Assembly: GCF_004348675.1 (NCBI RefSeq) | Contig: NZ_SMKN01000008.1 | Location: 1 to 64,000 of the forward strand | Length of the DNA stretch: 64,000 nucleotides | Direction of reading: 5' to 3' | DNA from: Micromonospora sp. KC606 | Lineage (GTDB): Bacteria > Actinomycetota > Actinomycetes > Mycobacteriales > Micromonosporaceae | Shown here: positions 1 through 64,000 of the stretch, piece by piece | Layout of the letters: each line of letters opens with the position of its first letter | Position numbering within the stretch: position 1 is the stretch's first letter | Translations under genes and position numbers: made by a program | The notes under the pieces: generated by a model | What the model saw: the letters and a program-made list of their open reading frames with translations, nothing else | Told to the model about the DNA's origin: nothing | Database searches by the model: none

Positions 1-180
1 GGTCACCCTCCGTCTCGCGGGCCCACCCCGCCCTCGCACCGACCGGGAGGAGCCGGTGGCTGTTCACTCCGCGAGCGTTTCGCCGCCACGCACCGTGAGC
101 AAGGAAGCCATGCCCTCACGGGCCGGACTGCCGACGCACGTTCGCCGAGGTGGTGAGGCGGTCGGGCGGCGGGACTGGAG

Positions 181-810
181 TCAGGCCACGCCGGTGGGGC
201 GGAACTGGACGCTGACGCGGGGACCGACCGGGCGGGTGGTCTTGGGGACGGCGTGCTCCCAGGTGCGTTGGCAGGAGCCGCCCATCACCACAAGGTCGCC
301 GTGGCCGAGCGGGAACCGCAGGGTGTCGCCGCCGTCGCGCGGGCGCAGCAGCAGCGGGCGGGGCGAGCCGAACGACACGATGGCGACCATCGTGTCGTTG
401 TACGCGCCCCGGCCCAGCGTGTCGCCGTGCCAGGCGACGCTGTCCCGCCCGTCGCGGTAGAGGCACATGCCGGCGGTCACGAACGGCTCGCCCAGCTCGG
501 GTGCGTAGTGGGCGGTCAGCGCCGCCCGTGCCTCGGTCAGCATCGGGTGCGGCAGCGGGCGGCCCGGCCCATACCAGCAGAGCAGGCGGGGGACGTCGAC
601 CTGGCTGTCGTACATGGTGCGGCGCTCGGCCCGCCAGGGGATCTTCGCCAGCAGCGTGTCGAGCACCGCGTCGGAGCCGCGCACCCAGCCGGGGAGGTGG
701 TCCACCCAGGCGCCCCGGATGAGGGTGTGCCGGCGCACCGCCCCCCGCAACGGGCCGAGGGTCGGCCCGGCGTCGCTGAGGTCGAGTATCGACGGCTGGA
801 AGGCGGCCAC
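181..810 (-). CDS. AlkB-like 2-oxoglutarate/Fe(II) dioxygenase
   Basis: A 209-aa protein of the AlkB family, which oxidatively demethylates alkylated nucleic-acid bases using Fe(II) and 2-oxoglutarate. The metal triad is visible as WHGD (H128, D130) and H186 in TWEHAVPK. The C-terminal RVSVQFR supplies the 2-oxoglutarate-binding arginines (R198, R204). Length is normal for the family. The start is GTG (810), 12 bases after the pseG stop, so it looks like the last gene of the Pse operon. TAGAGT lies exactly 6 bases before the GTG, so a leaderless transcript is also possible. Repair of DNA or RNA is the default role. Hydroxylation of a small molecule for the surface-sugar pathway is only a contextual guess. 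Confidence 0.85.
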   Translation of the reverse strand: MAAFQPSILDLSDAGPTLGPLRGAVRRHTLIRGAWVDHLPGWVRGSDAVLDTLLAKIPWRAERRTMYDSQVDVPRLLCWYGPGRPLPHPMLTEARAALTAHYAPELGEPFVTAGMCLYRDGRDSVAWHGDTLGRGAYNDTMVAIVSFGSPRPLLLRPRDGGDTLRFPLGHGDLVVMGGSCQRTWEHAVPKTTRPVGPRVSVQFRPTGVA

Positions 811-822
811 GCCGCCACTCTA

Positions 823-1899
823 TCAGCGGTTTAGCACAGACGTACGAGAGAGTAGGGCGTCGGTGACCCGGGCCCGGCCCCGCCCGTCGACAGCGGACCA
901 GCCCTGCGCGGAGAGCGCGGCCCGCCGCCGGGGCGAGGCGAGCAGGCCGCGCAGGACCCGGGCGGCCAGCGCCCGGGCCGACCGCCCGGCCATCCCCGGC
1001 GCGGTCAGCTCCGGCAACTCGCCAAGCCCGGCGGCGAGCCCGTGCGCCACCACCCGACGGTACGACTCGCGCTGGTTGTCCACCACGCACACCAGCGCGG
1101 ACGGCGCCCCGAGGCAGCACAGCTCCCAGGTCGAGGTGCCGGCGGCGCTGACCACCAGGTCGGCTGCCCGGATCAGCGCGGGCAGCTTGTCGGTCGGCGG
1201 GACGAGCCGGAGGGTCTGCCCTCGGCCGGGAGTGAGTTCGGCCAGCTCGGCCTCGATCGTCGGCCGGGCCGCCACCACGGTCAGCTCCACCGGGTGCCCG
1301 GTGTCGAGCAGCACCCGGGTCAGCACCGGGGCCGCGCCCACCGCGTCGGTGCCGCCGAAGAAGGCCAGCACCCGGGGCCGTCCCACCGGGGTGGCCGGGC
1401 GGGGCGCCGCCGGCCGGGCGGCGATCACGGAGTCGCGCAGCAGCGCGTACCGGGTGCCGGCCAGCAGCCGGCCCTCGCCGCTGACCGCACCCCCACCCCC
1501 GCCGCCCGGCGCGTCCGCGCCGAAGTTCTGGTCCAGGTAGAGGTCGGCGTCCTGACCTCGGGTGTCCCCGTCGACGATCGCCAGGGTCACCACGCCGGCC
1601 GCCCGCAACGCTCCCGCGCCGGCCGGGTCCAGTTCGTACGAGTCGAGCACCATCGCGTCGAGCCGGTGCTCCCGGGCCGCCGCGACCAGTCCCGCCGGGG
1701 TGTCCGGGCCGGGGTGCAGGGGGATGCGCCGTGCGGTGAGCTGGTCCGCCGCCCAGCCGACCCCCTCGACCGTGCCGAACAGCGAGACGGCGGCGCCCCG
1801 GGCCAGGAACTCCTCACCGAGGGCCAGGCAGCGCACCAGGTGCCCGACGCCGCGTCGCGGCCCGGCGTCGCAGCGTAGTCCGATCCGGGGCAGGCTCAG
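823..1899 (-). CDS. pseG: PseG/SpsG-like UDP-sugar hydrolase (nonulosonic acid pathway)
   Basis: Related to PseG, which removes UDP from UDP-2,4-diacetamido-2,4,6-trideoxy-L-altrose in pseudaminic acid synthesis, and to the SpsG spore-coat proteins. It has a GT-B-like fold: AFFGGTDAVGA opens the C-terminal half, and SAAGTSTWELCCLG is the typical UDP-binding loop. No ATG or GTG start keeps the N-terminal family motif. The first GTG (1836) falls inside it, whereas reading from CTG at 1899 restores RCDAGPRRGVGHLVRC, including the G-x-G-H-x-x-R motif, and gives 358 aa. That CTG overlaps the TGA of the preceding gene (CTGA) and sits 4 bases after GGAGG. The protein has a Gly-rich insert near residues 125-135. 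It is translationally coupled to the cytidylyltransferase gene upstream. Confidence 0.8.
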   Translation of the reverse strand: MSLPRIGLRCDAGPRRGVGHLVRCLALGEEFLARGAAVSLFGTVEGVGWAADQLTARRIPLHPGPDTPAGLVAAAREHRLDAMVLDSYELDPAGAGALRAAGVVTLAIVDGDTRGQDADLYLDQNFGADAPGGGGGGAVSGEGRLLAGTRYALLRDSVIAARPAAPRPATPVGRPRVLAFFGGTDAVGAAPVLTRVLLDTGHPVELTVVAARPTIEAELAELTPGRGQTLRLVPPTDKLPALIRAADLVVSAAGTSTWELCCLGAPSALVCVVDNQRESYRRVVAHGLAAGLGELPELTAPGMAGRSARALAARVLRGLLASPRRRAALSAQGWSAVDGRGRARVTDALLSRTSVLNR

Positions 1900-2741
1900 G
1901 ACTCCTCCAGCCGTTTCTGCCGCACGTCGGCGTTGAGGGCGCGCAGGGCGGGCTGCCCGTGCAGCCAGTCGGCGAGCTTGGCCAACGGGACACTGACGTC
2001 GCCGAAGTGGTCGGTCACCGCACGCACCAGCGCCCAGTCCCGTTCGGTGTCCAGGGTCAGCCGCAGGTCCGAGCGGTCCGGCGCGAGGGTCACCCCGAGC
2101 ACCCGGAACAGCTCCGGATGGGTGTAGGCGTACGAGGTCACGTGCACCCGGTGGTGATCGGTGGCGAGCCGGTCCAGGGTACGCAGCGCGTCCGCCCGGA
2201 TGATCTCCACGTCCAGCCCGCGGGGGAGCGTACGGGCGATCGACGTGCTGGCGTAGTCCAACCCGGGCACCGCCCGGTAGACCGACGCGACCAGCGCCAC
2301 GATCTCCGGGTCGAGCAGCGGGCAGTCCGCGGTGAACCGCATGACGGCGTCACCGGGGTGGGCGGCCAGGGCCCCGACGAACCGGGCCAGCACGTCGTCG
2401 ACCGGCCCCCGGTGCCAGGGCACGTCCAGTCGGCGGCACTCAGCCACCACCGCGTCGTCGACCGGGTCGGTGCTGGTCGCCACGACCAGGTCGGTCAACA
2501 CGCCGCTGTCCCGGGCGGCCCGCACCACCCGGCCGAGGACGCTGCGCCCGGCCAACGGACGCAGCACCTTGCCGGGCAGCCGGGACGAGCCCATCCTGGC
2601 CTGCACGATCCCCACGATCCGGGTGGTGTTCCCCGGGCCGCGGGTGTCCCGGTCGACCGGTCCCCTGTCACCCGCCGGGCCGACGGTCCCCGGGGCCGTG
2701 CCCGCCGGTCCGGCGGCGACGTTCGGGACGAACTCGTTCAC
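1896..2741 (-). CDS. pseF: SpsF-like CMP-nonulosonic acid cytidylyltransferase
   Basis: A 281-aa nucleotidyltransferase with the signature VQARMGSSRLPGKVL near residue 44. MRFTADCPLLDP carries the metal-binding Asp, and THPE and TLDTERDW lie in the C-terminal half. This is the SpsF branch of cytidylyltransferases rather than a classic PseF. In this operon it most likely activates pseudaminic acid with CTP. The GTG start at 2741 overlaps the preceding gene's TGA (GTGA); an in-frame extension to 2990 would overlap that gene and is rejected. The first 35 or so residues are a Pro/Gly-rich extension ahead of the Rossmann core. Assignment to PseF rests on pathway context. Confidence 0.75.
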   Translation of the reverse strand: MNEFVPNVAAGPAGTAPGTVGPAGDRGPVDRDTRGPGNTTRIVGIVQARMGSSRLPGKVLRPLAGRSVLGRVVRAARDSGVLTDLVVATSTDPVDDAVVAECRRLDVPWHRGPVDDVLARFVGALAAHPGDAVMRFTADCPLLDPEIVALVASVYRAVPGLDYASTSIARTLPRGLDVEIIRADALRTLDRLATDHHRVHVTSYAYTHPELFRVLGVTLAPDRSDLRLTLDTERDWALVRAVTDHFGDVSVPLAKLADWLHGQPALRALNADVRQKRLEES

Positions 2742-4654
2742 TGCTGCTCCTGATCCGGCCGGCGCTGGTTGAGCGCGGCGGTGGCCCGGCGCTTGGCAGC
2801 CCGCGCGCCCCGCTTGGCCAGCCGGGCGGGAGTGATCGCCAACCGGCCCACCCGGTAGCTCAGCGAACCGCTGAGCAGGTTGATGGTCGCGTCGGCGCGG
2901 CGCAGCGCCCGTTCCCGGGAGGTCAGCAGCTCCTCGGTCCACTTCAGCAGCGCCGAGAGTCGGGTCATCTCCTCGCGCTGGCGCAGCCACGCCTCCCGTA
3001 GCTGCTGGTAGCTGCGCGGCCCGGCCGGCGGGTCGGTCGGGGAGACCGCGCGCAGCTCGTCGGCGAGGCGTACCCGCCCCTCGGCGTCGAGACCCCGCAG
3101 CGCGGCGGTTATCGCGGCCTCCGCCTCGACGGCGGCGGCCACGGTCGCCCGGGACAGGTCACGCCCGGCGACGCCACCGAGCACCACGGTCAGCCCGGCA
3201 ACGTCCAGGGTGGACGCCCACGGGTGGGCGTACCCGCCGGTCAGCAGCGCGGCGGCGAAGCGCCACAGAGAGCGGGCCAGCGCCACGTCCAGCTCCAGCG
3301 GCGCGGTGGCCTGCCAGCTCGGGTCGAGGACGGCGAACTCGTCGCCGACCACCACCACGTTGTCCGTCCCGGCGAGGGCGGTGGCGCCGGCCAGCCGGCC
3401 GTCGGCGTCGGCCTGCGCGGCGAGCCAGGTGGCGTACCCGCGCAGCAGGTGGCGCAGGGTGTGCAGGTCGCGGCGCAGGCAGGCGTCGAGCAGCAGGGTA
3501 CGCAGCAGCCGTCCCTCGGGCACCGGCCCGTGCAGGGCGGCCACGTCCCGGTGGGCCACCTCCCGGGAGGCGAAGGGTGCGGCTTCGGACCGGGGCGTCG
3601 CACCGCCGGCCCACCACCGCCAGCCGTCCGCCCCGGCGTGCACCTCGACCACCCCGACGCCCGGCGGCCCGGTCTGCACCAGCGCCACCGGCAGGTCGGC
3701 CCGCCCGCCGGCGACCGTGCCCGAATCCACCGGTCCGCCGGCGACCGCGCCGGACACTGCCGCGCTGTCGGGGCCGGCGTCGGCGGTGACCGCGCCCGGC
3801 TGGGCCGGCGCCCGGTCGTCCGTGGCCACGCCGGCGGGGCGATGGGCGAGCAGCAGCCAGCCCGGGGCGAGCGCCGAGCCGAGCCCGGCGTGCAGCGCGT
3901 CCACGGCCAACCGGGCCGGGTCCTGGAGCACCGTCGCTCCCGGGTCGCCCGCGCAGGCCCCGTGCAGCATCGCGTCGAACAGTCCGGAGGTGGCCCGCCG
4001 GTCCAGCTCGTCGGCGGCGACCAGCACCGTCGGGGCGTCCGGGTCGGGGTACGCGGCGAAGCCGGCCTCCGGTCGCAGTCCGGCGCTCGCCAGCCGGGCC
4101 CGGGCCTGTGCCGGGTTGGCGGGCCGGCCGGCGTCCAGCACCCCGCCGACGGACCAGGCCCGGTCGGAGCGGTCGACGTACCAGGGGGAGACGGCGACCA
4201 GTCGGTGCACGCCGAGCGGGTTGTCCACCCGCAGCAGCAGCGTCCCGCCGGGGGCCACCGCCGTGACCAGCCGGGCCAGCACGCCGTCCCAGCCCAGCCG
4301 GTGACCCTCCACCGACTCCACGGCGTCCAGTCCGGCGGCGGCGACCACCACGTCCCACTGTTCGTCGTCGGGCAGGCCGGCCGGTCCGCCGACCACCACC
4401 CGGGCGCCCCGGTCGGCCAGCACCACCCCGTCGGGGTGGCTCCGCAGCAGGCAGGTCACCGCCGCGTGGGCCAGCCGGGCCAACAGGGCGGGGTCGTGCG
4501 GCCCGGCGAGCAGCACCCGGGCGCCGGCGGGCACGAGCCGGGCCAGCAGCGCCGCCAACGGGCCGCCCTCGGCCAGCCGGCGTTCCGGCAGGTCCGACCA
4601 GGCCAGCATCTCCCCGCCCGGCAGGGCGACCCGGGGCGCGGTCTCAGTCGTCAA
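2738..4654 (-). CDS. Methyltransferase-like protein with C-terminal coiled coil
   Basis: A 638-aa protein. Residues about 45-215 read as a Rossmann SAM-dependent methyltransferase-like domain (ARVLLAGPHDPALLARL, QWDVVVAAAGLDAVES, VAPGGTLLLRVDNPLG). The glycine-rich motif I is atypical, so catalysis is uncertain. Residues 350-530 form a second globular part I cannot assign. Residues 545-600 look like coiled coil, followed by a very basic Arg/Lys/Ala-rich tail. The TTG start at 4654 is supported by AGGAGG six bases upstream and overlaps the previous gene by 11 bases. Its place between pseC and pseF suggests a role in modifying or assembling the Pse glycan. Confidence 0.6.
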   Translation of the reverse strand: MTTETAPRVALPGGEMLAWSDLPERRLAEGGPLAALLARLVPAGARVLLAGPHDPALLARLAHAAVTCLLRSHPDGVVLADRGARVVVGGPAGLPDDEQWDVVVAAAGLDAVESVEGHRLGWDGVLARLVTAVAPGGTLLLRVDNPLGVHRLVAVSPWYVDRSDRAWSVGGVLDAGRPANPAQARARLASAGLRPEAGFAAYPDPDAPTVLVAADELDRRATSGLFDAMLHGACAGDPGATVLQDPARLAVDALHAGLGSALAPGWLLLAHRPAGVATDDRAPAQPGAVTADAGPDSAAVSGAVAGGPVDSGTVAGGRADLPVALVQTGPPGVGVVEVHAGADGWRWWAGGATPRSEAAPFASREVAHRDVAALHGPVPEGRLLRTLLLDACLRRDLHTLRHLLRGYATWLAAQADADGRLAGATALAGTDNVVVVGDEFAVLDPSWQATAPLELDVALARSLWRFAAALLTGGYAHPWASTLDVAGLTVVLGGVAGRDLSRATVAAAVEAEAAITAALRGLDAEGRVRLADELRAVSPTDPPAGPRSYQQLREAWLRQREEMTRLSALLKWTEELLTSRERALRRADATINLLSGSLSYRVGRLAITPARLAKRGARAAKRRATAALNQRRPDQEQQ

Positions 4655-5486
4655 CGTCGTCCTCCTGGAGGTTCGCCCACCCGAGCAGCTCGCGCAGCTC
4701 GGCCGGCGTACAGCGGTGGTCGGTGCCCAGTTCGGCGCGGGCGATCTCCACGGCGGTGGTCTGGTCGACCGACTCGCCGTGCAGCTCCGGCCACTGGCGG
4801 CGGATGCGTGCGGTGCCGCCGAAGGTGGGGTCCTCGTCGGACAGGATCATCGGGTCGCCGTAGACGGCGGGCTCGCAGCCGGCGGCGATGCCGTAGAAGA
4901 TCGCGCTGGTGAGCCGGTTGGAGGCGACCCGCCGGTGCCGGCGCAGCTCGGAGAGCTGCTTGTCGAGGAAGAACGGGTCGGTGTCCTTCCACCAGTGACC
5001 CCGGTAGCCGTGGCAGATCACCCGGAAGCCGGCGTTCTCGTAGAGCCGGCGCACCCGGCGCATGCCGTACTCGTGCCAGTAGAGGCAGATTGTCACCGGC
5101 CCCGGCTCGGTGGCCTGGATCCGGGCGATCAACTCCTTGTGGTCGCCCTTGACGTGCTGGCCCTCCCAGCCGTGGAACGGGTACCAGATGGTGCCCTCCC
5201 GGTGCGGCTCCGGGGGGTCGTCGCGGCGCAGGTCCAGCAGGTACGCGAAGGGCGCGCCGATGGTGACGACGTTGCGTCGCCCCACCGACCAGGCCCGCCG
5301 GCGGGTCTGGTCGGACCAGAGCAGGCTCGGGGTGCGTTCGGCGTACGGGTGGCCGGGGGCGAGCCCGTCGCCGATGTTCCAGCCGTGCTGGACGTACCCG
5401 TTGATCCGGGGTGGGTGCCCGTCGCCCAGCCCGCAGTAGCGCGCCAGCACATGGGCGTGCCCGTAGAAGTGGTTCGCGTGGTGCAT
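4644..5486 (-). CDS. Unassigned surface-glycan protein, possible GT-B glycosyltransferase
   Basis: A 280-aa protein without a domain I can name firmly. NGYVQHGWNIGDG, NVVTIGAPFAYLL and VASNRLTSAIFYGIAAGCEPAVYGDPM resemble the two Rossmann halves of GT-B surface-polysaccharide enzymes: the last stretch is like the donor-binding loop followed by a helix and strand. No signal peptide or membrane span is visible. It lies 10 bases after pseC and overlaps the methyltransferase-like gene, inside the CMP-Pse operon, so transfer of the nonulosonic acid is a reasonable inference. It could instead be a structural or regulatory glycan protein. ATG start with GGGG upstream. Confidence 0.55.
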   Translation of the reverse strand: MHHANHFYGHAHVLARYCGLGDGHPPRINGYVQHGWNIGDGLAPGHPYAERTPSLLWSDQTRRRAWSVGRRNVVTIGAPFAYLLDLRRDDPPEPHREGTIWYPFHGWEGQHVKGDHKELIARIQATEPGPVTICLYWHEYGMRRVRRLYENAGFRVICHGYRGHWWKDTDPFFLDKQLSELRRHRRVASNRLTSAIFYGIAAGCEPAVYGDPMILSDEDPTFGGTARIRRQWPELHGESVDQTTAVEIARAELGTDHRCTPAELRELLGWANLQEDDVDD

Positions 5487-5496
5487 CGGTACCCCG

Positions 5497-6651
5497 TCAG
5501 GCGGCGGGACGCACGGGTACGCCGCGCAGGGCGGCGCGGAACGCGTCGATCACGCGGTCCTGGTCGGCGTCGGTGAGGGTCGGGAAGAGCGGCAGGGACA
5601 GCTGCTGTTGGTAGAACGACTCGGCCACCGGGCAGGATCCGCGCCGGTAGCCCAGATCGGCGAAGGCCGGGTGCCAGTGCGCCGGAACGTAGTTCACCTG
5701 CACCCCGATGCCGGCGGCGCGCATCCGGTCGTACACCTCGCGGCGGCGGCCGTCGAGCACTCGGACAGGGTAGAGGTGCCAGGCCGGGGCTGCCCAGGAG
5801 CGCCGGCCGGGGATCCGCACGCTGTCGAGGTCCGCGAGGGCCTCGTCGTACCGGGCGACCAGCCGGGCCCGGGCGGCGAGGAAGTCGCCGAGCCGGCGGA
5901 GCTGGCTGCGGCCCAGCGCGCACAGCACGTCGGGCAGCCGGTAGTTCAACCCGAAGGCGTGTACCTCCTGGTGCCAGCCGCCCTCGTCCGGCCAGCGCAG
6001 CTCGTCGCGGTCCCGGACCAGCCCGATGTTGCGGAACCGGCGGGCCCGCTTCAGCAACTCCGGGTCGCCCGCGGCGACCGCGCCGCCCTCGGCGGTGGTG
6101 AGGTTCTTGGTGGGGAAGAACGAGAAGGTGGTGAGGTCGGCCAGCGAGCCGACCGGCCGGCCCCGGTAGGCGCCGCCGATGGAGTGCGCGGCGTCGGCGA
6201 GCAGCAGCGCGCCGCTGCCGGCCAGCGCGGCGCGCAGGGCGTCGTAGTCGGCCGGGTGGCCGGCGTAGTCGACCGCGGACACCACCTTCGTGCGGGAGGT
6301 GGTGGCCGCCGCGGCCGCCGCCGGGTCGAGGGTGAAGGTCTCCTCCTCCACGTCGGCGAAGACCACCGTCGCGCCGAGGGCGACCGCGCTGCTCGCGGTC
6401 GCCACGAACGTCATCGGGGGGACGACCACCTCGTCGCCGGGGCCGACGCCGGCCGCCGCGTACGCGACGTGCAGCGCGGCGGTGCCGTTGGACACCGCCG
6501 CGCAGCCGGTCCCGCCCGTCCACCGGGCCAGGTCGGTCTCGAACGCCGCGACCTGCGGGCCGGTGGTGAGCCAGTCGCTGCGCAGCACGGCGACCACGGC
6601 GGCGACGTCGTCGTCGGTGACCGACTGCCGGCCGTACGGGAGCATCGCCAT
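5497..6651 (-). CDS. pseC: PseC-like UDP-sugar aminotransferase (PLP)
   Basis: A 384-aa DegT/DnrJ/EryC1-family transaminase, expected to aminate C4 of the 4-keto sugar made by PseB using PLP and glutamate. The cofactor features are AVSNGTAAL (phosphate-binding), LLADAAHSIG (the Asp that contacts the pyridine nitrogen) and the Schiff-base lysine K182 in SFFPTKNLTTAEGG. The C-terminal half has the family's LNYRLPDVLCALG and VQVNYVPAHWHP. The start is ATG at 6651, overlapping the pseB stop as TGATG; a longer reading to 6750 would run into pseB. Assignment as PseC rather than another sugar transaminase follows from the pseB partner. Confidence 0.88.
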   Translation of the reverse strand: MAMLPYGRQSVTDDDVAAVVAVLRSDWLTTGPQVAAFETDLARWTGGTGCAAVSNGTAALHVAYAAAGVGPGDEVVVPPMTFVATASSAVALGATVVFADVEEETFTLDPAAAAAATTSRTKVVSAVDYAGHPADYDALRAALAGSGALLLADAAHSIGGAYRGRPVGSLADLTTFSFFPTKNLTTAEGGAVAAGDPELLKRARRFRNIGLVRDRDELRWPDEGGWHQEVHAFGLNYRLPDVLCALGRSQLRRLGDFLAARARLVARYDEALADLDSVRIPGRRSWAAPAWHLYPVRVLDGRRREVYDRMRAAGIGVQVNYVPAHWHPAFADLGYRRGSCPVAESFYQQQLSLPLFPTLTDADQDRVIDAFRAALRGVPVRPAA

Positions 6652-7634
6652 CACGCGGTGATGCCGAGCATGTCGCGCAGCTGCTCCACGCTCAGCCACT
6701 CGTCGTTGGTGTCCGACTGGTACGCGAACCCGTCCGGCACCGGCTCGCAACCCACCGGCGGCTGGTAGCCCCAGGTGGCGATGGTGGGCTGGACGATGAA
6801 CCGGTCTGCCGCCCGCAGCGTCCGGCGGCTGTCGTCCGGGGCGATCATTTCCTCGTGCAGCTTCTCGCCGGGGCGGATGCCGATCTCGTGGGTGGTCGCG
6901 TCCGGGGCCACCGCCTCGACCAGATCGAGGATCCGCATGCTGGGGATGCGCGGCACGAAAAGCTCGCCGCCCTGCATCTGGTCGAAGGAGTCGATGACGA
7001 ACTGGACGGCCTGGTCCAGGGTGATCCAGAACCGGGTCATCCGCTTGTCGGTGATAGGCAGGCTTTTGCCCTCGGCGGCGAGCCGGCGGAACAGCGGGAC
7101 CACGGAGCCGCGGCTGCCCACCACGTTGCCGTAGCGCACCACGGCGAAGCGGGTGGGGTGCTGTGCGGCGTAGTGGTTGGCGGAGACGAACAGCTTGTCG
7201 CCGACCAGCTTGGTGGCGCCGTACAGGTTGATCGGGCTGGACGCCTTGTCGGTGGAGAGGGCGATGACCTTCTTCACCCCGGCCTCGATCGCCGCGTCCA
7301 CCACGTGCTGGGAGCCGGCGATGTTGGTGGCGATGAACTCCGACGGGTTGTACTCGGCCGTGTCGACCTGCTTCAGCGCGGCGGCGTGCACCACGTGGTC
7401 CACGCCGTGCATGGCGCGCGTCAGCCGGTGCCGGTCGCGGATGTCGCCGATGAACCAGCGCAACCGCGGGTCGTCGCCCAACTGCTGGCGCAGTTCGTAC
7501 TGCTTCAGTTCGTCGCGGGAGAACACCACCACCCGGGCCGGGTCGGCCTCGGCGAGGAGATGCCGGAGGAAGGTCTTCCCGAAGGAACCGGTGCCGCCGG
7601 TGACCAGGATGGAGGATCCCGTCAGCTCACTCAA
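6651..7634 (-). CDS. pseB: PseB-like UDP-GlcNAc 4,6-dehydratase (5-inverting)
   Basis: A 327-aa extended short-chain dehydrogenase. It has the NAD-binding VTGGTGSFGKTF (residues 11-22) and the PseB-type active site ALSTDKASSPINLYGATK, with D129, K130, Y138 and K142. This is the inverting soluble dehydratase type, without the membrane domain of PglF. It catalyses the first step of pseudaminic acid synthesis from UDP-GlcNAc. The start appears to be TTG at 7634, seven bases after GGGAG, and no in-frame ATG precedes it. First gene of a seven-gene minus-strand operon running to alkB. Confidence 0.92.
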   Translation of the reverse strand: MSELTGSSILVTGGTGSFGKTFLRHLLAEADPARVVVFSRDELKQYELRQQLGDDPRLRWFIGDIRDRHRLTRAMHGVDHVVHAAALKQVDTAEYNPSEFIATNIAGSQHVVDAAIEAGVKKVIALSTDKASSPINLYGATKLVGDKLFVSANHYAAQHPTRFAVVRYGNVVGSRGSVVPLFRRLAAEGKSLPITDKRMTRFWITLDQAVQFVIDSFDQMQGGELFVPRIPSMRILDLVEAVAPDATTHEIGIRPGEKLHEEMIAPDDSRRTLRAADRFIVQPTIATWGYQPPVGCEPVPDGFAYQSDTNDEWLSVEQLRDMLGITA

Positions 7635-8181
7635 TGTGGTGCTCCCATGATCGCAGGTTCGCCTGCCGGGCGGCCGGGGGCCACGCGACCGGACGGACGC
7701 TAGCCCCGGTGGGTTAACACATCGACGCGCTCCGGTGAACCGCCCGCGCTGCTCCCGTGAATGCCGGGCACCGGGCAGGCGAACACTTCCACCGTTTGTG
7801 CGTCGCGGTCAACCGGCTGGGGCGCGTCCGACTACAGTGGCCCCCGCGTGGCGCCTGGCGCGTCCGTCCGGCCGTACGCCGCGCGGCGCGTGTCCGTCCG
7901 GCGCCCCCGGTTGCCCGGCGACGGGTAGGTGGCCGGGTTCCGCGTGCGACCGGGCGACGGACACCTGTCGCTCGACGGCCCGTCCACCCGGTGCGCCCGG
8001 CTGGCCCACCCTCCGGCACGTCCACGCCGCCACCCTCGCGGCGTGAGCTGAAGATCTTGGACAGTTCCCGTTCGGACGGGACGGTAGGTGTCCAGGAATC
8101 AGTGAGGGGCGGGGTGAGGGCAGCACATTCCGTCCCTGCCGACCGCCGGTCGTCGGGGCACCGACCGAGCAGGAGGCGACG
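7635..8181. other. Divergent intergenic region between pseB and a membrane-protein gene
   Basis: About 550 bases separate the two divergent starts. Readings on either strand are Arg/Pro-rich with no recognisable domain, so I see no gene here. The region should hold the promoters of the Pse operon and of the gene at 8182. AGGAGG at about 8170 is the latter's ribosome-binding site. A nested inverted repeat lies at 8057-8094. Confidence 0.5.
8057..8094. repeat. Nested inverted repeat upstream of the 8182 gene
   Basis: Outer arms TGGACA (8058-8063) and TGTCCA (8089-8094) enclose inner arms TCCCGT (8066-8071) and ACGGGA (8076-8081) around a 4-base loop. It lies about 90 bases before the gene and could be a regulator site or a 5' leader hairpin. 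Confidence 0.4.
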
Positions 8182-9912
8182 ATGGCGTCCGGCACCGACG
8201 TGAGAGCACGGATCGTCGATCCGGCGCGGACGCCAGCCACTCCGGGGCGGCGCTGGCTGGTGCCGGCGCTGCTGGTCGCGGGCTGGCTGGCCGGGGTCGG
8301 CTGGCGGATGTGGCTGGCCCGGCACGTGCCGCTGCCGATCGCGCACACCGACGAGGACAGCTACCTCAACACCGCGCGGGCGCTCGCCGGCGGACCGGGC
8401 GGGTTCAGCAGCGAGAACGGTCCGCTGCGCCGCGTCGGCTACCCCATGCTGATCTCCCCGGCGTTCCTCGGCGACCGGGAGTTCACCGACAGCTACCGCC
8501 TGGTCCACCTGATCAACGCGATGGTGAACAGCCTCGCTCTGCCGCTGGCGTACCTGCTCGGTCGCCGGCTGTTCGCGCTGCGCCGGTCGTCCGCGCTGGC
8601 CGCCGCCGCCGTCGCGGCGACCCTGCCGGCGACGGCCTTCTACGCCCAGGTGGCGATGATCGACGCGGTGCTTGCGCCGCTGGTGCTGGCCTGGCTGCTC
8701 GCCGTGCACCGCTGGGTGTCCCGGCCCGCGCCGGTGGCCGCCGCGACCGTCGGGACGCTGGTCGGCGCGTTCCACCTGCTGCACTCCCGGGGTCTGGTGA
8801 TCGTCGCGGTGCACGCCGGGCTGGTCCTGCTGCTGTTCGCCCGCCGCCGGGCGACACCCGCCCAGGTCCTCGCCGCGGTGTTGCCGGTGCTGGCCCTGGC
8901 CCTGGTCAACGAGGCCGGCATCCGACTGCTCGGGGACAAGGTGTACCTGCTCGGGAACCCGCCCGGCGGCGGCACCCTCCGGGCCGTGGCCTCCGGGCCG
9001 GGGTTGCTCCGGCTCGGGGCGGCCGTCGCCACCCAGCTCTGGTACCTGGTGGTGATCACCTTCGGGCTGGCCGGGATCGCCTGGGCCGCCGCCGTGCGGG
9101 AGCTGTTCCGGCCGACGTGGGGCGCCGCCGTCCGCTGGACGCTCGGCGTCGCCCTGGTGACCAGCGTCGGCGTGGCCGGCGGGGCGTCGGTGATCCTCGC
9201 CGGTATCACGTCGAAGCCGCTGGACGCCATCTACGGCCGGTACGTGCAGATGCTCGCCCCGTTCTGGCTGCTGGTCGGAGTGGGGGTGCTGCTCACCGTG
9301 GCCGGGCGGGTGGTGCTGCGCCACGCCGCCGTCGCGGTGGCGTTGCTGCTCGGCGGCGCGGCGCTGATCGCGGCCCGGCTCGCGTACGTGGCCAGCCGGG
9401 GCCACGAGCTGCGCTACGGCGGTTTCGGCGCGCCCGACCTGATGGCGCTGACCGGCGGCTGGCGGGAGTTCCGCCCGTTCACCGGCGCGGCGGTGGGCGT
9501 CGCCGGCTGCCTGCTGCTGGTCGTCGCGCTCCGTCGGCCCCGGCTGCGTTCCGCCGTGCTCGCCGCGGTGGTGGTGGTGAACGTCGGCACCATGGCGGTG
9601 ATCACCGACCGGCTGGTGCGGCCGATGGTGGCCGCCTCCGCCCCCACCCCGCGTTTGGTCGAGCTGGGGTTGCGTCCCGGCGACCGGGTGTACGCCTCCG
9701 TCGGCGTGCACTACATCCTGCGGTTCAACCTCAGTCACCAGGTGACCTGGACGGACGTGCGGTGGTTCCGGGACCGGCCGCCGGCCGCCGCCGACGTGGT
9801 CCTCACCCGCTGGGCACCCGGCGCAGCGGACGACTGGGACGGGGCCCGATACGGCTTCGTCAGGCTCGGCGGCAACCCGCGGCAGCACTGGGCCGCCTGG
9901 CGGCGCGGCTGA
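8182..9912 (+). CDS. GT-C-like integral membrane glycosyltransferase
   Basis: A 576-aa protein with roughly a dozen hydrophobic spans, starting at residue 26. Just after the first span comes HTDEDSYLN, an Asp/Glu pair in the first external loop. This matches the GT39/ArnT/PMT layout, in which such acids are catalytic with polyprenyl-phosphate sugar donors. The soluble tail from about residue 480 (GDRVYASVGVHYILRFN) would face the outside. The ATG start has AGGAGG 7 bases upstream. It is divergent from the Pse operon and convergent with pseH, so a role in surface glycosylation fits. Donor and acceptor are unknown. Confidence 0.6.
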   Translation: MASGTDVRARIVDPARTPATPGRRWLVPALLVAGWLAGVGWRMWLARHVPLPIAHTDEDSYLNTARALAGGPGGFSSENGPLRRVGYPMLISPAFLGDREFTDSYRLVHLINAMVNSLALPLAYLLGRRLFALRRSSALAAAAVAATLPATAFYAQVAMIDAVLAPLVLAWLLAVHRWVSRPAPVAAATVGTLVGAFHLLHSRGLVIVAVHAGLVLLLFARRRATPAQVLAAVLPVLALALVNEAGIRLLGDKVYLLGNPPGGGTLRAVASGPGLLRLGAAVATQLWYLVVITFGLAGIAWAAAVRELFRPTWGAAVRWTLGVALVTSVGVAGGASVILAGITSKPLDAIYGRYVQMLAPFWLLVGVGVLLTVAGRVVLRHAAVAVALLLGGAALIAARLAYVASRGHELRYGGFGAPDLMALTGGWREFRPFTGAAVGVAGCLLLVVALRRPRLRSAVLAAVVVVNVGTMAVITDRLVRPMVAASAPTPRLVELGLRPGDRVYASVGVHYILRFNLSHQVTWTDVRWFRDRPPAAADVVLTRWAPGAADDWDGARYGFVRLGGNPRQHWAAWRRG

Positions 9913-9982
9913 GCCGACGTGTCGACACCGTAGTGAACGCTCGATGTCGCCTGAGTGAATGTCGGGCGGACAATTACCGAAA

Positions 9983-10492
9983 TCAGCGGCGGCGGCGATT
10001 TTCCCGGGTCAGGGAAATCGGGATCACCTCGATTTCCCGCCCGTCGTGCATCTGCCGTACCGGGCTTCCCTCGACGAACCGGAACCGGCGGTTCATCTGG
10101 CGTACGACGGTGTTGTGCGCCAGCACCTCCCCGTCGAGCCGATCCAGCGCCAACGCGTCGAACGCGTGGTCCACCGCCTCGCGCATCACCTCCAGCCAGG
10201 CAGGCAGCGTCTCCCCCCGGTCGGCCAGCCCGTCGGCGTCCAGGTAGAAGCCCCAAGCCCCGGTACGCGGGCCGTCCAGGCGCAGGTCGAAGAAGGTCAC
10301 CACGCCGCAGGGCAGGCCGTCGCGCTCGTACACCAGCACCCGCCTGCTGGGGTCGCCGCATACCCGGGACCACCACGCCGCGTGCTCCACGGCGGAGATC
10401 ACATGGCTGGTCTTGCTGACCTGCCGGTTGGCGTCCTGATTACGCCAGGACAACATCAGGTGAACGTCGTCCCCGGTCGCGTCGCGCAGCAC
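9983..10492 (-). CDS. pseH: PseH-like GNAT N-acetyl/acyltransferase
   Basis: A 169-aa GNAT-fold protein. It opens with LRDATGDDVHLMLSWRN, typical of RimJ/PseH-like enzymes. The core is GVVTFFDL followed by the helix region VMREAVDHAFDALALDRLDGEVLAHNTVVRQMNRRFRFVEG (given here as its span, residues about 105-140), with the family's asparagine-centred contact between N-x-V and N-x-x-F. PseH transfers an acyl group from CoA to the C4 amine of the PseC product, the step missing from the main operon. It is divergent from the acyl carrier protein gene across 90 bases with a palindrome, so joint control is likely. Its acyl donor might be the adjacent ACP rather than acetyl-CoA (inference). GTG or CTG-type start; the 10492 start is provisional. 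Confidence 0.7.
   Translation of the reverse strand: MLRDATGDDVHLMLSWRNQDANRQVSKTSHVISAVEHAAWWSRVCGDPSRRVLVYERDGLPCGVVTFFDLRLDGPRTGAWGFYLDADGLADRGETLPAWLEVMREAVDHAFDALALDRLDGEVLAHNTVVRQMNRRFRFVEGSPVRQMHDGREIEVIPISLTRENRRRR
9996..10038. repeat. Overlapping hairpins at the 3' end of pseH
   Basis: Two alternative inverted repeats share an arm: CGATTTTCCC with GGGAAATCG (9996-10020), and GGGAAATCG with CGATTTCCC (10012-10038, perfect 9-base arms). They lie inside the last codons of pseH, between convergent genes, and could end transcription from 8182. Confidence 0.4.
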
Positions 10493-10537
10493 TGTGACCT
10501 CTTTCCGTTCGATTCCGTGTCAGGTCCGGAAACCCTA

Positions 10538-10566
10538 CCCGGGAAATGTCGCCGACATTTTCCGGG
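10538..10566. promoter_or_regulatory. Palindrome in the pseH/ACP divergent promoter region
   Basis: A 29-base near-perfect palindrome, with half-sites CCCGGGAAATGTCG and CGACATTTTCCGGG, lies 17 bases before the ACP start and 46 bases before the pseH start. TACACT (10570-10575), a possible -10 box, follows directly. Size and position suit an operator for a dimeric regulator acting on both directions; a hairpin leader is the alternative. Confidence 0.5.
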
Positions 10567-10582
10567 CGCTACACTCCGCCGC

Positions 10583-10834
10583 ATGAACGAACTGAGCCGC
10601 GCACACATCCGCGACCTCATGTCGCAGGTGCTGGCGAACCAGGGCCGGGTGTTGCCGGACGACGACGCCGCCGACCTGCGGGAAATCGGCTTCCGGTCGC
10701 TGGACTTCTCCGAGCTGGCCCTGCGGGTCGAGGACGCCACGGGGGAGGAGCTCAACTTCGACGCCCCCGGACTGCGCCGCATCGCCACGGTCGGGGACGT
10801 CCTCGACTTCCTCGAGACCCTCCAACGCCAGTGA
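10583..10834 (+). CDS. Acyl carrier protein
   Basis: An 83-aa acidic helical protein of ACP type. The phosphopantetheine serine is S39 in IGFRSLDF, the equivalent of the usual DSLD motif, followed by the acidic helix ELALRVEDATGEEL. It would carry an acyl group as a thioester. The ATG lies 7 bases after TACACT with no clear ribosome-binding site, so translation may be leaderless. It is coupled to the ligase gene by a GTGA overlap. Too small and diverged to be the fatty-acid-synthase ACP; it looks dedicated to this cluster. It needs activation by a phosphopantetheinyl transferase, and a candidate lies two genes downstream. Confidence 0.85.
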   Translation: MNELSRAHIRDLMSQVLANQGRVLPDDDAADLREIGFRSLDFSELALRVEDATGEELNFDAPGLRRIATVGDVLDFLETLQRQ

Positions 10835-12063
10835 TCGTCGGCACCCGCGCCGGCCTGGACAACCGGATCGTCGTCGGTGGCAGCGTGTCGACCTGGCGCG
10901 AGCTGCCCGAGCCGGCGCTGCCGTCACCGGCCGCCGTGCTCACCGCCCGCCCGGCCGACGCGCTGGCCGCCGCCCGGCACCACGCGGCGTACGGCACCGA
11001 GCTGCTGCTCACCTCCGCCGCCCGGGTGGACCAGGCGATGCGCGACGAGCTTCGGGAGGCCGGCTTCACCGTGACCGGGCCGGGGTCCGGCGGCGGGCAC
11101 ACCGAGCCGCCGGTCCGGCCGCGTCCCGCCGAACCGGGCAGGCTCTGGCTGCTCACCTCCGGCTCGACCGGGCGACCCAAGCGGGTCGGGCACACCCTGG
11201 ACTCGTTGACCACCGTCCGCGGCGTCCAGCCGGCACGCACCTGGCTCTGCCCGTACGCTCCTGGCACGTACGCCTGGTGGCAGGTGGTGACCCTGTCGCT
11301 GACCCAGCCGGGGCAGCACCTGGTGGTGGTGGACGGCGACGAGCTGGACGAGTGGCCGGCGCTCGCCGCCGCGCACGGGGTGGACGCGGCCTCCGGCACC
11401 CCGACGTTCTGGCGGCGCACCCTGCACCGTGACGGAGCGGCGTTGGCCCGGGTGCCGCTGCGCCAGCTCACCCTCGGCGGCGAACCGGTCGACCAGGCCG
11501 TGCTGGACCAGCTTCGGGAGGTCTTCCCGGCCGCCCGCATCTCATGGATCTACGCCTCCTCCGAGGTCGGGGCGTCGATCGTGGTCCACGACGGCCGCGC
11601 CGGCTTCCCGGTCGAGTGGCTGGACCGCCGGCTGCCCGGTCGGCCGACCCTCTCGGTCGACGGCGAGGAGCTGGTGATCACCTCCCCGCACCACGGCGCC
11701 GGGCTCGACGGCCCGGTGCGCACCGGCGATCGGGTGCAGGTCGTCGACGGCCGGGTGCTGATCACCGGCCGGCTGGACTCCGACGAGATCAACGTGGGCG
11801 GGAGCAAGGTCTCCGCCGGACTGGTCCGGGGCGTGCTCGCCGCACACCCGCGGGTCGCCTGGGCGCGGGTCACCGGCCGCCGTGCGCCGCTGCTCGGTCG
11901 GATGGTTGTCGCCGAGGTGGTCCCGACCGCGCCGGACGACCCACCGGACGAGGCCGAGCTGGTCCGCTGGTGCGCCGGCCGGCTCCCCGACCACGCGGTG
12001 CCCCGCCGTATCCGCCTGCTGCCCGAGATCCCCGTCAAGGAGACGTTGAAGAGCGATGTCTGA
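10831..12063 (+). CDS. AMP-dependent acyl ligase (loads the ACP)
   Basis: A 410-aa ANL-superfamily adenylating enzyme. The ATP loop is TSGSTGRPK (residues 109-117). IYASSEVG, TGDRVQV and ITGRLDSDEINVGGSKV correspond to the later core motifs, and a lysine in VKETLKSDV at the extreme C-terminus is the expected catalytic lysine. It is shorter than the usual 500 aa or so because the N-terminal subdomain is trimmed. The GTG start overlaps the ACP stop (GTGA), implying matched amounts, so it probably adenylates a small carboxylic acid and loads it on the ACP. The substrate cannot be read from the sequence. Confidence 0.8.
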   Translation: MIVGTRAGLDNRIVVGGSVSTWRELPEPALPSPAAVLTARPADALAAARHHAAYGTELLLTSAARVDQAMRDELREAGFTVTGPGSGGGHTEPPVRPRPAEPGRLWLLTSGSTGRPKRVGHTLDSLTTVRGVQPARTWLCPYAPGTYAWWQVVTLSLTQPGQHLVVVDGDELDEWPALAAAHGVDAASGTPTFWRRTLHRDGAALARVPLRQLTLGGEPVDQAVLDQLREVFPAARISWIYASSEVGASIVVHDGRAGFPVEWLDRRLPGRPTLSVDGEELVITSPHHGAGLDGPVRTGDRVQVVDGRVLITGRLDSDEINVGGSKVSAGLVRGVLAAHPRVAWARVTGRRAPLLGRMVVAEVVPTAPDDPPDEAELVRWCAGRLPDHAVPRRIRLLPEIPVKETLKSDV

Positions 12064-12802
12064 CACCCCGCTCGTCCCACCCAGTTCCGTGGTCCTGGTT
12101 TCCGGCGGTTCCCGCGGGCTGGGGCTGGCCATCGTCACCGACCTGCTCGATGCCGGGATGAAGGTGGCCGCGTTCGCCCGTACCGTCACTCCCGAGCTGG
12201 CGAAGCTGGCCGACGCGTACCCGGACCGGGCGCACGTCGGCGCGGTCGACGTCACCGACCCGCCCGCCGTGCAGGCTTTCCTTCGGGCGGCGGAGGAGCG
12301 GCTCGGCCCCGTGGACGGGCTGGTCAACAACGCCGCGGTCGGCCAGGACTCGATGCACACGCACACCTCCAACGCCGACATCGCCCGGATCGTCGAGACG
12401 AACCTGACCGCCCCGCTGCAACTCACCCGCCTGGTCGTCCGCCGGATGCTCGGTGGCGGCCGGCGCGGGCGGATCGTCAACATCACCTCGATCTGCGCGC
12501 AGCGCGGCTTCCCGGGCCTGGTGGCGTACTCGGCCACCAAGGGCGGCATGGACGCCGCGACCCGCTCGCTGGCTCGGGAGCTGGGCGGCCGGATGCTGGT
12601 CAACGCGGTCGCGCCGGGGTTCTTCGCCTCGGAGATGTCCGCCGTGCTGGGCAGCACCCAGCTCGACCAGATCGTCCGCCGTACCCCGACGGGGCACCTC
12701 ACCGAGCCGGACGAGGTCGTGCCGGTGGTGCGGATGTTGCTGCGCGAGCACACCAACATCAACGGCCAGGTGCTCGTGGTGGACGGTGCGGCCTCCGTCT
12801 GA
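12056..12802 (+). CDS. SDR-family ketoreductase (FabG-like)
   Basis: A 248-aa classical short-chain dehydrogenase. It has VSGGSRGLG (nucleotide loop, residues 15-23), VNNAAVG (about 90-96), S145 in NITSIC, Y158 and K162 in AYSATKGG, and the C-terminal NGQVLVVDGAASV typical of FabG relatives. It would reduce or form a beta-hydroxyacyl thioester, plausibly on the neighbouring ACP, with NADPH. It overlaps the ligase gene by 8 bases. In this setting a 3-hydroxyacyl group for sugar N-acylation is a reasonable guess; a sugar substrate is the alternative. Confidence 0.82.
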   Translation: MSDTPLVPPSSVVLVSGGSRGLGLAIVTDLLDAGMKVAAFARTVTPELAKLADAYPDRAHVGAVDVTDPPAVQAFLRAAEERLGPVDGLVNNAAVGQDSMHTHTSNADIARIVETNLTAPLQLTRLVVRRMLGGGRRGRIVNITSICAQRGFPGLVAYSATKGGMDAATRSLARELGGRMLVNAVAPGFFASEMSAVLGSTQLDQIVRRTPTGHLTEPDEVVPVVRMLLREHTNINGQVLVVDGAASV

Positions 12803-12809
12803 GCTGGGC

Positions 12810-13283
12810 GTGGGACCGGCCGGGCGGGAGAGCGGCCGGCCGCTCACCGTGGGCAGGGCCGGCACGCGTCCGGTGCCGGCCCTGCTGGCCGCCGCCGAAC
12901 GGCACCTGCGGGTCGGCACGCCGGCCGAGTTGGCGTACGCGGTGACCCGCAGCCACCTCGACGACGGACGCTGCGTCGGCTGGTACGGCCCACCGGCACC
13001 GGGTTGGCGGGTGGCGATCGACGCCGAACGGGCCGATGCCGAGGTGCCGCCCGCGTTGGCCCGACGGTTCGGGCAGATCGACTTCTGGGCTCGCTGGACC
13101 CGGGCGGAGAGCCTGTGCAAGCTGGCGGAGGTGCCGGTGGCCGCCTGGTGGCGGCGGCACGGGCTGGTGGTACCTCCGCAGACGCCGGCGGTGTGGCGGA
13201 CCCTGCGCGTGGCCGATCAGCCCGGCGTGCGCGGCGATGTCGGCGCGCGAGACCTGATCGTCACGGTGGCCTTCGCGCCCTGA
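12810..13283 (+). CDS. Small 4'-phosphopantetheinyl transferase-like protein
   Basis: About 157 aa. AIDAER (residues 69-74) resembles the metal-binding G-[VI]-D-x-E motif of Sfp-type PPTases. RWTRAESLCK (95-104) resembles their second motif, W-x-x-K-E-A-x-x-K, with A99-E100 and K104. That is a match to the key acids, but the N-terminal half of a normal PPTase (about 220 aa) is missing, so it is short and divergent. Two other GTG codons, 12786 (overlapping the SDR gene) and 12849, could be the start. Its position right after ACP, ligase and SDR genes supports a role in activating that ACP. Function inferred, not proven. Confidence 0.55.
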   Translation: MGPAGRESGRPLTVGRAGTRPVPALLAAAERHLRVGTPAELAYAVTRSHLDDGRCVGWYGPPAPGWRVAIDAERADAEVPPALARRFGQIDFWARWTRAESLCKLAEVPVAAWWRRHGLVVPPQTPAVWRTLRVADQPGVRGDVGARDLIVTVAFAP

Positions 13284-13447
13284 CCGGCCCTCCCGCCGGT
13301 CCGGCGCATCGGCCCGCGTCTAACGACGGCCGCCGTGGGCGGGTTGCGGCAAACCGTGGCAGCCCCAGCGCGCCCGACACCCCAACCTGCCGCGATGGCG
13401 ACGGCGGGCCGCCGGCGACGCGGTGTCGCGGACCGGCGGCGCGAGCG

Positions 13448-14500
13448 TCAGATCAGGTCCCAGCTCAGCGGGGTGCCCCGGGGAACGTCGACGGCGAAGG
13501 CACGGCCGAGCACGGCGTCGATCGCTGCCGGGGGCAGCCCGCCGGCCGGGCGGATCGAGCGGACGTTCCGCGCGGTCACCGGGTCGCCGGCGCGGACGTC
13601 CTCGACGACCCAGAGGGACCGGCGGAAGCGCAGCCCCTCCTGCTCGGCCGGGGTCGGGCCGACCAGCGTCCCGCCGAGCGCCGCGTACGCCCGCGCCGAC
13701 TCGACGACCAGGGCGGCCAGCTCGGCCGGGTTCAGCGAGAAGTCCGAGTCCACCCCGCCGTCGGACCGGTCCAGCGTCACGTGCTTCTCGATGAAGCAGG
13801 CGCCCAGCGCCACCGAGGCGACCGGCACTCCGATGCCGGGGGTGTGGTCGGACAGGCCCACCGGCACCCCGAACAGATCGGCGAGCACCGGGATGCGACG
13901 CAGGTTGCTGTCGCCCGGCGGCGCCGGGTAGGAGGCGGTGCAGGCCAGCAGGACGATGCCGCCCGCGCCCGCCTCCCGCGCGGTGCGCACCGCGGCGTCG
14001 ATCTCGGCGACCGTCGCCATCCCGGTGGAGATCACCAGCGGCTTGCCGGTGCCGGCCACCAGCCGGATCAGCGGCAGGTCGACCAGCTCGGACGAAGCGA
14101 TCTTGTACGCCGGCGCGTCCAGTTCCTCCAGCAGCTCCACCGCGGTCGGGTCGAACGGCGAGGAGAAGACGGTCAACCCGCGCTCTCGGGCCCGGGCGAA
14201 GATCGGCGCGTGCCACTCGTACGGTGTGTGGGCCTTCTCGTAGAGCCGGTACAGGTTCTCGCCGCCCCACAGCTCGTGCCCGCCCGAGATTCGGAAGGCG
14301 GGGGAGTCGACGTCGATGGTGATCGTGTCCGGCCGGTACGTCTGCAGCTTCAGCGCGTGCGCGCCGCTGGCCGCTACGGCGTCCACGATGGCCAGGGCCC
14401 GGTCCAGGTCTCCGTTGTGGTTGCCGGACATCTCGGCGACCACGAACGGTCGTTCCCCGGCCCCCACCACGTGCGGTCCGATCTTCACTGTCGCCGTCAT
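13448..14500 (-). CDS. pseI: Pseudaminic acid synthase (NeuB/PseI family)
   Basis: A 350-aa NeuB-type synthase that condenses phosphoenolpyruvate with the 6-carbon amino sugar to give the 9-carbon nonulosonic acid. FVVAEMSGNHNGDLDRAL marks the TIM-barrel start. Further signs are ALKLQTYRPDT, FSSPFDPTAVELL, YKIASSEL, ISTGMAT, SDHTPG and EKHVTLDRSDGGVDSDFSL, the last being the metal and substrate region. The C-terminal 60 residues form an SAF (antifreeze-like) domain. ATG at 14500 follows AGGGG; longer readings are repeats and shadow. The YRPDTIT and elongated HELWGGENLY region look PseI-like rather than NeuB-like. Probably co-transcribed after the GT2 gene upstream. Confidence 0.9.
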   Translation of the reverse strand: MTATVKIGPHVVGAGERPFVVAEMSGNHNGDLDRALAIVDAVAASGAHALKLQTYRPDTITIDVDSPAFRISGGHELWGGENLYRLYEKAHTPYEWHAPIFARARERGLTVFSSPFDPTAVELLEELDAPAYKIASSELVDLPLIRLVAGTGKPLVISTGMATVAEIDAAVRTAREAGAGGIVLLACTASYPAPPGDSNLRRIPVLADLFGVPVGLSDHTPGIGVPVASVALGACFIEKHVTLDRSDGGVDSDFSLNPAELAALVVESARAYAALGGTLVGPTPAEQEGLRFRRSLWVVEDVRAGDPVTARNVRSIRPAGGLPPAAIDAVLGRAFAVDVPRGTPLSWDLI

Positions 14501-14648
14501 GCCCGACCCCTGTTCACTGTGCGTCCGCGCCGATGCGCGGTCCTTGCCTCGTCGTCCGTGAACGACCGGAACACCTCGCGCGCCGACGTCGCCGCGCGTA
14601 CCGTCCGGCCGGCTCGGCTCTGGCCAGCGGAACCACTGCCCGGGACAC

Positions 14649-15920
14649 TCACGGAGTGCCGTGCCCCAACAGCACGTCCGGCTGCGCCGGCCCGTCCGCC
14701 CGCGCCGGTCCGGTCTGCGTCGGGTCGGTCTGCGTCGGGTCGTCCGCCCGCGCCGGTCCGGTCTGCGCCGGGTCGTCCGCCGCGCCGGCACGGACCGGGT
14801 CGGCCGGTGGGGCGGGCGGGGTGTCGGCCGTCGCGGTCGAGAGCCCCACCGGCGTGGCGGTGGTGGGCGGGGCTGCCGGCTGTCGCACCCGGCCGGCGAG
14901 CCGGTGGGCGCGCCGCAGCGCAGCGTACGCGAGGTAGCTGTCCCGGCCGACCAGCCGGTGCTTGAGCCCGGCCACGCCGCCCGGCTGGGGGTAGCCGCTC
15001 GCCGGCAGGTGGCGACGGTACTGCTCGGCCACTCGACGGAAGAAGGCGCGTCGCAGGTGCGGGTGCAGCCGGTCGTCGTTGCCGACCACCACGAGCATGT
15101 GGTTCACCATCAGCCCGAACAACTCGGCGTGCAGCCGGTCGTCCGGGTAGCGCCGCCGTACCCAGTCCAACAGCCGGTCGTACTGGTCGAAGGCGTCGAA
15201 GTGCCGGCCGCTGCGGGTGGAGGTGATCGCGCCCTGTCGGCCCTGGCGGTAGTGGTAGCAGACCCGCTCCAGTACGCAGATCCGCTCCGCGCCGATCAGT
15301 AGTGGGTGGCTGAACGGGATGTCCTCGTACCAGCCGGGGTGGAAGCGCAGCTCCAACTCGTCCAGGAAGGTTCGGCGGACCACCTTGTTCCAGGCGGTGT
15401 GCTGCACCCGTAGCAACTGCGGCCGGTCGGCCAGCCGCACCACGTCCGGCACCCCGCGCAGCAGCGGACTGCTGGCGTCGGTCTCGTGCCGGCCGTCCTC
15501 GTGCACCCGCAGATGGTCGACGACCATCACGTCCGGGCGGTGCGCCCGCAGACGTGCCAGCACCGCCGGGATCGTGCCCGGCGGCAGCCAGTCGTCGCTG
15601 TCGACGAACCAGACATAGTCGCCCGCGGCGACCTCCAGCCCGGCGTTGCGGGCCGGACCCAGACCGACGTTGACGTCCAGGTGAACGGTGCGGGTGCCCG
15701 GGTGGGCCGCCGCGTACTCCCGCAGCAGCTCACCGCACCGGTCCGGCGAGGCGTCGTCGACGGCGACGATCTCCACCGCGCCCGCGTCGTCGGCGGGGAT
15801 GTCCTCGCGGATCGAATCGAGGCACTGGTGCAGGTACGCCTCCACCCCGTGGACGGGGACGACGACGCTCAGCAGCGGGGTGCGCGCGGGCTGATTGACC
15901 ACCCGGCCACCCTCGTGCAT
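14649..15920 (-). CDS. Family 2 glycosyltransferase with repetitive C-terminal tail
   Basis: 423 aa. Residues 15-250 are a GT-A domain: LSVVVPVHGVEAYLHQCLDSI, IVAVDDASPDRCGE, GLGPARNAGLE, and the DxD-type metal motif FVDSDDW. The middle part (HTAWNKVVRR, WYEDIPFSHPLL) resembles GTs acting on teichoic-acid or capsule polymers. The last 60 residues are a low-complexity tail of DDPAQTGPARAD-like repeats encoded by direct DNA repeats. The start may be this ATG or GTG at 15902, which has GAGGG upstream. It lies just upstream of pseI on the same strand, so it may use or extend the Pse glycan. Confidence 0.8.
   Translation of the reverse strand: MHEGGRVVNQPARTPLLSVVVPVHGVEAYLHQCLDSIREDIPADDAGAVEIVAVDDASPDRCGELLREYAAAHPGTRTVHLDVNVGLGPARNAGLEVAAGDYVWFVDSDDWLPPGTIPAVLARLRAHRPDVMVVDHLRVHEDGRHETDASSPLLRGVPDVVRLADRPQLLRVQHTAWNKVVRRTFLDELELRFHPGWYEDIPFSHPLLIGAERICVLERVCYHYRQGRQGAITSTRSGRHFDAFDQYDRLLDWVRRRYPDDRLHAELFGLMVNHMLVVVGNDDRLHPHLRRAFFRRVAEQYRRHLPASGYPQPGGVAGLKHRLVGRDSYLAYAALRRAHRLAGRVRQPAAPPTTATPVGLSTATADTPPAPPADPVRAGAADDPAQTGPARADDPTQTDPTQTGPARADGPAQPDVLLGHGTP
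14693..14775. repeat. Direct repeats in the GT2 gene tail
   Basis: A 27-base unit at 14693-14719 recurs exactly at 14741-14767, a 48-base (16-codon) offset, with a shorter copy between. Because the offset is a whole number of codons the reading frame survives copy-number change. The encoded unit is rich in D, P, T, Q and A. Confidence 0.85.
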
Positions 15921-16047
15921 CCGGGTGGCCGAGCACGGAACCTGACGTATCCGGCAAAGATGGGGTTGCTGAACAGCTTGTGAGCACAGGGTTAACGGGT
16001 GGCCACCTCCTGTGTTCCGGTGTGGGGCGGCGCGACCCTGGCCCGCC

Positions 16048-16420
16048 TCATGTGCCGTGCCGGTCCAGGAGGGTCAGGCCGGTCTGGGTGGGATTGTGTG
16101 GCACGTTGTTGTGATGCCTGCGGGTCGTGATCAGGCCTGCCTCGCGCAGGACGGTGGTGTGTCGCCTGGCCGCTGCCGATGAGATGTCCAGGCGGCGGGC
16201 CAGGGAGCCGGTGGTGCTCACACCGTCGGCGATGGCGGTGAGCACCGACGCGCGGGTGCGCCCGAGGAGGTTGGCGAGCGCCTGCGTCGATGTGCCGGGC
16301 GCGCTCGGCGTCGAGGTGCGCGCGCATGCGCTTCCAGTGGGGGCCGATGGCGACACGGTGGTAGGCCTCCACCACGGACAGCATTTCCTGCCGGACGGCG
16401 AGAGAATCGACCGCTGGCCG
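16048..16420 (-). pseudogene. Decayed ArsR-type winged-helix regulator
   Basis: Two reading frames hold pieces of one protein. The N-terminal piece (SLAVRQEMLSVVEAYHRVAI, then PHWKRMRAHLDAERARH) resembles the start of the effector part of DUF5937/ArsR-type regulators. The C-terminal piece (ALANLLGRTRASVLTAIADG, then STTGSLARRLDISSAAARRHT and VLREAGLI) is a clear winged helix. The frame changes near 16285 and the usual central segment is missing, so a frameshift plus deletion has destroyed it. It lies between the GT2 gene and the acyltransferase gene and may once have regulated them. Confidence 0.65.
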
Positions 16421-16526
16421 ACGTCTGCCGGACGAGCGGGTAGGGTGCCGGCGGCGGTCCTCACCGGGGCCGTGGTGGGACGTCGCCCCGGGCCGTGGCG
16501 ACGACGCGGCCGAGGAGGGGACGTAC

Positions 16527-17783
16527 GTGGTGTCGATCCGTGTCGATGCGGGGAGGTCCGCCACGAGCACGTCGTCGGCGAGCCGGCTGCCCTCGCTGAC
16601 CGGGCTGCGCTGGGTGGCCGCGATGTTGGTCTTCGGCTACCACGCCGGCACCATGCGGATCGTCGGCGACCCCGATGCCAAGACCGTCGTCGACGTGATC
16701 TTCACCCTCGGCCTGTCCGGGGTGCAGTTCTTCTTCATCCTCAGTGGCTTCGTGTTGGTGTGGTCGGCCCGCGACGGCGAGCGGCGCCGCGACTTCTGGC
16801 GGCGGCGACTGGCCAAGATCTACCCGAACCACCTGCTGACCTGGGCGGCGGCGCTGGCGGTGATGTGGTGGTTCGCCGACCCGGTGGTGCCCCGCGCGGC
16901 CCTGGAGAACCTGCTCCTGGTCCAGGCATGGGACCCCACCCCGGGCTACTTCTACAGCATCAACACGGTGAGCTGGTCGCTCTCCTGCGAGCTCTTCTTC
17001 TACCTCTGCCTGCCGCTGGTGCTACCGGCGTTACGCCGCGCCCGCGCCGGCCTGCTCTGGGCGGTGGTGGTGGCGGTGCCGCTGATGATCGTGTCGCTCT
17101 GGCCTGGTCAGCTCCTGGTGCCCGAGGAGAGCACCTGGTGGTTCACGCAGATCTTCCCGCTGGTCCGCTCGACCGAGTTCTGGCTGGGAGTGGTTGCGGC
17201 CGAGTTGATGCGCCGTGGCCGGTGGCGCGGTCCACGGCTTCCCCTGGCCAGCCTGATCTTCGTGGCCACCTGGGTGGTGGCGGGCCTGTGGATCCGCGCC
17301 GAGCTGTGGGCGGCGATCCTCTCTGTGGCGTACCTGTTGGTGATCACCGCGGCGGCGGACGCGGACGTACGCGGACGGCGCTCGCCGTGGCGGCATCACC
17401 GACTGGTGTGGCTCGGTGAGGTCTCCTTCGCCTTCTACCTGGTGCACGTGCTGGTGATGGTCACCGTTCTGCGGGCCACCGGTTACCTCGGGATCGGGTT
17501 GCCGGGCTGGTGGGGGCCGCTGGTGGTGCTCGGCTTCCTGGCGGTGAACCTGTTGCTCGCCGCCGCGCTGCACCGCTGGGTGGAGATCCCGGCGATGCGC
17601 CGCCTGGCCCCTCGCCGCCGTCCGCCCGTGGGCGCGGCGGCCCCGGGCGGCGCGCCGGTGTCGGCTGGCACGCCTGCTCCCTCCGTGGCTGGTGATCGAC
17701 TGGCGCCGGGCGATGCCGCCGTGCCGGTCGCCCGCCGGGCCGCCGCCACCCCGTCGCGATCCAACGCCGGCCACCCTGGCTGA
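16527..17783 (+). CDS. OafA/YrhL-type membrane acyltransferase (family 3)
   Basis: 418 aa with about ten membrane spans. PSLTGLRWVAAMLVFGYHAG gives the family-typical R and H near the first span; FFFILSGFVLVW and WSLSCELFFYL are the other two signature motifs; AFYLVHVLVM comes near the end. Such proteins O-acylate surface polysaccharides with acyl groups taken from the cytoplasm. The GTG start follows GAGGAGGGG. The last 60 residues are a Pro/Ala-rich cytoplasmic tail. One TTA leucine codon (17031) occurs in frame, rare in such GC-rich genes. Its neighbours suggest O-acylation of a wall or capsule glycan. Confidence 0.87.
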   Translation: MVSIRVDAGRSATSTSSASRLPSLTGLRWVAAMLVFGYHAGTMRIVGDPDAKTVVDVIFTLGLSGVQFFFILSGFVLVWSARDGERRRDFWRRRLAKIYPNHLLTWAAALAVMWWFADPVVPRAALENLLLVQAWDPTPGYFYSINTVSWSLSCELFFYLCLPLVLPALRRARAGLLWAVVVAVPLMIVSLWPGQLLVPEESTWWFTQIFPLVRSTEFWLGVVAAELMRRGRWRGPRLPLASLIFVATWVVAGLWIRAELWAAILSVAYLLVITAAADADVRGRRSPWRHHRLVWLGEVSFAFYLVHVLVMVTVLRATGYLGIGLPGWWGPLVVLGFLAVNLLLAAALHRWVEIPAMRRLAPRRRPPVGAAAPGGAPVSAGTPAPSVAGDRLAPGDAAVPVARRAAATPSRSNAGHPG

Positions 17784-17845
17784 CCGTCCACGGTGCCGGG
17801 CGCGGCCCGCTGCCTGGGCGACGGCGGGCACCGGACGGTGGTACG

Positions 17846-17874
17846 GCGGAGTCCGGGGGCGGCCCGGACTCCGC
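17846..17874 (+). terminator. Strong hairpin after the acyltransferase gene
   Basis: Perfect 12-base arms (17846-17857 and 17863-17874, core GGAGTCCGGG/CCCGGACTCC) around a 5-base loop, 63 bases after the stop. No T-run follows, as usual in high-GC actinobacteria. Confidence 0.65.
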
Positions 17875-17996
17875 GCGGCGCCGCAGGCGCCGGCCGCCGC
17901 GGACCGACCGAAGTCGGTCATCGGCGCGTCCGCCGCAACCGCGCGACACGCCCGTTGGCGCTGCGTCCCCAGTGGTTTCGGCGGTAGCGTGGAATC

Positions 17997-18443
17997 GTGC
18001 TCCCGGTCGCGTTCACCAGTCCTCTGTGCTGGGTGACGCGCTGGGTCTGCCGGCTGCTGACCAGCCTCGCCGTGGCGGTCGCGCTCTCCCTCGGCGGCAC
18101 CGCCGTGCCCGACGGCGTGGCTCTCCCGCCCGGGCCGGGTCCCGCCGCTCCTCCGCTCCTCACCAGCCCACCGGCCCCAGGCGGGTCTGCCCTGGCGGCG
18201 GCCCCGCCCGACCTCGCGTGGTCGCCGTCCGCCGTGCCCGCCTGCGGGCCGGCCGTCGCGGTGCCCGGCGGGGAGGTCGCCGCCCGTGGCGACTCCGCCG
18301 AGGAGATGCCGCCGGCCGCGCCCGTCCCGGCCGGTCCGGCCGTGCTGACCAACGCCTCGGCCGCCACCGGCACTTCGGCGTCCCCCGTCCCGGCCGGGGC
18401 GATGCCGACGGTCGCCTGCCCCCGCGCGCCGCCCGCCGTCTGA
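17997..18443 (+). CDS. Small Pro/Ala-rich protein, probably secreted (uncertain)
   Basis: A 148-aa reading frame with a basic and hydrophobic N-terminus (VCRLLTSLAVAVALSLGGTA), a plausible signal peptide or anchor. A Pro/Ala/Gly-rich remainder without a recognisable domain follows. TAGCGT lies 6 bases before the GTG and there is no ribosome-binding site, as for a leaderless transcript. The composition could arise from any GC-rich DNA, so the gene may be spurious. Unknown function. Confidence 0.35.
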   Translation: MLPVAFTSPLCWVTRWVCRLLTSLAVAVALSLGGTAVPDGVALPPGPGPAAPPLLTSPPAPGGSALAAAPPDLAWSPSAVPACGPAVAVPGGEVAARGDSAEEMPPAAPVPAGPAVLTNASAATGTSASPVPAGAMPTVACPRAPPAV

Positions 18444-18583
18444 CCCACGCGCGCGGCCCACGCCCTTTCGATCCCACCCCCGCACCCACCCGACCGCCGC
18501 GGTCGGCCCGACGGCCGGCACGTCGCGCCCCGGGCGAGGGTGCCGTCCCCTGATCCGCGTCCCGCTAACGGGAGGTGCCGACC

Positions 18584-19339
18584 GTGAATGCCGTCCTCTA
18601 CCAGTTCCTGATCGAGGTCCCGACCGCTGCCGCCATCTGGTCGGCGCTGCTGGTCCTCGCCCTCGCCCTGCTCACCGTGCTGGTGGCCCGACCCGAGCGG
18701 GAGAGCCCGCTCGGCGACCACCCGGGCCCGACCGACGATCCCGCCGTCGAAGCGGCGGACCTGCGCCGGTACGCCGAGGAGGTCGCCGCGGCCGCCGCCC
18801 ACGCCGGCTGGACCGCCCGGCGGTGGCGGGACGCGTGGCTGACCGCCCAGGAGGAGATGAACCGCGCCTGGACCGCGTACGACGAGGCGGAGACAGCCGC
18901 CCGTCGGTTCGTGGACGCCGGGGCGCTGCCGACCCCGCGTACCCCTCGCACCCCGGCCGAGTACGCCGCACGGGAGCGCTGGCTGCACCGGGCCGCGGTG
19001 GCGGCGCACTGGCGCGGCGAGCTGCCGGTGGAGCGGATACGGGACGTCTTCGCCCACCGCGACGGCTGGGACCCACGGCGGCACCCGGTCGAACAGGAGG
19101 TGCTGCTGGTTCGCGCCGTGCGTGACAGCCGGCGGGAGGCGTACCAGACGGCGGCCGACCGGGAGCGCGCGGCCTGGCGGGACGCCGAACGGGCGGCCGA
19201 GGCGGCCCGCGCCCTCGCCGTCGAGGCGTACGCGGCGGCGGAGCGGCTGCGGCCGAACCGGGTGCCCGCCAGGCGGCGGGCCGCGACCGCAACCCGTACC
19301 GCCGCCGCGGCCCGCTGGCGACCGGCCCGGGTCGGGTGA
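18584..19339 (+). CDS. Membrane-anchored helical protein of unknown function
   Basis: 251 aa starting at GTG 18584, nine bases after GGAGG; the earlier GTG at 18575 lies in that site. One membrane span (about residues 10-32, AAAIWSALLVLALALLTVLV) is followed by an Ala/Arg/Glu-rich, strongly helical cytoplasmic part with several Trp residues (WTARRWRDAWLTAQEEMNRAW) and long coiled-coil-like runs (RERAAWRDAERAAEAARAL). No catalytic motif seen. It probably stands alone between two terminator-bounded units; a structural or scaffold role is possible. Confidence 0.7.
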   Translation: MNAVLYQFLIEVPTAAAIWSALLVLALALLTVLVARPERESPLGDHPGPTDDPAVEAADLRRYAEEVAAAAAHAGWTARRWRDAWLTAQEEMNRAWTAYDEAETAARRFVDAGALPTPRTPRTPAEYAARERWLHRAAVAAHWRGELPVERIRDVFAHRDGWDPRRHPVEQEVLLVRAVRDSRREAYQTAADRERAAWRDAERAAEAARALAVEAYAAAERLRPNRVPARRRAATATRTAAAARWRPARVG

Positions 19340-19588
19340 ACCCGGTCCATTCTGTGGCCGGCGCGCCGAAATCGTTACCGGAAAGGGTGAGCCCGCTCAC
19401 GCCGCCGCGGAAACGGGCAGCCAGTGACAGGCGGTGACATCGACGGCAGCATTCCGTGGGATTGTCGCCGTCGGTGTCCGGTTGTCGTCCGCTCATGCCC
19501 GGAAAGCCGCATGTCTCATTGAGTCACGTCAGTGTCGAGCTGCACCGGAAATTGTGCCGACAGGTGATGTTTAAGCAGCTCAGGAGGC

Positions 19589-19617
19589 TTGGCGTGCGGC
19601 GCGCCTACCAGTAGTGT
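19589..19617 (+). promoter_or_regulatory. Candidate sigma-70-type promoter for the riboswitch transcript
   Basis: TTGGCG (19589-19594), a 17-base spacer and TAGTGT (19612-19617) lie about 45 bases before the riboswitch and point toward it. Good match in spacing and in the two most conserved -10 bases plus the final T. Confidence 0.45.
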
Positions 19618-19661
19618 CACCCCGTCCGGCGCGGTTACCGATCGCAAGAAGGCGACGCCGC

Positions 19662-19792
19662 GTCGACCCGCCGAATCGTGGCTCCCACGAACCGGGGACC
19701 CAAGCACGTCCGGGGTGAATCCGCGGGCCCAGGCCCGTGGTAGGGCGATCTTCCCGCCCGAATCCGTCAGCTAACCCGGTAGGCGGTGTCGG
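19662..19792 (+). ncRNA. c-di-AMP riboswitch (ydaO/yuaA class)
   Basis: The conserved core of this class is present: GGGGTGAATCCGCGGG, then CCGAATCCGTCAGCTAACCC and GGTAGGCGG. The closing stem pairs CGAC-CCGCC (19664-19672) with GGCGG-TGTCG (19782-19791). This RNA senses cyclic di-AMP and normally lowers expression of cell-wall hydrolase and osmolyte genes when the ligand is high. It sits about 230 bases before a C39-like peptidase gene, the kind of gene this class controls in actinobacteria. Confidence 0.88.
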
Positions 19793-20024
19793 AAGGAGTC
19801 CCATCCCCGTGCCCCACACCCCTCACCTGCGCTTCACCTCGGTACCGGGGTGCGCCCGCCGGTAGGCCGCACGTCGCGCCCTGATTCCGGCATGAGCCCC
19901 GACGCCCGGCGACCGCCCGGGCGCTCCCCCCGCCAAGCGGCCCGTCCTTCCGTTCCGCGTGTGACGCCTCCCGTCACGCGCCGATCCGGCGTGCCGCTTC
20001 CGCCCTCGTACCGTGGAGGAACAC
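19793..20024 (+). promoter_or_regulatory. Leader/expression platform between riboswitch and peptidase gene
   Basis: About 230 non-coding bases. A hairpin with arms GTGACG/CGTCAC (19961-19977), extendable by CGC/GCG, is followed by a second one with arms CACGC-CCG/CGGCGTG (19976-19994). Either could be the terminator or anti-terminator through which the riboswitch acts. GGAGGA precedes the GTG at 20025. Confidence 0.45.
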
Positions 20025-20876
20025 GTGAAGCACCACCTCAGGCGGCAGCTGCGCCGTCTGGTCACCGAGCGCCCGTACCAGGTTGTCGCCGGCTCCGCCG
20101 CCGCGCTCCTGCTGGCGACCGGCGCCGGGGTCCTGCTCGCCGGCGCCGACGAGTCGCCCGCCCGGCAGCAGACCACGGCCGCCGTCGTCGAGGCGGCCCC
20201 GCGCCTGGCCGACGTGGCCAGCCGGAACCAGGCCCGGGTCGCCGTCACCACCCCGGCCGCCAGCCCGTCGCCCTCGGCGAGCCCCACTCCGCCGGCCCCC
20301 GCCGCGCCCTCGGCGACACCGCGCAGGACGGCCGACCCCGACCTGACCCGGACGGCGGCTCCCAAGCCACCGGCGTCGAAGGTTCTCGACTACGACTACC
20401 AGGCCCAGATCACCTACTACTACTGTGGCCCCGCGGCGGTGCGCCACGCGCTCAGCGCCGCCGGCGTCGACCGGACCCAGGACGGGCTGGCCGGGCCGCT
20501 GAGCACCACCGAGATGGGCACCAACTCGGCCCTGGACACCACCCGGGTGCTCAACCAGTTCGTCAAGGGCGATCCGTACCGGACCCGGATGTTCCCGGGC
20601 ACCCCGAGCGCGGCGCAGATCGACCGCCTCCGGGCCGATGTGGTCGCGGCGATCACCGCCAGGCGGGGGGTCGTCGCCAACGTGGCCGGTGACGCCACCG
20701 ACACCGCGGGCGGCTGGCACTCCTTCCCGGGCGGGCACTACATCGCGGTGGTCGGCTACCGGGACAGCGGCCGGCTCGTCCGGATCGCCGACTCGGCCGA
20801 CCCGAACCTGCCGGAGTACTGGATGACCACCGTCGACCTGGCGAACTGGATCGCCACCCGCGGTTACTCCGCCTGA
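20025..20876 (+). CDS. Secreted C39-like cysteine peptidase
   Basis: 283 aa. The N-terminus has basic residues followed by a hydrophobic span (VVAGSAAALLLATGAGVLLAG), a signal peptide or anchor. A Pro/Ala/Ser-rich linker (residues 65-110) leads to a papain-like domain. The catalytic Cys is in YYYCGPAAVRHAL, the His in GGHYIAVVGY, and an Asp in IADSADPNLPEYW. This is the bacterial C39_2 type that cleaves peptides, probably at the cell wall. The GTG start at 20025 follows GGAGGA by four bases. A c-di-AMP riboswitch upstream ties it to wall homeostasis. Confidence 0.82.
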   Translation: MKHHLRRQLRRLVTERPYQVVAGSAAALLLATGAGVLLAGADESPARQQTTAAVVEAAPRLADVASRNQARVAVTTPAASPSPSASPTPPAPAAPSATPRRTADPDLTRTAAPKPPASKVLDYDYQAQITYYYCGPAAVRHALSAAGVDRTQDGLAGPLSTTEMGTNSALDTTRVLNQFVKGDPYRTRMFPGTPSAAQIDRLRADVVAAITARRGVVANVAGDATDTAGGWHSFPGGHYIAVVGYRDSGRLVRIADSADPNLPEYWMTTVDLANWIATRGYSA

Positions 20877-20890
20877 TCCACTCCGCGCCG

Positions 20891-20927
20891 ACGGGTGCCG
20901 GTCCTCGGTCCGAGGACCGGCACCCGT
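20891..20927. terminator. Bidirectional hairpin between convergent genes
   Basis: A very strong inverted repeat, ACGGGTGCCGGTCCTCGG against its exact complement with a single-base centre, lies 14 bases after the peptidase stop and 40 before the end of the convergent gene. It can serve both directions. Confidence 0.75.
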
Positions 20928-20966
20928 GCCGTTGTCGGGTCCGTGCGGGCTCGTGATCCGGTCTGT

Positions 20967-22682
20967 TCAGGCGGTGGGGGACAGGGGCGAGGTGCCCCGC
21001 CCCGCCGGTGCCGAGGCACGCGGCGCCGGTGCGTGCCAGCCTGGCTGCAGTTCGCGTCGGGCCGCCTCCAGGAAGCCGTCGGCGTACGAGGCGGCCGGGA
21101 AGTCGCCGAGGTAGCGGCGGCGGGTCTCCCACCGGGCCGGGGCCAGCGGATCGGTGTCCAATATCCGGGTCAGCACGTCGTCGACGTTGGACATGTCGCG
21201 CCGCAGCACGTAACCCGAGGCCGCCAGGGGGAACCGGGCGACGAAGTCGTCGCCGTCCACCCCCATGTCGGTCACCGCGTACGGCTTGCCCGAGTAGAGG
21301 AAGTCGGAGATCACCCCGGACACGTCGGAGACCAGCGCGTCGGCCCGGTTGACACAGTCGGTCAGGGTCAGCTCGCGACCGGCCGCGGCACCCCACAGGT
21401 GCGCCCGCCCGGTGCGCGCCCGGTCGGCGGCGAGCAGTTCGGTCAGCCGGGCGAGGTGCCGCGCCGACGCCGGGTTCTGCGCGGTGTACGGGTGGGCCCG
21501 CAGGATCACCGTGGCGCCCCGGTCGAGCAGCCGGCGCAGCAGCGTCTCGGCCACCGGCAGGGAGCAGTAGTTGGCGTCGGCGTGGTGCCCCGTCCAGGTC
21601 GGCGTGTAGAGCACGGTCGGGTTCGCCAGCCCACGGGCAGGCTCGGGGCGTACCTCGATCGACTCGACCTGGGGGCGGCCGACCACCACGAACTTCTCCG
21701 CGGGAATCTCGACACCGGCCCGGGCGTACCGCTCGATCGCGGCCGGACCGGCCACGAAGATCCGGTCGAAGATCGCCGAGACCGGGTTGGCGCTGGGCGC
21801 CTTGTCGCTGTCACCGTGGTGCAGCTGCACGTGGGTTAGTTGGGTGAACCGGACGCAGTGGCTGTTCTTCGCGCCGTGGTTGACGTAGAACGCCACCCGC
21901 AGGCTCGGCACCAGCGCCTCGTCCATCGCCCGCAAGGTGGGGCAGTAGACCACCGGCGCGGAGGTGGCCGCGGTGATGGTGGGCAGGAACTCCGGCTCCC
22001 GCAGTAGCACCAGGAACGGCCGGCCCACCCGCTCCAGATACGGCAACCACATGGTGACCTGGTACTCGGAACCGGGTGGGGCGGAGAAGTAGAGCAGGAA
22101 CTCCGGCTGGTGGGCGCGCAGCGCCCGGGTCACCGGCCCGCCCCCGGCGCTCGGCCGGAACCGCCGTCGGGCCAGGTCGAGGCCGACCGCCCCGCACGCG
22201 CCGGCCACCAGCAGGGCGGCGGCCAGCGCGACCACGGCGGGCAGGGGGCGGGCGGCGGCGACCGCGATCACCGCGAGCAGGGCCAGCAGCGCACCGTCGA
22301 GGCGGGCGGCTACCAGTGGGGTCCAGGTGCGTATCGGCAGGTTCGCCGCCCGGATCTCCAGGTTGCCGGCGTCGCGCAGGGGACCGACCAGCAGCACCAG
22401 CCCGAGCAGCACCATCCCGGTGAGCGCCAGCACCGGGTCGAAGCCGCTGTCGAGCCGGCGGGCGTACCCGACCAGGATCCCGGCGGCGAGCAGCACCGTC
22501 TCGGCGGTGATGTCCGCGTTCTGCCGGACCCGGCGTTCCGCCGCGGCGGCGGCCAGCGCGGCCACTGCCAGCGCCAAGCCCCACCCGGTGGCGCCGGTGA
22601 GCGCCACCGCCAGGAAAGCCACCACGGCCAGGCCGGTGGTCAGGCACCGTGCCATCAGTTTTCTGACCAGGTCACCACGCAT
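20967..22682 (-). CDS. CDP-glycerol glycerophosphotransferase-type teichoic acid enzyme
   Basis: 571 aa. The first 175 or so residues hold several membrane spans. The rest is a GT-B polymerase/transferase of the TagB/TagF family: NHGAKNSHCVRFTQ, QLHHGDSDKAPS (catalytic-type His), TVLYTPTWTG, LRAHPY and the donor loop ALVSDVSGVISDFLYSGKPY. It would transfer polyol-phosphate units from CDP-polyol onto a lipid-linked wall polymer on the inner face of the membrane. It lies 30 bases after the CDP-ribitol synthase fusion, so ribitol-phosphate is a possible substrate as well as glycerol-phosphate. It resembles the plus-strand protein at 29541 in motifs and layout. Confidence 0.85.
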   Translation of the reverse strand: MRGDLVRKLMARCLTTGLAVVAFLAVALTGATGWGLALAVAALAAAAAERRVRQNADITAETVLLAAGILVGYARRLDSGFDPVLALTGMVLLGLVLLVGPLRDAGNLEIRAANLPIRTWTPLVAARLDGALLALLAVIAVAAARPLPAVVALAAALLVAGACGAVGLDLARRRFRPSAGGGPVTRALRAHQPEFLLYFSAPPGSEYQVTMWLPYLERVGRPFLVLLREPEFLPTITAATSAPVVYCPTLRAMDEALVPSLRVAFYVNHGAKNSHCVRFTQLTHVQLHHGDSDKAPSANPVSAIFDRIFVAGPAAIERYARAGVEIPAEKFVVVGRPQVESIEVRPEPARGLANPTVLYTPTWTGHHADANYCSLPVAETLLRRLLDRGATVILRAHPYTAQNPASARHLARLTELLAADRARTGRAHLWGAAAGRELTLTDCVNRADALVSDVSGVISDFLYSGKPYAVTDMGVDGDDFVARFPLAASGYVLRRDMSNVDDVLTRILDTDPLAPARWETRRRYLGDFPAASYADGFLEAARRELQPGWHAPAPRASAPAGRGTSPLSPTA

Positions 22683-22712
22683 GTCGCTCGCCCGCCTCGG
22701 AAGGATCGTGGG

Positions 22713-24218
22713 TCAGCCGGCGTTGGCGAGCCGGTCGGTGTCGGCGGCGGTCGGCTGGGCCGGCACCGCGGCCGGCTCACCCGGCGCCCGGCGGACGTCG
22801 ATCACCTGGCCGGTGAGGTCGGAGATCAGCACGTCCAGCGACGACCGGGCCACCGTCTCCGCGGCGAGCAGGGTGTGCTCGGGCTCCTCGCCGAACGCCT
22901 TGGTGCGCATCGGGGTGGCGGTGCGCTCCGGGTTGATGCAGTTGACCCGTACGCCGAACTCGGCCCACTCGTCGGACAGCGCCTGGGTGAGGTTGACCAG
23001 GGCGGCCTTGGTGGCGGAGTAGAGGGCGTACTGGGCCCGGCCGCGGGTGTAGGAGCTGGAGGTGTAGAGCAGCAGTTGGCCCTTGGTCTGCTGGAGGTAC
23101 GGCAGGGACTGTCGGGCCACGATGACCGGCCCGACGAAGTTGACCTGGAGCACCCGGTCCATCGTCTCCTCGTCCAGGTCGGCCAGGGCGCCCTTCTCCA
23201 GGATGCCGGCGGTGACCACCACGTGGTCGATCCGGCCGGTGGCCTCGAAGGCGGTCTTCAGCGCGGCCGTCACGTCCTCGGCCCGCTCGACGTGGGTGCC
23301 GGTGCTGGAGCGGCTGAACGGGAAGACCTGGGCGCCGTACTGGCGGGCCAGCTCGGCCAGGTCGTGGCCGATGCCGTAGCTGCCGCCGAAGACGACGACC
23401 GTCCGGCCGGTCAGCTCCTCGGTGTAGCTGCGGTGGTCGGTCAGGCGGGGGGCCTGGGCGGCGGCGAGCTGGAAGAGCTTGTCGGCCAGGTGCACGTCGA
23501 CCGGGTGGGTGACCTTGATGTTCTCGTCCGAGCCGTCGATCACCTTGATCGGCGTGCCGGGCAGGTAGCGCAGCACCACGCCGCAGTCGTCGGTGGCCGC
23601 GAAGTGCGGGTCGCCCTCGGCCCGCCGGTACGCCTCGCGGATCGTCCCGGAGCGGAACGCCTGCGGGGTCTGGCCGCGACGCAGGGTGGCGCGGACCGGA
23701 ATGTCGGTGATGCAGTCGTTCTCGTCGACCTGGATGATCGTGTCGGCCGACGGGATCGCCACGTCGACGGCGGAGTACGTCCAGAGCGCGTTGACGCACT
23801 CGCGGACGATCCGGGCGCTGACCAGCGGCCGGACGGCGTCGTGGAAGAGGATGTTGACGTCGCCCTCGCCCACCGCGTCCAACGCGATCCGGGTGGTGGC
23901 GTTGCGGGTGTCGCCGCCCTCGGTCACCTTGCTGACCTTGCGGAAGCCGGCCCTGTCGACGATTTGCTGGGCCTGCTCCACGTGGCCGGTGGCCATCAGC
24001 ACGATGATCTCGTCGATCTCCGGCGCGGCGTCGAAGACGGCCAGGGTGTGCTCGATGATCGGCTTACCGGCGATCTTCAGCAGCTGCTTGGGGATGCCCA
24101 GGCCGAGCCGGATCCCGGTGCCGCCGGCCAGCACCACCGCCACCGTCCGCGAGGGCCGCCACGGCGCCGGGGTCTCCGGTGTGGCGTCCGGGCGGTCAGT
24201 GGTGTGGTCCTGCGTCAT
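22713..24218 (-). CDS. Fused cytidylyltransferase/SDR reductase (CDP-ribitol synthase type)
   Basis: 501 aa with two domains. Residues 25-255 are an IspD/TarI-type cytidylyltransferase: VVLAGGTGIRLG, PKQLLKIAGKPIIEHTL, FHDAVRPLV and GQTPQAFR. Residues 270-475 are an SDR: VVFGGSYGIG, VTAGILEKG, S-x12-Y-x3-K as YTSSSYTRGRAQYALYSATK. The same order occurs in Haemophilus Bcs1, which reduces ribulose-5-phosphate and makes CDP-ribitol. In the Gram-positive route these are two genes, tarI and tarJ. ATG with GAGGA upstream. It leads directly into a glycerophosphotransferase-type gene, giving a supply-and-polymerise pair. Confidence 0.85.
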   Translation of the reverse strand: MTQDHTTDRPDATPETPAPWRPSRTVAVVLAGGTGIRLGLGIPKQLLKIAGKPIIEHTLAVFDAAPEIDEIIVLMATGHVEQAQQIVDRAGFRKVSKVTEGGDTRNATTRIALDAVGEGDVNILFHDAVRPLVSARIVRECVNALWTYSAVDVAIPSADTIIQVDENDCITDIPVRATLRRGQTPQAFRSGTIREAYRRAEGDPHFAATDDCGVVLRYLPGTPIKVIDGSDENIKVTHPVDVHLADKLFQLAAAQAPRLTDHRSYTEELTGRTVVVFGGSYGIGHDLAELARQYGAQVFPFSRSSTGTHVERAEDVTAALKTAFEATGRIDHVVVTAGILEKGALADLDEETMDRVLQVNFVGPVIVARQSLPYLQQTKGQLLLYTSSSYTRGRAQYALYSATKAALVNLTQALSDEWAEFGVRVNCINPERTATPMRTKAFGEEPEHTLLAAETVARSSLDVLISDLTGQVIDVRRAPGEPAAVPAQPTAADTDRLANAG

Positions 24219-24293
24219 TGCCGATCCTCACTCTCAGGGGGAGCTGAACGAAAGATGGCGCCCGAGCGGCGACGGGATGAACCTTAACGCGCG

Positions 24294-24324
24294 GACCGCG
24301 CCGCCCCAACGGGGCGACGCGGTC
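24294..24324 (-). terminator. Hairpin between the ABC ATPase and CDP-ribitol synthase genes
   Basis: Arms GACCGCG-CGCCCC and GGGGCG-CGCGGTC, with one mismatch, fold around AAC, 27 bases after the ATPase stop on the minus strand. It suggests the ABC genes form their own transcription unit. Confidence 0.55.
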
Positions 24325-24350
24325 TCCGGCGCGGTGCCGTGCGGTAGATT

Positions 24351-25169
24351 CTACTTTTTGTTGGCAAACGCCTCGTATGCCCGGATGACGTCGTCGGTGG
24401 GCCCGTCCATCCGGATCAGGCCTGACTCCAGCCAGATCGTCCGTTCGCAGGTGTCCCGGACCGAGGAGAGCTGGTGGCTGACCAGGAACACCGTGCCGGC
24501 GCCTTCCCGCAGCTCGCGGACCCGCTGCTCGCTGCGCTTGCGGAAGCCCTTGTCGCCGGTGGCGAGCGCCTCGTCGATCAGTAGCACGTCGTGCTTCTTC
24601 GCCGCCGCGATGGAGAAGCGTAGCCGGGCCGCCATGCCCGAGGAGTACGTCCGCATCGGCAGGCTGGCGAAGTCCCCCCGCTCGTTGATCCCGGAGAACT
24701 CGATGATTTCCGGGGTCATCCGCGCCACGTCGTCCGGATGCATGCCCATGGCCAGGCAGCCGAGCGCGACGTTTCGCTCCCCGGACAGGTCGTTGAGCAG
24801 GGCGGCGTTCACGCCGAGCAGCGAGGGCTGGCCCTGGGTGTAGACGGCGCCCCGGTTGACCGGCAGCAGGCCGGCGATGGCCCGCAGGATGGTCGACTTG
24901 CCGGAGCCGTTGCTGCCGATCAGCCCGATCGCCTCGCCCCGGTACGCGGTGAAGGTGACCCCCTTCACCGCGTGTACCTCCTGGACATTCGGCGCGGAGG
25001 TGCGCTTGACCAGCCGGCGTAGCGCGGCCACCGGGGTGGTGCCGCCGCCGGCGCCCTTGTGCACCCGGTAGATCACGTGCGCGTCGTCCACCACCACGGT
25101 GGGGATGCGGTCGGTGATCCGAGGCAGGGTGATGGTGGCGTCGTTGGACGTCTCGAGGTGCTCAACCAC
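24351..25169 (-). CDS. Teichoic-acid/polysaccharide ABC exporter ATPase (TagH-like)
   Basis: 272 aa. The Walker A is GLIGSNGSGKSTIL, the signature MRTYSSGMAARLRFSIA, and Walker B DVLLIDEALATGD followed by LVSHQLSSV with the switch His. The sequence AVKGVTFTAYRGEAIG and the conserved TGD after Walker B are typical of wall-teichoic-acid and O-antigen exporter ATPases. It has no long C-terminal carbohydrate-binding domain. The GTG start at 25169 has AGGAG upstream and overlaps the permease stop region, giving coupled expression. Together with the permease it would flip the finished lipid-linked polymer outward. Confidence 0.9.
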   Translation of the reverse strand: MVEHLETSNDATITLPRITDRIPTVVVDDAHVIYRVHKGAGGGTTPVAALRRLVKRTSAPNVQEVHAVKGVTFTAYRGEAIGLIGSNGSGKSTILRAIAGLLPVNRGAVYTQGQPSLLGVNAALLNDLSGERNVALGCLAMGMHPDDVARMTPEIIEFSGINERGDFASLPMRTYSSGMAARLRFSIAAAKKHDVLLIDEALATGDKGFRKRSEQRVRELREGAGTVFLVSHQLSSVRDTCERTIWLESGLIRMDGPTDDVIRAYEAFANKK

Positions 25170-26055
25170 GGCCGTACTCCTGTTCGCCGCGCCAGAAGTA
25201 GACGAAGCCACCGATCCCGGCCGCCATCGCCCAGGCCGCCGCGACCAGCCAGAGCTGGGTCAGCGACTCGTTGAGCAACGGCGTCTGCTCCAGCAGTGCG
25301 TGCCGGGCCAGCTCGATGTAGACCAGCATCGGGTTGTACTGGATGAGCGTGGCCGCCCACTCCGGCAGCCGGTTGAACAGCGAGACGCTGTACAGCACGC
25401 CGGAGCCGTACATCCAGGTGCGCATGATGAACGGCATCAGCTGCTTCAGGTCGCTGGACTTGGACCCCATCCGGGCCACCACCATCACGACCCCGGCGTT
25501 GAACACCGCCTGCAGCAGCAGCGCCGGAACCATCAGCAGCCACTCCAGGGTGATCGGCTCACCGGTCACCAGCACGATGCCGACCAGCACGACCATCGAG
25601 GCCAGCAACTGCTGGAACTGGGTGAGCGTGGCGGCCACCGGCAGGCTGGCCCGGGGGAAGTGCAGCGCCCGGATCAGGCCCAGGTTGCTGCTGATCGACT
25701 GGGTGCCGGCCAGCACCGCGCTCTGGGTGAAGTTGAAGATGAACAACCCGGTGGTCAGGTACGCGATGAAGTTCGGGATCTCCTTCTGCGCCAGCACCAC
25801 GCCGAAGATCAGGTAGTAGACGGCGGCGTTGGTCAGCGGGGTCAGCACCTGCCAGATCTGACCCAGCTTCGCGTTGCTGTACGAGGCGACGAGCTTGGCG
25901 TTGGCGTACGCGGCGATGAAGTGCCGGTAGGCCCACAGCCGGCGGCTGTACTCGGTCAGGGAAGGGCGCTCACCGGCGACCCGTAGTCCGTGCCGGGCGG
26001 CCAGCTGCGCCTGGGTCAGACCCGTTGCGGGGTCGACCAGCGCGGTGTCGGCCAT
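25162..26055 (-). CDS. ABC-2-type polysaccharide/teichoic acid exporter permease (TagG-like)
   Basis: 297 aa with six membrane spans in the ABC-2 layout. The cytoplasmic amphipathic start (YSRRLWAYRHFIAAYANAK) and LGQIWQVLTPLTNAAVYYLI are typical of TagG/Wzm permeases, as are LRALHFPRASLP-like residues (IRALHFPRASLPVA) in the coupling region. ATG at 26055; a 561-aa in-frame reading further upstream crosses the promoter region and is not real. First gene of the exporter pair and divergent from a TetR regulator 177 bases away, which may control it. Confidence 0.9.
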   Translation of the reverse strand: MADTALVDPATGLTQAQLAARHGLRVAGERPSLTEYSRRLWAYRHFIAAYANAKLVASYSNAKLGQIWQVLTPLTNAAVYYLIFGVVLAQKEIPNFIAYLTTGLFIFNFTQSAVLAGTQSISSNLGLIRALHFPRASLPVAATLTQFQQLLASMVVLVGIVLVTGEPITLEWLLMVPALLLQAVFNAGVVMVVARMGSKSSDLKQLMPFIMRTWMYGSGVLYSVSLFNRLPEWAATLIQYNPMLVYIELARHALLEQTPLLNESLTQLWLVAAAWAMAAGIGGFVYFWRGEQEYGRG

Positions 26056-26174
26056 GAAAGGGCGCTCCGATCTTTCGTGCCAAAGGGATGCGCGCGACGA
26101 TGGAATCTTAGTGGGACCTAGGTGCGGAGGGCCGCCTCGTCGCTGGGTGGACGGTAGTGCAAAACACGTCGGGA

Positions 26175-26195
26175 CGCAACCGTAGCGTCGTTGCG
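26175..26195. promoter_or_regulatory. Candidate TetR operator
   Basis: CGCAAC (26175-26180) and GTTGCG (26190-26195) form a 21-base inverted repeat in the space between the tetR-like and exporter genes. TAACCT, a possible -10 box, follows at 26197. Position fits autoregulation and control of the exporter. Confidence 0.4.
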
Positions 26196-26209
26196 CTAAC
26201 CTGGCGTTC

Positions 26210-26236
26210 GTGACAGCTGCGGAGACTCCCCGATGA
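26210..26236 (+). other. Leaderless 8-codon upstream ORF coupled to tetR
   Basis: GTG at 26210 opens an 8-codon frame (VTAAETPR) whose TGA overlaps the regulator's ATG as ATGA. TAACCT ends 7 bases before the GTG. Translation of the short frame could deliver ribosomes to the regulator, which has no strong ribosome-binding site of its own apart from GGAG inside the short frame. Confidence 0.35.
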
Positions 26237-26871
26237 CCAGCGAGAAGAGGCGCGCGCCGGCCGGCGCCGCGGTGCTCCGGGGCGACATCACCAGAGCCAT
26301 CCGGCGGGCGCTGACGCAGGAGCTCGCCGCGGTTGGTTACGGCCGGCTCTCCATCGAGGCGGTCGCCCGCCGCGCCGGGGTCGGCAAGACCGCGATCTAC
26401 CGGCGGTGGAACTCCAAGCTCGACCTCGTTCTGGAAACCGTGGTCGCCGCCGCCGGCAACAAGCTTCCCGCGCTGGACACCGGCACCCTCCGTGGTGACC
26501 TGGCCCTGCTGTTCCAGGTGGTCGCGCACGCGCTGAGCCACCCGCTCGCCTCGCAGATCATCCCGGACCTGCTGGCCGAGGCGGCCCGCAACCCGACCAT
26601 CGACGAGACCCTGCAACAGGTGCTTCGCACCCAGCAGCAGGAGATCGGCGGGCGGCTGATCGCCCGGGCGGTGGACCGCGGGGAACTGCCCGCCGACACC
26701 GACCTCGACGCCGCGGTGGACCTGATCGCCGGGCCGCTGTACTGGCGGCTCGCCATCGCCCGGACCCCGCTGACCGACACGTATCTCGACACCCTGGCCG
26801 ACGCGGTCACGGCGGGCCTTCGTGCCGGCAGCGGACTGCCCCGCCAACGTGCGGCGTCACCGGGCGACTGA
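26233..26871 (+). CDS. TetR-family transcriptional regulator
   Basis: 212 aa. The N-terminal helix-turn-helix is AVGYGRLSIEAVARRAGVGKTAIYRRWNSKLDL, read here in two parts: GRLSIEAVARRAGVGKTAIY, then RRWNSKLDL. The C-terminal half (DLALLFQVVAHALSHPLASQ, DAAVDLIAGPLYWRL) matches the TetR_C_11-like ligand and dimer domain. It is divergent from the teichoic-acid ABC exporter genes with an inverted repeat between, so repression of the exporter and of itself is likely. Ligand unknown. Confidence 0.88.
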   Translation: MTSEKRRAPAGAAVLRGDITRAIRRALTQELAAVGYGRLSIEAVARRAGVGKTAIYRRWNSKLDLVLETVVAAAGNKLPALDTGTLRGDLALLFQVVAHALSHPLASQIIPDLLAEAARNPTIDETLQQVLRTQQQEIGGRLIARAVDRGELPADTDLDAAVDLIAGPLYWRLAIARTPLTDTYLDTLADAVTAGLRAGSGLPRQRAASPGD

Positions 26872-27015
26872 GCTTGCCGCGTGCCTGGTTGGGGGGACGT
26901 GCCCTCCTGTCGGATTCCGCTAGGCTGGCCCCGCCGTGCCGGGGCCACCGCTCCGTCACCTGGCCGTACCCTACATTTCCCGTCATCTTCATCCGTACGA
27001 CGACAAGGACCTTCC

Positions 27016-29148
27016 GTGCCCCACGTCGAACACGTCGCCGTCGCGCCCGCCGGGTTACGGTCCGAGGGCACCCGGCCGGCGGCTGGGCGGAGCGGCACCG
27101 CCGGACCGAGGTCGGTCCCGGCGCGGCTGCGGTCCCTGCTGGCCGCGACCCCCGTGCTGGTGACCGACGCGGGGGTGGTCGCATTCGCGCTCTGGACGCT
27201 GCTGTACCACCTGAACCTGATTCTCGATCTACGGCCGTCCGTGGTCTTCGCCGCCTGGGTCGTCACATCGGTGATCGCGGCGGTCGTGGCGTGGAAGCTC
27301 CGCTCACGCCACCCCGCCGGGCACGCCGACACCGACCCGGCCCGGCCGTCCGGGGAGTCGACCACCGCCGGCTGGCGTCCGCTGCTGCGCCGCTACGCCG
27401 TTCCGGTCGGTGCGGGGGTCGGCGGGGTGTTCCTCGCCGCCTACGGCACCGGAACGCTGGCCTGGTCGGCGGCGATCGTCCTCGGGCTGGTCACGATCGT
27501 CTCGGCGTGGCCGTCGATCCGTCCGCGTGGCGGGTCGACCATCCCGGTCGTCCCGACGGGCTCGCCGAGGCCGGCGACCAGCCCGGGCCAGGCCCTGGTG
27601 GTTGTTGTCGCCGCGCTGGCGGCGGCCTGCTTCGCGACGCTGATCGCCCGCGTCTCCCTCGACGACGTCTTCTACGTCGGCAAGTCGGTCTGGGTGGCCG
27701 AACGCGACACCATTCCCTATCGGGACTTCCTGCTCACCGAGGGCGTGCTCCCGGCCGGGTCGGCGAACCCCCCGATCCCCTCGTTCGAGGTGTTCATCGG
27801 GGCGCTGGCCCGTGCCCTGGGCGTGCACGCCGCGTCAGCGACGTGGTACGTCATGCTTCCGCTGCTGGCTGTGGGGGCGGTCTTCGCGCTCTGGCGACTC
27901 GTCCACCGCTGGGCCCCTCGACGTCCGCTGCTCGTTTTCGGCGTGGCGTTGACGTACATCGTGCTCGTGGCCGGTCACCCCGACGCGTACAACACCTACC
28001 ACCTGCCCCGGTTGACGCAGGGCAAGAGCGTCTTCCTGCACGCGCTGGTGCCGCTCGCCTGGGTCTACCTCACCGACTACCTGGAGACCCGCTCCAGACG
28101 GGCCCTGGGGCTGCTCGCGCTGCTCTCCGTCGGCGCCGTCGGATTGACCACCACCGCGGTCATCCTGCTGCCGCTGCTGGCGGCTGCCGCGGCTGTCGCG
28201 ATCCTCGTCGTCACCCGGCGGGTACGGGATGCGGCAGCCTGCTTCGCCGCCGCGTCGGCGTACCCACTGGGGTCCGGCATCGTCACCCGCCTCACCACCA
28301 GCGGGATCGATCAGGCGGTCGCCTCCTACGCCGAGTGGCGGGAGCCGCAGGTCGTCTGGATGCTGTCCCTGTGGCTCGGCATCCTCGGGATCGTCGGTGG
28401 CCTGGCCATGTGGTGGTCCCCACTGCTGTTGCGACGTGGCGCGCCACGACTGTTGGCCGCAGGCGCGGCGCTCGCGGTGACCTTCCTCCTGCTGCCGGGC
28501 GTGATCTCGACCGGGAGTGCACTGACCGGGTTGGGGGCGGTGCTGTGGCGGGTGCCCTGGATCGTGCCGCTGCCGGCGCTCGTCGGCGTCCTGGCGACGC
28601 TGTCCCTATCCTGGCTGAAGTGGCCGAACCGGATCCTCGCCGTCGCGCTTCCCACCGCGATGGTGGTCGTCTTCGCCACCGCCGGCACCCCGATGTGGAC
28701 GGCCGACGTGCTCCGCACCGAGCCGAGCTGGCGGATGCCGGCGGTACGCAAGAACGTCGCCTTCTGGATCGTCCGGCAGAACCGCCCGGAGGGACTGCTC
28801 CTCGCCCCCTCGTCGGTCATGCGGGCCATGCCGCAGGTCACCAGCCGCGTCCGCGTGGTGTTGGCCCGCGACCTCTACCTGACCGACTATGGCCTGGACA
28901 CTCAGTTCTCGAAGGACCGACTGCTGTTGGCCACGTTCGCCGACGGTGCCGAGCCGGTCCCGGTGGTCGAGGTGAAGGCCGCCATGCGCCGGGTCGGCGT
29001 GGGTACGGTCTGCGTGTGGAAGGCCAACAAGATCGCCGCGGCGGCCGCGCCCGCCCTGGGTCTGGAGCAGTTCGCCTCCCGGAAGTCCCCCGGCGGCATG
29101 GTCTGCTACCGCGCCCCGGGCGCCGGCCAGGCGACGGGTGGCAACTGA
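27016..29148 (+). CDS. Large multi-pass membrane protein (GT-C-like)
   Basis: About 710 aa, starting at GTG 27016 (AAGGA upstream); earlier in-frame codons are composition-driven. Some 14 hydrophobic spans are visible from residue 40. RVSLDDVFYVGKSVW, with a DD pair after a span, resembles the first external loop of GT-C glycosyltransferases. HLPRLTQGKSVFLHALVPLAWVYL is also distinctive. The soluble C-terminus (ILLAPSSVMRAMPQV-like, residues 600-700) lies outside. Likely a sugar transferase or polymer-modifying enzyme of the teichoic acid region. I cannot assign donor or acceptor. Confidence 0.6.
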   Translation: MPHVEHVAVAPAGLRSEGTRPAAGRSGTAGPRSVPARLRSLLAATPVLVTDAGVVAFALWTLLYHLNLILDLRPSVVFAAWVVTSVIAAVVAWKLRSRHPAGHADTDPARPSGESTTAGWRPLLRRYAVPVGAGVGGVFLAAYGTGTLAWSAAIVLGLVTIVSAWPSIRPRGGSTIPVVPTGSPRPATSPGQALVVVVAALAAACFATLIARVSLDDVFYVGKSVWVAERDTIPYRDFLLTEGVLPAGSANPPIPSFEVFIGALARALGVHAASATWYVMLPLLAVGAVFALWRLVHRWAPRRPLLVFGVALTYIVLVAGHPDAYNTYHLPRLTQGKSVFLHALVPLAWVYLTDYLETRSRRALGLLALLSVGAVGLTTTAVILLPLLAAAAAVAILVVTRRVRDAAACFAAASAYPLGSGIVTRLTTSGIDQAVASYAEWREPQVVWMLSLWLGILGIVGGLAMWWSPLLLRRGAPRLLAAGAALAVTFLLLPGVISTGSALTGLGAVLWRVPWIVPLPALVGVLATLSLSWLKWPNRILAVALPTAMVVVFATAGTPMWTADVLRTEPSWRMPAVRKNVAFWIVRQNRPEGLLLAPSSVMRAMPQVTSRVRVVLARDLYLTDYGLDTQFSKDRLLLATFADGAEPVPVVEVKAAMRRVGVGTVCVWKANKIAAAAAPALGLEQFASRKSPGGMVCYRAPGAGQATGGN

Positions 29149-29540
29149 GGTCCGCGAGCCGGCGACACCGCGGCCCGGGCGATGCATGGCCCCGGGCCAC
29201 GGCAACACAGGCGGGCATCGTGACCGGGTGCCACGGGGTGCGCGGTTTGACCCGTAAACGACGTGGATACCCACCCGTCGACTCGATGTCGACTCACGTT
29301 AAGGTCGCAGGTGCGCGCGGGCGGCCGGTGGGGCTCGGGCCGCTGCCGTGACAGACTGTGAACGGGTTCCACCATGGGGCGATCCGTTCGGTCGGCCAAC
29401 GGCGACGGTGGCCCTGCCCGCACCCACGATGGTCACTCCACGTGATGGTCGGGAGTTGGCCGCAGCGTGTCAACCGCGTCGGGTGATGACGTGACGACCA
29501 CAGGCCCGCCCCGTCATCGATATCGTAGGGAGCGTACTCG
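29149..29540. other. Intergenic region before the second glycerophosphotransferase gene
   Basis: About 390 bases with no coding sequence I can support. TTGACC (29247) lacks a well-spaced -10 partner. TATCGT (29520) and AGGGAG (29527) lie close to the TTG start of the next gene. The promoter is probably here, but I cannot place it. Confidence 0.4.
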
Positions 29541-31304
29541 TTGTTCGGCTCGTTGACTGGACGCATCGGCACCGCCGCACGCGGCGCGTTGCTGGTGCTG
29601 TCCTACCTGGTCATGCTCGTCGCGGGCACCTTCGGCTGGGTTCCCGTCTTCGTCGTGGCCGGACTGGCCGCCGTCGTCGGTGAGTTCGCCCTCACCCGGT
29701 GGTCGCCGCCGTCGGACGTCCTGCTGGAGAAGGTCGGCCTCAACCGCGGGTACCGGCAGCTCAGCCGGGACCTCGCCAGTGTCCTGCTGGTGGCCGCCAC
29801 GGTGCCGCTCACCGGGGTCGAGCTGACCTGGCTGCTGCTCCTGCCGGCCGCGGTCTGGGTGATCGCGGTGTTCGCCGGGGCGTTGAACACGATGATCGAC
29901 CGGCGGAACCCGGTCACCGCGCTGGTGCGCAACATCGAGCTGGGCGCGGTCCGCTCCGCGCCGCGACCGCCCCAGTGGGCGTCGGACAACGCTGGCGTCC
30001 GGATGGCTGTGCTGAACGTGGCGCTCTTCCCGGCCGCCGTGGTGGCGGCCGTGCGGGAGGACGTCGCCCCCGTGCTGGTGGCGGCCGTCGCGGCGGCCGT
30101 CGCGGCGGCGGTGGTCGGCGCGATCATCGTGTTGACCTGGCTGCGTGGTCGGGGTACGGGCACCGGCAAGGACCAGCTGCTCACCCACCTCCAGCGCTGG
30201 ATCGACAGCTACCGTCCCGAGGTGGCGCTCTACTTCGCCGGCCCGGCCAAGGACGTCTACCAGGCCAACATGTGGCTCGCCCCGACCGAGGCGCTGGACC
30301 AGCGCGGAATCGTGCTGATGCGGAGCAAGGAGGCGTTCCTCGAGCTGGCCGACACCCGGCTGCCGGTGGTCTGCGTGCCGGCCGGGGTCGACTTCATGAA
30401 CCTGGAGCTGGGCACCGTACGCGCCTCCCTGTACGCCGCCAACGTCGGCGCGAACATCCACCTGCTGCGTGAGCCGGGCATGAAGCACGTCTTCGTCGGC
30501 CACGGCGACAGCGACAAGCAGGCCAGCGTCAACCCGTACAGCAAGGTGTACGACGAGGTCTGGGTCGCCGGCCTGGCCGGGCGCGAACGCTACGCCCGCG
30601 CCGGGGTCGGCGTCCGCGACGAGGACATCGTCGAGATCGGTCGCCCGCAGCTCGCCGGCGTGACCACCTTCGGCGCGGAGTCCGCGCAGCGGCCGTTCAC
30701 CGTCCTCTACGCCCCCACCTGGGAGGGGTGGTTGGACGACGACCCGTACCACACCTCGCTGGTGCTGATGGGGGAACGGATCGTCAGGGGTCTGCTGGCC
30801 ACCTCGCCCGCGGTCCGGCTGATCTACAAGCCGCACCCGCTGACCGGCTCCCGGTCCAAGGAGGCCAGAGCCGTGCACGAGCGGGTCGTCGCGCTGATCC
30901 GGGCGGCCGGCGGGGACACCGACGCGACCACGCTGGACGGGCCCGGCCACCGGGTGGTCACCGGGCGGGTGCCGGCGCTGTTCGACTGTTTCAACCAGAC
31001 CGACCTGCTGATCAGCGACATCTCCAGCGTCGTCTCCGACTTCGTGCAGAGCCAGCGGCCGTACGTGGTGGCCAACCCGAGCGGCCTGCCGGAGGACGAG
31101 TTCCGCGGCACCTTCCCGACCTCGCGGGCGGCGTACCTGCTCTCGGTGGACTGCGGCGAGCTGGAGAAGATCCTCGCGCTGACCCGGGCCGGCGACGACC
31201 CGATGACCGAGGCGCGGCGTGAGCTGAAGACGTACCTGCTCGGTCCGGCCGAGGCGAACCCGATGGAGCGGTTCCAGGAGGAGATCGCCCGGCTCTGCCG
31301 CTGA
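29541..31304 (+). CDS. CDP-glycerol glycerophosphotransferase-type teichoic acid enzyme
   Basis: 587 aa, with about five N-terminal membrane spans (residues 12-200) and then a TagB/TagF-type GT-B catalytic part. Motifs: VGHGDSDKQASVNPYSK (catalytic-type His), TVLYAPTWEGW, LIYKPHPLTG, and the donor loop LLISDISSVVSDFVQSQRPY. Same domain plan as the minus-strand enzyme at 20967, so one may prime and the other polymerise, as TagB and TagF do. TTG start, eight bases after AGGGAG; a single-gene unit closed by a strong hairpin. Confidence 0.88.
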   Translation: MFGSLTGRIGTAARGALLVLSYLVMLVAGTFGWVPVFVVAGLAAVVGEFALTRWSPPSDVLLEKVGLNRGYRQLSRDLASVLLVAATVPLTGVELTWLLLLPAAVWVIAVFAGALNTMIDRRNPVTALVRNIELGAVRSAPRPPQWASDNAGVRMAVLNVALFPAAVVAAVREDVAPVLVAAVAAAVAAAVVGAIIVLTWLRGRGTGTGKDQLLTHLQRWIDSYRPEVALYFAGPAKDVYQANMWLAPTEALDQRGIVLMRSKEAFLELADTRLPVVCVPAGVDFMNLELGTVRASLYAANVGANIHLLREPGMKHVFVGHGDSDKQASVNPYSKVYDEVWVAGLAGRERYARAGVGVRDEDIVEIGRPQLAGVTTFGAESAQRPFTVLYAPTWEGWLDDDPYHTSLVLMGERIVRGLLATSPAVRLIYKPHPLTGSRSKEARAVHERVVALIRAAGGDTDATTLDGPGHRVVTGRVPALFDCFNQTDLLISDISSVVSDFVQSQRPYVVANPSGLPEDEFRGTFPTSRAAYLLSVDCGELEKILALTRAGDDPMTEARRELKTYLLGPAEANPMERFQEEIARLCR

Positions 31305-31316
31305 CCGCACCGCCCT

Positions 31317-31351
31317 GCGGGCCCGGGACGACACGTTCGTCCCGGGCCCGC
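31317..31351 (+). terminator. Hairpin terminator after the glycerophosphotransferase gene
   Basis: Perfect 15-base arms (GCGGGCCCGGGACGA and its complement) around CACGT, 13 bases after the stop codon. Confidence 0.75.
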
Positions 31352-31441
31352 CGGGCACCCCTGGTCGGGGCCGGGACTCCCACGACACGCGTGCTTCTGC
31401 CACCATTCGCAAATCATCCGTACGACGAATGGGGTTTACCG

Positions 31442-32098
31442 GTGCGCATCCTGCTGGTCGAGGACGACCGACGGGTGGCCGCCGCCCTCTCCTCGGCGCT
31501 GACCCGGCGCGGGTACGAGGTCGAGCACGCCGCCACCGCCGCCGCCGCCCTCTGCGCCGCCCCCTGCGACCTGGTGTTGCTGGACCTGACCCTGCCCGAC
31601 GGCGACGGCGCCGACGTCTGCCGGGAGCTTCGCCGCCGCAGCAGCCAGTTGGGCATCATCGCGGTGACCGCCCGGGGTGAGGAGCGCGACCGGGTGCTCG
31701 GGTTGCGGCTCGGCGCCGACGACTACGTGGTGAAGCCGTTCTCGATGGTGGAGCTCCAGGCCCGGATCGAGGCGGTGCTGCGGCGGGCCGCGCACGCCCC
31801 GCCGACGCGGGACCTGATCGAGGTCGGGGCGCTGCGGGTCGACGTGGCCGCCCGCACCGTCTCCGTCGGCGGTCGGGCGGTGGCGCTGACCCGCAAGGAG
31901 TTCGACATCCTGCTCTCCCTGGCCCGCCAGCCCGGCGTCGCGGTGCCCCGGGACCGGATTCTGCTCGACGCGTGGGGAACGACCTGGGCCGACCGGCACA
32001 CCGTGGAGGTGCATGTCGGCTCGCTGCGCGGCAAGCTGGGCGACCCCCGCCTGGTCGAGACGGTGCGCGGGGTCGGCTACCGGCTCCGCGGCGAGTGA
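31442..32098 (+). CDS. OmpR/PhoB-family response regulator
   Basis: 218 aa. The receiver domain starts MRILLVEDDRRVAAAL; the phosphoacceptor Asp is in LVLLDLTLPDG, the switch Thr in IAVTARG and the Lys in YVVKPFS. The C-terminal winged helix (ALTRKEFDILLSLARQPG, RHTVEVHVGSLRGKLG, VRGVGYRL) binds DNA. GTG at 31442 aligns with the family N-terminus; the longer reading is rejected. The kinase gene follows after 10 bases. The TctD/QseB-like sequence and the nearby TAXI protein suggest it answers an extracytoplasmic carboxylate-type ligand. Confidence 0.93.
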   Translation: MRILLVEDDRRVAAALSSALTRRGYEVEHAATAAAALCAAPCDLVLLDLTLPDGDGADVCRELRRRSSQLGIIAVTARGEERDRVLGLRLGADDYVVKPFSMVELQARIEAVLRRAAHAPPTRDLIEVGALRVDVAARTVSVGGRAVALTRKEFDILLSLARQPGVAVPRDRILLDAWGTTWADRHTVEVHVGSLRGKLGDPRLVETVRGVGYRLRGE

Positions 32099-32108
32099 GG
32101 GGCCCGGC

Positions 32109-33665
32109 GTGCGTCGTCGACTGGTCATCAGCTATCTGCTGCTGATGGTGCTGGTGCTGGTGGCGTTGGAGACGCCGCTCGCCGCCACCCTCGCCTCCCG
32201 GGAGACCGACCGGGTCCGCGCCGACCGGCTCGCCGACGCGACCCGGTTCGCCTCGCTGGCCGGGCCGGCGTTGCGTGGCAACGTGCCCGGACCGCTCAAC
32301 GGCGAACTCGCCGCCTACGACGAGCTGTACGGCATCGGCGCGGCGGTGGTCGACCGGGACGGCCGGACGGTCGTGGTCTCGCCCGACTGGCGAGGCGGCC
32401 CGCAGACAGCGGCGGCGCTGGAGAGCGCCCTGGCCGGCCAGCAGTTCAGTGCCCCGGAGGCGGTCTGGCCCTGGGTCGACGGTCCGCTGGTGGTGGCGGT
32501 GCCGATCAACGACGGTGGGGAGGTGCTCGGCGCGGTGGTCACCGCCACCCCGGCGGCCGAGGTCCGGCGTACCGTCACCGCCTGGTGGCTACTGCTGGCC
32601 GGGATCGGGCTGCTCGCCGTGCTGGCCTGCGTCTCCACCGCGTTCGGGCTGGCCGGCTGGGTGCTGCGCCCGGTGACCGAGCTGGACGCGGTGACCCACG
32701 AGATCGCCGAGGGGGACCGGGGCGCGCGGGTGCAGCACCGGCTCGGCCCTCCCGAGCTGCGCCGCCTCGCGGCCAGCTTCAACAACATGGCCGACGTGGT
32801 CTCCGACGTGATGGACCGGCAGCGCGCCTTCGTGGCGCACGCCAGCCACCAGTTGCGCAACCCGTTGACGGCGCTGCGGCTGCGGGTCGAGGAGCTGGGG
32901 TCGAGTCTCAGCGATCCGGACGGCCTGACCGAGCATCGGCTGGCGCTGGAGGAGACCGACCGGTTGGCCCTGGTGCTCGACGCCCTGCTCACCCTGGCTC
33001 GCGCGGAGCGGGAGGAGAATGAGCGGATCACCGTCGACGCGGCGGAACTGGCCGCCTCCCGCGTGGCGGCGTGGGAGCCGCTGGCCCGGCACCGGTCGGT
33101 GACCCTGCGGCTGGCCGCCGCCGGCCCGGCGTACGCCCGGACCGTGCCGACCGCCGTCGACCAGGCCCTCGACGCGTTGATCGACAACGCGGTGAAGTTC
33201 AGCGGTGAGCGGGGCGTGGTGACCGTGACCGTCCGGCACGCCGACGGCGGCATCCTCCTCCAGGTCTCCGACACCGGCCCGGGGATGAACCCGGACCAGC
33301 TCGAACAGGCCACCGAGCGGTTCTGGCGGGCACCGGACGCGCAGAACGTCGACGGCGCCGGGCTGGGCCTGACCATCGTCGCCGTGCTGGTCGACGCCTC
33401 CGACGGCCGGCTCACCATGCGCCCCGGGGACCGGTGCGGCCTGGTAGCCGAGGTGTGGTTCCCAGCTCCCGGGGACGCCCCGGCGGCCAGCGGGCAGGCC
33501 GGAGAGGGTCCCGCCGGCCCGCCGGACCGGGGACGTCCCGCGCCGGCGGACGCCCCGACCGGCGGCGGCCACCCGGCCGGGGCCGCGACGGTGGATCGGC
33601 CGGGGCCGGTGCCGGTGCCGGTGGCGGCCCCACGGCCGGTCGGTCCGGGCGGTGTCAGGGCTTGA
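32109..33665 (+). CDS. Sensor histidine kinase
   Basis: 518 aa. A membrane span at residues 7-25, a periplasmic domain (about 26-155), a second span (about 160-185) and HAMP, then the DHp with H in FVAHASHQLRNPLTALRLR. ATPase boxes follow: LDALIDNAVKFS (N), VSDTGPGM (G1) and GAGLGLTIV (G2). The tail after residue 460 is Pro/Gly-rich. It partners the response regulator upstream. Its last 11 bases overlap the convergent TAXI gene, which may affect expression of both. Confidence 0.92.
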   Translation: MRRRLVISYLLLMVLVLVALETPLAATLASRETDRVRADRLADATRFASLAGPALRGNVPGPLNGELAAYDELYGIGAAVVDRDGRTVVVSPDWRGGPQTAAALESALAGQQFSAPEAVWPWVDGPLVVAVPINDGGEVLGAVVTATPAAEVRRTVTAWWLLLAGIGLLAVLACVSTAFGLAGWVLRPVTELDAVTHEIAEGDRGARVQHRLGPPELRRLAASFNNMADVVSDVMDRQRAFVAHASHQLRNPLTALRLRVEELGSSLSDPDGLTEHRLALEETDRLALVLDALLTLARAEREENERITVDAAELAASRVAAWEPLARHRSVTLRLAAAGPAYARTVPTAVDQALDALIDNAVKFSGERGVVTVTVRHADGGILLQVSDTGPGMNPDQLEQATERFWRAPDAQNVDGAGLGLTIVAVLVDASDGRLTMRPGDRCGLVAEVWFPAPGDAPAASGQAGEGPAGPPDRGRPAPADAPTGGGHPAGAATVDRPGPVPVPVAAPRPVGPGGVRA

Positions 33666-34626
33666 CCGAGCGGTACCAGTCCGCCGCGCCGGGATGCAGC
33701 GGCAACGGCGCGGTGGCGATCGCCGAGCGGGGACTCATCCGCCCGGCGGCGGGGTGCGCCGCCGCCAGCTCCGTGCGGCGTTCCATCAGCAGCCGGGTCA
33801 CCTCCCGCACCAGCGAATCGGGCAGATCGGCGCGGACGACGAGATAGTTCGGGTTGGCCACCGTGGTGACCGGATCCAGGTCGTACACCGAGCGAGGGAT
33901 GTCCCGCGACACGTACACCTCGCGGTAGCCGCGGCGCAGCTCCTCCGTCCACTCGCCGAGGTCGATGATCCTCGTCGCCGACGCGCCGGCCAGCTGATCC
34001 ACCCCGCGCACGGGCAGCCCACCGGAGAAGAAGAACGCGTCGATCCGGCCGGCCCGCAGCGCGGCGACCGAGTCGTCGAGGCCGAGGTGCAGCTGACGGA
34101 CCTGGTCGCCGCCGAGCCGGGCCACCTCCAGCAGCCGGGTCGCGGTGACCTCGGTGCCCGAGCCCGCAGCGCCCACCGACACCCGCCGCCCGCCCAGGTC
34201 GGCGAGCGTCCGCACGGGCCCGCCGGCGGTGGTGACCAGGTGCAGCAGGTCGTCGTAGACCCGGGCCACCGCGCGGACCGACGGTGGCGCGGCCGGCCCG
34301 GCGGGCAGCACGTCGGCCTGGGTGAAACCGAGTTCGGCCTGACCGGCGCCGACGAGCCGCACGTTCTCCGCGGAGGCCGCGGTGACCACCACAGTGGCCC
34401 GCACGCCGGGTAGTTCCCGGTTGAGCACGGCCGCCAGCGACTGCCCGAAGGCGTGGTAGACCGCGGTCGGACTGCCGGTGGCGATCCGGATCAGTGTCGA
34501 CTCGGTGGGGGAGTCCCGGCAGGCGGCCAGCCCTGTCGTCGTCAGGACCAGCAGCATCAGCAGCGCGGACGGGGCGGCGACCCGCCGCCGGGTGGGGGCG
34601 GACCAGCATCGGCTCACGGCCTGCAC
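33655..34626 (-). CDS. TAXI-family solute-binding lipoprotein
   Basis: 323 aa. The lipobox LAAC (signal peptide ending about residue 35) is followed by IRIATGSPTAVYHAFGQSLA, the N-terminal signature of TAXI proteins, then QAELGFTQADV, VSVGAAGSGTEVTATRLLE and AALRAGRIDAFFFSGGLP. TAXI proteins bind C4-type or amino-acid ligands for TRAP transporters, but no TRAP permease gene is visible here. It lies tail to tail with the two-component genes, so it may present a ligand to the kinase (inference). GTG start uncertain (34626 or 34617). Confidence 0.85.
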   Translation of the reverse strand: MQAVSRCWSAPTRRRVAAPSALLMLLVLTTTGLAACRDSPTESTLIRIATGSPTAVYHAFGQSLAAVLNRELPGVRATVVVTAASAENVRLVGAGQAELGFTQADVLPAGPAAPPSVRAVARVYDDLLHLVTTAGGPVRTLADLGGRRVSVGAAGSGTEVTATRLLEVARLGGDQVRQLHLGLDDSVAALRAGRIDAFFFSGGLPVRGVDQLAGASATRIIDLGEWTEELRRGYREVYVSRDIPRSVYDLDPVTTVANPNYLVVRADLPDSLVREVTRLLMERRTELAAAHPAAGRMSPRSAIATAPLPLHPGAADWYRSVKP

Positions 34627-34697
34627 TCTGCGCCGCCGGGCACCACCGGCGCAAGCTCAGGACGGCGGCGACGCCGGTGCCGCGTCGTCCCCGACAA

Positions 34698-35360
34698 TCA
34701 CGCTCGACCGGTTGGGCGGGCGGGGGACAGGGAGGACCGCTCGATGATCCTCAGACGGTCCGGGCCGTCGGCCACGCTCACCACGAGACACCCCGCCCCG
34801 GGGCGGAGCAGGGCAGGCACCTCCAGCAGGGCGGCGCCGCGCACCAGCACCGCGGCCAGCTCCCGGTCGGTGAGCCGGATCCCGAGGATGTGCCGACGCA
34901 CGTGTCGGCCACCGGCGAGCAGCGCGGACCGCCAGGCCGCCGAGGCGAGCCGGCCCCGCCAGACGGCCCGCGCACTCGACGCCCCGGCCACCGGTCCGCC
35001 CAGCAGCTCGCGGCGGCCCCGCCGCCACCCCGACCCGCACAGCTCGGCGTACGTGGCCCGGTGCTCGTCGGGCACGTGCAGGCGGTGCAGCTCGTAGCGG
35101 CGGCGCAGCCCACCGCTGAGCACCTCGTGCTCCACCGGAACACCGAGCCGCGTGAGCAGCTGGCGCATCCGCAGCGCGGCGTCCTGCCGGTTGAACTCGG
35201 CCGCCGGCCGGTAGGGCTCGGCCGGACCCCGGCCGGTCGCCGGCGGGGGCGTGCAGCGGACCAGGCAGGCCAACTCGAACGCGTCGCCCAGGGTCATCCA
35301 GTCCATCGGCGGCGGCGCCGGCGGACGGGGCCGGTCGAGCAGGGTGGGTTGCGGAGCCAT
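34698..35360 (-). CDS. Hypothetical protein
   Basis: 220 aa, ATG after GAGGAGGAG. No signal peptide or span. It has an Arg-rich composition, with MDWMTLGDAFELACLVRCTPP and RLTDRELAAVLVRGAALLEVP as the most ordered stretches, and the end RLRIIERSSL. I do not recognise the family. It lies between a TAXI protein and YaaA, same strand, with gaps suggesting it may be single. Good start site and codon pattern argue that it is real. Confidence 0.6.
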   Translation of the reverse strand: MAPQPTLLDRPRPPAPPPMDWMTLGDAFELACLVRCTPPPATGRGPAEPYRPAAEFNRQDAALRMRQLLTRLGVPVEHEVLSGGLRRRYELHRLHVPDEHRATYAELCGSGWRRGRRELLGGPVAGASSARAVWRGRLASAAWRSALLAGGRHVRRHILGIRLTDRELAAVLVRGAALLEVPALLRPGAGCLVVSVADGPDRLRIIERSSLSPARPTGRA

Positions 35361-35459
35361 GGGCCGCTCCTCCTCGGCGTCGGGGTCCCCTAACGGTCGC
35401 CGCCCGCCCGCCCCGGTTCCACCGATCCGGCCCAGCCTTGAGGAAATCTTGCGGCGGGG

Positions 35460-36254
35460 TCAGAGTTCGGTGACCACCACGTCGACCTGGCGTGGCCGCC
35501 CGGCGGCCACCGGTCGCTCCTCGACCGGGTACTTCAAGTCACGCAGCGCGGCGACCAGCCCGGCCGCCCCGCGCGGCCGGGCACCGGCGAGCAGCAGGTC
35601 GCGTACCAGCCGGCCCTTCGTCGCCTTGTTGAAATGGCTGACCACCGTGCGGGTCACCCGCCCGTCGAGCTCCCGCTCGTGCAGCACCCGCACGGTCACC
35701 GTCCGCCCGGCCAACGCACCCCGTGGCGTCCAGGTGGCCGCGTACGCGGCGGAGCGCAGATCAAGCACCGGGCCGTCCCCGGCCGCCGACTCCATCGCCG
35801 GGGCCAGCACACGCCGCCAGTACGCCGACAGCGCCCCCACGCCGGGCAGCCTCGCCCCGATCGGGCAGCGATACGGCGGGATCCGGTCGGCGAGCCGCAC
35901 CGCGCCCCACAGACCGGAGCTGACCAGCACCGACCGGCGGGCGGCCCGCAGCGCCGGGGCCGGCAGCGTGGCCAGGCCGAGCGCCTCGTAGAGCACGCCG
36001 GTGTAGACCTGCCCGGCCGGTGTGGTGGCGGCCCGGTCCAGCCGCGCGTTGCGGGCCAGTTCGCCCCGCTGGCCCGCGCTGAGCCCGAGCGCCGCCAGCG
36101 CCGCCGTTTCGTCGGTGGCGCTGAGGCCGACGAGCGCGGCCAGCACCTCCCCCCGGGCCGGGTTCAGCTCGGGCAGGGACAGCCGGGCGAGGTCGAGCCG
36201 ACGGCCCGTGCCGGCGTCGGCCTTGCCCTCGGAGGGCGGCAGCAGGATGAGCAC
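35460..36254 (-). CDS. yaaA: YaaA/UPF0246 peroxide-stress protein
   Basis: 264 aa, clear UPF0246 member: LILLPPSEGKAD at the start, then YTGVLYEALG, VLVSSGLWGAVRLADRIPPY and SHFNKATKGRLVRDLL. YaaA limits free iron and so oxidative DNA damage in Escherichia coli; later work assigns it DNA-binding and nuclease-like features. GTG start. The next gene on the strand begins 22 bases before it, so the two may be co-transcribed. Confidence 0.93.
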   Translation of the reverse strand: MLILLPPSEGKADAGTGRRLDLARLSLPELNPARGEVLAALVGLSATDETAALAALGLSAGQRGELARNARLDRAATTPAGQVYTGVLYEALGLATLPAPALRAARRSVLVSSGLWGAVRLADRIPPYRCPIGARLPGVGALSAYWRRVLAPAMESAAGDGPVLDLRSAAYAATWTPRGALAGRTVTVRVLHERELDGRVTRTVVSHFNKATKGRLVRDLLLAGARPRGAAGLVAALRDLKYPVEERPVAAGRPRQVDVVVTEL

Positions 36255-36276
36255 GTCGCCAGCGTACGGGCCGGGT

Positions 36277-37884
36277 TCAGCGCCACGGCCGCACGGCGGC
36301 CGGCGGGTGGTACACCCGATATCCGGCCACCTCCACCAGGCGGGCGGCGTCCGCGCGGTCGCCGAGCAGCCGGCGCAGCCGGCGTTCGGCGGGGGAGTCC
36401 ACCGGCAACACGTAGCCGGGGCGCTCGGCCCGGCCCACCCGCCGCCAGTACGGCCGGTACCGGTTCTGTCCGGGGGTGAGGTCGCCGTCGAGCACCGCGC
36501 AGACCACCCGCTCGGCGGTGTCGAAGGTGAGCCGGTTACAGGTCCAGTAGTCGCCGTAGACCTCGCGCAGGCCGGTGGCCCGCACCGCCGCCGCCAACTC
36601 GGCGGCCCGGCGTTGCTCGGTTCGGGGCGTGTCGAGCGTGGAGAGGAAGAGCCCGGTGGCGACCACGGCGGTGGCGGCCAGCGCGGCCAGCGCGGCGGTG
36701 GCGCTCGCCCCGGCCAGCCGCCCGGCCACCCCGACCGTGCCCCGCCAGCACGCGACGGCCGCCGCCCAGAGCGGCCAGAGCACCGCCGGCAGCGAGATCT
36801 GCAGCACCGACAGGTAGCGGGCGCTGGTCACCGGTTCGGTCGCGGCCAGCGGACTGCGGACGTACGCCAGCAGGGTCAACGCCGCGCCGGCGACCAGCGC
36901 GAGTTGCGCGACGGGGCGGACCCGGTCGGTGGTGGGCCGCCCGGCGGTCCGGCGGTACGCGAGCAGCGCGAGCAGCGCGGCGGCCACCAGCAGCAGCGGG
37001 TAGAGCAGGCCGAACCACTCCTGCCACCGGGCGCAGCCGGTCACCGGACAGAGGCCGTTGGCCAGCGGCAGCCCTTCCAGCAGTCCGCCGGTCACCCGCT
37101 GCGCCCACGGCGGCGCCGGGCCGCCGTCGGCGGCGAGTTGCCGCAGCACGGACAGCGAGTCCTGCCCCGGCGGGGCGCGCAGGTTGTCCCACCCCATCGG
37201 CGCCGCTCCGACCGCGAAACCGGCGGCCAGCAGCGCGCCCGACCAGCCGAGCAGTTCCCGGCGGGTCGCGTGGAGCAGCAGCAGCCCGGCGACCGCCAGG
37301 TACGGCACGACCAGCCAGTCCGACCACAGCGCGAAACCGGCGAGCAGGCCGGCCAGGCCGACCGCCGCCCGGCGGTGGGCGAACCGGCGTCCGGCCAACC
37401 CGAGCGCGATCAGCAGCATCGCCAGCACCGCCGGTTTCACCTCGGGCCGGCCACCGACCACGGTGAGCTGGTCGCGCACCACCCGTTCCGTGCCGAGCGC
37501 GAGCAACCCCACCACGAACGCGGCGAACCAGGGTGAGTAGAGGCGCCGGGTCAGCCGGTGGGCCAGCCAGAGGAACAGGGCGTACAGCGCCACCAGCGGC
37601 AGCCGCAGCGCCGGCCAACTCGGCCCGACCAGCGCCACCAGCGGCGCGGCCAGGTACGCCTCGGCTGTCCCCATGTAGTGCTGCCCGTACAGGAAGACCG
37701 GCCGTTCCCGGCCGGCCGCGATGTGCAGCGCCGCCAATCCGAACGTGGCTTCGTCGCTGTTCGCGGCGGGGACGGTGAGCAGGGTCAACACCAGGCGGTA
37801 GCCCACCGCGACCACACCGAGCAGCAGCGCGACCCGCGCCGGCCGGTCCAGCCGGGCGCGGTCCCACAGTCCTGGTGTCGACAC
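36277..37884 (-). CDS. GT39-like membrane glycosyltransferase
   Basis: About 535 aa with some 11 membrane spans. NSDEATFGLAALHIAAG, directly after the first span, is the Asp-Glu loop of GT-C enzymes, and YGQHYMGTAEAYLAAPLVAL follows. The soluble end (VYGDYWTCNRLTFDTAERVV) is external. The GTG start at 37884 is preferred over TTG at 37890 because GGGGG lies 8 bases upstream. Divergent from the App1-type gene. Substrate unknown; a role in wall or lipoglycan glycosylation is likely. Confidence 0.65.
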   Translation of the reverse strand: MSTPGLWDRARLDRPARVALLLGVVAVGYRLVLTLLTVPAANSDEATFGLAALHIAAGRERPVFLYGQHYMGTAEAYLAAPLVALVGPSWPALRLPLVALYALFLWLAHRLTRRLYSPWFAAFVVGLLALGTERVVRDQLTVVGGRPEVKPAVLAMLLIALGLAGRRFAHRRAAVGLAGLLAGFALWSDWLVVPYLAVAGLLLLHATRRELLGWSGALLAAGFAVGAAPMGWDNLRAPPGQDSLSVLRQLAADGGPAPPWAQRVTGGLLEGLPLANGLCPVTGCARWQEWFGLLYPLLLVAAALLALLAYRRTAGRPTTDRVRPVAQLALVAGAALTLLAYVRSPLAATEPVTSARYLSVLQISLPAVLWPLWAAAVACWRGTVGVAGRLAGASATAALAALAATAVVATGLFLSTLDTPRTEQRRAAELAAAVRATGLREVYGDYWTCNRLTFDTAERVVCAVLDGDLTPGQNRYRPYWRRVGRAERPGYVLPVDSPAERRLRRLLGDRADAARLVEVAGYRVYHPPAAVRPWR

Positions 37885-38000
37885 GACCAACGCCCCCGTC
37901 GTCGTCCCGACCGGAGTGTTTCACGCGGTGCCGGTTGGCCGGGGCGGATCCGCCGACTCCTCGCGTGGCCGGTTGGGGCGGGGTGTGGCAGGGTTGCTCT

Positions 38001-39041
38001 GTGCCACCCACTCCCGCAGGCCAGTTGGCCGTACCGAACCTGCACCGGGCAGCGCGGATCGAGGACGCCGTGCACCAGTTGGTGGAGCGCCGGCTCCGCC
38101 GCACCGGGTGGCGGATCAACATCGTGGCGTACGCCGGCTACGGCGCCCCCGGCTGGGCGCGGGTGCTGTGCCGGGTGCTGCTCGGCCGCCCGGACACCCG
38201 CCAGCGCGGCCGGCTGGAGAAGGTGCGTGGCTGGCGCAGCTTCACCACCCTGCCCGCAAAGCACGTCACGGTGCGGATCGAGGCCGGTGGGACCGTCCAC
38301 GAGGCGCAGGCCGACCGTAGCGGCTTCGTCGACACCGTCATCGAGGGTGACTTCACTCCCGGCTGGTCGTCGGTACGCCTCAGCGTGCCCGACGCCGAGC
38401 CGGCGGAGGCTCTGATCCGGGTCCTCCACCCGGACGTGCGGTTCGGCATCCTCTCCGACATCGACGACACGGTCATGGTGACCGCGCTACCCCGGCCCCT
38501 GCTGGCGGCCTGGAACACCTTCGTCCTCGACGAGCACGCCCGGGCCGCGGTGCCCGGCATGGCCGTGCTGTACGAGCGGCTGGTCACCGCCCATCCCGGG
38601 GCGCCCGTGCTCTACCTGTCCACCGGGGCGTGGAACGTCGCCCCGACGCTGACCCGGTTCCTGTCCCGGCACCTCTACCCGGCCGGCCCGCTGCTGCTCA
38701 CCGACTGGGGCCCGACCGCCGACCGGTGGTTCCGCAGTGGCCGGGAGCACAAGCGGGCCACCCTGGCCCGCCTGGCCCGGGAGTTCCCGGAGGTGCGCTG
38801 GCTGCTCCTCGGCGACGACGGGCAGCACGACCAGGAGATCTACCGGGAGTTCGCCGCCGCCCACCCGGACAACGTCGCCGGGGTGGCGATCCGGCGGCTC
38901 TCACCCACCCAGTCGGTGCTCGCCGGCAGCCTGCCCGCCCCGGCGGGTCAATCCTCGACCGGTCCGGTGGGGCAGAAGTGGCTCGCCGCTCCGGACGGCG
39001 CCGGCCTGTGGAAACTCCTCCGCGACGCGGGCCTGGTCTGA
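38001..39041 (+). CDS. App1-family phosphatidate phosphatase-like protein (DUF2183)
   Basis: 346 aa. The HAD-like phosphatase signature is FGILSDIDDTVMVT (DIDDT), with LYLSTGAWNVAPTLTRFL, LLTDWGP and LLLGDDGQHDQEIYREF as the remaining motifs, the known App1 set. The N-terminal 150 residues contain the family's AYAGYGAPGWARVLCRVL segment. It hydrolyses phosphatidate or a related phosphate ester. GTG at 38001 with AGGG upstream. It ends 18 bases from the end of convergent glgB. No evident functional link with the glycogen genes. Confidence 0.87.
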   Translation: MPPTPAGQLAVPNLHRAARIEDAVHQLVERRLRRTGWRINIVAYAGYGAPGWARVLCRVLLGRPDTRQRGRLEKVRGWRSFTTLPAKHVTVRIEAGGTVHEAQADRSGFVDTVIEGDFTPGWSSVRLSVPDAEPAEALIRVLHPDVRFGILSDIDDTVMVTALPRPLLAAWNTFVLDEHARAAVPGMAVLYERLVTAHPGAPVLYLSTGAWNVAPTLTRFLSRHLYPAGPLLLTDWGPTADRWFRSGREHKRATLARLAREFPEVRWLLLGDDGQHDQEIYREFAAAHPDNVAGVAIRRLSPTQSVLAGSLPAPAGQSSTGPVGQKWLAAPDGAGLWKLLRDAGLV

Positions 39042-39059
39042 GCGGTCCCCGGGCCCGGG

Positions 39060-43252
<4,193 letters not shown>

Positions 43253-43327
43253 CCGCTCAACCTACTGCGCGAGATCGCTTCGCGCTCGAGTCGAGTCCCC
43301 CTGCCCACCTGTCGGGCCGCCCCGGCT

Positions 43328-43378
43328 GTCGGGCGAGTCGCGGCAGGTGGCGGTGTGCCGGCGCGAGGATCGCCCGAC
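43328..43378. repeat. Inverted repeat between glgA and glgE
   Basis: GTCGGGCGA (43328-43336) and TCGCCCGAC (43370-43378) are exact complements. The flanking GAGTCG/CGACTC and GCGGCAGG/CCTGCCGC can pair in an alternative fold. It may end the glgA transcript or act as leader of glgE. Confidence 0.45.
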
Positions 43379-43418
43379 ATGCCACGACTCGCCTGCCGCG
43401 TCCCGGATCGGGCACCCG

Positions 43419-44627
43419 TCAGCCGGCGGCGCCGACGGATCGGTAGATGTCGAGGGTGCGCGCGGCGACGGCGTCCCAGGAGAAGTGTTCCACCGCCCGC
43501 CGCCGGCCGGCCCGGCCGAACTCGGCGGTGCGCGCCGGGTCGGCGAGCAGCGCGTTCATGGCCGCCGCCAGGTCGGCGACGAACTTCTCCGGCGTCAGTG
43601 GTGTTCCGGAGCCGTCGGCCGCCTGCTCGATCGGCACCAGCAGGCCGGTCTCGCCGTCGGCCACCACCTCCGGGATGCCGCCGGTCGCGGTCGCCACCAC
43701 CGCCGTCTCGCAGGCCATCGCCTCCAGGTTCACGATGCCCATCGGCTCGTACACCGAGGGGCAGACGAAGATCGTCGCGTGGGTGAGCACCTGGATGACC
43801 TCGTGCTTGGGCAGCATCTCGGCCACCCACACCACGCCCGAGCGGTTCGCCCGCAACTCGGCGACCAGCTTCTCCACCTCGGCGGCGATCTCGGGCGTGT
43901 CGGGCGCCCCGGCCAGCAGCACCAGCTGGGTGTCGGCGGGCAGCTCCCGGGCGGCACGCAGCAGGTACGGCAGGCCCTTCTGCCGGGTGATCCGGCCCAC
44001 GTACACCACGCTCGGCCGGGCCGGGTCGATGCCGAGGCGGTCCACCACGTCGGTGCCCGGGTCCGGGGCGTACTGCGCGGTGTCGATGCCGTTGTGGACC
44101 ACCCGGACCCGGTCCGGATCCACCTGTGGGTACGCGGCCAGCACGTCCCGGCGCATCCCGGCGCTGACCGCGATGATCGCGTCGGCGGCCTCGTAGGCCG
44201 TCCGCTCGCACCACGAGGAGAGCGCGTACCCGCCGCCGAGCTGTTCGGCCTTCCACGGTCGCAGCGGCTCCAGGCTGTGCGCGGTGACCACGTGTGGCAC
44301 CCCGTGCAGCAGTTTCGCGGCGTGCCCGGCCAGGTTGGCGTACCAGGTGTGGCTGTGTACCACGTCCGTGCCAGCGCAGCCCGCCGCCATCTCCAGATCC
44401 ACGCCCATGGTGCGCAGCGCGGCGTTCGCGCCGGACAGGCCGGCCGGTTCGGCGTACGCGACGACGCCCGGCTCCGTGCGCGGCGCGCCGAAGCAGTGCA
44501 CCCGCACGTTCGCGAGCCGGCGCAGCTCCCGGGACAGGTACTCGACGTGCACGCCGGCCCCGCCGTACACCTCCGGCGGATACTCCCGGGTGAGCAGGTC
44601 GACGCGCAGCGGTACGAGATCGCTCAT
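43419..44627 (-). CDS. glgA: Glycogen synthase/maltose-1-phosphate synthase, GT4 (GlgA/GlgM)
   Basis: 402 aa GT4 enzyme of the short actinobacterial GlgA type: REYPPEVYGGAGVHVEYLSREL at the start, HSHTWYANLAGH, VVHNGIDTAQY, VYVGRITRQKGL and the E-x7-E motif CPSVYEPMGIVNLEAMAC. In mycobacteria the counterpart, GlgM, makes maltose-1-phosphate from ADP-glucose and glucose-1-phosphate, which feeds GlgE. Both activities are possible here. ATG at 44627, divergent from glgC over 93 bases, so ADP-glucose supply and use share a control region. Confidence 0.92.
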   Translation of the reverse strand: MSDLVPLRVDLLTREYPPEVYGGAGVHVEYLSRELRRLANVRVHCFGAPRTEPGVVAYAEPAGLSGANAALRTMGVDLEMAAGCAGTDVVHSHTWYANLAGHAAKLLHGVPHVVTAHSLEPLRPWKAEQLGGGYALSSWCERTAYEAADAIIAVSAGMRRDVLAAYPQVDPDRVRVVHNGIDTAQYAPDPGTDVVDRLGIDPARPSVVYVGRITRQKGLPYLLRAARELPADTQLVLLAGAPDTPEIAAEVEKLVAELRANRSGVVWVAEMLPKHEVIQVLTHATIFVCPSVYEPMGIVNLEAMACETAVVATATGGIPEVVADGETGLLVPIEQAADGSGTPLTPEKFVADLAAAMNALLADPARTAEFGRAGRRRAVEHFSWDAVAARTLDIYRSVGAAG

Positions 44628-44708
44628 GCCCGGCACCTTAGTGCAGAAACATGCCCCGTACGGAAGGAGAAGCGGCCGGTAGGAGTGGTGAACTCGCGGC
44701 CGGATGGA

Positions 44709-44714
44709 TAGCGT
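44709..44714 (+). promoter_or_regulatory. Possible -10 box for leaderless glgC
   Basis: TAGCGT ends 6 bases before the glgC ATG, the spacing seen for leaderless actinobacterial messages. No convincing -35 box. Confidence 0.3.
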
Positions 44715-44720
44715 CGGGGC

Positions 44721-45953
44721 ATGGCTGCCAAGGTGCTCGCGATCGTCCTGGCTGGCGGAGAGGGCAAGCGCCTGATGCCGCTCACCACGGACCGGGCCAA
44801 GCCCGCCGTCCCGTTCGGCGGGATGTACCGCATGGTCGACTTCGTCCTGTCCAACCTGGCGAACGCCGGCTTCCTCAAGATCGTCGTGCTGACCCAGTAC
44901 AAGTCCCACTCACTGGACCGGCACATCACCAAGACGTGGCGGATGTCGACCCTGCTCGGCAACTACGTCACCCCGGTGCCGGCGCAGCAGCGCCGCGGCC
45001 CGTGGTGGTTCGCCGGGTCCGCCGACGCGATCTACCAGAGCTTCAACCTGATCAACGACGAGCAGCCGGACCACGTGATCGTCTTCGGTGCCGACCACAT
45101 CTACCGGATGGATCCGCGGCAGATGGTGGAGGACCACATCGCCTCCGGCGCGGCGGTGACCGTGGCCGGCATCCGGCAGCCGCTGTCGATGGCCGACCAG
45201 TTCGGGGTGATCGAGGTCGGCGAGGACGGCCGGCGGATCCGGGCGTTCCGCGAGAAGCCCACCGACGCGGTCGGCCTGCCCGACGCGCCGGACCAGATCT
45301 ACGCCTCGATGGGCAACTACGTCTTCAGCACCCGCGCGCTCTGCGAGGCCGTCGAGCGCGACGCGGAGGACAAGACCAGCAAGCACGACATGGGCGGCAG
45401 CATCATCCCGATGCTGGTCGAGCGGGGCGAGGCCAACGTCTACGACTTCCGCGACAACGAGGTGCCGGGCAGCACCGACCGCGACCGCGGCTACTGGCGC
45501 GACGTGGGGACGCTGGACTCCTTCTACGACGCCCACATGGATCTGATCAACGTGCACCCGGTGTTCAACCTCTACAACTTCGAGTGGCCCATCTACACTG
45601 AGCAGCCGCCGTTCCCGCCCGCCAAGTTCGTCCACCAGTGGGGGGAGCGGGTCGGTCGGGCGGTCGCCTCGATGATCTCGCCCGGCGCGGTCATCTCCGG
45701 TTCGTTGGTGGAGAACTCGATCGTCTCGCCGAAGGTGAAGGTGCACTCCTGGGCGCACGTCGACGGCGCCGTGCTGATGGAGGGCGTCGAGATCGGCCGG
45801 CACGCGGTGGTGCGCCGGGCCATCCTCGACAAGAACGTCTTCGTCCCCGAGGGCGCGGAGATCGGCGTCGACCTGGAGAAGGACCGGCAGCGCTACACCG
45901 TCTCCGACAACGGCATCGTGGTGATCGGCAAGGGGCAGCGGGTCGAGCCGTGA
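44721..45953 (+). CDS. glgC: Glucose-1-phosphate adenylyltransferase
   Basis: 410 aa. The start [18 protein letters not shown] is the nucleotidyltransferase signature. [38 protein letters not shown] and [15 protein letters not shown] are GlgC motifs, and the C-terminal left-handed beta helix ([21 protein letters not shown]) completes it. It makes ADP-glucose, the first committed step toward glycogen and GlgM. ATG start with no clear ribosome-binding site. Followed after 73 bases by pgm on the same strand, forming a precursor-supply pair. Confidence 0.96.
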
Positions 45954-46026
45954 GCATCCGCCACGTGTGACCCGCCCCTTCGCCGGGAAAGAGTCGACGT
46001 CCGACCCGCTCCAGGAGGTTGCCGCA

Positions 46027-47670
46027 GTGACCCACCCCCGCGCCGGCCAGCCCGCCGACCCCGCCGACCTGGTCGACGTGCCGAAGCTGGTGACCGCTTA
46101 CTACGCCGAGCATCCCGATCCGGAGAACCCGGCGCAGCAGGTCTCCTTCGGTACCTCGGGGCACCGCGGGTCGAGCCTGCGGTCCGCGTTCAACGAGGAT
46201 CACATCCTCGCGGTCACCCAGGCGCTCTGCGACTACCGGCGCGAGCGCGGCGTCGACGGCCCGCTCTTCCTGGCTCGGGACACCCACGCCCTGTCCTCCC
46301 CCGCCGCGGTGAGCGCGCTGGAGGTGCTGGCCGCCAACGACGTGACCGTGCTGGCGGACAGCCGGGACGGCTACACCCCCACCCCAGCCCTGTCGCACGC
46401 CGTGCTGGCCCACAACCGGGGGCGCACCAGCGGGCTCGCCGACGGCATCGTGATCACTCCGTCGCACAACCCGCCCGACGACGGCGGCTTCAAGTACAAC
46501 CCCACCCACGGTGGCCCGGCCGACACCGACGTCACGTCGTGGATCCAGGACCGGGCCAACGCGATCCTCGCCGCCGGGCTCAAGGAGGTGCGGCGGATCC
46601 CGTACGCGCGCGCCCGCGCCGCCGACACCACCGGCGGGTACGACTTCCTCGCCCACTACGTCGACGACCTGCCCGCCGCGATCGACCTCGACGCCATCCG
46701 GCACGCCGGGGTCCGCATCGGCGCCGACCCGATGGGCGGGGCTAGCGTCGCGTACTGGGGGGAGATCGCCGAGCGGCACCGCCTCGACCTCACCGTGGTC
46801 AATCCGACGGTCGATCCGACCTGGCGGTTCATGACTCTCGACGGTGACGGCAAGATCCGGATGGACTGCTCCTCGCCGAACGCGATGGCGTCGCTGATCG
46901 CGGCCCGCGCCGACTTCCAGGTCTCCACCGGCAACGACGCCGACGCCGACCGGCACGGCATCGTCACCCCCGACGGCGGCCTGATGAACCCCAACCACTA
47001 CCTGGCGGTCGCCATCGGCCACCTGTTCCGCACCCGCACGCAGTGGGGGCCGGCCGCCGCGGTCGGCAAGACCCTGGTCTCCTCCTCCATGATCGACCGG
47101 GTCGCCGCCGACCTGGGACGCCCCCTCTTGGAGGTCCCGGTCGGCTTCAAGTGGTTTGTGGCCGGTCTGCTCGACGGCGCGGTCGGCTTCGGCGGCGAGG
47201 AGAGCGCGGGCGCGTCGTTCCTGCGCCGCGACGGGAGTACCTGGACCACCGACAAGGACGGCATCCTGCTCTGCCTGCTCGCCGCCGAGATCATGGCGAC
47301 CACCGGGCGGACCCCGAGCGAGCACTGGTCCGAGCTGGCCGGGCGCCACGGCGCGCCCACGTACGCGCGGATCGACGCGCCGGCCACCCGGGAGCAGAAG
47401 GCCGTGCTCGCCAAGCTCTCGCCCGAGCAGGTGACCGCGACCGAGCTGGCCGGGGAGCTGATCACCGCGACGCTCACCACCGCCCCCGGCAACGGCGCGC
47501 CGATCGGCGGGCTCAAGGTGGCCACGGAGTCCGGCTGGTTCGCCGCCCGCCCCTCGGGTACGGAGGACGTCTACAAGATCTACGCCGAGTCGTTCCGGGG
47601 CCCGGAGCACCTGGCCCGGATCCAGCAGGAGGCCGAGGACCTGGTTGGTGAGGTGCTGCGGCGAGCCTGA
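46027..47670 (+). CDS. pgm: Phosphoglucomutase (alpha-D-glucose type)
   Basis: 547 aa, alpha-phosphohexomutase family. The phosphoserine loop is [12 protein letters not shown], the Mg loop [10 protein letters not shown], the sugar loop [13 protein letters not shown], and the phosphate loop [13 protein letters not shown]. It converts glucose-6-phosphate and glucose-1-phosphate, the GlgC substrate, and also feeds UDP-glucose for the exopolysaccharide. The GTG at 46027 follows CAGGAGGT; the longer frame lacks a site. Confidence 0.95.
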
Positions 47671-47916
47671 GCCGCCCGTCGTGGCCGCTGCCATGGGGTT
47701 GGACCGTTCGTCCCGCACGGGATGAACGAGATGCCGGTCGACCTGTCGTGGTGCGACAGGCAGATCCAGCTGGTTGGTCTCGTCAGGGAGAGCACCTGAG
47801 CGGGAGGTGCCGGCCCTCGGCGCGGACGGGCTAGCCGAGATTGCGCGATTCTCCCGTTACGGAACCCGGTCTCGCTCGATGTACAAGTGATCGATTCACA
47901 CACCGGGGGATTGTCG

Positions 47917-48873
47917 ATGCGCATTCTGATCACAGGCGGGGCCGGCTTCATCGGGTCCAACTTGGCCCGCGCCGCGCTGGTCGAGCCCGCCGTCAAAGAG
48001 GTGACCGTTCTCGACGACCTGTCTGTCGGGCTGCGCGGCAACCTTGACGGGCTGGACGTCAACCTTGTCGAGGGCTCGATCCTGGACCGCGCCGCCCTGG
48101 ATACGGCGATGGCCGGACGGGAGGCGGTCGTCCACCTAGCCGCGCTGCCCAGTGTGCCCCGCTCGCTGCGCGATCCGGTGGCCTCCCACCACGCAAACGC
48201 CACGGGCACCCTCATGGTCCTCGAGGCGGCACGACGGCACGACGTCGGCCACGTCCTGGTCGCCTCCTCCTCGTCGGTCTACGGCATGAACCCGGTGCTG
48301 CCGAAGGCGGAGCTGACCTGGACCCGGCCGATGAGTCCGTACGCCGCCAGCAAGCTCGCCACCGAGGCGTACGCCCTCGCCCACCAGGCATCGTTCGGCC
48401 TGCCGACACTGGCCTTCCGGTTCTTCAACGTGTTCGGTCCGGGCCAGCGGCATGACCACGCCTACGCCGCCGTCATCCCTCGGTTCGTCCACGCGGCCCT
48501 GTGTGGAGCGCCCGTCGTGCTGCACGGCGACGGCACACAGTCCCGCGACTTCACCTTTGTCGGCTCGGTGTGCCAGGTCATCCTCGACGCGCTCCGTCGT
48601 CGGGTGCACCACCCGCATCCGGTCAACCTCGCGTTCGGGGCGCGGGCCAGCCTGCTGGAGGTCCTCGACGAACTCAGCGAGCTGCTGGGACGGCCGGTCG
48701 TCCGGGAGTACGCCCCGCCCCGCATCGGCGACGTCCCGCACTCGCTGGCCGACAACAGCACATTGCGGGAGCTGTTTCCGGACGTCGCGCCGGTCGCCCG
48801 GGTCGACGGTCTCCGGGCGACCGTCGAGTGGATGGCCAGGCGGCTGGGCGTCGAACCCAGCGCGCCACGGTGA
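47917..48873 (+). CDS. NAD-dependent sugar epimerase/dehydratase
   Basis: 318 aa extended SDR. ILITGGAGFIGSNLARAAL (NAD loop), VVHLAALPSVPRSLRDP, SSSSVYGMN, Y-x3-K in PYAASKLATEAYAL, and FRFFNVFGPGQR. It is closest in feel to UDP-hexose 4-epimerases (GalE/WbpP-type), making an activated sugar for the exopolysaccharide. ATG at 47917 with GGGGG upstream. First gene of the exopolysaccharide locus. Confidence 0.85.
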   Translation: MRILITGGAGFIGSNLARAALVEPAVKEVTVLDDLSVGLRGNLDGLDVNLVEGSILDRAALDTAMAGREAVVHLAALPSVPRSLRDPVASHHANATGTLMVLEAARRHDVGHVLVASSSSVYGMNPVLPKAELTWTRPMSPYAASKLATEAYALAHQASFGLPTLAFRFFNVFGPGQRHDHAYAAVIPRFVHAALCGAPVVLHGDGTQSRDFTFVGSVCQVILDALRRRVHHPHPVNLAFGARASLLEVLDELSELLGRPVVREYAPPRIGDVPHSLADNSTLRELFPDVAPVARVDGLRATVEWMARRLGVEPSAPR

Positions 48874-49158
48874 TTCGGCAGCGAGCCGGGTGAAACAGCT
48901 CGCCTCCCGGCGCGCCCGTCCGGCCCGCGACGGGTAGAGGTTGCCGAGCTGGGGCACAGGCGGTCTCAGCGTACGCGCGGGGTGTGGGTCGTGGCCCCGT
49001 TGACACGGCGCTGCGCCAGTTCTCCCTAGTGGGCCAGGCCACGGTCGCACGGCCGACGATCCGGCGTACTGGTGCTGGTAGCGCTTCCGGTGCCGTCCCA
49101 CGTGCCCTACCGGGCCGACGCCGATGGCATCTTGTTCGGACGGAGGCAGTTGGAGAAG

Positions 49159-50565
49159 ATGGAGGAGCGGGTGGTGGGAGGCGCCTCCCGGGGCCGGTCG
49201 GTCACCTTTCCCGTCGATCGGTCCCGCGACCCCCGTCAGACGGAGTCGGTTCCGGGCGGTGAAGCGCGGGCGGGGCTGGGCAAGGCCGCCAGCGGGATGA
49301 CCTGGAGCCTACTCGGCCTCATCGTGGCCCAGGTGGCGCAGTGGGCGGTCATGGTGCTGCTGTCGCGTCTCGGCACACCGGAGATGGTTGGCCAGTACGC
49401 CCTGGGGCTTGCGGTTGGCGCGCCGGTCATCCTGCTGGCCGGCTTCGGGCTGCGAACGGTACAGGTGACGGACACTGGCCCGCTCTTCAGCTTCAACGAC
49501 TACCTTCGGCTTCGGACGTCCGGCATGGTCGTCGCGCTGCTGCTGATCGGTGTCATTGCGGCGTTCGTCGGCCCGGCTGCTGGGGTCGTCGTGCTGCTGG
49601 TCGGCGTCGCCAAGGCCCTCGATGCCGTCGGCGACATCTACTGGGGACTGTTCCAGCGGCATGAGCGGATGCGCCCGATCGCCATCTCCATGATTTCCAA
49701 CGGGTTGATCAGTGTCCTGGCAGTGGTCTCACTGCTGGTACTGACCGGGAGTATCGGGTGGGCGATGATCGGCTCCGTCATCGGTTCCCTGGCGGGCTCG
49801 GTCGGCTACTGCGCCCGGGCCGCGAAGCCGCTGACCACCATCGAACCGACAACGGACGTGGCGGCCGGTGGGACTCGCCACGGCCCGCCGCCGGACCGCC
49901 CAGCGGCGCTGCGCCGGATGGCTCGACTTGCTGTGGTCGCAGCGCCGCTCGGCCTAGCCTCCGGCCTGGTGTCGCTATCGGAGAATCTGCCTCGGTACCT
50001 GGCCGGACATTTGTTGGGTACTGCGGCTCTCGGTATCTTCGCTGCCCTGGCCTACATCGTGCTCGCCGCCAACGTCCTCTTCGCTGCGATCAGTCAGTTG
50101 TTGTTGCCCCGGCTCACCCGGCTGTTCGCGGCAGGCGACGTGACGGCCTTCACCGCGCTCACCCTGAAACTGATCCTGGGAACTCTGTGCTGCGGTGCGG
50201 TGGTCGTCGCCGTGGTGATCGGCGCCGGGCCCGCCACCGTCCGCCTCGTCTACGGAGCGCCGTACGACGGCCACGCCGTGGTGCTGATCCTGCTGACCAT
50301 TGCCGCAGTGCTTCGCGGCGCCGTCTTCTTCCTCAACACGGCGCTCTACGCGCTCCGAAAATTCGGCAACCAACTGGTCGCCAGCATGATCATGGTGGCC
50401 GTCGCCGGGAGTGGTGGATATCTCCTGATTCCACGTTTCGGACTGGTCGGGGCTGCCTGGTCCGTGATCATCACTGCCAGCGGCGACAGTCTGCTGAAAG
50501 CCCTGATGCTGAAGCGAGCACTTGCGAAGAGACTATCGACTCGACCAGTGCAGGCATCTGGTTGA
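49159..50565 (+). CDS. Wzx/MATE-like polysaccharide flippase
   Basis: 468 aa with about 12-14 membrane spans. A soluble N-terminal stretch of about 45 residues precedes AASGMTWSLLGLIVAQVAQW. LISVLAVVSLLVLTGSIGWAMIG and FGLVGAAWSVIITASGDSLLKALML at the end are typical of the MOP polysaccharide exporters. It would flip undecaprenyl-linked repeat units made by the sugar transferases nearby to the outer face. ATG at 49159 after GGAGAAG; the earlier in-frame start is less likely. Confidence 0.82.
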   Translation: MEERVVGGASRGRSVTFPVDRSRDPRQTESVPGGEARAGLGKAASGMTWSLLGLIVAQVAQWAVMVLLSRLGTPEMVGQYALGLAVGAPVILLAGFGLRTVQVTDTGPLFSFNDYLRLRTSGMVVALLLIGVIAAFVGPAAGVVVLLVGVAKALDAVGDIYWGLFQRHERMRPIAISMISNGLISVLAVVSLLVLTGSIGWAMIGSVIGSLAGSVGYCARAAKPLTTIEPTTDVAAGGTRHGPPPDRPAALRRMARLAVVAAPLGLASGLVSLSENLPRYLAGHLLGTAALGIFAALAYIVLAANVLFAAISQLLLPRLTRLFAAGDVTAFTALTLKLILGTLCCGAVVVAVVIGAGPATVRLVYGAPYDGHAVVLILLTIAAVLRGAVFFLNTALYALRKFGNQLVASMIMVAVAGSGGYLLIPRFGLVGAAWSVIITASGDSLLKALMLKRALAKRLSTRPVQASG

Positions 50566-50601
50566 CAGCCCGGGGCGGCCGGCAGGTCATGCCGGGCTGT
50601 C
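50564..50601. terminator. Hairpin at the end of the flippase gene
   Basis: GACAGCCCGG (50564-50573) and CCGGGCTGTC (50592-50601) are exact complements around an 18-base loop, beginning at the stop codon, in the space facing the convergent epimerase gene. Confidence 0.5.
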
Positions 50602-50763
50602 GCGGGGGTGCGGGCAGTGCCGGAACCCGGTCGGGACACAGCCGCCAGAGCAGGTCGGCGGTCGGCGAGCAGGAGGGCTGGCCGGCGGCATGGCGCTTCA
50701 AGATCGTGTACTCGCAACCCGTTCCAGGAGACCGCCGTGGGTCGGCGGATCACCCGGGCGTGT

Positions 50764-51678
50764 TCAGACGGTCACGGGCTTGGACGCCAGACAACCCGCG
50801 ACGTCGGCCCAGACCGTCGTGAGGGAATCCGCCAGGCCGTGCCGGGGTGACCAGCCAAGCAATTCGGCGGAGCGGGTGAGGTCGGCGCACATCCACGACA
50901 CCGCAGCCGAGCGGGCGGCGTCCGGCGCGAAATCACCCGAGGTGATTTCGCCGGTGAAGCCCGCGACGTCGGCGAGCAGCCGTACCACCTCCGGGGTGCC
51001 CACCGCCCGACCGCTGCCGATGTTGAACACGACGGCTCCGGGGAACTCGGGCCGCAGCGCGGCGTGTACCGCCGCGGCGATGTCCCGGACATCGACGAAG
51101 TCGCGCCACGTGTCGTGCAGGCCCAGGGGCAGGCGTACGTCACCCTGGGCAATCGCCTCGCACAGCCTCGCCGCGGTACGGCCGAGCAGGTTGCCGGCGG
51201 GCAGTCCCGGCCCGATCGGGTTGAACACCCGCAGCACCACGGCGTCGAGCCGGCCCGCCGTGACGGCACGTTCGACCAGTCGGGTGGCGGCGAGGTGGCT
51301 GAGGCCGTACTCGCCGACCGGATCGGCCGGATCGTCCTCGCGAACGGCGTGCCCGTGTGGGACCGCACCGTACTCGGCGGCCGAGCCGATCCGCACCAGT
51401 CGTGCCCCGGACGCGGCCAGGTTCATCGCGTCGACGAGCTTGGCGACGGCGGCGGTGTGCGCCAGCACGAACTCGTGCCCGCAACCCACTATGCGCCCGG
51501 CCGCGACGACCACCGCGTCCGGCCGCTTCCTCGTCAGCAGTGCCGCGAGGGCGCGGACGTCGACGGTTACCAGATCACACTCCTGGCGTGTGGGTGAGTG
51601 GACGGTCATCTCCTCGGCGAGGCGCTGGCGGATGTGCCGACCGAGGAAGCCGGACGCGCCGAACAGAAGGACGTTCAT
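50764..51678 (-). CDS. NAD-dependent epimerase/dehydratase family protein
   Basis: 304 aa extended SDR: VLLFGASGFLGRHIRQRL, VVVAAGRIVG, RIGSAAEYGAV, Y-x3-H rather than the usual Y-x3-K in GEYGLSHLAATRLVE, and VLRVFNPIGPGLPAGNLL. The Lys of the Tyr-x3-Lys pair is His here, so catalysis may be altered. The ATG at 51678 overlaps the sugar transferase stop (ATGA); the longer in-frame reading is rejected. Last gene of a GT4-sugar transferase-epimerase run. Confidence 0.8.
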   Translation of the reverse strand: MNVLLFGASGFLGRHIRQRLAEEMTVHSPTRQECDLVTVDVRALAALLTRKRPDAVVVAAGRIVGCGHEFVLAHTAAVAKLVDAMNLAASGARLVRIGSAAEYGAVPHGHAVREDDPADPVGEYGLSHLAATRLVERAVTAGRLDAVVLRVFNPIGPGLPAGNLLGRTAARLCEAIAQGDVRLPLGLHDTWRDFVDVRDIAAAVHAALRPEFPGAVVFNIGSGRAVGTPEVVRLLADVAGFTGEITSGDFAPDAARSAAVSWMCADLTRSAELLGWSPRHGLADSLTTVWADVAGCLASKPVTV

Positions 51679-52448
51679 CTGTCGTGACATGAGTGCCCAC
51701 GACCGTTGGTGGGTGCGGGATCTGCTGCGGCTGCTGCTGGGCTCGAATGGGCGCCCTCGGCGGTCGCCTGGATCGGGTGCGTCGGGCCCTGCCACTCGTG
51801 CCAGGTGGCCGAACCGGGAGCCGTGATGCCCTCCCGGCGTAGCACCACCCGAACCGTCTCGGCCAGGATCCTCAGGTCGAGGGCGAACGATCGCGAATCG
51901 ACGTACTCGACGTCATAGGCGAACTTGTCTTCCCAGGAGAGGGTATTACGACCACGCACCTGAGCGAGACCGGTGATGCCCGGACGGACGCCGTGGCGAC
52001 GCGCCTGCTCGTTCGTGTAGAGGTCCAGGTACCGCACGAGGTGCGGTCGTGGGCCCACCAGACTCATCTCACCCCGTAGGACGTTCCACAACTCCGGCAG
52101 CTCGTCAAGGCTGGTCGCGCGTAGCCAACGTCCGACCGGGGTGAGCCGGTCGGCGTCGGTGACCCGCCCTCGGGACGGGTCCACGTGGTGCATCGTCCGG
52201 AACTTGACCAGTTCGAAGAGTTCTCCGTGCAGACCCGGCCGGGTGTGACGGAACAGCACCGGGCGGCCGAACGCCACCAGCACCAGAAGCGCCACCGCAG
52301 CCAGGAGCGGTGACAGCAGGACAAGCGCAAGACTGGCGACGACCACGTCGAACAGCCGCTTGATGAAGTCATGACGTCGGCGAGCGCCGGAGCTTGGGGC
52401 ATCCGGCACCGCCGCTGCGGCCCGCTCAGGAGCATCGCGAAAGACCAT
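51675..52448 (-). CDS. Initiating sugar-phosphate transferase (WcaJ/EpsL-like)
   Basis: 257 aa bacterial sugar transferase: KRLFDVVVASLALVLLSPLL (basic patch plus membrane helix), PVLFRHTRPGLHGELFELVK, FRTM, DELPELWNVLRGEMSLVGPRP, then GVRPGITGLAQVRGRNTLSW and YVDSRSFALDLRIL. It moves a sugar-1-phosphate to undecaprenyl phosphate, starting each repeat unit. The tail is Pro/Ala-rich. It is strongly alike in sequence to the plus-strand gene at 62104. ATG with AGGAGG about 13 bases upstream, somewhat far. Confidence 0.9.
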   Translation of the reverse strand: MVFRDAPERAAAAVPDAPSSGARRRHDFIKRLFDVVVASLALVLLSPLLAAVALLVLVAFGRPVLFRHTRPGLHGELFELVKFRTMHHVDPSRGRVTDADRLTPVGRWLRATSLDELPELWNVLRGEMSLVGPRPHLVRYLDLYTNEQARRHGVRPGITGLAQVRGRNTLSWEDKFAYDVEYVDSRSFALDLRILAETVRVVLRREGITAPGSATWHEWQGPTHPIQATAEGAHSSPAAAAADPAPTNGRGHSCHDR

Positions 52449-52492
52449 GATCGAAACTCGACCTCCTCGGAGAATTGCGGGTAATGCCGCTT

Positions 52493-53704
52493 CTAAGTAT
52501 GTTGCATCACTAATGTTCGTTCCTGGGCTTCCCGAAGGTGCCGAAGGATCTGTTCGGCATGGAAGGCGGAGACCGAAGCCAGGCTCCATGAGTCCAACAC
52601 CGCGCGTGCGACTCGGACGGGCGGCCCGTCCAGGCGGCGGAGCAGCGCCTCTGCCATCAACGCGGCGTCGGGGGGCACGAGCGTCAGGCCCTCCTCCACC
52701 TGCTGCGCCAAGGCCCGGGTACCGCGGTTGGACACCGCCACGACAGGCGTCCCGACGGTCAGGGCCTCGACCAGGACCATCGGGAAGCCCTCCCGCGGGC
52801 TGGCAGAGAGCACGACGTCTGCGGCCGCGAGCTCTGCCGCCGGGTGCCGCGTCCAAGCCTCCACCGTCAGCCCGCATTCCACGGGGGGCGTCCACGCCGG
52901 CTCGCCGGGAGCCGTGGATCCGACGATCCGCAGCTCGATCTCCGGCAGCGCTCGTCGTGCCAGCCGCCATGCCGCCACCGCCAGGTCGAGGTTCTTGTCC
53001 TTGGTGAGGCGTCCCATCAACAGCAGCCGCCGGGGCCGATTCGGGGCGCCAGACGGGGTGCGAGTGACCGTGAAGCGCTCCGGATCGATTCCGGCGGCCC
53101 CGCACGGTGCCACGCTTACCCGGCTACGCGGCGCGAGGCGACGGTAGCTCTCCCGATCCTCGGGGTTTACCGTGATGTATGTCGGGGTCAGCCGGGCCGT
53201 GGTCGCCTCGATCGCGCTGAACAGTCGACCGGCCCGCGTCGGGCTGTCGAACAGCGTCCCGCTGACCACAGCCACATGAGGTGTTCCTGTCATGACGCCG
53301 ACGGCACGGCCGAGCGCGATACCGAACGGCGAGTGCAGGTGCAACAGGTCGACACGCTCGCGACGGACGATCCGCCGAAGTCCGACGAGCGCCGCCGCCG
53401 TGGACGCTGGGCCGGCTCGCCGGAACGGGGCCACCTCGTAAACCTCGTCGAAGTCCTGGTAAAGGTCGGGCACTACACTGCCTCGACCCACCACGGCGAC
53501 CCGGCGGACCGGATAGGCGGAAAGCGCCCGGGCCACCGGGGCGACGATGTTCTGAAGGGTCATACCGATCCCCGCCACGAAGGCGATCGTGGCGTCGTTC
53601 GCCAACGGACCGGCCGAGGTGGCGACCAGCGTTCCACCGGCTGCCGCCACTCGCGACGAGAGACTACCGGCAGCGGGGAGACCCTTCGCCCGGAACAGCG
53701 GCAT
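52493..53704 (-). CDS. Family 4 glycosyltransferase
   Basis: 403 aa GT-B, GT4-type. The N-terminal half has FVAGIGMTLQNIVAPVARAL, LLHLHSPFGIALGRAVGV and VAVVSGTLFDSPTRAGRLFS. The donor half has LLLMGRLTKDKNLDLAVAAW and ADVVLSASPREGFPMVLVEAL (E-x7-E). ATG after AAAGGAG. It contains an in-frame TTA codon near its end (52511). Very similar to the protein at 59773 in order and motifs, so the two are paralogues. Expected to add a sugar to the lipid-linked repeat unit. Confidence 0.88.
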   Translation of the reverse strand: MPLFRAKGLPAAGSLSSRVAAAGGTLVATSAGPLANDATIAFVAGIGMTLQNIVAPVARALSAYPVRRVAVVGRGSVVPDLYQDFDEVYEVAPFRRAGPASTAAALVGLRRIVRRERVDLLHLHSPFGIALGRAVGVMTGTPHVAVVSGTLFDSPTRAGRLFSAIEATTARLTPTYITVNPEDRESYRRLAPRSRVSVAPCGAAGIDPERFTVTRTPSGAPNRPRRLLLMGRLTKDKNLDLAVAAWRLARRALPEIELRIVGSTAPGEPAWTPPVECGLTVEAWTRHPAAELAAADVVLSASPREGFPMVLVEALTVGTPVVAVSNRGTRALAQQVEEGLTLVPPDAALMAEALLRRLDGPPVRVARAVLDSWSLASVSAFHAEQILRHLREAQERTLVMQHT

Positions 53705-54032
53705 GCGCGGTTTCTCCTTTCTGCTCTTCGGCTGGAACCTGCCTGTACCGGCCGTAGGTGCCGCGCATCTCGGCGCAGCCATCGCCGCCGGACACAGTGG
53801 CGATCACCTGGTGAACGACACGCCCCACGCCGAGGACACGGGCGTTTCACCCACACCGTCATGCGCGACTGCCGCTCGGTTCTTCGCGCCTCATTCACCG
53901 CCTCCACTCAAGTGAATGGGGGTTCAAGATCCTTAGCTGCCCCGGCTCATTGGGAGTGCGGACAGGGCTGATCGATGGTGCGCGACATGCTGCTTCCCGT
54001 CCTATGGCGCCGGACCATCCCCGGCTGGAGTA
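53705..54032. other. Intergenic region before the GT4 gene
   Basis: About 330 bases between two minus-strand genes. I see no gene. An inverted repeat CATTCAC-GTGAATG (53893-53899 and 53913-53919) is the clearest structure and could be an operator or leader hairpin. It is visibly less GC-rich than the surroundings. Confidence 0.4.
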
Positions 54033-55583
54033 CTAGTTCGGGGAGATCCGGGTAAGCGGCGCAATCGACGGATATGACGACGTGTGCCGCAGAGCCAGCA
54101 CAATGACCAGAGCCATCGGCAGGACTTGCTTGAGTGCGTACCAGGCTACATTGTCCAGGTCGCTGCCATGAAACAGTATCACTCCCACGCAGATCGCTGC
54201 AGCCGCCAGTTTCGGCAGCAGATCCTGGTTGAGCTTGGCTCGTAGGTAGAAGCGTCTTGCCCCCCTAATCGCCAGGCCAAGGACGAGGAACGATGCGATG
54301 CCCCCCACGTAGCCGAAGTTGATTACCGCCTCACCTGCCAGTCCGAAAATTCGGGTCGTTCGTAGGCCAGCCTTGAAGGAGCCTGGCCCGTAAAGTAGAT
54401 CGGTTCCGACGACGACCTTGTCTGCTGGTCGGGCCTCCCTCGGCAGAATTTGTGGCGGAACCAGGAACGACAGATTCCCAAAGTATGTCACTCCATGACT
54501 GTCGGGCGAAACGCCTTGTTCCTGTTTCCGATGAAGGACCAGCGCCTGGATGTCGGCGCGACCGAGGTCGGTGAGCATCAGGGTCGGGATGTCGCGACCA
54601 GTCTCAGCTCCGAGTTCCTGCGCGCCGCGCTGGCCCTTGGTCACATCGAGAATCTGAGAGCCCGCACCCTTGTAGAGCCCGCCGACGTACATGAACACGC
54701 CGAAGATGAGCAGGCAGACGAGCAGTGTTCTGCGGGGAATCCGAAAGGCGACCAGGTGCAGGACAATGAGGCCCAACAGTGCTGGCCAAATGATGTTGCT
54801 CCGCGATCCCCGCGCTGCGGTGGCCAGCGTCTGCAGCACGACCATGGCCGCCAGGAGTGCGTACGCCAGCTTTGGGTGGGCGGCCAATGATTGTCGCCAT
54901 CGGATCACCACAAGGCCGAAAATCATCATGGGAAAGGCCTCGCCCATGACGAACAGCCAGCCGAGTCCTCTGGTGCTGTCGGCAACGGTGGTTCGGTCCG
55001 CCATCGTGGACAGGTAGCCCTGCACCCCGCCGAACTTCATGATGATGAAGGCGAAGGTGGCGAGGCTGATCAGAATTGCGGACGAACCGATGACGCCGAG
55101 TGCTGGCAGGTCTATGGCATGCCGCTTCGAGCGCCAGGGGGTAATCTTTGACGGAAAGTGCAGAACGATCCGATAGATGGTAAGACCAACCACGTTCAGG
55201 ATGGACATCGCGCCGAGCGCTGCTGGCCAGTCCGGAGGAGCTTCGAGGTAGCGTGCCCAATAATCCCACACGATGTGCAGGATCGGAGCGAGGTAGAAGA
55301 AATGGAAGCCGAAGAGGCCGAGTAGGGCTTGGGGATCGAAGATGTCCAGGTGGCGGCGCAAACAGCTGACCGCGTCCACGCCGATCAGCACTCCGGAGAC
55401 TGTCACCGGAAGCATGGCCCAGTGACGTAGCCGATCGTCGATGCTGACCAGCGTGATCGTTGTCAGGGTCACGACGAAAATCGTGATCATCCAGGTGGTG
55501 TATCTGGCCTCGGGGCGGTAGTGCCCTGACACCGGTGTGTCATCCGTGCGGCGATCCGGCTGAGCTGCAGAGAGCGTTTTCAT
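54033..55583 (-). CDS. Wzy-like O-antigen/EPS polymerase
   Basis: 516 aa, with about 12 membrane spans and a large central soluble loop (residues 310-390, with GTDLLYGPGSFKAGLRTTR). Low sequence conservation is normal for Wzy; the topology and the site between glycosyltransferases identify it. It would polymerise the flipped repeat units outside the membrane. Base composition is plainly lower in GC than the neighbours, as is common for wzy genes and consistent with transfer. ATG start. No catalytic motif can be named with confidence. Confidence 0.72.
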   Translation of the reverse strand: MKTLSAAQPDRRTDDTPVSGHYRPEARYTTWMITIFVVTLTTITLVSIDDRLRHWAMLPVTVSGVLIGVDAVSCLRRHLDIFDPQALLGLFGFHFFYLAPILHIVWDYWARYLEAPPDWPAALGAMSILNVVGLTIYRIVLHFPSKITPWRSKRHAIDLPALGVIGSSAILISLATFAFIIMKFGGVQGYLSTMADRTTVADSTRGLGWLFVMGEAFPMMIFGLVVIRWRQSLAAHPKLAYALLAAMVVLQTLATAARGSRSNIIWPALLGLIVLHLVAFRIPRRTLLVCLLIFGVFMYVGGLYKGAGSQILDVTKGQRGAQELGAETGRDIPTLMLTDLGRADIQALVLHRKQEQGVSPDSHGVTYFGNLSFLVPPQILPREARPADKVVVGTDLLYGPGSFKAGLRTTRIFGLAGEAVINFGYVGGIASFLVLGLAIRGARRFYLRAKLNQDLLPKLAAAAICVGVILFHGSDLDNVAWYALKQVLPMALVIVLALRHTSSYPSIAPLTRISPN

Positions 55584-55720
55584 TGAGTGTCGAGTTCCAG
55601 TGGTGATTATGGCTTCGCTAGCTCAGGGTTGAGCCGGAAGGGCGTCCGGTGGATGCACTGCCAGCTGAGCAATGTGGCGCTGCGGCAGGGCTCTGTAGCA
55701 AATTCATGCTGTGGCTTCGT

Positions 55721-56920
55721 TCAGACGGCAGTAGGTTGCGTGCCGTCGGCGACGATGGATCGCAGGGCCCAGTAGAAGCTGTCCCGTCGGGGGGCAAGCA
55801 CCTCTGCCGCGTACTGCCGGGCCTGGGTCAGGTTGCGCGCCGAGGCGGCTGCCATCAGCTCCGGATCACGGAGCATGCGGGTGATCCCATCTGCGAGAGC
55901 GGGTGGATCGTCCGGCGGCACGAGATCCTCGTCGGGCAGGAGTTCGGGGATTCCGCCGACCCGGGTGGCCACCGCGGGCAGACCGCGGGCCATTGCCTCG
56001 ATGAGCGCCCGAGGGAGTCCCTCGGCCCGGGACGGATGTACGAACAAATCGGCGGCGTCGAGCTGTCGACGGACCGGCTCGCCGCTGGGCAGTGTCCCGA
56101 GGAAGCGGACCCGATCGTCGACCCGCAGTTGTGCGGCCAGTTGCTCCAGTCGAGGGCGAAAAAGCCCGTCGCCGATGTGCACAAGACCGACGTCCAGTCC
56201 CGAACGCGCCAAGAGCGAGAGCGCTTCCAGTAGCGTGTCGATGCCCTTGTGCGGCCTTGCGAGTGTGCCGACGGAGATTAGTCTCACCTGCCCCGCGCCG
56301 GGCCGAACCGTGCGTGCGGTGGACAGGAACGCGTTCGGCGGCAGGTTGATGCTCGAGTAGACGGAGACCGGACTGCCAGGCCGTGCTGGGTAGCGGGCCT
56401 GCAACGAGCGCTCGGTGACGTAGGAGACGGCGTCGGCTCGCAGGCACTGTTGCTTCATGCGGGTGGTGAACCAGCGGCGGAAGAGCGGGTTCAACGGATG
56501 ACTGACAGCCTTCGACGACAGGACGTCGGCGGGATCGCCGACCACCTCGAGGGCGTATGGCAGCGAGTGCTTCTCTCGCACGTTGGCCAATATGGTGCCG
56601 ATCAGGGATGGCACGCGAAGTATTACCGTGTCGCGTGGTTCCGCCGCTGCGGCCACGCTACGGTGAACGGCGCGCCTGACGGTCAGGTACTCCCGGGGGC
56701 CCAGGTAGTAGGGAACGGCCCACACCTCCACGTCAGGACCGTCCACGCGGCGCGCGTCGTCGCCGACGTCAGGTACGTTCTGTACGCGGGCCACCACCCT
56801 GACCTGGTCGAAGGCCGACAGGTAGCGGGTCCAGAACGAGTAGGTCGGACCCTCCACCGACCACACCGCGCCATCCGGCGTCCGGCAGAACCGGGCCTCG
56901 CCGGTGACCACGACCCTCAC
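55721..56920 (-). CDS. Family 4 glycosyltransferase
   Basis: 399 aa. GT-B, GT4-type: LISVGTLARPHKGIDTLLEAL, RFLGTLPSGEPVRRQLDAAD and LFVHPSRAEGLPRALIEAMARGLP (E-x7-E). The N-terminal half has LRVPSLIGTILANVREKH and LEVVGDPADVL. GTG at 56920, with AAGGAG upstream, is preferred over the reading from 56950. Downstream of PglF and upstream of wzy on the minus strand. Sugar specificity unknown. Confidence 0.87.
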   Translation of the reverse strand: MRVVVTGEARFCRTPDGAVWSVEGPTYSFWTRYLSAFDQVRVVARVQNVPDVGDDARRVDGPDVEVWAVPYYLGPREYLTVRRAVHRSVAAAAEPRDTVILRVPSLIGTILANVREKHSLPYALEVVGDPADVLSSKAVSHPLNPLFRRWFTTRMKQQCLRADAVSYVTERSLQARYPARPGSPVSVYSSINLPPNAFLSTARTVRPGAGQVRLISVGTLARPHKGIDTLLEALSLLARSGLDVGLVHIGDGLFRPRLEQLAAQLRVDDRVRFLGTLPSGEPVRRQLDAADLFVHPSRAEGLPRALIEAMARGLPAVATRVGGIPELLPDEDLVPPDDPPALADGITRMLRDPELMAAASARNLTQARQYAAEVLAPRRDSFYWALRSIVADGTQPTAV

Positions 56921-57219
56921 GGAGCACTCCTTCGGGGCGCTGCCTGGCATAGCCGCTCAATACCCACGTGATACATCTGCGGGACTCCTTCTCGATTCAC
57001 TGGAGACACTCTTTCTGTTTCACGGCTGTCCTCCTGATCGGGACGGTGTTCCGCAGCCGGCCCGCACGCGGCCGGCCTCGGTCGGCTCGGGCCACCTTTG
57101 TCGTCGAGCGGTCTCACGTGCGGGCACTTTCCTGATCAGGGCTTTCCCCGACTCGATAACGACGCAGGCGGCCGGCACGGCGCGGCGTTCGCCTCGACGC
57201 GGGGCCATCGGTCTTGGCG

Positions 57220-59091
57220 TCAGTGCGGCAGCGACGCTTCCCGGGCAGGGCTGACGAGCATGCTGGGTGGCTGGGCGCAGAGCATCGTGAGCTGCTCGAT
57301 GGTCTTCTCTGGGTCGTCGTACGGGTCGAGGCCGCTGACCTCTGTTGGGTCCAGTGGTGGCACCGACACGTGCGAGATCAGCGGGTGCAGCGGTCGAATG
57401 TCGATCTCGCCGTGGCCGAACAGGTCCTCGTGCAGTTTTTCGCCCGGCCGTAGTCCCGTGTAGATGATGGGCACGGTGCTCGCGGCCTGCTCGGCCAGTT
57501 GGCGAGCCAGATCGGCGATGCGTACCGGTTCGCCCATGTCGAGCACCAGCGCCTCGCCGCCGCGGCCGATCTCGGCGGCCTGCAGCACCAGGTGCACCGC
57601 CTCCTGCACAGTCATCAGATAGCGGGTCACCTCGGGATGGGTGACGGTCAGTGGCTGGCCGGTTTCGATCTGCCGCTGGAACGCTGTCACCACGGAACCG
57701 CGGCTGCTGAGCACGTTGCCGAACCGGACGCTGAGGAAGGTGCCGGGGTACTGGGAGGCGGCATGTGCGGTCAACCGCTCGGTGATCCGCTTCGAATAAC
57801 CGAGGACGCTGATCGGGTGGGCGGCCTTGTCGGTGGAGATGTTGACGAACTTGGCAACGTCGCGGCAGGCGTCCAGCACCGAGAGGGTGCCCCAGATGTT
57901 CGTCCTGACCGCCTCGCCGGGGTGTCGCTGCAGCAGGGTGAGGTGCTTCAGGGCCGCCGCGTGGAAGATGATCTCCGGCTTGCGTTCCTGGATGACCCGT
58001 CGGATGCGCTCGTCGTCCCGCAGGTCAGCGAGGATCAACTCCGGGCCGTCCAGCAGGGCTCGGCCGGACAGCGACATCTGGAGGCTGTGCAGGGCCGACT
58101 CGTCCCGGTCCAGCATCATCAGCTCGCCCGGGTCGGCCTTCATGAGCTGCCGACACAGTTCGGAACCGATCGAGCCGCCCGCGCCGGTGACCAGGATCCG
58201 TCGACCGGCCATGCCGTTGCCGCCCAGCGGGAGGTCCGCGACGACCTGGCGGCGGCCGAGCAGGTCGGTGATCTGCACGTCGCGTACGTCGGTGACGCTG
58301 ATTCGCTGGTCCACCAGGTCTCGCACCGGCGGCAGCACCTTGAAGGCGGCGCCGGTCTGGAGGGTCGCCTCACGGATCTGGCGGATCAGGGCGGCGTCGC
58401 CACTGCCGGCCGAGAAGATCACGGTGGCGGCACCGGTGCGACGGACGGCCCCGGCGATGTCGTGCCGCCCGCCGAGTACCCGTACTCCGCCGATGCGCAG
58501 GTCGCGCTTGTCTGGATCGTCGTCGAGCGCGCCGACGGGCAGGAAGCGGCCGCGCGGGTCGCTGAGCATGGCGCGCAGTAGTCCCTGGCCGGCGTTGCCG
58601 AGGCCGAACAGCAGCACCGGCGTGGCGGATTGGATGTCGGGGCGCATGGCGCTGTCGCGGTGGTGCCGGTACGTGAACCTGGCAGCGAGCATGAGCAGCA
58701 GCGCAAGCGCGCCACCGAACAGAGGTGTGCCCAACGGCACCGGTCGATCCGTGGACGGCAGCAAGCCAACCAGGATGATCGCAGTTGTCGTGATCGTCGT
58801 GCCGGCCACGCCCTGCACGTCCTGCAGGCTGCCCAGCGGGTGTCGGCCGGAGTGGAGCCGACGCAGCGCGGCGACCGCCAGGTACAGCAGGGCGGCGAGC
58901 GCACCGATGGTGGCCGCCTGGCCCAGCAGGCCGGGCTGGACCCCGAACTCGTACCGGATCCAGGCGGCCCCGACAAAGCCGCCGACCCACGTGAGGGCAT
59001 CGGTGGCCAGGAAGGTGGCGGCACGGCGATGCTCCCCGGTCCGGCGGGCAGCTGTCGACGCGGTCTGCGGGACGCGTTGTTCTTCCGGCAT
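57220..59091 (-). CDS. PglF/CapD-like membrane nucleotide-sugar dehydratase
   Basis: 623 aa. Four membrane spans (residues 28-145), a Rossmann linker (VLLFGLGNAGQGLLRAM) and the catalytic extended SDR: ILVTGAGGSIGSELCRQL, FHAAALKHLTLLQRHP, and NISTDKAAHPISVLGYSKR with the Asp-Lys and Tyr-x3-Lys residues. UDP-HexNAc 4,6-dehydratases of this family supply keto-sugars for bacillosamine or FucNAc-type sugars. Followed by a GT4 gene. It is the membrane-bound counterpart of the soluble pseB in this same window. Confidence 0.9.
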   Translation of the reverse strand: MPEEQRVPQTASTAARRTGEHRRAATFLATDALTWVGGFVGAAWIRYEFGVQPGLLGQAATIGALAALLYLAVAALRRLHSGRHPLGSLQDVQGVAGTTITTTAIILVGLLPSTDRPVPLGTPLFGGALALLLMLAARFTYRHHRDSAMRPDIQSATPVLLFGLGNAGQGLLRAMLSDPRGRFLPVGALDDDPDKRDLRIGGVRVLGGRHDIAGAVRRTGAATVIFSAGSGDAALIRQIREATLQTGAAFKVLPPVRDLVDQRISVTDVRDVQITDLLGRRQVVADLPLGGNGMAGRRILVTGAGGSIGSELCRQLMKADPGELMMLDRDESALHSLQMSLSGRALLDGPELILADLRDDERIRRVIQERKPEIIFHAAALKHLTLLQRHPGEAVRTNIWGTLSVLDACRDVAKFVNISTDKAAHPISVLGYSKRITERLTAHAASQYPGTFLSVRFGNVLSSRGSVVTAFQRQIETGQPLTVTHPEVTRYLMTVQEAVHLVLQAAEIGRGGEALVLDMGEPVRIADLARQLAEQAASTVPIIYTGLRPGEKLHEDLFGHGEIDIRPLHPLISHVSVPPLDPTEVSGLDPYDDPEKTIEQLTMLCAQPPSMLVSPAREASLPH

Positions 59092-59772
59092 GTGTGATGA
59101 CTCCCAGTCCTGTCCGTGGCCGTCGGTCCTGCGGCAGCTCCGGGGCCACCCGAATCCCCTAGATGCTTATCGGAATCCGACTGGTTTGCCCTGCCTTTCA
59201 CACTTTTGGTCGGTCTTTCGAACTCCTGACTCACTCCTGTGATCCGCTCATGTTGGTGGCCCCGGGCGCGGAGAGCGGCCGGCGGGTGGCACCACCAGCC
59301 CCGGCTGCGGCCGATCGGGGCGTTGGCGCGCGCTGGCATGCCCGGGGGGGGCAGGGTGGACGGCAGGGCGGCTCGCGGGTCTGCTCAGCCCGGTGTGCTG
59401 GGGCACACGTCGCGGAATGTGCGGCATGGCCGTGCGAGAGGCGGTCGCCGGGTGGTGTATGCCGCCGCAGCGTCCCCGCCGGGCGGGTCGCCGCGCCGGC
59501 CGGTGGTCCGGTCGCCAGGCGAGCCGGGTTGATTCCGGGCGAAACTGGTCAGTACGTTCTATTATTCACAATCGGCGACGCGGCTGCTGTCTCCGATGCA
59601 GTCAACGCCATCCGCGCCAGCTGGGGCACGTCACATTCAGTGGTCCGACCGGGGCGTCGAGCCACGGCGAGGCGATGAGCTACTACGAGAAGGTTCTTCA
59701 TGGGTGAACCGACCAGTGTTCCCGTGCCGCACCGCGCCTGGTGGGCGTACCAGCGGGTCAGGAGCGGGTGAC
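59092..59772. other. Divergent intergenic region of the exopolysaccharide core
   Basis: About 680 bases between minus-strand pglF-like and plus-strand GT4 genes. No gene supported: readings are low-complexity and lack homology cues. The TATTAT at 59560-59565 is the most AT-rich stretch and may be a -10 box for the plus-strand unit, but no good -35 box precedes it. A run of eight G at 59343 is notable. Confidence 0.4.
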
Positions 59773-60867
59773 GTGGCTGAGCGAGATCACTGCGTGCTGT
59801 TCCTCGCCGCGCTGGGCACGACGCTGGAGTCCCTCGTCGCGCCGGTGTCCCGCGCGCTCGCGCCGCACGGCTTCCGGAGAGTGGCGGTGGCGGGTCGGGG
59901 AACAGTGCCGCTGTCGCTGCAGAAGAGCTTCGACGAGGTTTACGAGATCACCCCGTTCCGACGGGAAGGCGTGCGTACCGTGGCGCGGGCCGGCCGAGAC
60001 CTGACCCGCATCGTGCGTTCCGAGCGGCCGCGTCTGCTGCACCTGAACACTCCCTACGGGATCGCGCTTGGCCGGGTCGTGGCCCGGGCCACCCGCACCC
60101 CGCACCTGGCGGTCGTGCACGGGACGCTTTTCGGCAGCCAGGATCGGGCCGGGCGCCTCTTCTCCACAGTGGAGAGCGCGATGTCCCGGCTCACCCCCGC
60201 GTACGTGGCGGCGAACCGTGACGATCAGGAGACCTACCGGCGCTTGGCCCCTCGTGCCCAGGTGCGCCTCGCGCCCTGCGGCGGCGCGGGAATCGATCCG
60301 CTTCGGCTGCGTCCGAACGGGCGGGTGCGGCTGCCGCGACAGGGCCGACCGCCGCGGGCGCTGGTGCTGGCGAGGCTGACGCCGGACAAGAACATCGGCC
60401 TCGCGGTCGAGGCCTGGCGACTGGCGCGGCGGTGCGTGCCAGATCTGGAACTGCGGATCGTGGGATCGACTGCCGACGGCGAACCGGCGTGGCATCCGCC
60501 GGAGGAGCCGGGCATCACCCGGGCCGGCTGGACGGCCGAGCCGGGAGCCGAGTTCGAGGCGGCGGACGTGGTGTTGTCGACGAGTCTGCGCGAGGGCTTC
60601 GGGCTCGCCGTGGCGGAGTCCCTGATGATGGGTACGCCAGTGGTGGCGGTGGACAACCGGGGTATCCGCGCGGTCGCCGACGGGGCGATGGAGGGCATCG
60701 TCCTGGTCCCGCCTCGGGCTGCGGCCGTTTCCGCCGCCCTGCTGGCCCAGTTGCGCGCGCGGACCGTGAGATTACGGCCGGAGACCTTGAACAACTGGCG
60801 TCAGGACCATGTGGCCGCGTTCTACACGGAACTGATACTCGACCTTGTCCGGGCAGAAAAGCCCTGA
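59773..60867 (+). CDS. Family 4 glycosyltransferase
   Basis: About 364 aa, GT4-type and paralogous to the gene at 52493: FLAALGTTLESLVAPVSRAL, LLHLNTPYGIALGRVVARAT, VVHGTLFGSQDRAGRLFSTV, LVLARLTPDKNIGLAVEAW and ADVVLSTSLREGFGLAVAESL (E-x7-E). GTG at 59773 with GGAG upstream is preferred; earlier starts are possible. It also has an in-frame TTA codon near its end (60772). First gene of a plus-strand three-gene run. Confidence 0.88.
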   Translation: MAERDHCVLFLAALGTTLESLVAPVSRALAPHGFRRVAVAGRGTVPLSLQKSFDEVYEITPFRREGVRTVARAGRDLTRIVRSERPRLLHLNTPYGIALGRVVARATRTPHLAVVHGTLFGSQDRAGRLFSTVESAMSRLTPAYVAANRDDQETYRRLAPRAQVRLAPCGGAGIDPLRLRPNGRVRLPRQGRPPRALVLARLTPDKNIGLAVEAWRLARRCVPDLELRIVGSTADGEPAWHPPEEPGITRAGWTAEPGAEFEAADVVLSTSLREGFGLAVAESLMMGTPVVAVDNRGIRAVADGAMEGIVLVPPRAAAVSAALLAQLRARTVRLRPETLNNWRQDHVAAFYTELILDLVRAEKP

Positions 60868-60925
60868 TCCCGCCCGTCCCTAGACTTGTCCGCTATGTCG
60901 ACCCTTGGTCTGATAAGACGTGCTT

Positions 60926-62107
60926 ATGAAGATTTGCGAATCCTTGCCGGGCGCTGGTAACGCGAGTCCAGTTCGTAGTGAATCCGCCCGGCCCGGCGTT
61001 GCCCTCACCGGGGCGGGCGGGTTTCTCGGCTGGCACGTACGCGTTCTCGCCGAGGCACTGGGTTGGCCGGAGCCGGTAGTGATCAGCCAGGCCGATCTCG
61101 CAGCCCCGGATGTGGTGGCCGCCCGACTCGAAGGGGTCGACCGCGTCCTGCACCTGGCGGGGGTCAACCAGGGCGATCCGACGGAGGTCGTGGCGGGAAA
61201 CGTGAAAGCGGCCGTGGCGCTGGCGCGAGGCCTGCGCCGCTGTGCTCGGCAGCCGGGTTCGGTGGTGTTCGCCAACTCCGTGCTCGCCGGCAACGGCACT
61301 CCGTACGGCGACTCCAAGGCGATGGCCGCCGCGACGCTGGCCGATGCCAGACCGGACCTCCAGGACGTTCGACTGCCCAACCTGTACGGCGAGCATGGCC
61401 GCCCCTTCCGGAACGGGGTGACCGCGACGTTCTGCGGGCTCCTGGCCGATGGTCGCCTACCCGAGGTGCACGAGGAACGGGAGTTGACGCTGGTGCATGT
61501 GACGGATGCCGCGGCGCGGCTGCTCGGAACGCCCGCATCCGGGCCGTGGGACGCGGCGATGCCAGGACTCGCCATCACCGTCCCCGAACTGTCCCGGCGC
61601 CTCGCCGGCTACGCCGCCACCTACCGCAGCGGAAACCTCCCCTCGTTGACCGATCGACATGCGGTCCGGCTCTTCAACACCTATCGATCCCACCTGGTCC
61701 CCAGTCGGCATCTCCTCCTGGCCCGTCGTCAGACCGCCGACGAGGCGTTCAGGGCGGTGACCGCCGGGGCTCCAGGCGAGGTGGTGCGGTCGACCATGCG
61801 GCCCGGTGGGTGCCAGGTCGGCCGTTTCCACCTGGCGACGGTCAGACGGATCCTCGTCCTTCACGGCGTGGCGGAGATCCTGCTCCGTCGCGTCGGTCAC
61901 CAGGCGGTCGTCCGCCTGACCGTGGCGGGGGAGGAAGAGGTCGTGGTCGACGTACCAACGATGTGGGAGTACGAGATCGCAAACTCGGGCGTGGGCGAGT
62001 TGGTGATGCTCACCTGGACCAACGCCGTGATGGACCAGAGCTGCCTGGACATCTATCCCAGCGCCGGGGCTGCCCAGCAGCGGGGTCTGGTTCCGGTGGT
62101 GGCGTGA
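60926..62107 (+). CDS. CapF/WbjC-like reductase with C-terminal cupin
   Basis: 393 aa. The N-terminal extended SDR has ALTGAGGFLGWHVRVLAEAL, VLHLAGVNQ, NSVLAGNGTPYGDSKAM (Y-x3-K) and LPNLYGEHGRPF. The C-terminal cupin (about residues 280-390) ends VVDVPTMWEYEIANSGVGELVMLTWT, as in CapF. CapF reduces a 4-keto deoxy-hexosamine nucleotide during L-FucNAc synthesis, with CapE and CapG. Start at ATG 60926 or GTG 60920, with a weak ribosome site. Ends in a GTGA overlap with the next gene. Confidence 0.85.
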   Translation: MKICESLPGAGNASPVRSESARPGVALTGAGGFLGWHVRVLAEALGWPEPVVISQADLAAPDVVAARLEGVDRVLHLAGVNQGDPTEVVAGNVKAAVALARGLRRCARQPGSVVFANSVLAGNGTPYGDSKAMAAATLADARPDLQDVRLPNLYGEHGRPFRNGVTATFCGLLADGRLPEVHEERELTLVHVTDAAARLLGTPASGPWDAAMPGLAITVPELSRRLAGYAATYRSGNLPSLTDRHAVRLFNTYRSHLVPSRHLLLARRQTADEAFRAVTAGAPGEVVRSTMRPGGCQVGRFHLATVRRILVLHGVAEILLRRVGHQAVVRLTVAGEEEVVVDVPTMWEYEIANSGVGELVMLTWTNAVMDQSCLDIYPSAGAAQQRGLVPVVA

Positions 62108-62904
62108 GCAGGCGTTCGCTGAACTCTCTTGAGCATTCGCCAGTGCAGGCGTCCTTCTGCGAGGACGCCGGTGACGGACCTGCCGGCTCTCTGACGGCTG
62201 TCGGAGCCGGGTCGCTCCCGCGTCCGCCATCCGCCCGCCCGTACGACCCGTACAAACGACTGCTCGACGTGGTGGTGGCGGCTGTCCTGCTGATCCTCGC
62301 CGCCCCGGTCCTGCTGGCCGTCTCGCTGGTGGTACTGGTGACGCTGGGCCGGCCAGTCATGTTTCGGCACCCTCGCCCTGGCCGCAACGGTGAGTTGTTC
62401 CGGATGGTGAAGTTCCGCACCATGCGGCCCGTCGACCCGGACCGCGGCCTCGTGGCTGACGCCGACCGGCTCACCCGGGTAGGCAGGTGGCTGCGGGCGT
62501 GCAGCCTCGACGAACTACCGGAGTTGTGGAACGTGCTGCGCGGTGACATGAGCCTGGTCGGGCCGCGCCCGCTGCTGATCCGTTACCTCGACCGGTACAC
62601 CACGGAACAGGCCCGCCGGCACGAGGTCCGTCCCGGAATCACCGGCCTGGCGCAGGTGCGTGGCCGCAACAGCCTGAGCTGGGAGGAGAAGTTCGAGTAC
62701 GACGTCGAGTACGTCGACAACCGCTCGTTCCTGGTGGATCTGAAGATCCTCGCGGCGACCGTACGGGTGGTGCTCTCCCGCGAGGGTGTCTCCGCGCCCG
62801 GAGTCGCCACCGGCTGCGAGTTCCTCGGCACCGCCGCCCACCGCGACGGGCAACGCCTGGCCACCGAACCGGGGCCGGACGGGACACCGATGCTGCCGGT
62901 CTGA
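62104..62904 (+). CDS. Initiating sugar-phosphate transferase (WcaJ/EpsL-like)
   Basis: 266 aa: KRLLDVVVAAVLLILAAPVL (basic plus membrane helix), PVMFRHPRPGRNGELFRMVK, FRTM, DELPELWNVLRGDMSLVGPRP, VRPGITGLAQVRGRNSLSW and YVDNRSFLVDLKIL. Same family and very similar sequence to the gene at 51675. The N-terminal 45 residues are a variable linker. GTG overlapping the preceding stop (GTGA). Both enzymes would start repeat units on undecaprenyl phosphate; why two are kept is unclear. Confidence 0.9.
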   Translation: MSRRSLNSLEHSPVQASFCEDAGDGPAGSLTAVGAGSLPRPPSARPYDPYKRLLDVVVAAVLLILAAPVLLAVSLVVLVTLGRPVMFRHPRPGRNGELFRMVKFRTMRPVDPDRGLVADADRLTRVGRWLRACSLDELPELWNVLRGDMSLVGPRPLLIRYLDRYTTEQARRHEVRPGITGLAQVRGRNSLSWEEKFEYDVEYVDNRSFLVDLKILAATVRVVLSREGVSAPGVATGCEFLGTAAHRDGQRLATEPGPDGTPMLPV

Positions 62905-62908
62905 GGCC

Positions 62909-62929
62909 AGGCACGGGCCACCCGTGTCT
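62909..62929 (+). terminator. Hairpin after the sugar transferase gene
   Basis: CACGGG-CCA-CCCGTG extended to 9 pairs (one G-U), 5 bases after the stop codon. No T-run. Confidence 0.4.
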
Positions 62930-63139
62930 CCGCTGCCCCGCCGTCTCGCCGGGCCAGAGCGCTGCCGGCCGTGCCAGCTCGCGGACGGCGTGTCCCACGG
63001 CTGGGCGCGGACATGCTGCACCTCCGGGTGGTCGCACCCTGATCCGTCGAGCGCCGTCGGGATCTGCTTGGCGCCGGATCGACGGCGCAAGGCCCGGACC
63101 GGGGCCTCGACAGCGGGCCGATCGGAAGCCCTCCCCCGG

Positions 63140-63571
63140 TCACCGCCAGCTGTCGCCAGCCTCAAGTCGCAGGCTGAGCAGGGCCGCCAGCGGCAGTGAC
63201 TCCCCGTCCCGGCCGCCCCGCCCGACGACCAGGGGTGGCGCCGCCGGCGCTGGCCGTGTCCCGAGCAGCCGGGACCGGAGGCTGGCCGGCACGGCCAGCA
63301 GGTAGAAACGTCCGGCGGTGTCCACCGCGCGGACGCGGGCCTGGTCGATGTACCAGCCGGCGAGGTGGGTGCGGTACCGGGTGCGGCCGTCGTAGGACAC
63401 CGCGGTGAGCCGGTCGGTGCGCAGGCCGCGCCGCGTCGCCTCAGCAGCGAACCGGGCCACCATTTCCGTCGCCTCCGCCTGCTCGGCCGCGCGTTCCCGC
63501 GCGTCGGCCGCTGCGTGCGCCCGCACCGCGCGGCGCTGCCGCTCCCGCCACTCCAGGCCGTCCTCCGCCAT
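63140..63571 (-). CDS. Hypothetical protein
   Basis: 143 aa from ATG 63571 (reading on to 63625 adds nothing plausible). The N-terminal half is helical and charged (ERQRRAVRAHAAADARERAA); the C-terminal half reads RYRTHLAGWYIDQARVRAVD and FYLLAVPASLRSRLLG, possibly a small beta domain. No signal or span. Unknown family. It lies between the exopolysaccharide locus and a Tex-like gene. Confidence 0.55.
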   Translation of the reverse strand: MAEDGLEWRERQRRAVRAHAAADARERAAEQAEATEMVARFAAEATRRGLRTDRLTAVSYDGRTRYRTHLAGWYIDQARVRAVDTAGRFYLLAVPASLRSRLLGTRPAPAAPPLVVGRGGRDGESLPLAALLSLRLEAGDSWR

Positions 63572-63676
63572 GCCCGACACCGTACGCGGTCCGGGGCACC
63601 GGAGTGCGTCCGGAGGCTGGTGCACGCCCGGCCCGGACGCTCAGCACGAGCGCCCCGATCGCGCCGTCGAGCTGAG

Positions 63677-64000
63677 TCACGCACCATGCCGGATGTGGTG
63701 GCGACAATCAGCTCGACAGCGTCCTCCGTGGGACCCCAGCAAGGGATCGTCAGGCCAGGCCGGCGCGGCGCAGCGCGTCCGCCATGGCGCTGTTGGCCGC
63801 GTCCGCTGCGGCCCCCCGGCAACCTGGCCGCTCCGCGGATCGCCGGCCTGGCCGCCGCGCTCCCGCCGGCCGCCGCCGGTCGGGGACTCGTCGTCCAGGC
63901 GTAGCGTCAGGGAGATCCGCTTACGGGGCACATCGACGTCGAGCACTCTGACCTTGACCACGTCACCGGACCTGACCACCTCGTGGGGATCCCTGACGAA
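63677..64000 (-). CDS. tex: Tex-like transcription accessory protein, C-terminal part (partial)
   Basis: The last part of an S1-domain protein running off the window. [37 protein letters not shown] is typed here as its parts: [20 protein letters not shown], then LRLDD, the end of a Tex S1 domain. After a G/R-rich linker the frame continues to 63677, but the expected terminus [11 protein letters not shown] followed by a stop (63750) is found in another frame, joined at a run of six C (63812-63817). Either the gene is frameshifted or the sequence has an error there. Confidence 0.7.

Follow-up and report, generated by a model that had tools for sequence, protein, structure and literature searches.

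A carrier-protein gene set inherited with pseH in a Micromonospora pseudaminic acid locus may supply an acyl group other than acetyl

Bacteria differ widely in the N-acyl groups of their nonulosonic acids, and we know of no described route to many of these groups. A pseudaminic acid (Pse) locus in Micromonospora sp. KC606 raises the question of whether such a group is made by genes of its own. The window analyzed here is a stretch of 64,000 nucleotides (contig NZ_SMKN01000008.1 of assembly GCF_004348675.1, positions 1 to 64,000, forward strand). Sequence reading and family scans revealed that, inside this locus, pseH opposes a co-directional operon of acyl carrier protein (ACP), ligase, SDR, and PPTase-like genes.

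On the reverse strand, pseH (positions 9983 to 10492) encodes a GNAT N-acyltransferase of a module-linked type with Asn at position 134 (TIGR03585; E value of 4.7e-18, 65.7 bits). The forward-strand genes encode a free-standing ACP with Ser39 (10583 to 10834), a stand-alone AMP-forming acid ligase of 410 amino acids (10831 to 12063; PF00501 and PF13193, both above cutoff), a FabG-like SDR (12056 to 12802; PF00106/PF13561), and a divergent predicted member of the PPTase superfamily, which spans 12786 or 12810 (GTG start) to 13283. The ligase start lies inside a GTGA overlap with the ACP stop, and the SDR start shares 8 bases with the ligase end; these coordinates and overlaps bear out the preliminary description, which had reported a compact set divergent from pseH. 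The surrounding reverse-strand genes are pseI for pseudaminic acid synthase (13448 to 14500; TIGR03586, 453 bits, cutoff of 340), pseB (6651 to 7634; TIGR03589, 494 bits, cutoff of 408), pseC (5497 to 6699; TIGR03588, 398 bits, slightly under the cutoff of 423.5), a pseF-like cytidylyltransferase gene (1896 to 2741; TIGR03584, E value of 2.8e-7, under cutoff and outscored by KdsB-type models), and a pseG-like hydrolase gene (823 to 1836; TIGR03590, E value of 2.2e-32, under cutoff).

Within the divergent intergenic region (10493 to 10582), a TACACT element stands 7 bp before the ACP ATG and appears compatible with a leaderless start. Of 80 named Actinomycetota loci (the best 80 of 153 confirmed, some being the same strains as sampled family genomes), 58 have TAnnnT 7 to 8 bp 5' of the ACP start, versus 47 of 40,000 random positions. 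Three Kribbella loci inspected by eye have an insertion separating pseH from the ACP gene; it appears to consist of glycoside hydrolase, membrane protein, and unrelated genes, with no acyl genes recognized in it.

The residues expected of an acyl-loading and reducing set are conserved. The ACP belongs to PF00550 (21.6 bits against a cutoff of 20.8) and has a modifiable serine: Ser39, singled out in the preliminary description, sits in GFRSLDF, and G36 to D41 did not vary across the 81 sequences compared. The ligase carries a TSG(S/T)TGR motif and a C-terminal K407 in all 81, which, together with PF00501/PF13193, places it in the ANL superfamily. Its top PDB profile match was the malonyl-CoA ligase 3nyq (E value of 2e-16), and carrier-protein-loading ligases were also among the matches. 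Rossmann glycines and an N-S-Y-K tetrad (N116, Y158, and K162 in 81/81; S145 in 80/81) identify the third protein as a FabG-type SDR. Its top PDB match was MupS (4yxf; E value of 2.3e-50), followed by 3-oxoacyl-ACP reductases; because its score for the top NCBIfam match, a 3-oxoacyl-ACP reductase equivalog, was under that model's cutoff, FabG itself is not claimed.

The last protein of the operon matched no family in profile scans, PF01648 included; that model matched 6 of 29 alignment members (best E value of 7e-4). The D-x-E and E-xxx-K residues D79, E81, E108, and K112 were kept in every aligned letter (66/66, with gaps in the other 2 of 68 rows). For its AF2 model (pLDDT of 89), Foldseek was weak taken alone (best E value of 0.08), and VIA-align ranks 1 to 34 were all PPTases or PPTase-containing entries (Z of 5.0 to 6.8; following row, 4.4), Sfp 4mrt aligning with a Z of 6.8 and an rmsd of 3.0 over 110 residues. 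On the basis of its relatives, modeled fold, and catalytic residues, we place the protein in the PPTase superfamily, in agreement with its earlier PPTase-like assignment. The gene was not found in 13 of the 80 named loci (best 80 of 153), and two further PF01648 proteins are encoded in the KC606 genome; the set thus does not depend on this gene.

We consider it probable that this module makes a (hydroxy)acyl-ACP and that PseH transfers the acyl group to the 4-amino sugar, replacing acetyl. Phosphopantetheine would be attached to Ser39 of the ACP by the PPTase-like protein or by another PPTase encoded in the genome. The ligase would use ATP to activate a small carboxylic acid, which it would load onto the ACP arm. 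The SDR would then reduce a keto group to give a hydroxyacyl-ACP; in the simplest case, acetoacetyl would become 3-hydroxybutyryl. Finally, the adjacent PseH would pass this acyl group to the 4-amino group of UDP-4-amino-4,6-dideoxy-L-AltNAc, the predicted product, destined for a wall polymer, being Pse5Ac7-(hydroxy)acyl.

The module is tightly linked to Pse genes. Among 250 sampled genomes of the family, the ligase (E value of ≤1e-25) occurred in 37, all within the 105 that were PseI positive (E value of ≤1e-60), and this confinement led us to reject chance neighborhood (Fisher p of 1.4e-16, a guide only since the genomes are related). pseH stands beside the ACP gene in all 37, and pseH, ACP, ligase, and SDR genes occur together in all 36 genomes besides that of KC606 (29/29 loci plus the remaining 7). 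Across the named loci (best 80 of 153), ACP, ligase, and SDR genes were co-directional in 80/80; pseH was present in 77, always divergent and with a gap of <400 bp in 64; and at least one of pseI, pseB, and pseC lay within the fetched stretch in 76, in many genera. The preliminary description took sets lying mainly away from pse genes as evidence against it; these counts reject that distribution, and the set does stand next to pse genes in other genomes.

A second module takes its place elsewhere in the family. LuxE, our proxy for this module B in whole-genome counts, was found in all 68 family genomes that have PseI but not the ligase (in 64, no more than 30 kb from pseI) and in 1 of 38 genomes with the ligase module (module A). 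Module B consists of ACP-SDR-ligase-LuxE-LuxC; all five genes were present in ten genomes fetched whole (G028, G039, G056, G080, G138, G179, G213, G221, G235, and G247), and other genomes showed partial sets where the fetched stretch ended. LuxE was not found in the KC606 genome, and neither LuxE nor LuxC had a match in the larger module loci L040 to L043, L045 to L055, and L099 to L178. Modules A and B are near-completely mutually exclusive. Outside the genus, 14 of 80 family genomes negative for PseI also had LuxE; module B is therefore not confined to Pse.

PseH itself differs between the two modules. The AF2 model of the window's PseH (pLDDT of 95.7) has a PseH-like GNAT fold: Foldseek ranked H. 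pylori PseH (4ri1) first, and VIA-align gave a Z of 21.6 and an rmsd of 2.2 over 160 residues (SpeG rows tie). Its sequence does not reach the TIGR03585 equivalog cutoff (65.7 versus 93.1 bits). The nearest solved proteins by sequence and fold are PseH enzymes that use acetyl-CoA (4xpk, E value of 3.8e-11, ahead of FdhC; 4ri1). The H. pylori enzyme uses acetyl-CoA, and its Tyr138 is proposed as the general acid, binding the thioester carbonyl (excerpts of PMC4363471). Position 134 of the window's PseH aligns with Tyr138 and holds Asn, as it does in 78/78 module-linked PseH proteins (named set, best 80 of 153, plus the window); R131, kept in 76/78, and N134 flank the thioester site. In actinobacterial PseH-like proteins whose loci lack this module, position 134 is His in 22/22, a contrast of module A with module B and not of module with none, since LuxE is present in all 68 ligase-free PseI-positive genomes. 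These 22 came from 29 PseI loci (7 without a pseH match; one is an additional PseI locus in G061, whose module lies elsewhere), which, with G061 set aside, cover 25 of the 68 PseI-positive genomes lacking module A; the 42 module-linked rows in that comparison represent 37 genomes, 5 of which contribute two rows each, L028 and L036 to L039 having been dropped as cut or duplicate. A profile of nine module-linked PseH sequences found FdhC, a 3-hydroxybutanoyl transferase, at an E value of 4e-5, and a profile of nine of the 22 comparison sequences (one short at its N terminus) did not find it at 0.01. Asn134 alone indicates neither the acyl type nor ACP use, because FdhC carries His there and His-type PseH also adjoins a carrier-protein module.

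G93 and N127 are invariant and align with the CoA-binding Gly103 and Asn131 of H. pylori PseH (excerpts of PMC4363471 and our alignment). Because PseH retains these CoA-compatible residues, an acyl-CoA could be the final donor: the special acyl group would be built on the ACP and then moved to CoA, or PseH would take an acyl-CoA directly, with the ACP serving activation and reduction only. The fold closest to acetyl-CoA-bound H. pylori PseH agrees with this, as does FdhC, which works with CoA according to the title of 5ktc. However, family scans recognized no ACP:CoA acyltransferase among the four module genes, and the module-specific R131 and N134 surround the thioester site; we regard a CoA donor as unlikely.

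Trees of 37 loci (15 with the module) whose PseI and PseH had at least 300 and 130 residues, respectively, revealed three changes of module state for PseI and one for PseH. A single clade of module loci was rejected for PseI (AU p of 0.0004) and present for PseH (support of 99.8); the genus as one clade was rejected for PseH. PseH and the module are one heritable, exchangeable cassette. As module-linked PseH forms a single clade, its characteristic residues represent one evolutionary event and not many. In six congeners, PseI and PseB are 83 to 95% alike, and PseH, which adjoins pseI without this module, is only 44 to 54% alike. Joint inheritance fits a special acyl group, and travel as one unit suggests a wall sugar other than the plain acetylated form.

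The same trees bear on the improbable alternative that the module's acyl group goes to a different position or a different wall sugar (e.g., by O-acylation), PseH being an ordinary acetyltransferase and a mere neighbor. Relatives of the open reading frame at 16527 to 17783, membrane acyltransferase-like by eye, lie nearby in many loci, but PseH is coinherited with the module in conflict with the PseI tree, a relative of that gene is also present in 4 of 6 congener loci lacking module A (L064, L066, L068, and L069), and none had a match in the Dermacoccus locus L099. Distant ACP-ligase-SDR triads in two Paracoccaceae plasmids adjoin hexapeptide-transferase genes instead, which would suit acylation elsewhere; we also count them in favor of an acyl-donor role. 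A secondary-metabolite pathway lying in the Pse locus by happenstance is strongly disfavored: one congener (L044) has a distant ligase/SDR pair (37 to 39%) with an ACP-like open reading frame in a region that is NRPS-like by eye, but pseI, pseB, or pseC accompanies the set in 76/80 named loci (best 80 of 153) of many genera, and the ligase (E value of ≤1e-25) was never found without PseI in the 250 family genomes.

Extending the preferred reading, in which PseH transfers the module's acyl product, we tentatively suggest that one of two interchangeable modules, ACP-ligase-SDR-PPTase with Asn-type PseH or ACP-SDR-ligase-LuxE-LuxC with His-type PseH, may set two wall-Pse N-acyl chemotypes in Pse-making Micromonosporaceae, Asn-type PseH possibly being acyl-ACP dependent. 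Such an enzyme would represent a donor class that the literature searched does not report for PseH. Open-licence PMC searches returned no actinobacterial PseH-ACP-ligase-SDR-PPTase set in titles or abstract openings, and no actinobacterial wall Pse structure was found in the open-licence literature; Kribbella or Micromonospora polymer structures in subscription journals may already reveal which acyl group is present. The coinherited gene set makes the acid, the donor, and the prediction of wall-sugar chemistry from module type directly testable in Micromonospora, Kribbella, Nocardioides, Dermacoccus, and relatives.

Parts of this arrangement recur in known systems. In the Dlt system, the stand-alone ligase DltA and the carrier DltC feed cell wall acylation, D-alanyl esters being made outside the cell by DltB/DltD with neither SDR nor GNAT; the window's cassette shares the ligase and carrier protein and differs in having an SDR and a GNAT. 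The tetronate set of V. cholerae O1 likewise includes an ACP and a ligase. According to excerpts of PMC3441752, this dedicated set (VC0248 to VC0252) produces a hydroxy acid with which the 4-amino group of a deoxy-sugar is acylated, and loss of wbeL alters the O antigen; it acts on perosamine and the window's set on Pse, the two being likened by description only. Two Azospirillum plasmid loci have the same ACP-ligase-SDR order (ligase, 36 to 41% identical; SDR, 44 to 45%) with pseI nearby. Unlike the window, they contain a second carrier protein, a hydrolase, and KAS III (ketoacyl-ACP synthase III), have a flagellin rather than a wall-polymer context, and lack a PseH directly beside the ACP, although in L180 a GNAT 22% like pseH lies ~7 kb upstream. 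FdhC (5kta/5ktc) is, like the window's PseH, a GNAT sugar N-acyltransferase and is matched by the module-linked profile, but it acts with CoA on a 3-amino sugar and has His in place of Asn134. The fold and reaction class are also those of PseH from H. pylori and C. jejuni; where the H. pylori enzyme has the proposed general acid Tyr138 (excerpts of PMC4363471), the window's protein, under the equivalog cutoff, has Asn.

The preliminary description knew of no Pse pathway with its own carrier protein, a statement unsupported in that form, since gene-level precedents exist in Aeromonas and enterobacteria. In the excerpts of PMC7874193, Aeromonas flagellin islands carry ACP, 3-oxoacyl-ACP reductase, and AMP-synthetase genes plus luxE and luxC downstream of pseH; enterobacterial flagellin islands carry similar gene sets (excerpts of PMC4875605), and both sources read them as fatty acid genes for a possible "liposugar" component. 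Aeromonas Group II resembles the window in having ACP, SDR, and AMP-ligase genes that adjoin pseH in a Pse locus. Compared by description only, it differs in its LuxE and LuxC, its ACP-SDR-ligase order, and a PPTase unmentioned in those excerpts (PMC7874193). Its composition is that of actinobacterial module B and not of the window's module, a likeness by gene content only. For the ACP genes of the Aeromonas and enterobacterial islands, our analysis offers an alternative reading, i.e., that they may serve sugar N-acylation and not a lipid part.

The pseH gene (positions 9983 to 10492, minus strand) lies between pseB/pseC and pseI and faces four plus-strand genes, hereafter module A, that encode an ACP (10583 to 10834), an AMP-forming acid ligase (10831 to 12063), an SDR (12056 to 12802), and, last, a PPTase-like protein (from a GTG codon at 12786 or 12810 to 13283). 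GTGA is common to the ACP stop and the ligase start, and the SDR gene begins before the ligase gene has ended. The preliminary description of these features, including Ser39 of the ACP, was right. The genome comprises 6.66 Mb in 429 contigs, and the ligase is 92 to 93% identical to those of two Micromonospora loci (L119 and L126), the nearest named loci by region. A TAnnnT element (10570 to 10575) suggests a leaderless promoter: of the 80 named loci (L099 to L178), 58 have one 7 to 8 bp ahead of the ACP initiation codon, against a background of 47 in 40,000 random positions. Elsewhere in the window, proteins of 638 and 280 aa (2738 to 4654 and 4644 to 5486), without Pfam matches, have relatives that recur in pse loci across Actinomycetota, at times in multiple copies. 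A single ORF at 22713 to 24218 resembles, by eye, a TarI/TarJ-like cytidylyltransferase fused to an SDR; with a nearby ORF resembling, also by eye, an ABC transporter ATPase, it suggests a ribitol-phosphate wall polymer beside the Pse genes.

Module A is tightly linked to Pse genes. In the sample of 250 Micromonosporaceae genomes (cutoffs, E ≤ 1e-25 for the ligase and ≤ 1e-60 for PseI), the ligase occurred in 37 and PseI in 105, and all 37 ligase genomes were PseI positive. pseH, ACP, ligase, and SDR genes were found together in all 36 ligase genomes besides the window's own (29 of 29, then the other 7); the PPTase was not found in three of those seven loci (L041 to L043). Among 396 genomes sampled across the phylum, three had the ligase, one of them from another family (Dermacoccus abyssi, G555), with the ligase beside pseH and pseI. 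A scan of named genomes gave 153 confirmed relatives. The best 80 of these, which were read, are all Actinomycetota by their titles (genera include Micromonospora, Kribbella, Nocardioides, Dermacoccus, Flexivirga, Knoellia, Terrabacter, and Hamadaea), and ACP, ligase, and SDR genes are co-directional in every one. pseH was present in 77 and always divergent, and 64 of these loci have a gap of <400 bp; 3 to 6.6 kb separate pseH and the ACP gene in 13 loci (12 Kribbella and one Propionibacteriaceae). pseH was not matched in two Kribbella contigs ending 2.6 kb upstream of the ACP gene and one MAG (L104). At least one of pseI, pseB, and pseC was found in 76 of the 80; three of the other four come from short or truncated contigs (L112, L173, and L175), and the fourth, from Actinophytocola (L159), has pseH and none of the three genes within 21 kb. 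Seven PseI loci (L072, L074, L076, L077, L082, L084, and L092) gave no pseH-like match within the fetched stretch; in four of the genomes (G039, G061, G080, and G228), another PseI locus does have pseH.

PseH and module A are inherited together. Six congeners (L064 to L069, rows that do not represent six independent swaps) carry the same Pse cluster (PseI, 83 to 87%; PseB, 90 to 95%) without module A, and their pseH differs, being 44 to 54% identical and co-directional with pseI. In trees of 37 loci (15 with the module and 22 without; some rows are long branches), three changes of module state were needed for PseI versus one for PseH. A single clade of module loci was rejected for PseI (AU P = 0.0004) and supported for PseH (99.8), for which a single clade of the genus was rejected. 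PseH thus moves with the module, not with PseI.

The fourth protein gave no Pfam or NCBIfam match in the window, and PF01648 matched 6 of 29 alignment members, the window included (best E value, 7e-4). D79, E81, E108, and K112 are invariant in the alignment (66 of 66 letters, with gaps in 2 of the 68 rows). With an AF2 model (pLDDT, 89), Foldseek gave weak matches, the best being PptT (E = 0.08). In VIA-align, rows 1 to 34 were PPTases or PPTase-containing entries (Z, 5.0 to 6.8; following row, 4.4), with Sfp (4mrt) aligned at Z = 6.8 and an rmsd of 3.0 over 110 residues. We take the protein to be a divergent PPTase. It is an accessory component, since it was absent by search from 13 of the 80 named loci and the genome encodes two further PF01648 proteins.

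Several loci without module A's ligase carry ACP, SDR, AMP ligase, LuxE, and LuxC genes (module B; Pfam LuxE and LuxC) between pseI and pseB or nearby (L065, 4762 to 9394; L067, L071, L073, L080, and L091), and L185 to L188 likewise carry this module in or near actinobacterial pse loci. With LuxE (PF04443, E ≤ 1e-10, whole genomes) as a proxy for module B, all five genes of which were seen in ten genomes, the two modules exclude each other almost completely: LuxE occurred in all 68 PseI-positive family genomes that lack the ligase (6 of 6 and 62 of 62), of which 64 have it within 30 kb of pseI, and in 1 of 38 with the ligase (37 plus the window's own). That exception, G219, is only 26 to 33% like module B, and its fetched 19.5-kb region gave no pse match. 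LuxE was found in 0 of 17 PseI-negative genomes of the genus and 14 of 80 in the rest of the family, which means that module B also occurs apart from Pse. Four congeners have it 22 to 27 kb from pseI, flanked by other pseC (37 to 39%) and pseB (25 to 26%) matches, where it might serve a second amino sugar.

In Helicobacter pylori PseH, Tyr138 binds the thioester carbonyl and is proposed as a general acid (PMC4363471). The aligned residue, Asn134 in the window, is Asn in 78 of 78 module-linked PseH sequences (named set plus window). All 42 rows of the first such set (37 genomes) likewise have Asn, and all 22 sequences from loci without module A have His. This difference is not merely one between loci with and without an ACP, since a carrier protein comes with module B as well. 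At position 131, 76 of the 78 have Arg, and PseH from loci without module A has Leu, Ile, or Val. The best solved match of module-linked PseH was Campylobacter jejuni PseH (3.8e-11). The module-linked profile also matched FdhC, the enzyme that forms a 3-hydroxybutanoyl amide (E = 6.8e-6 when built from 37 sequences and 4.1e-5 from 9), and a 9-sequence profile of the other PseH type did not match FdhC at 0.01. This similarity hints at a 3-hydroxyacyl group and is no proof of one, since FdhC has His at the Asn134 position and uses CoA.

The sequences establish the genes and their order, the conservation of catalytic residues, the inheritance of PseH together with module A, and the almost complete exclusion of module B. 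Beyond this, we propose that the ACP would be converted to holo-ACP and loaded with a small acid, whose keto group would be reduced by the SDR (closest to MupS and 3-oxoacyl-ACP reductases). PseH would transfer the acyl to the 4-amino group, making it the N-7 group of Pse. The simplest chemistry would convert acetoacetate to 3-hydroxybutyrate, an identity that is possible but rather doubtful. The main rival would have acyl-CoA, the substrate type of FdhC, as the last donor.

ACP-ligase-SDR triads recur with different kinds of acyltransferase, the pattern expected if the triad supplies an acyl donor. In annotated regions of two Azospirillum plasmids (L179, 8501 to 16873; L180, 8572 to 16964), pseI is followed by a glycosyltransferase, two carrier proteins (one annotated as hypothetical in L180), a hydrolase, ligase (36 to 41%), and SDR (44 to 45%), upstream of ketoacyl-ACP synthase III and flagellin. 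On two Paracoccaceae plasmids (L181, 10265 to 13737; L182, 10961 to 13696), the triad follows a hexapeptide-repeat transferase; sugar genes lie nearby in L181. A distant ACP-ligase-SDR run in one congener (L044, 8385 to 10557; ligase, 37%; SDR, 39%) sits in what appears by eye to be an NRPS-type cluster.

The open-licence literature listings searched yielded no account of an actinobacterial cassette coupled to PseH, of its PPTase, or of a split into two modules. Carrier-protein gene sets near pse genes have been described, with a proposed function (PMC7874193 and PMC4875605). Aeromonas group II flagellin islands share the composition of module B, and Aeromonas piscicola AH-3, whose island has the ACP set, makes a 376.14-Da Pse derivative with an unknown 102-Da moiety (PMC7874193). 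These reported masses fit Pse5Ac7 plus dihydroxybutyryl (calculated, 376.148, a mass shared by the combination of glycolyl and 3-hydroxybutyryl) and a dihydroxybutyryl residue (calculated, 102.032), which would suit a module B that makes a tetronate-like acid.
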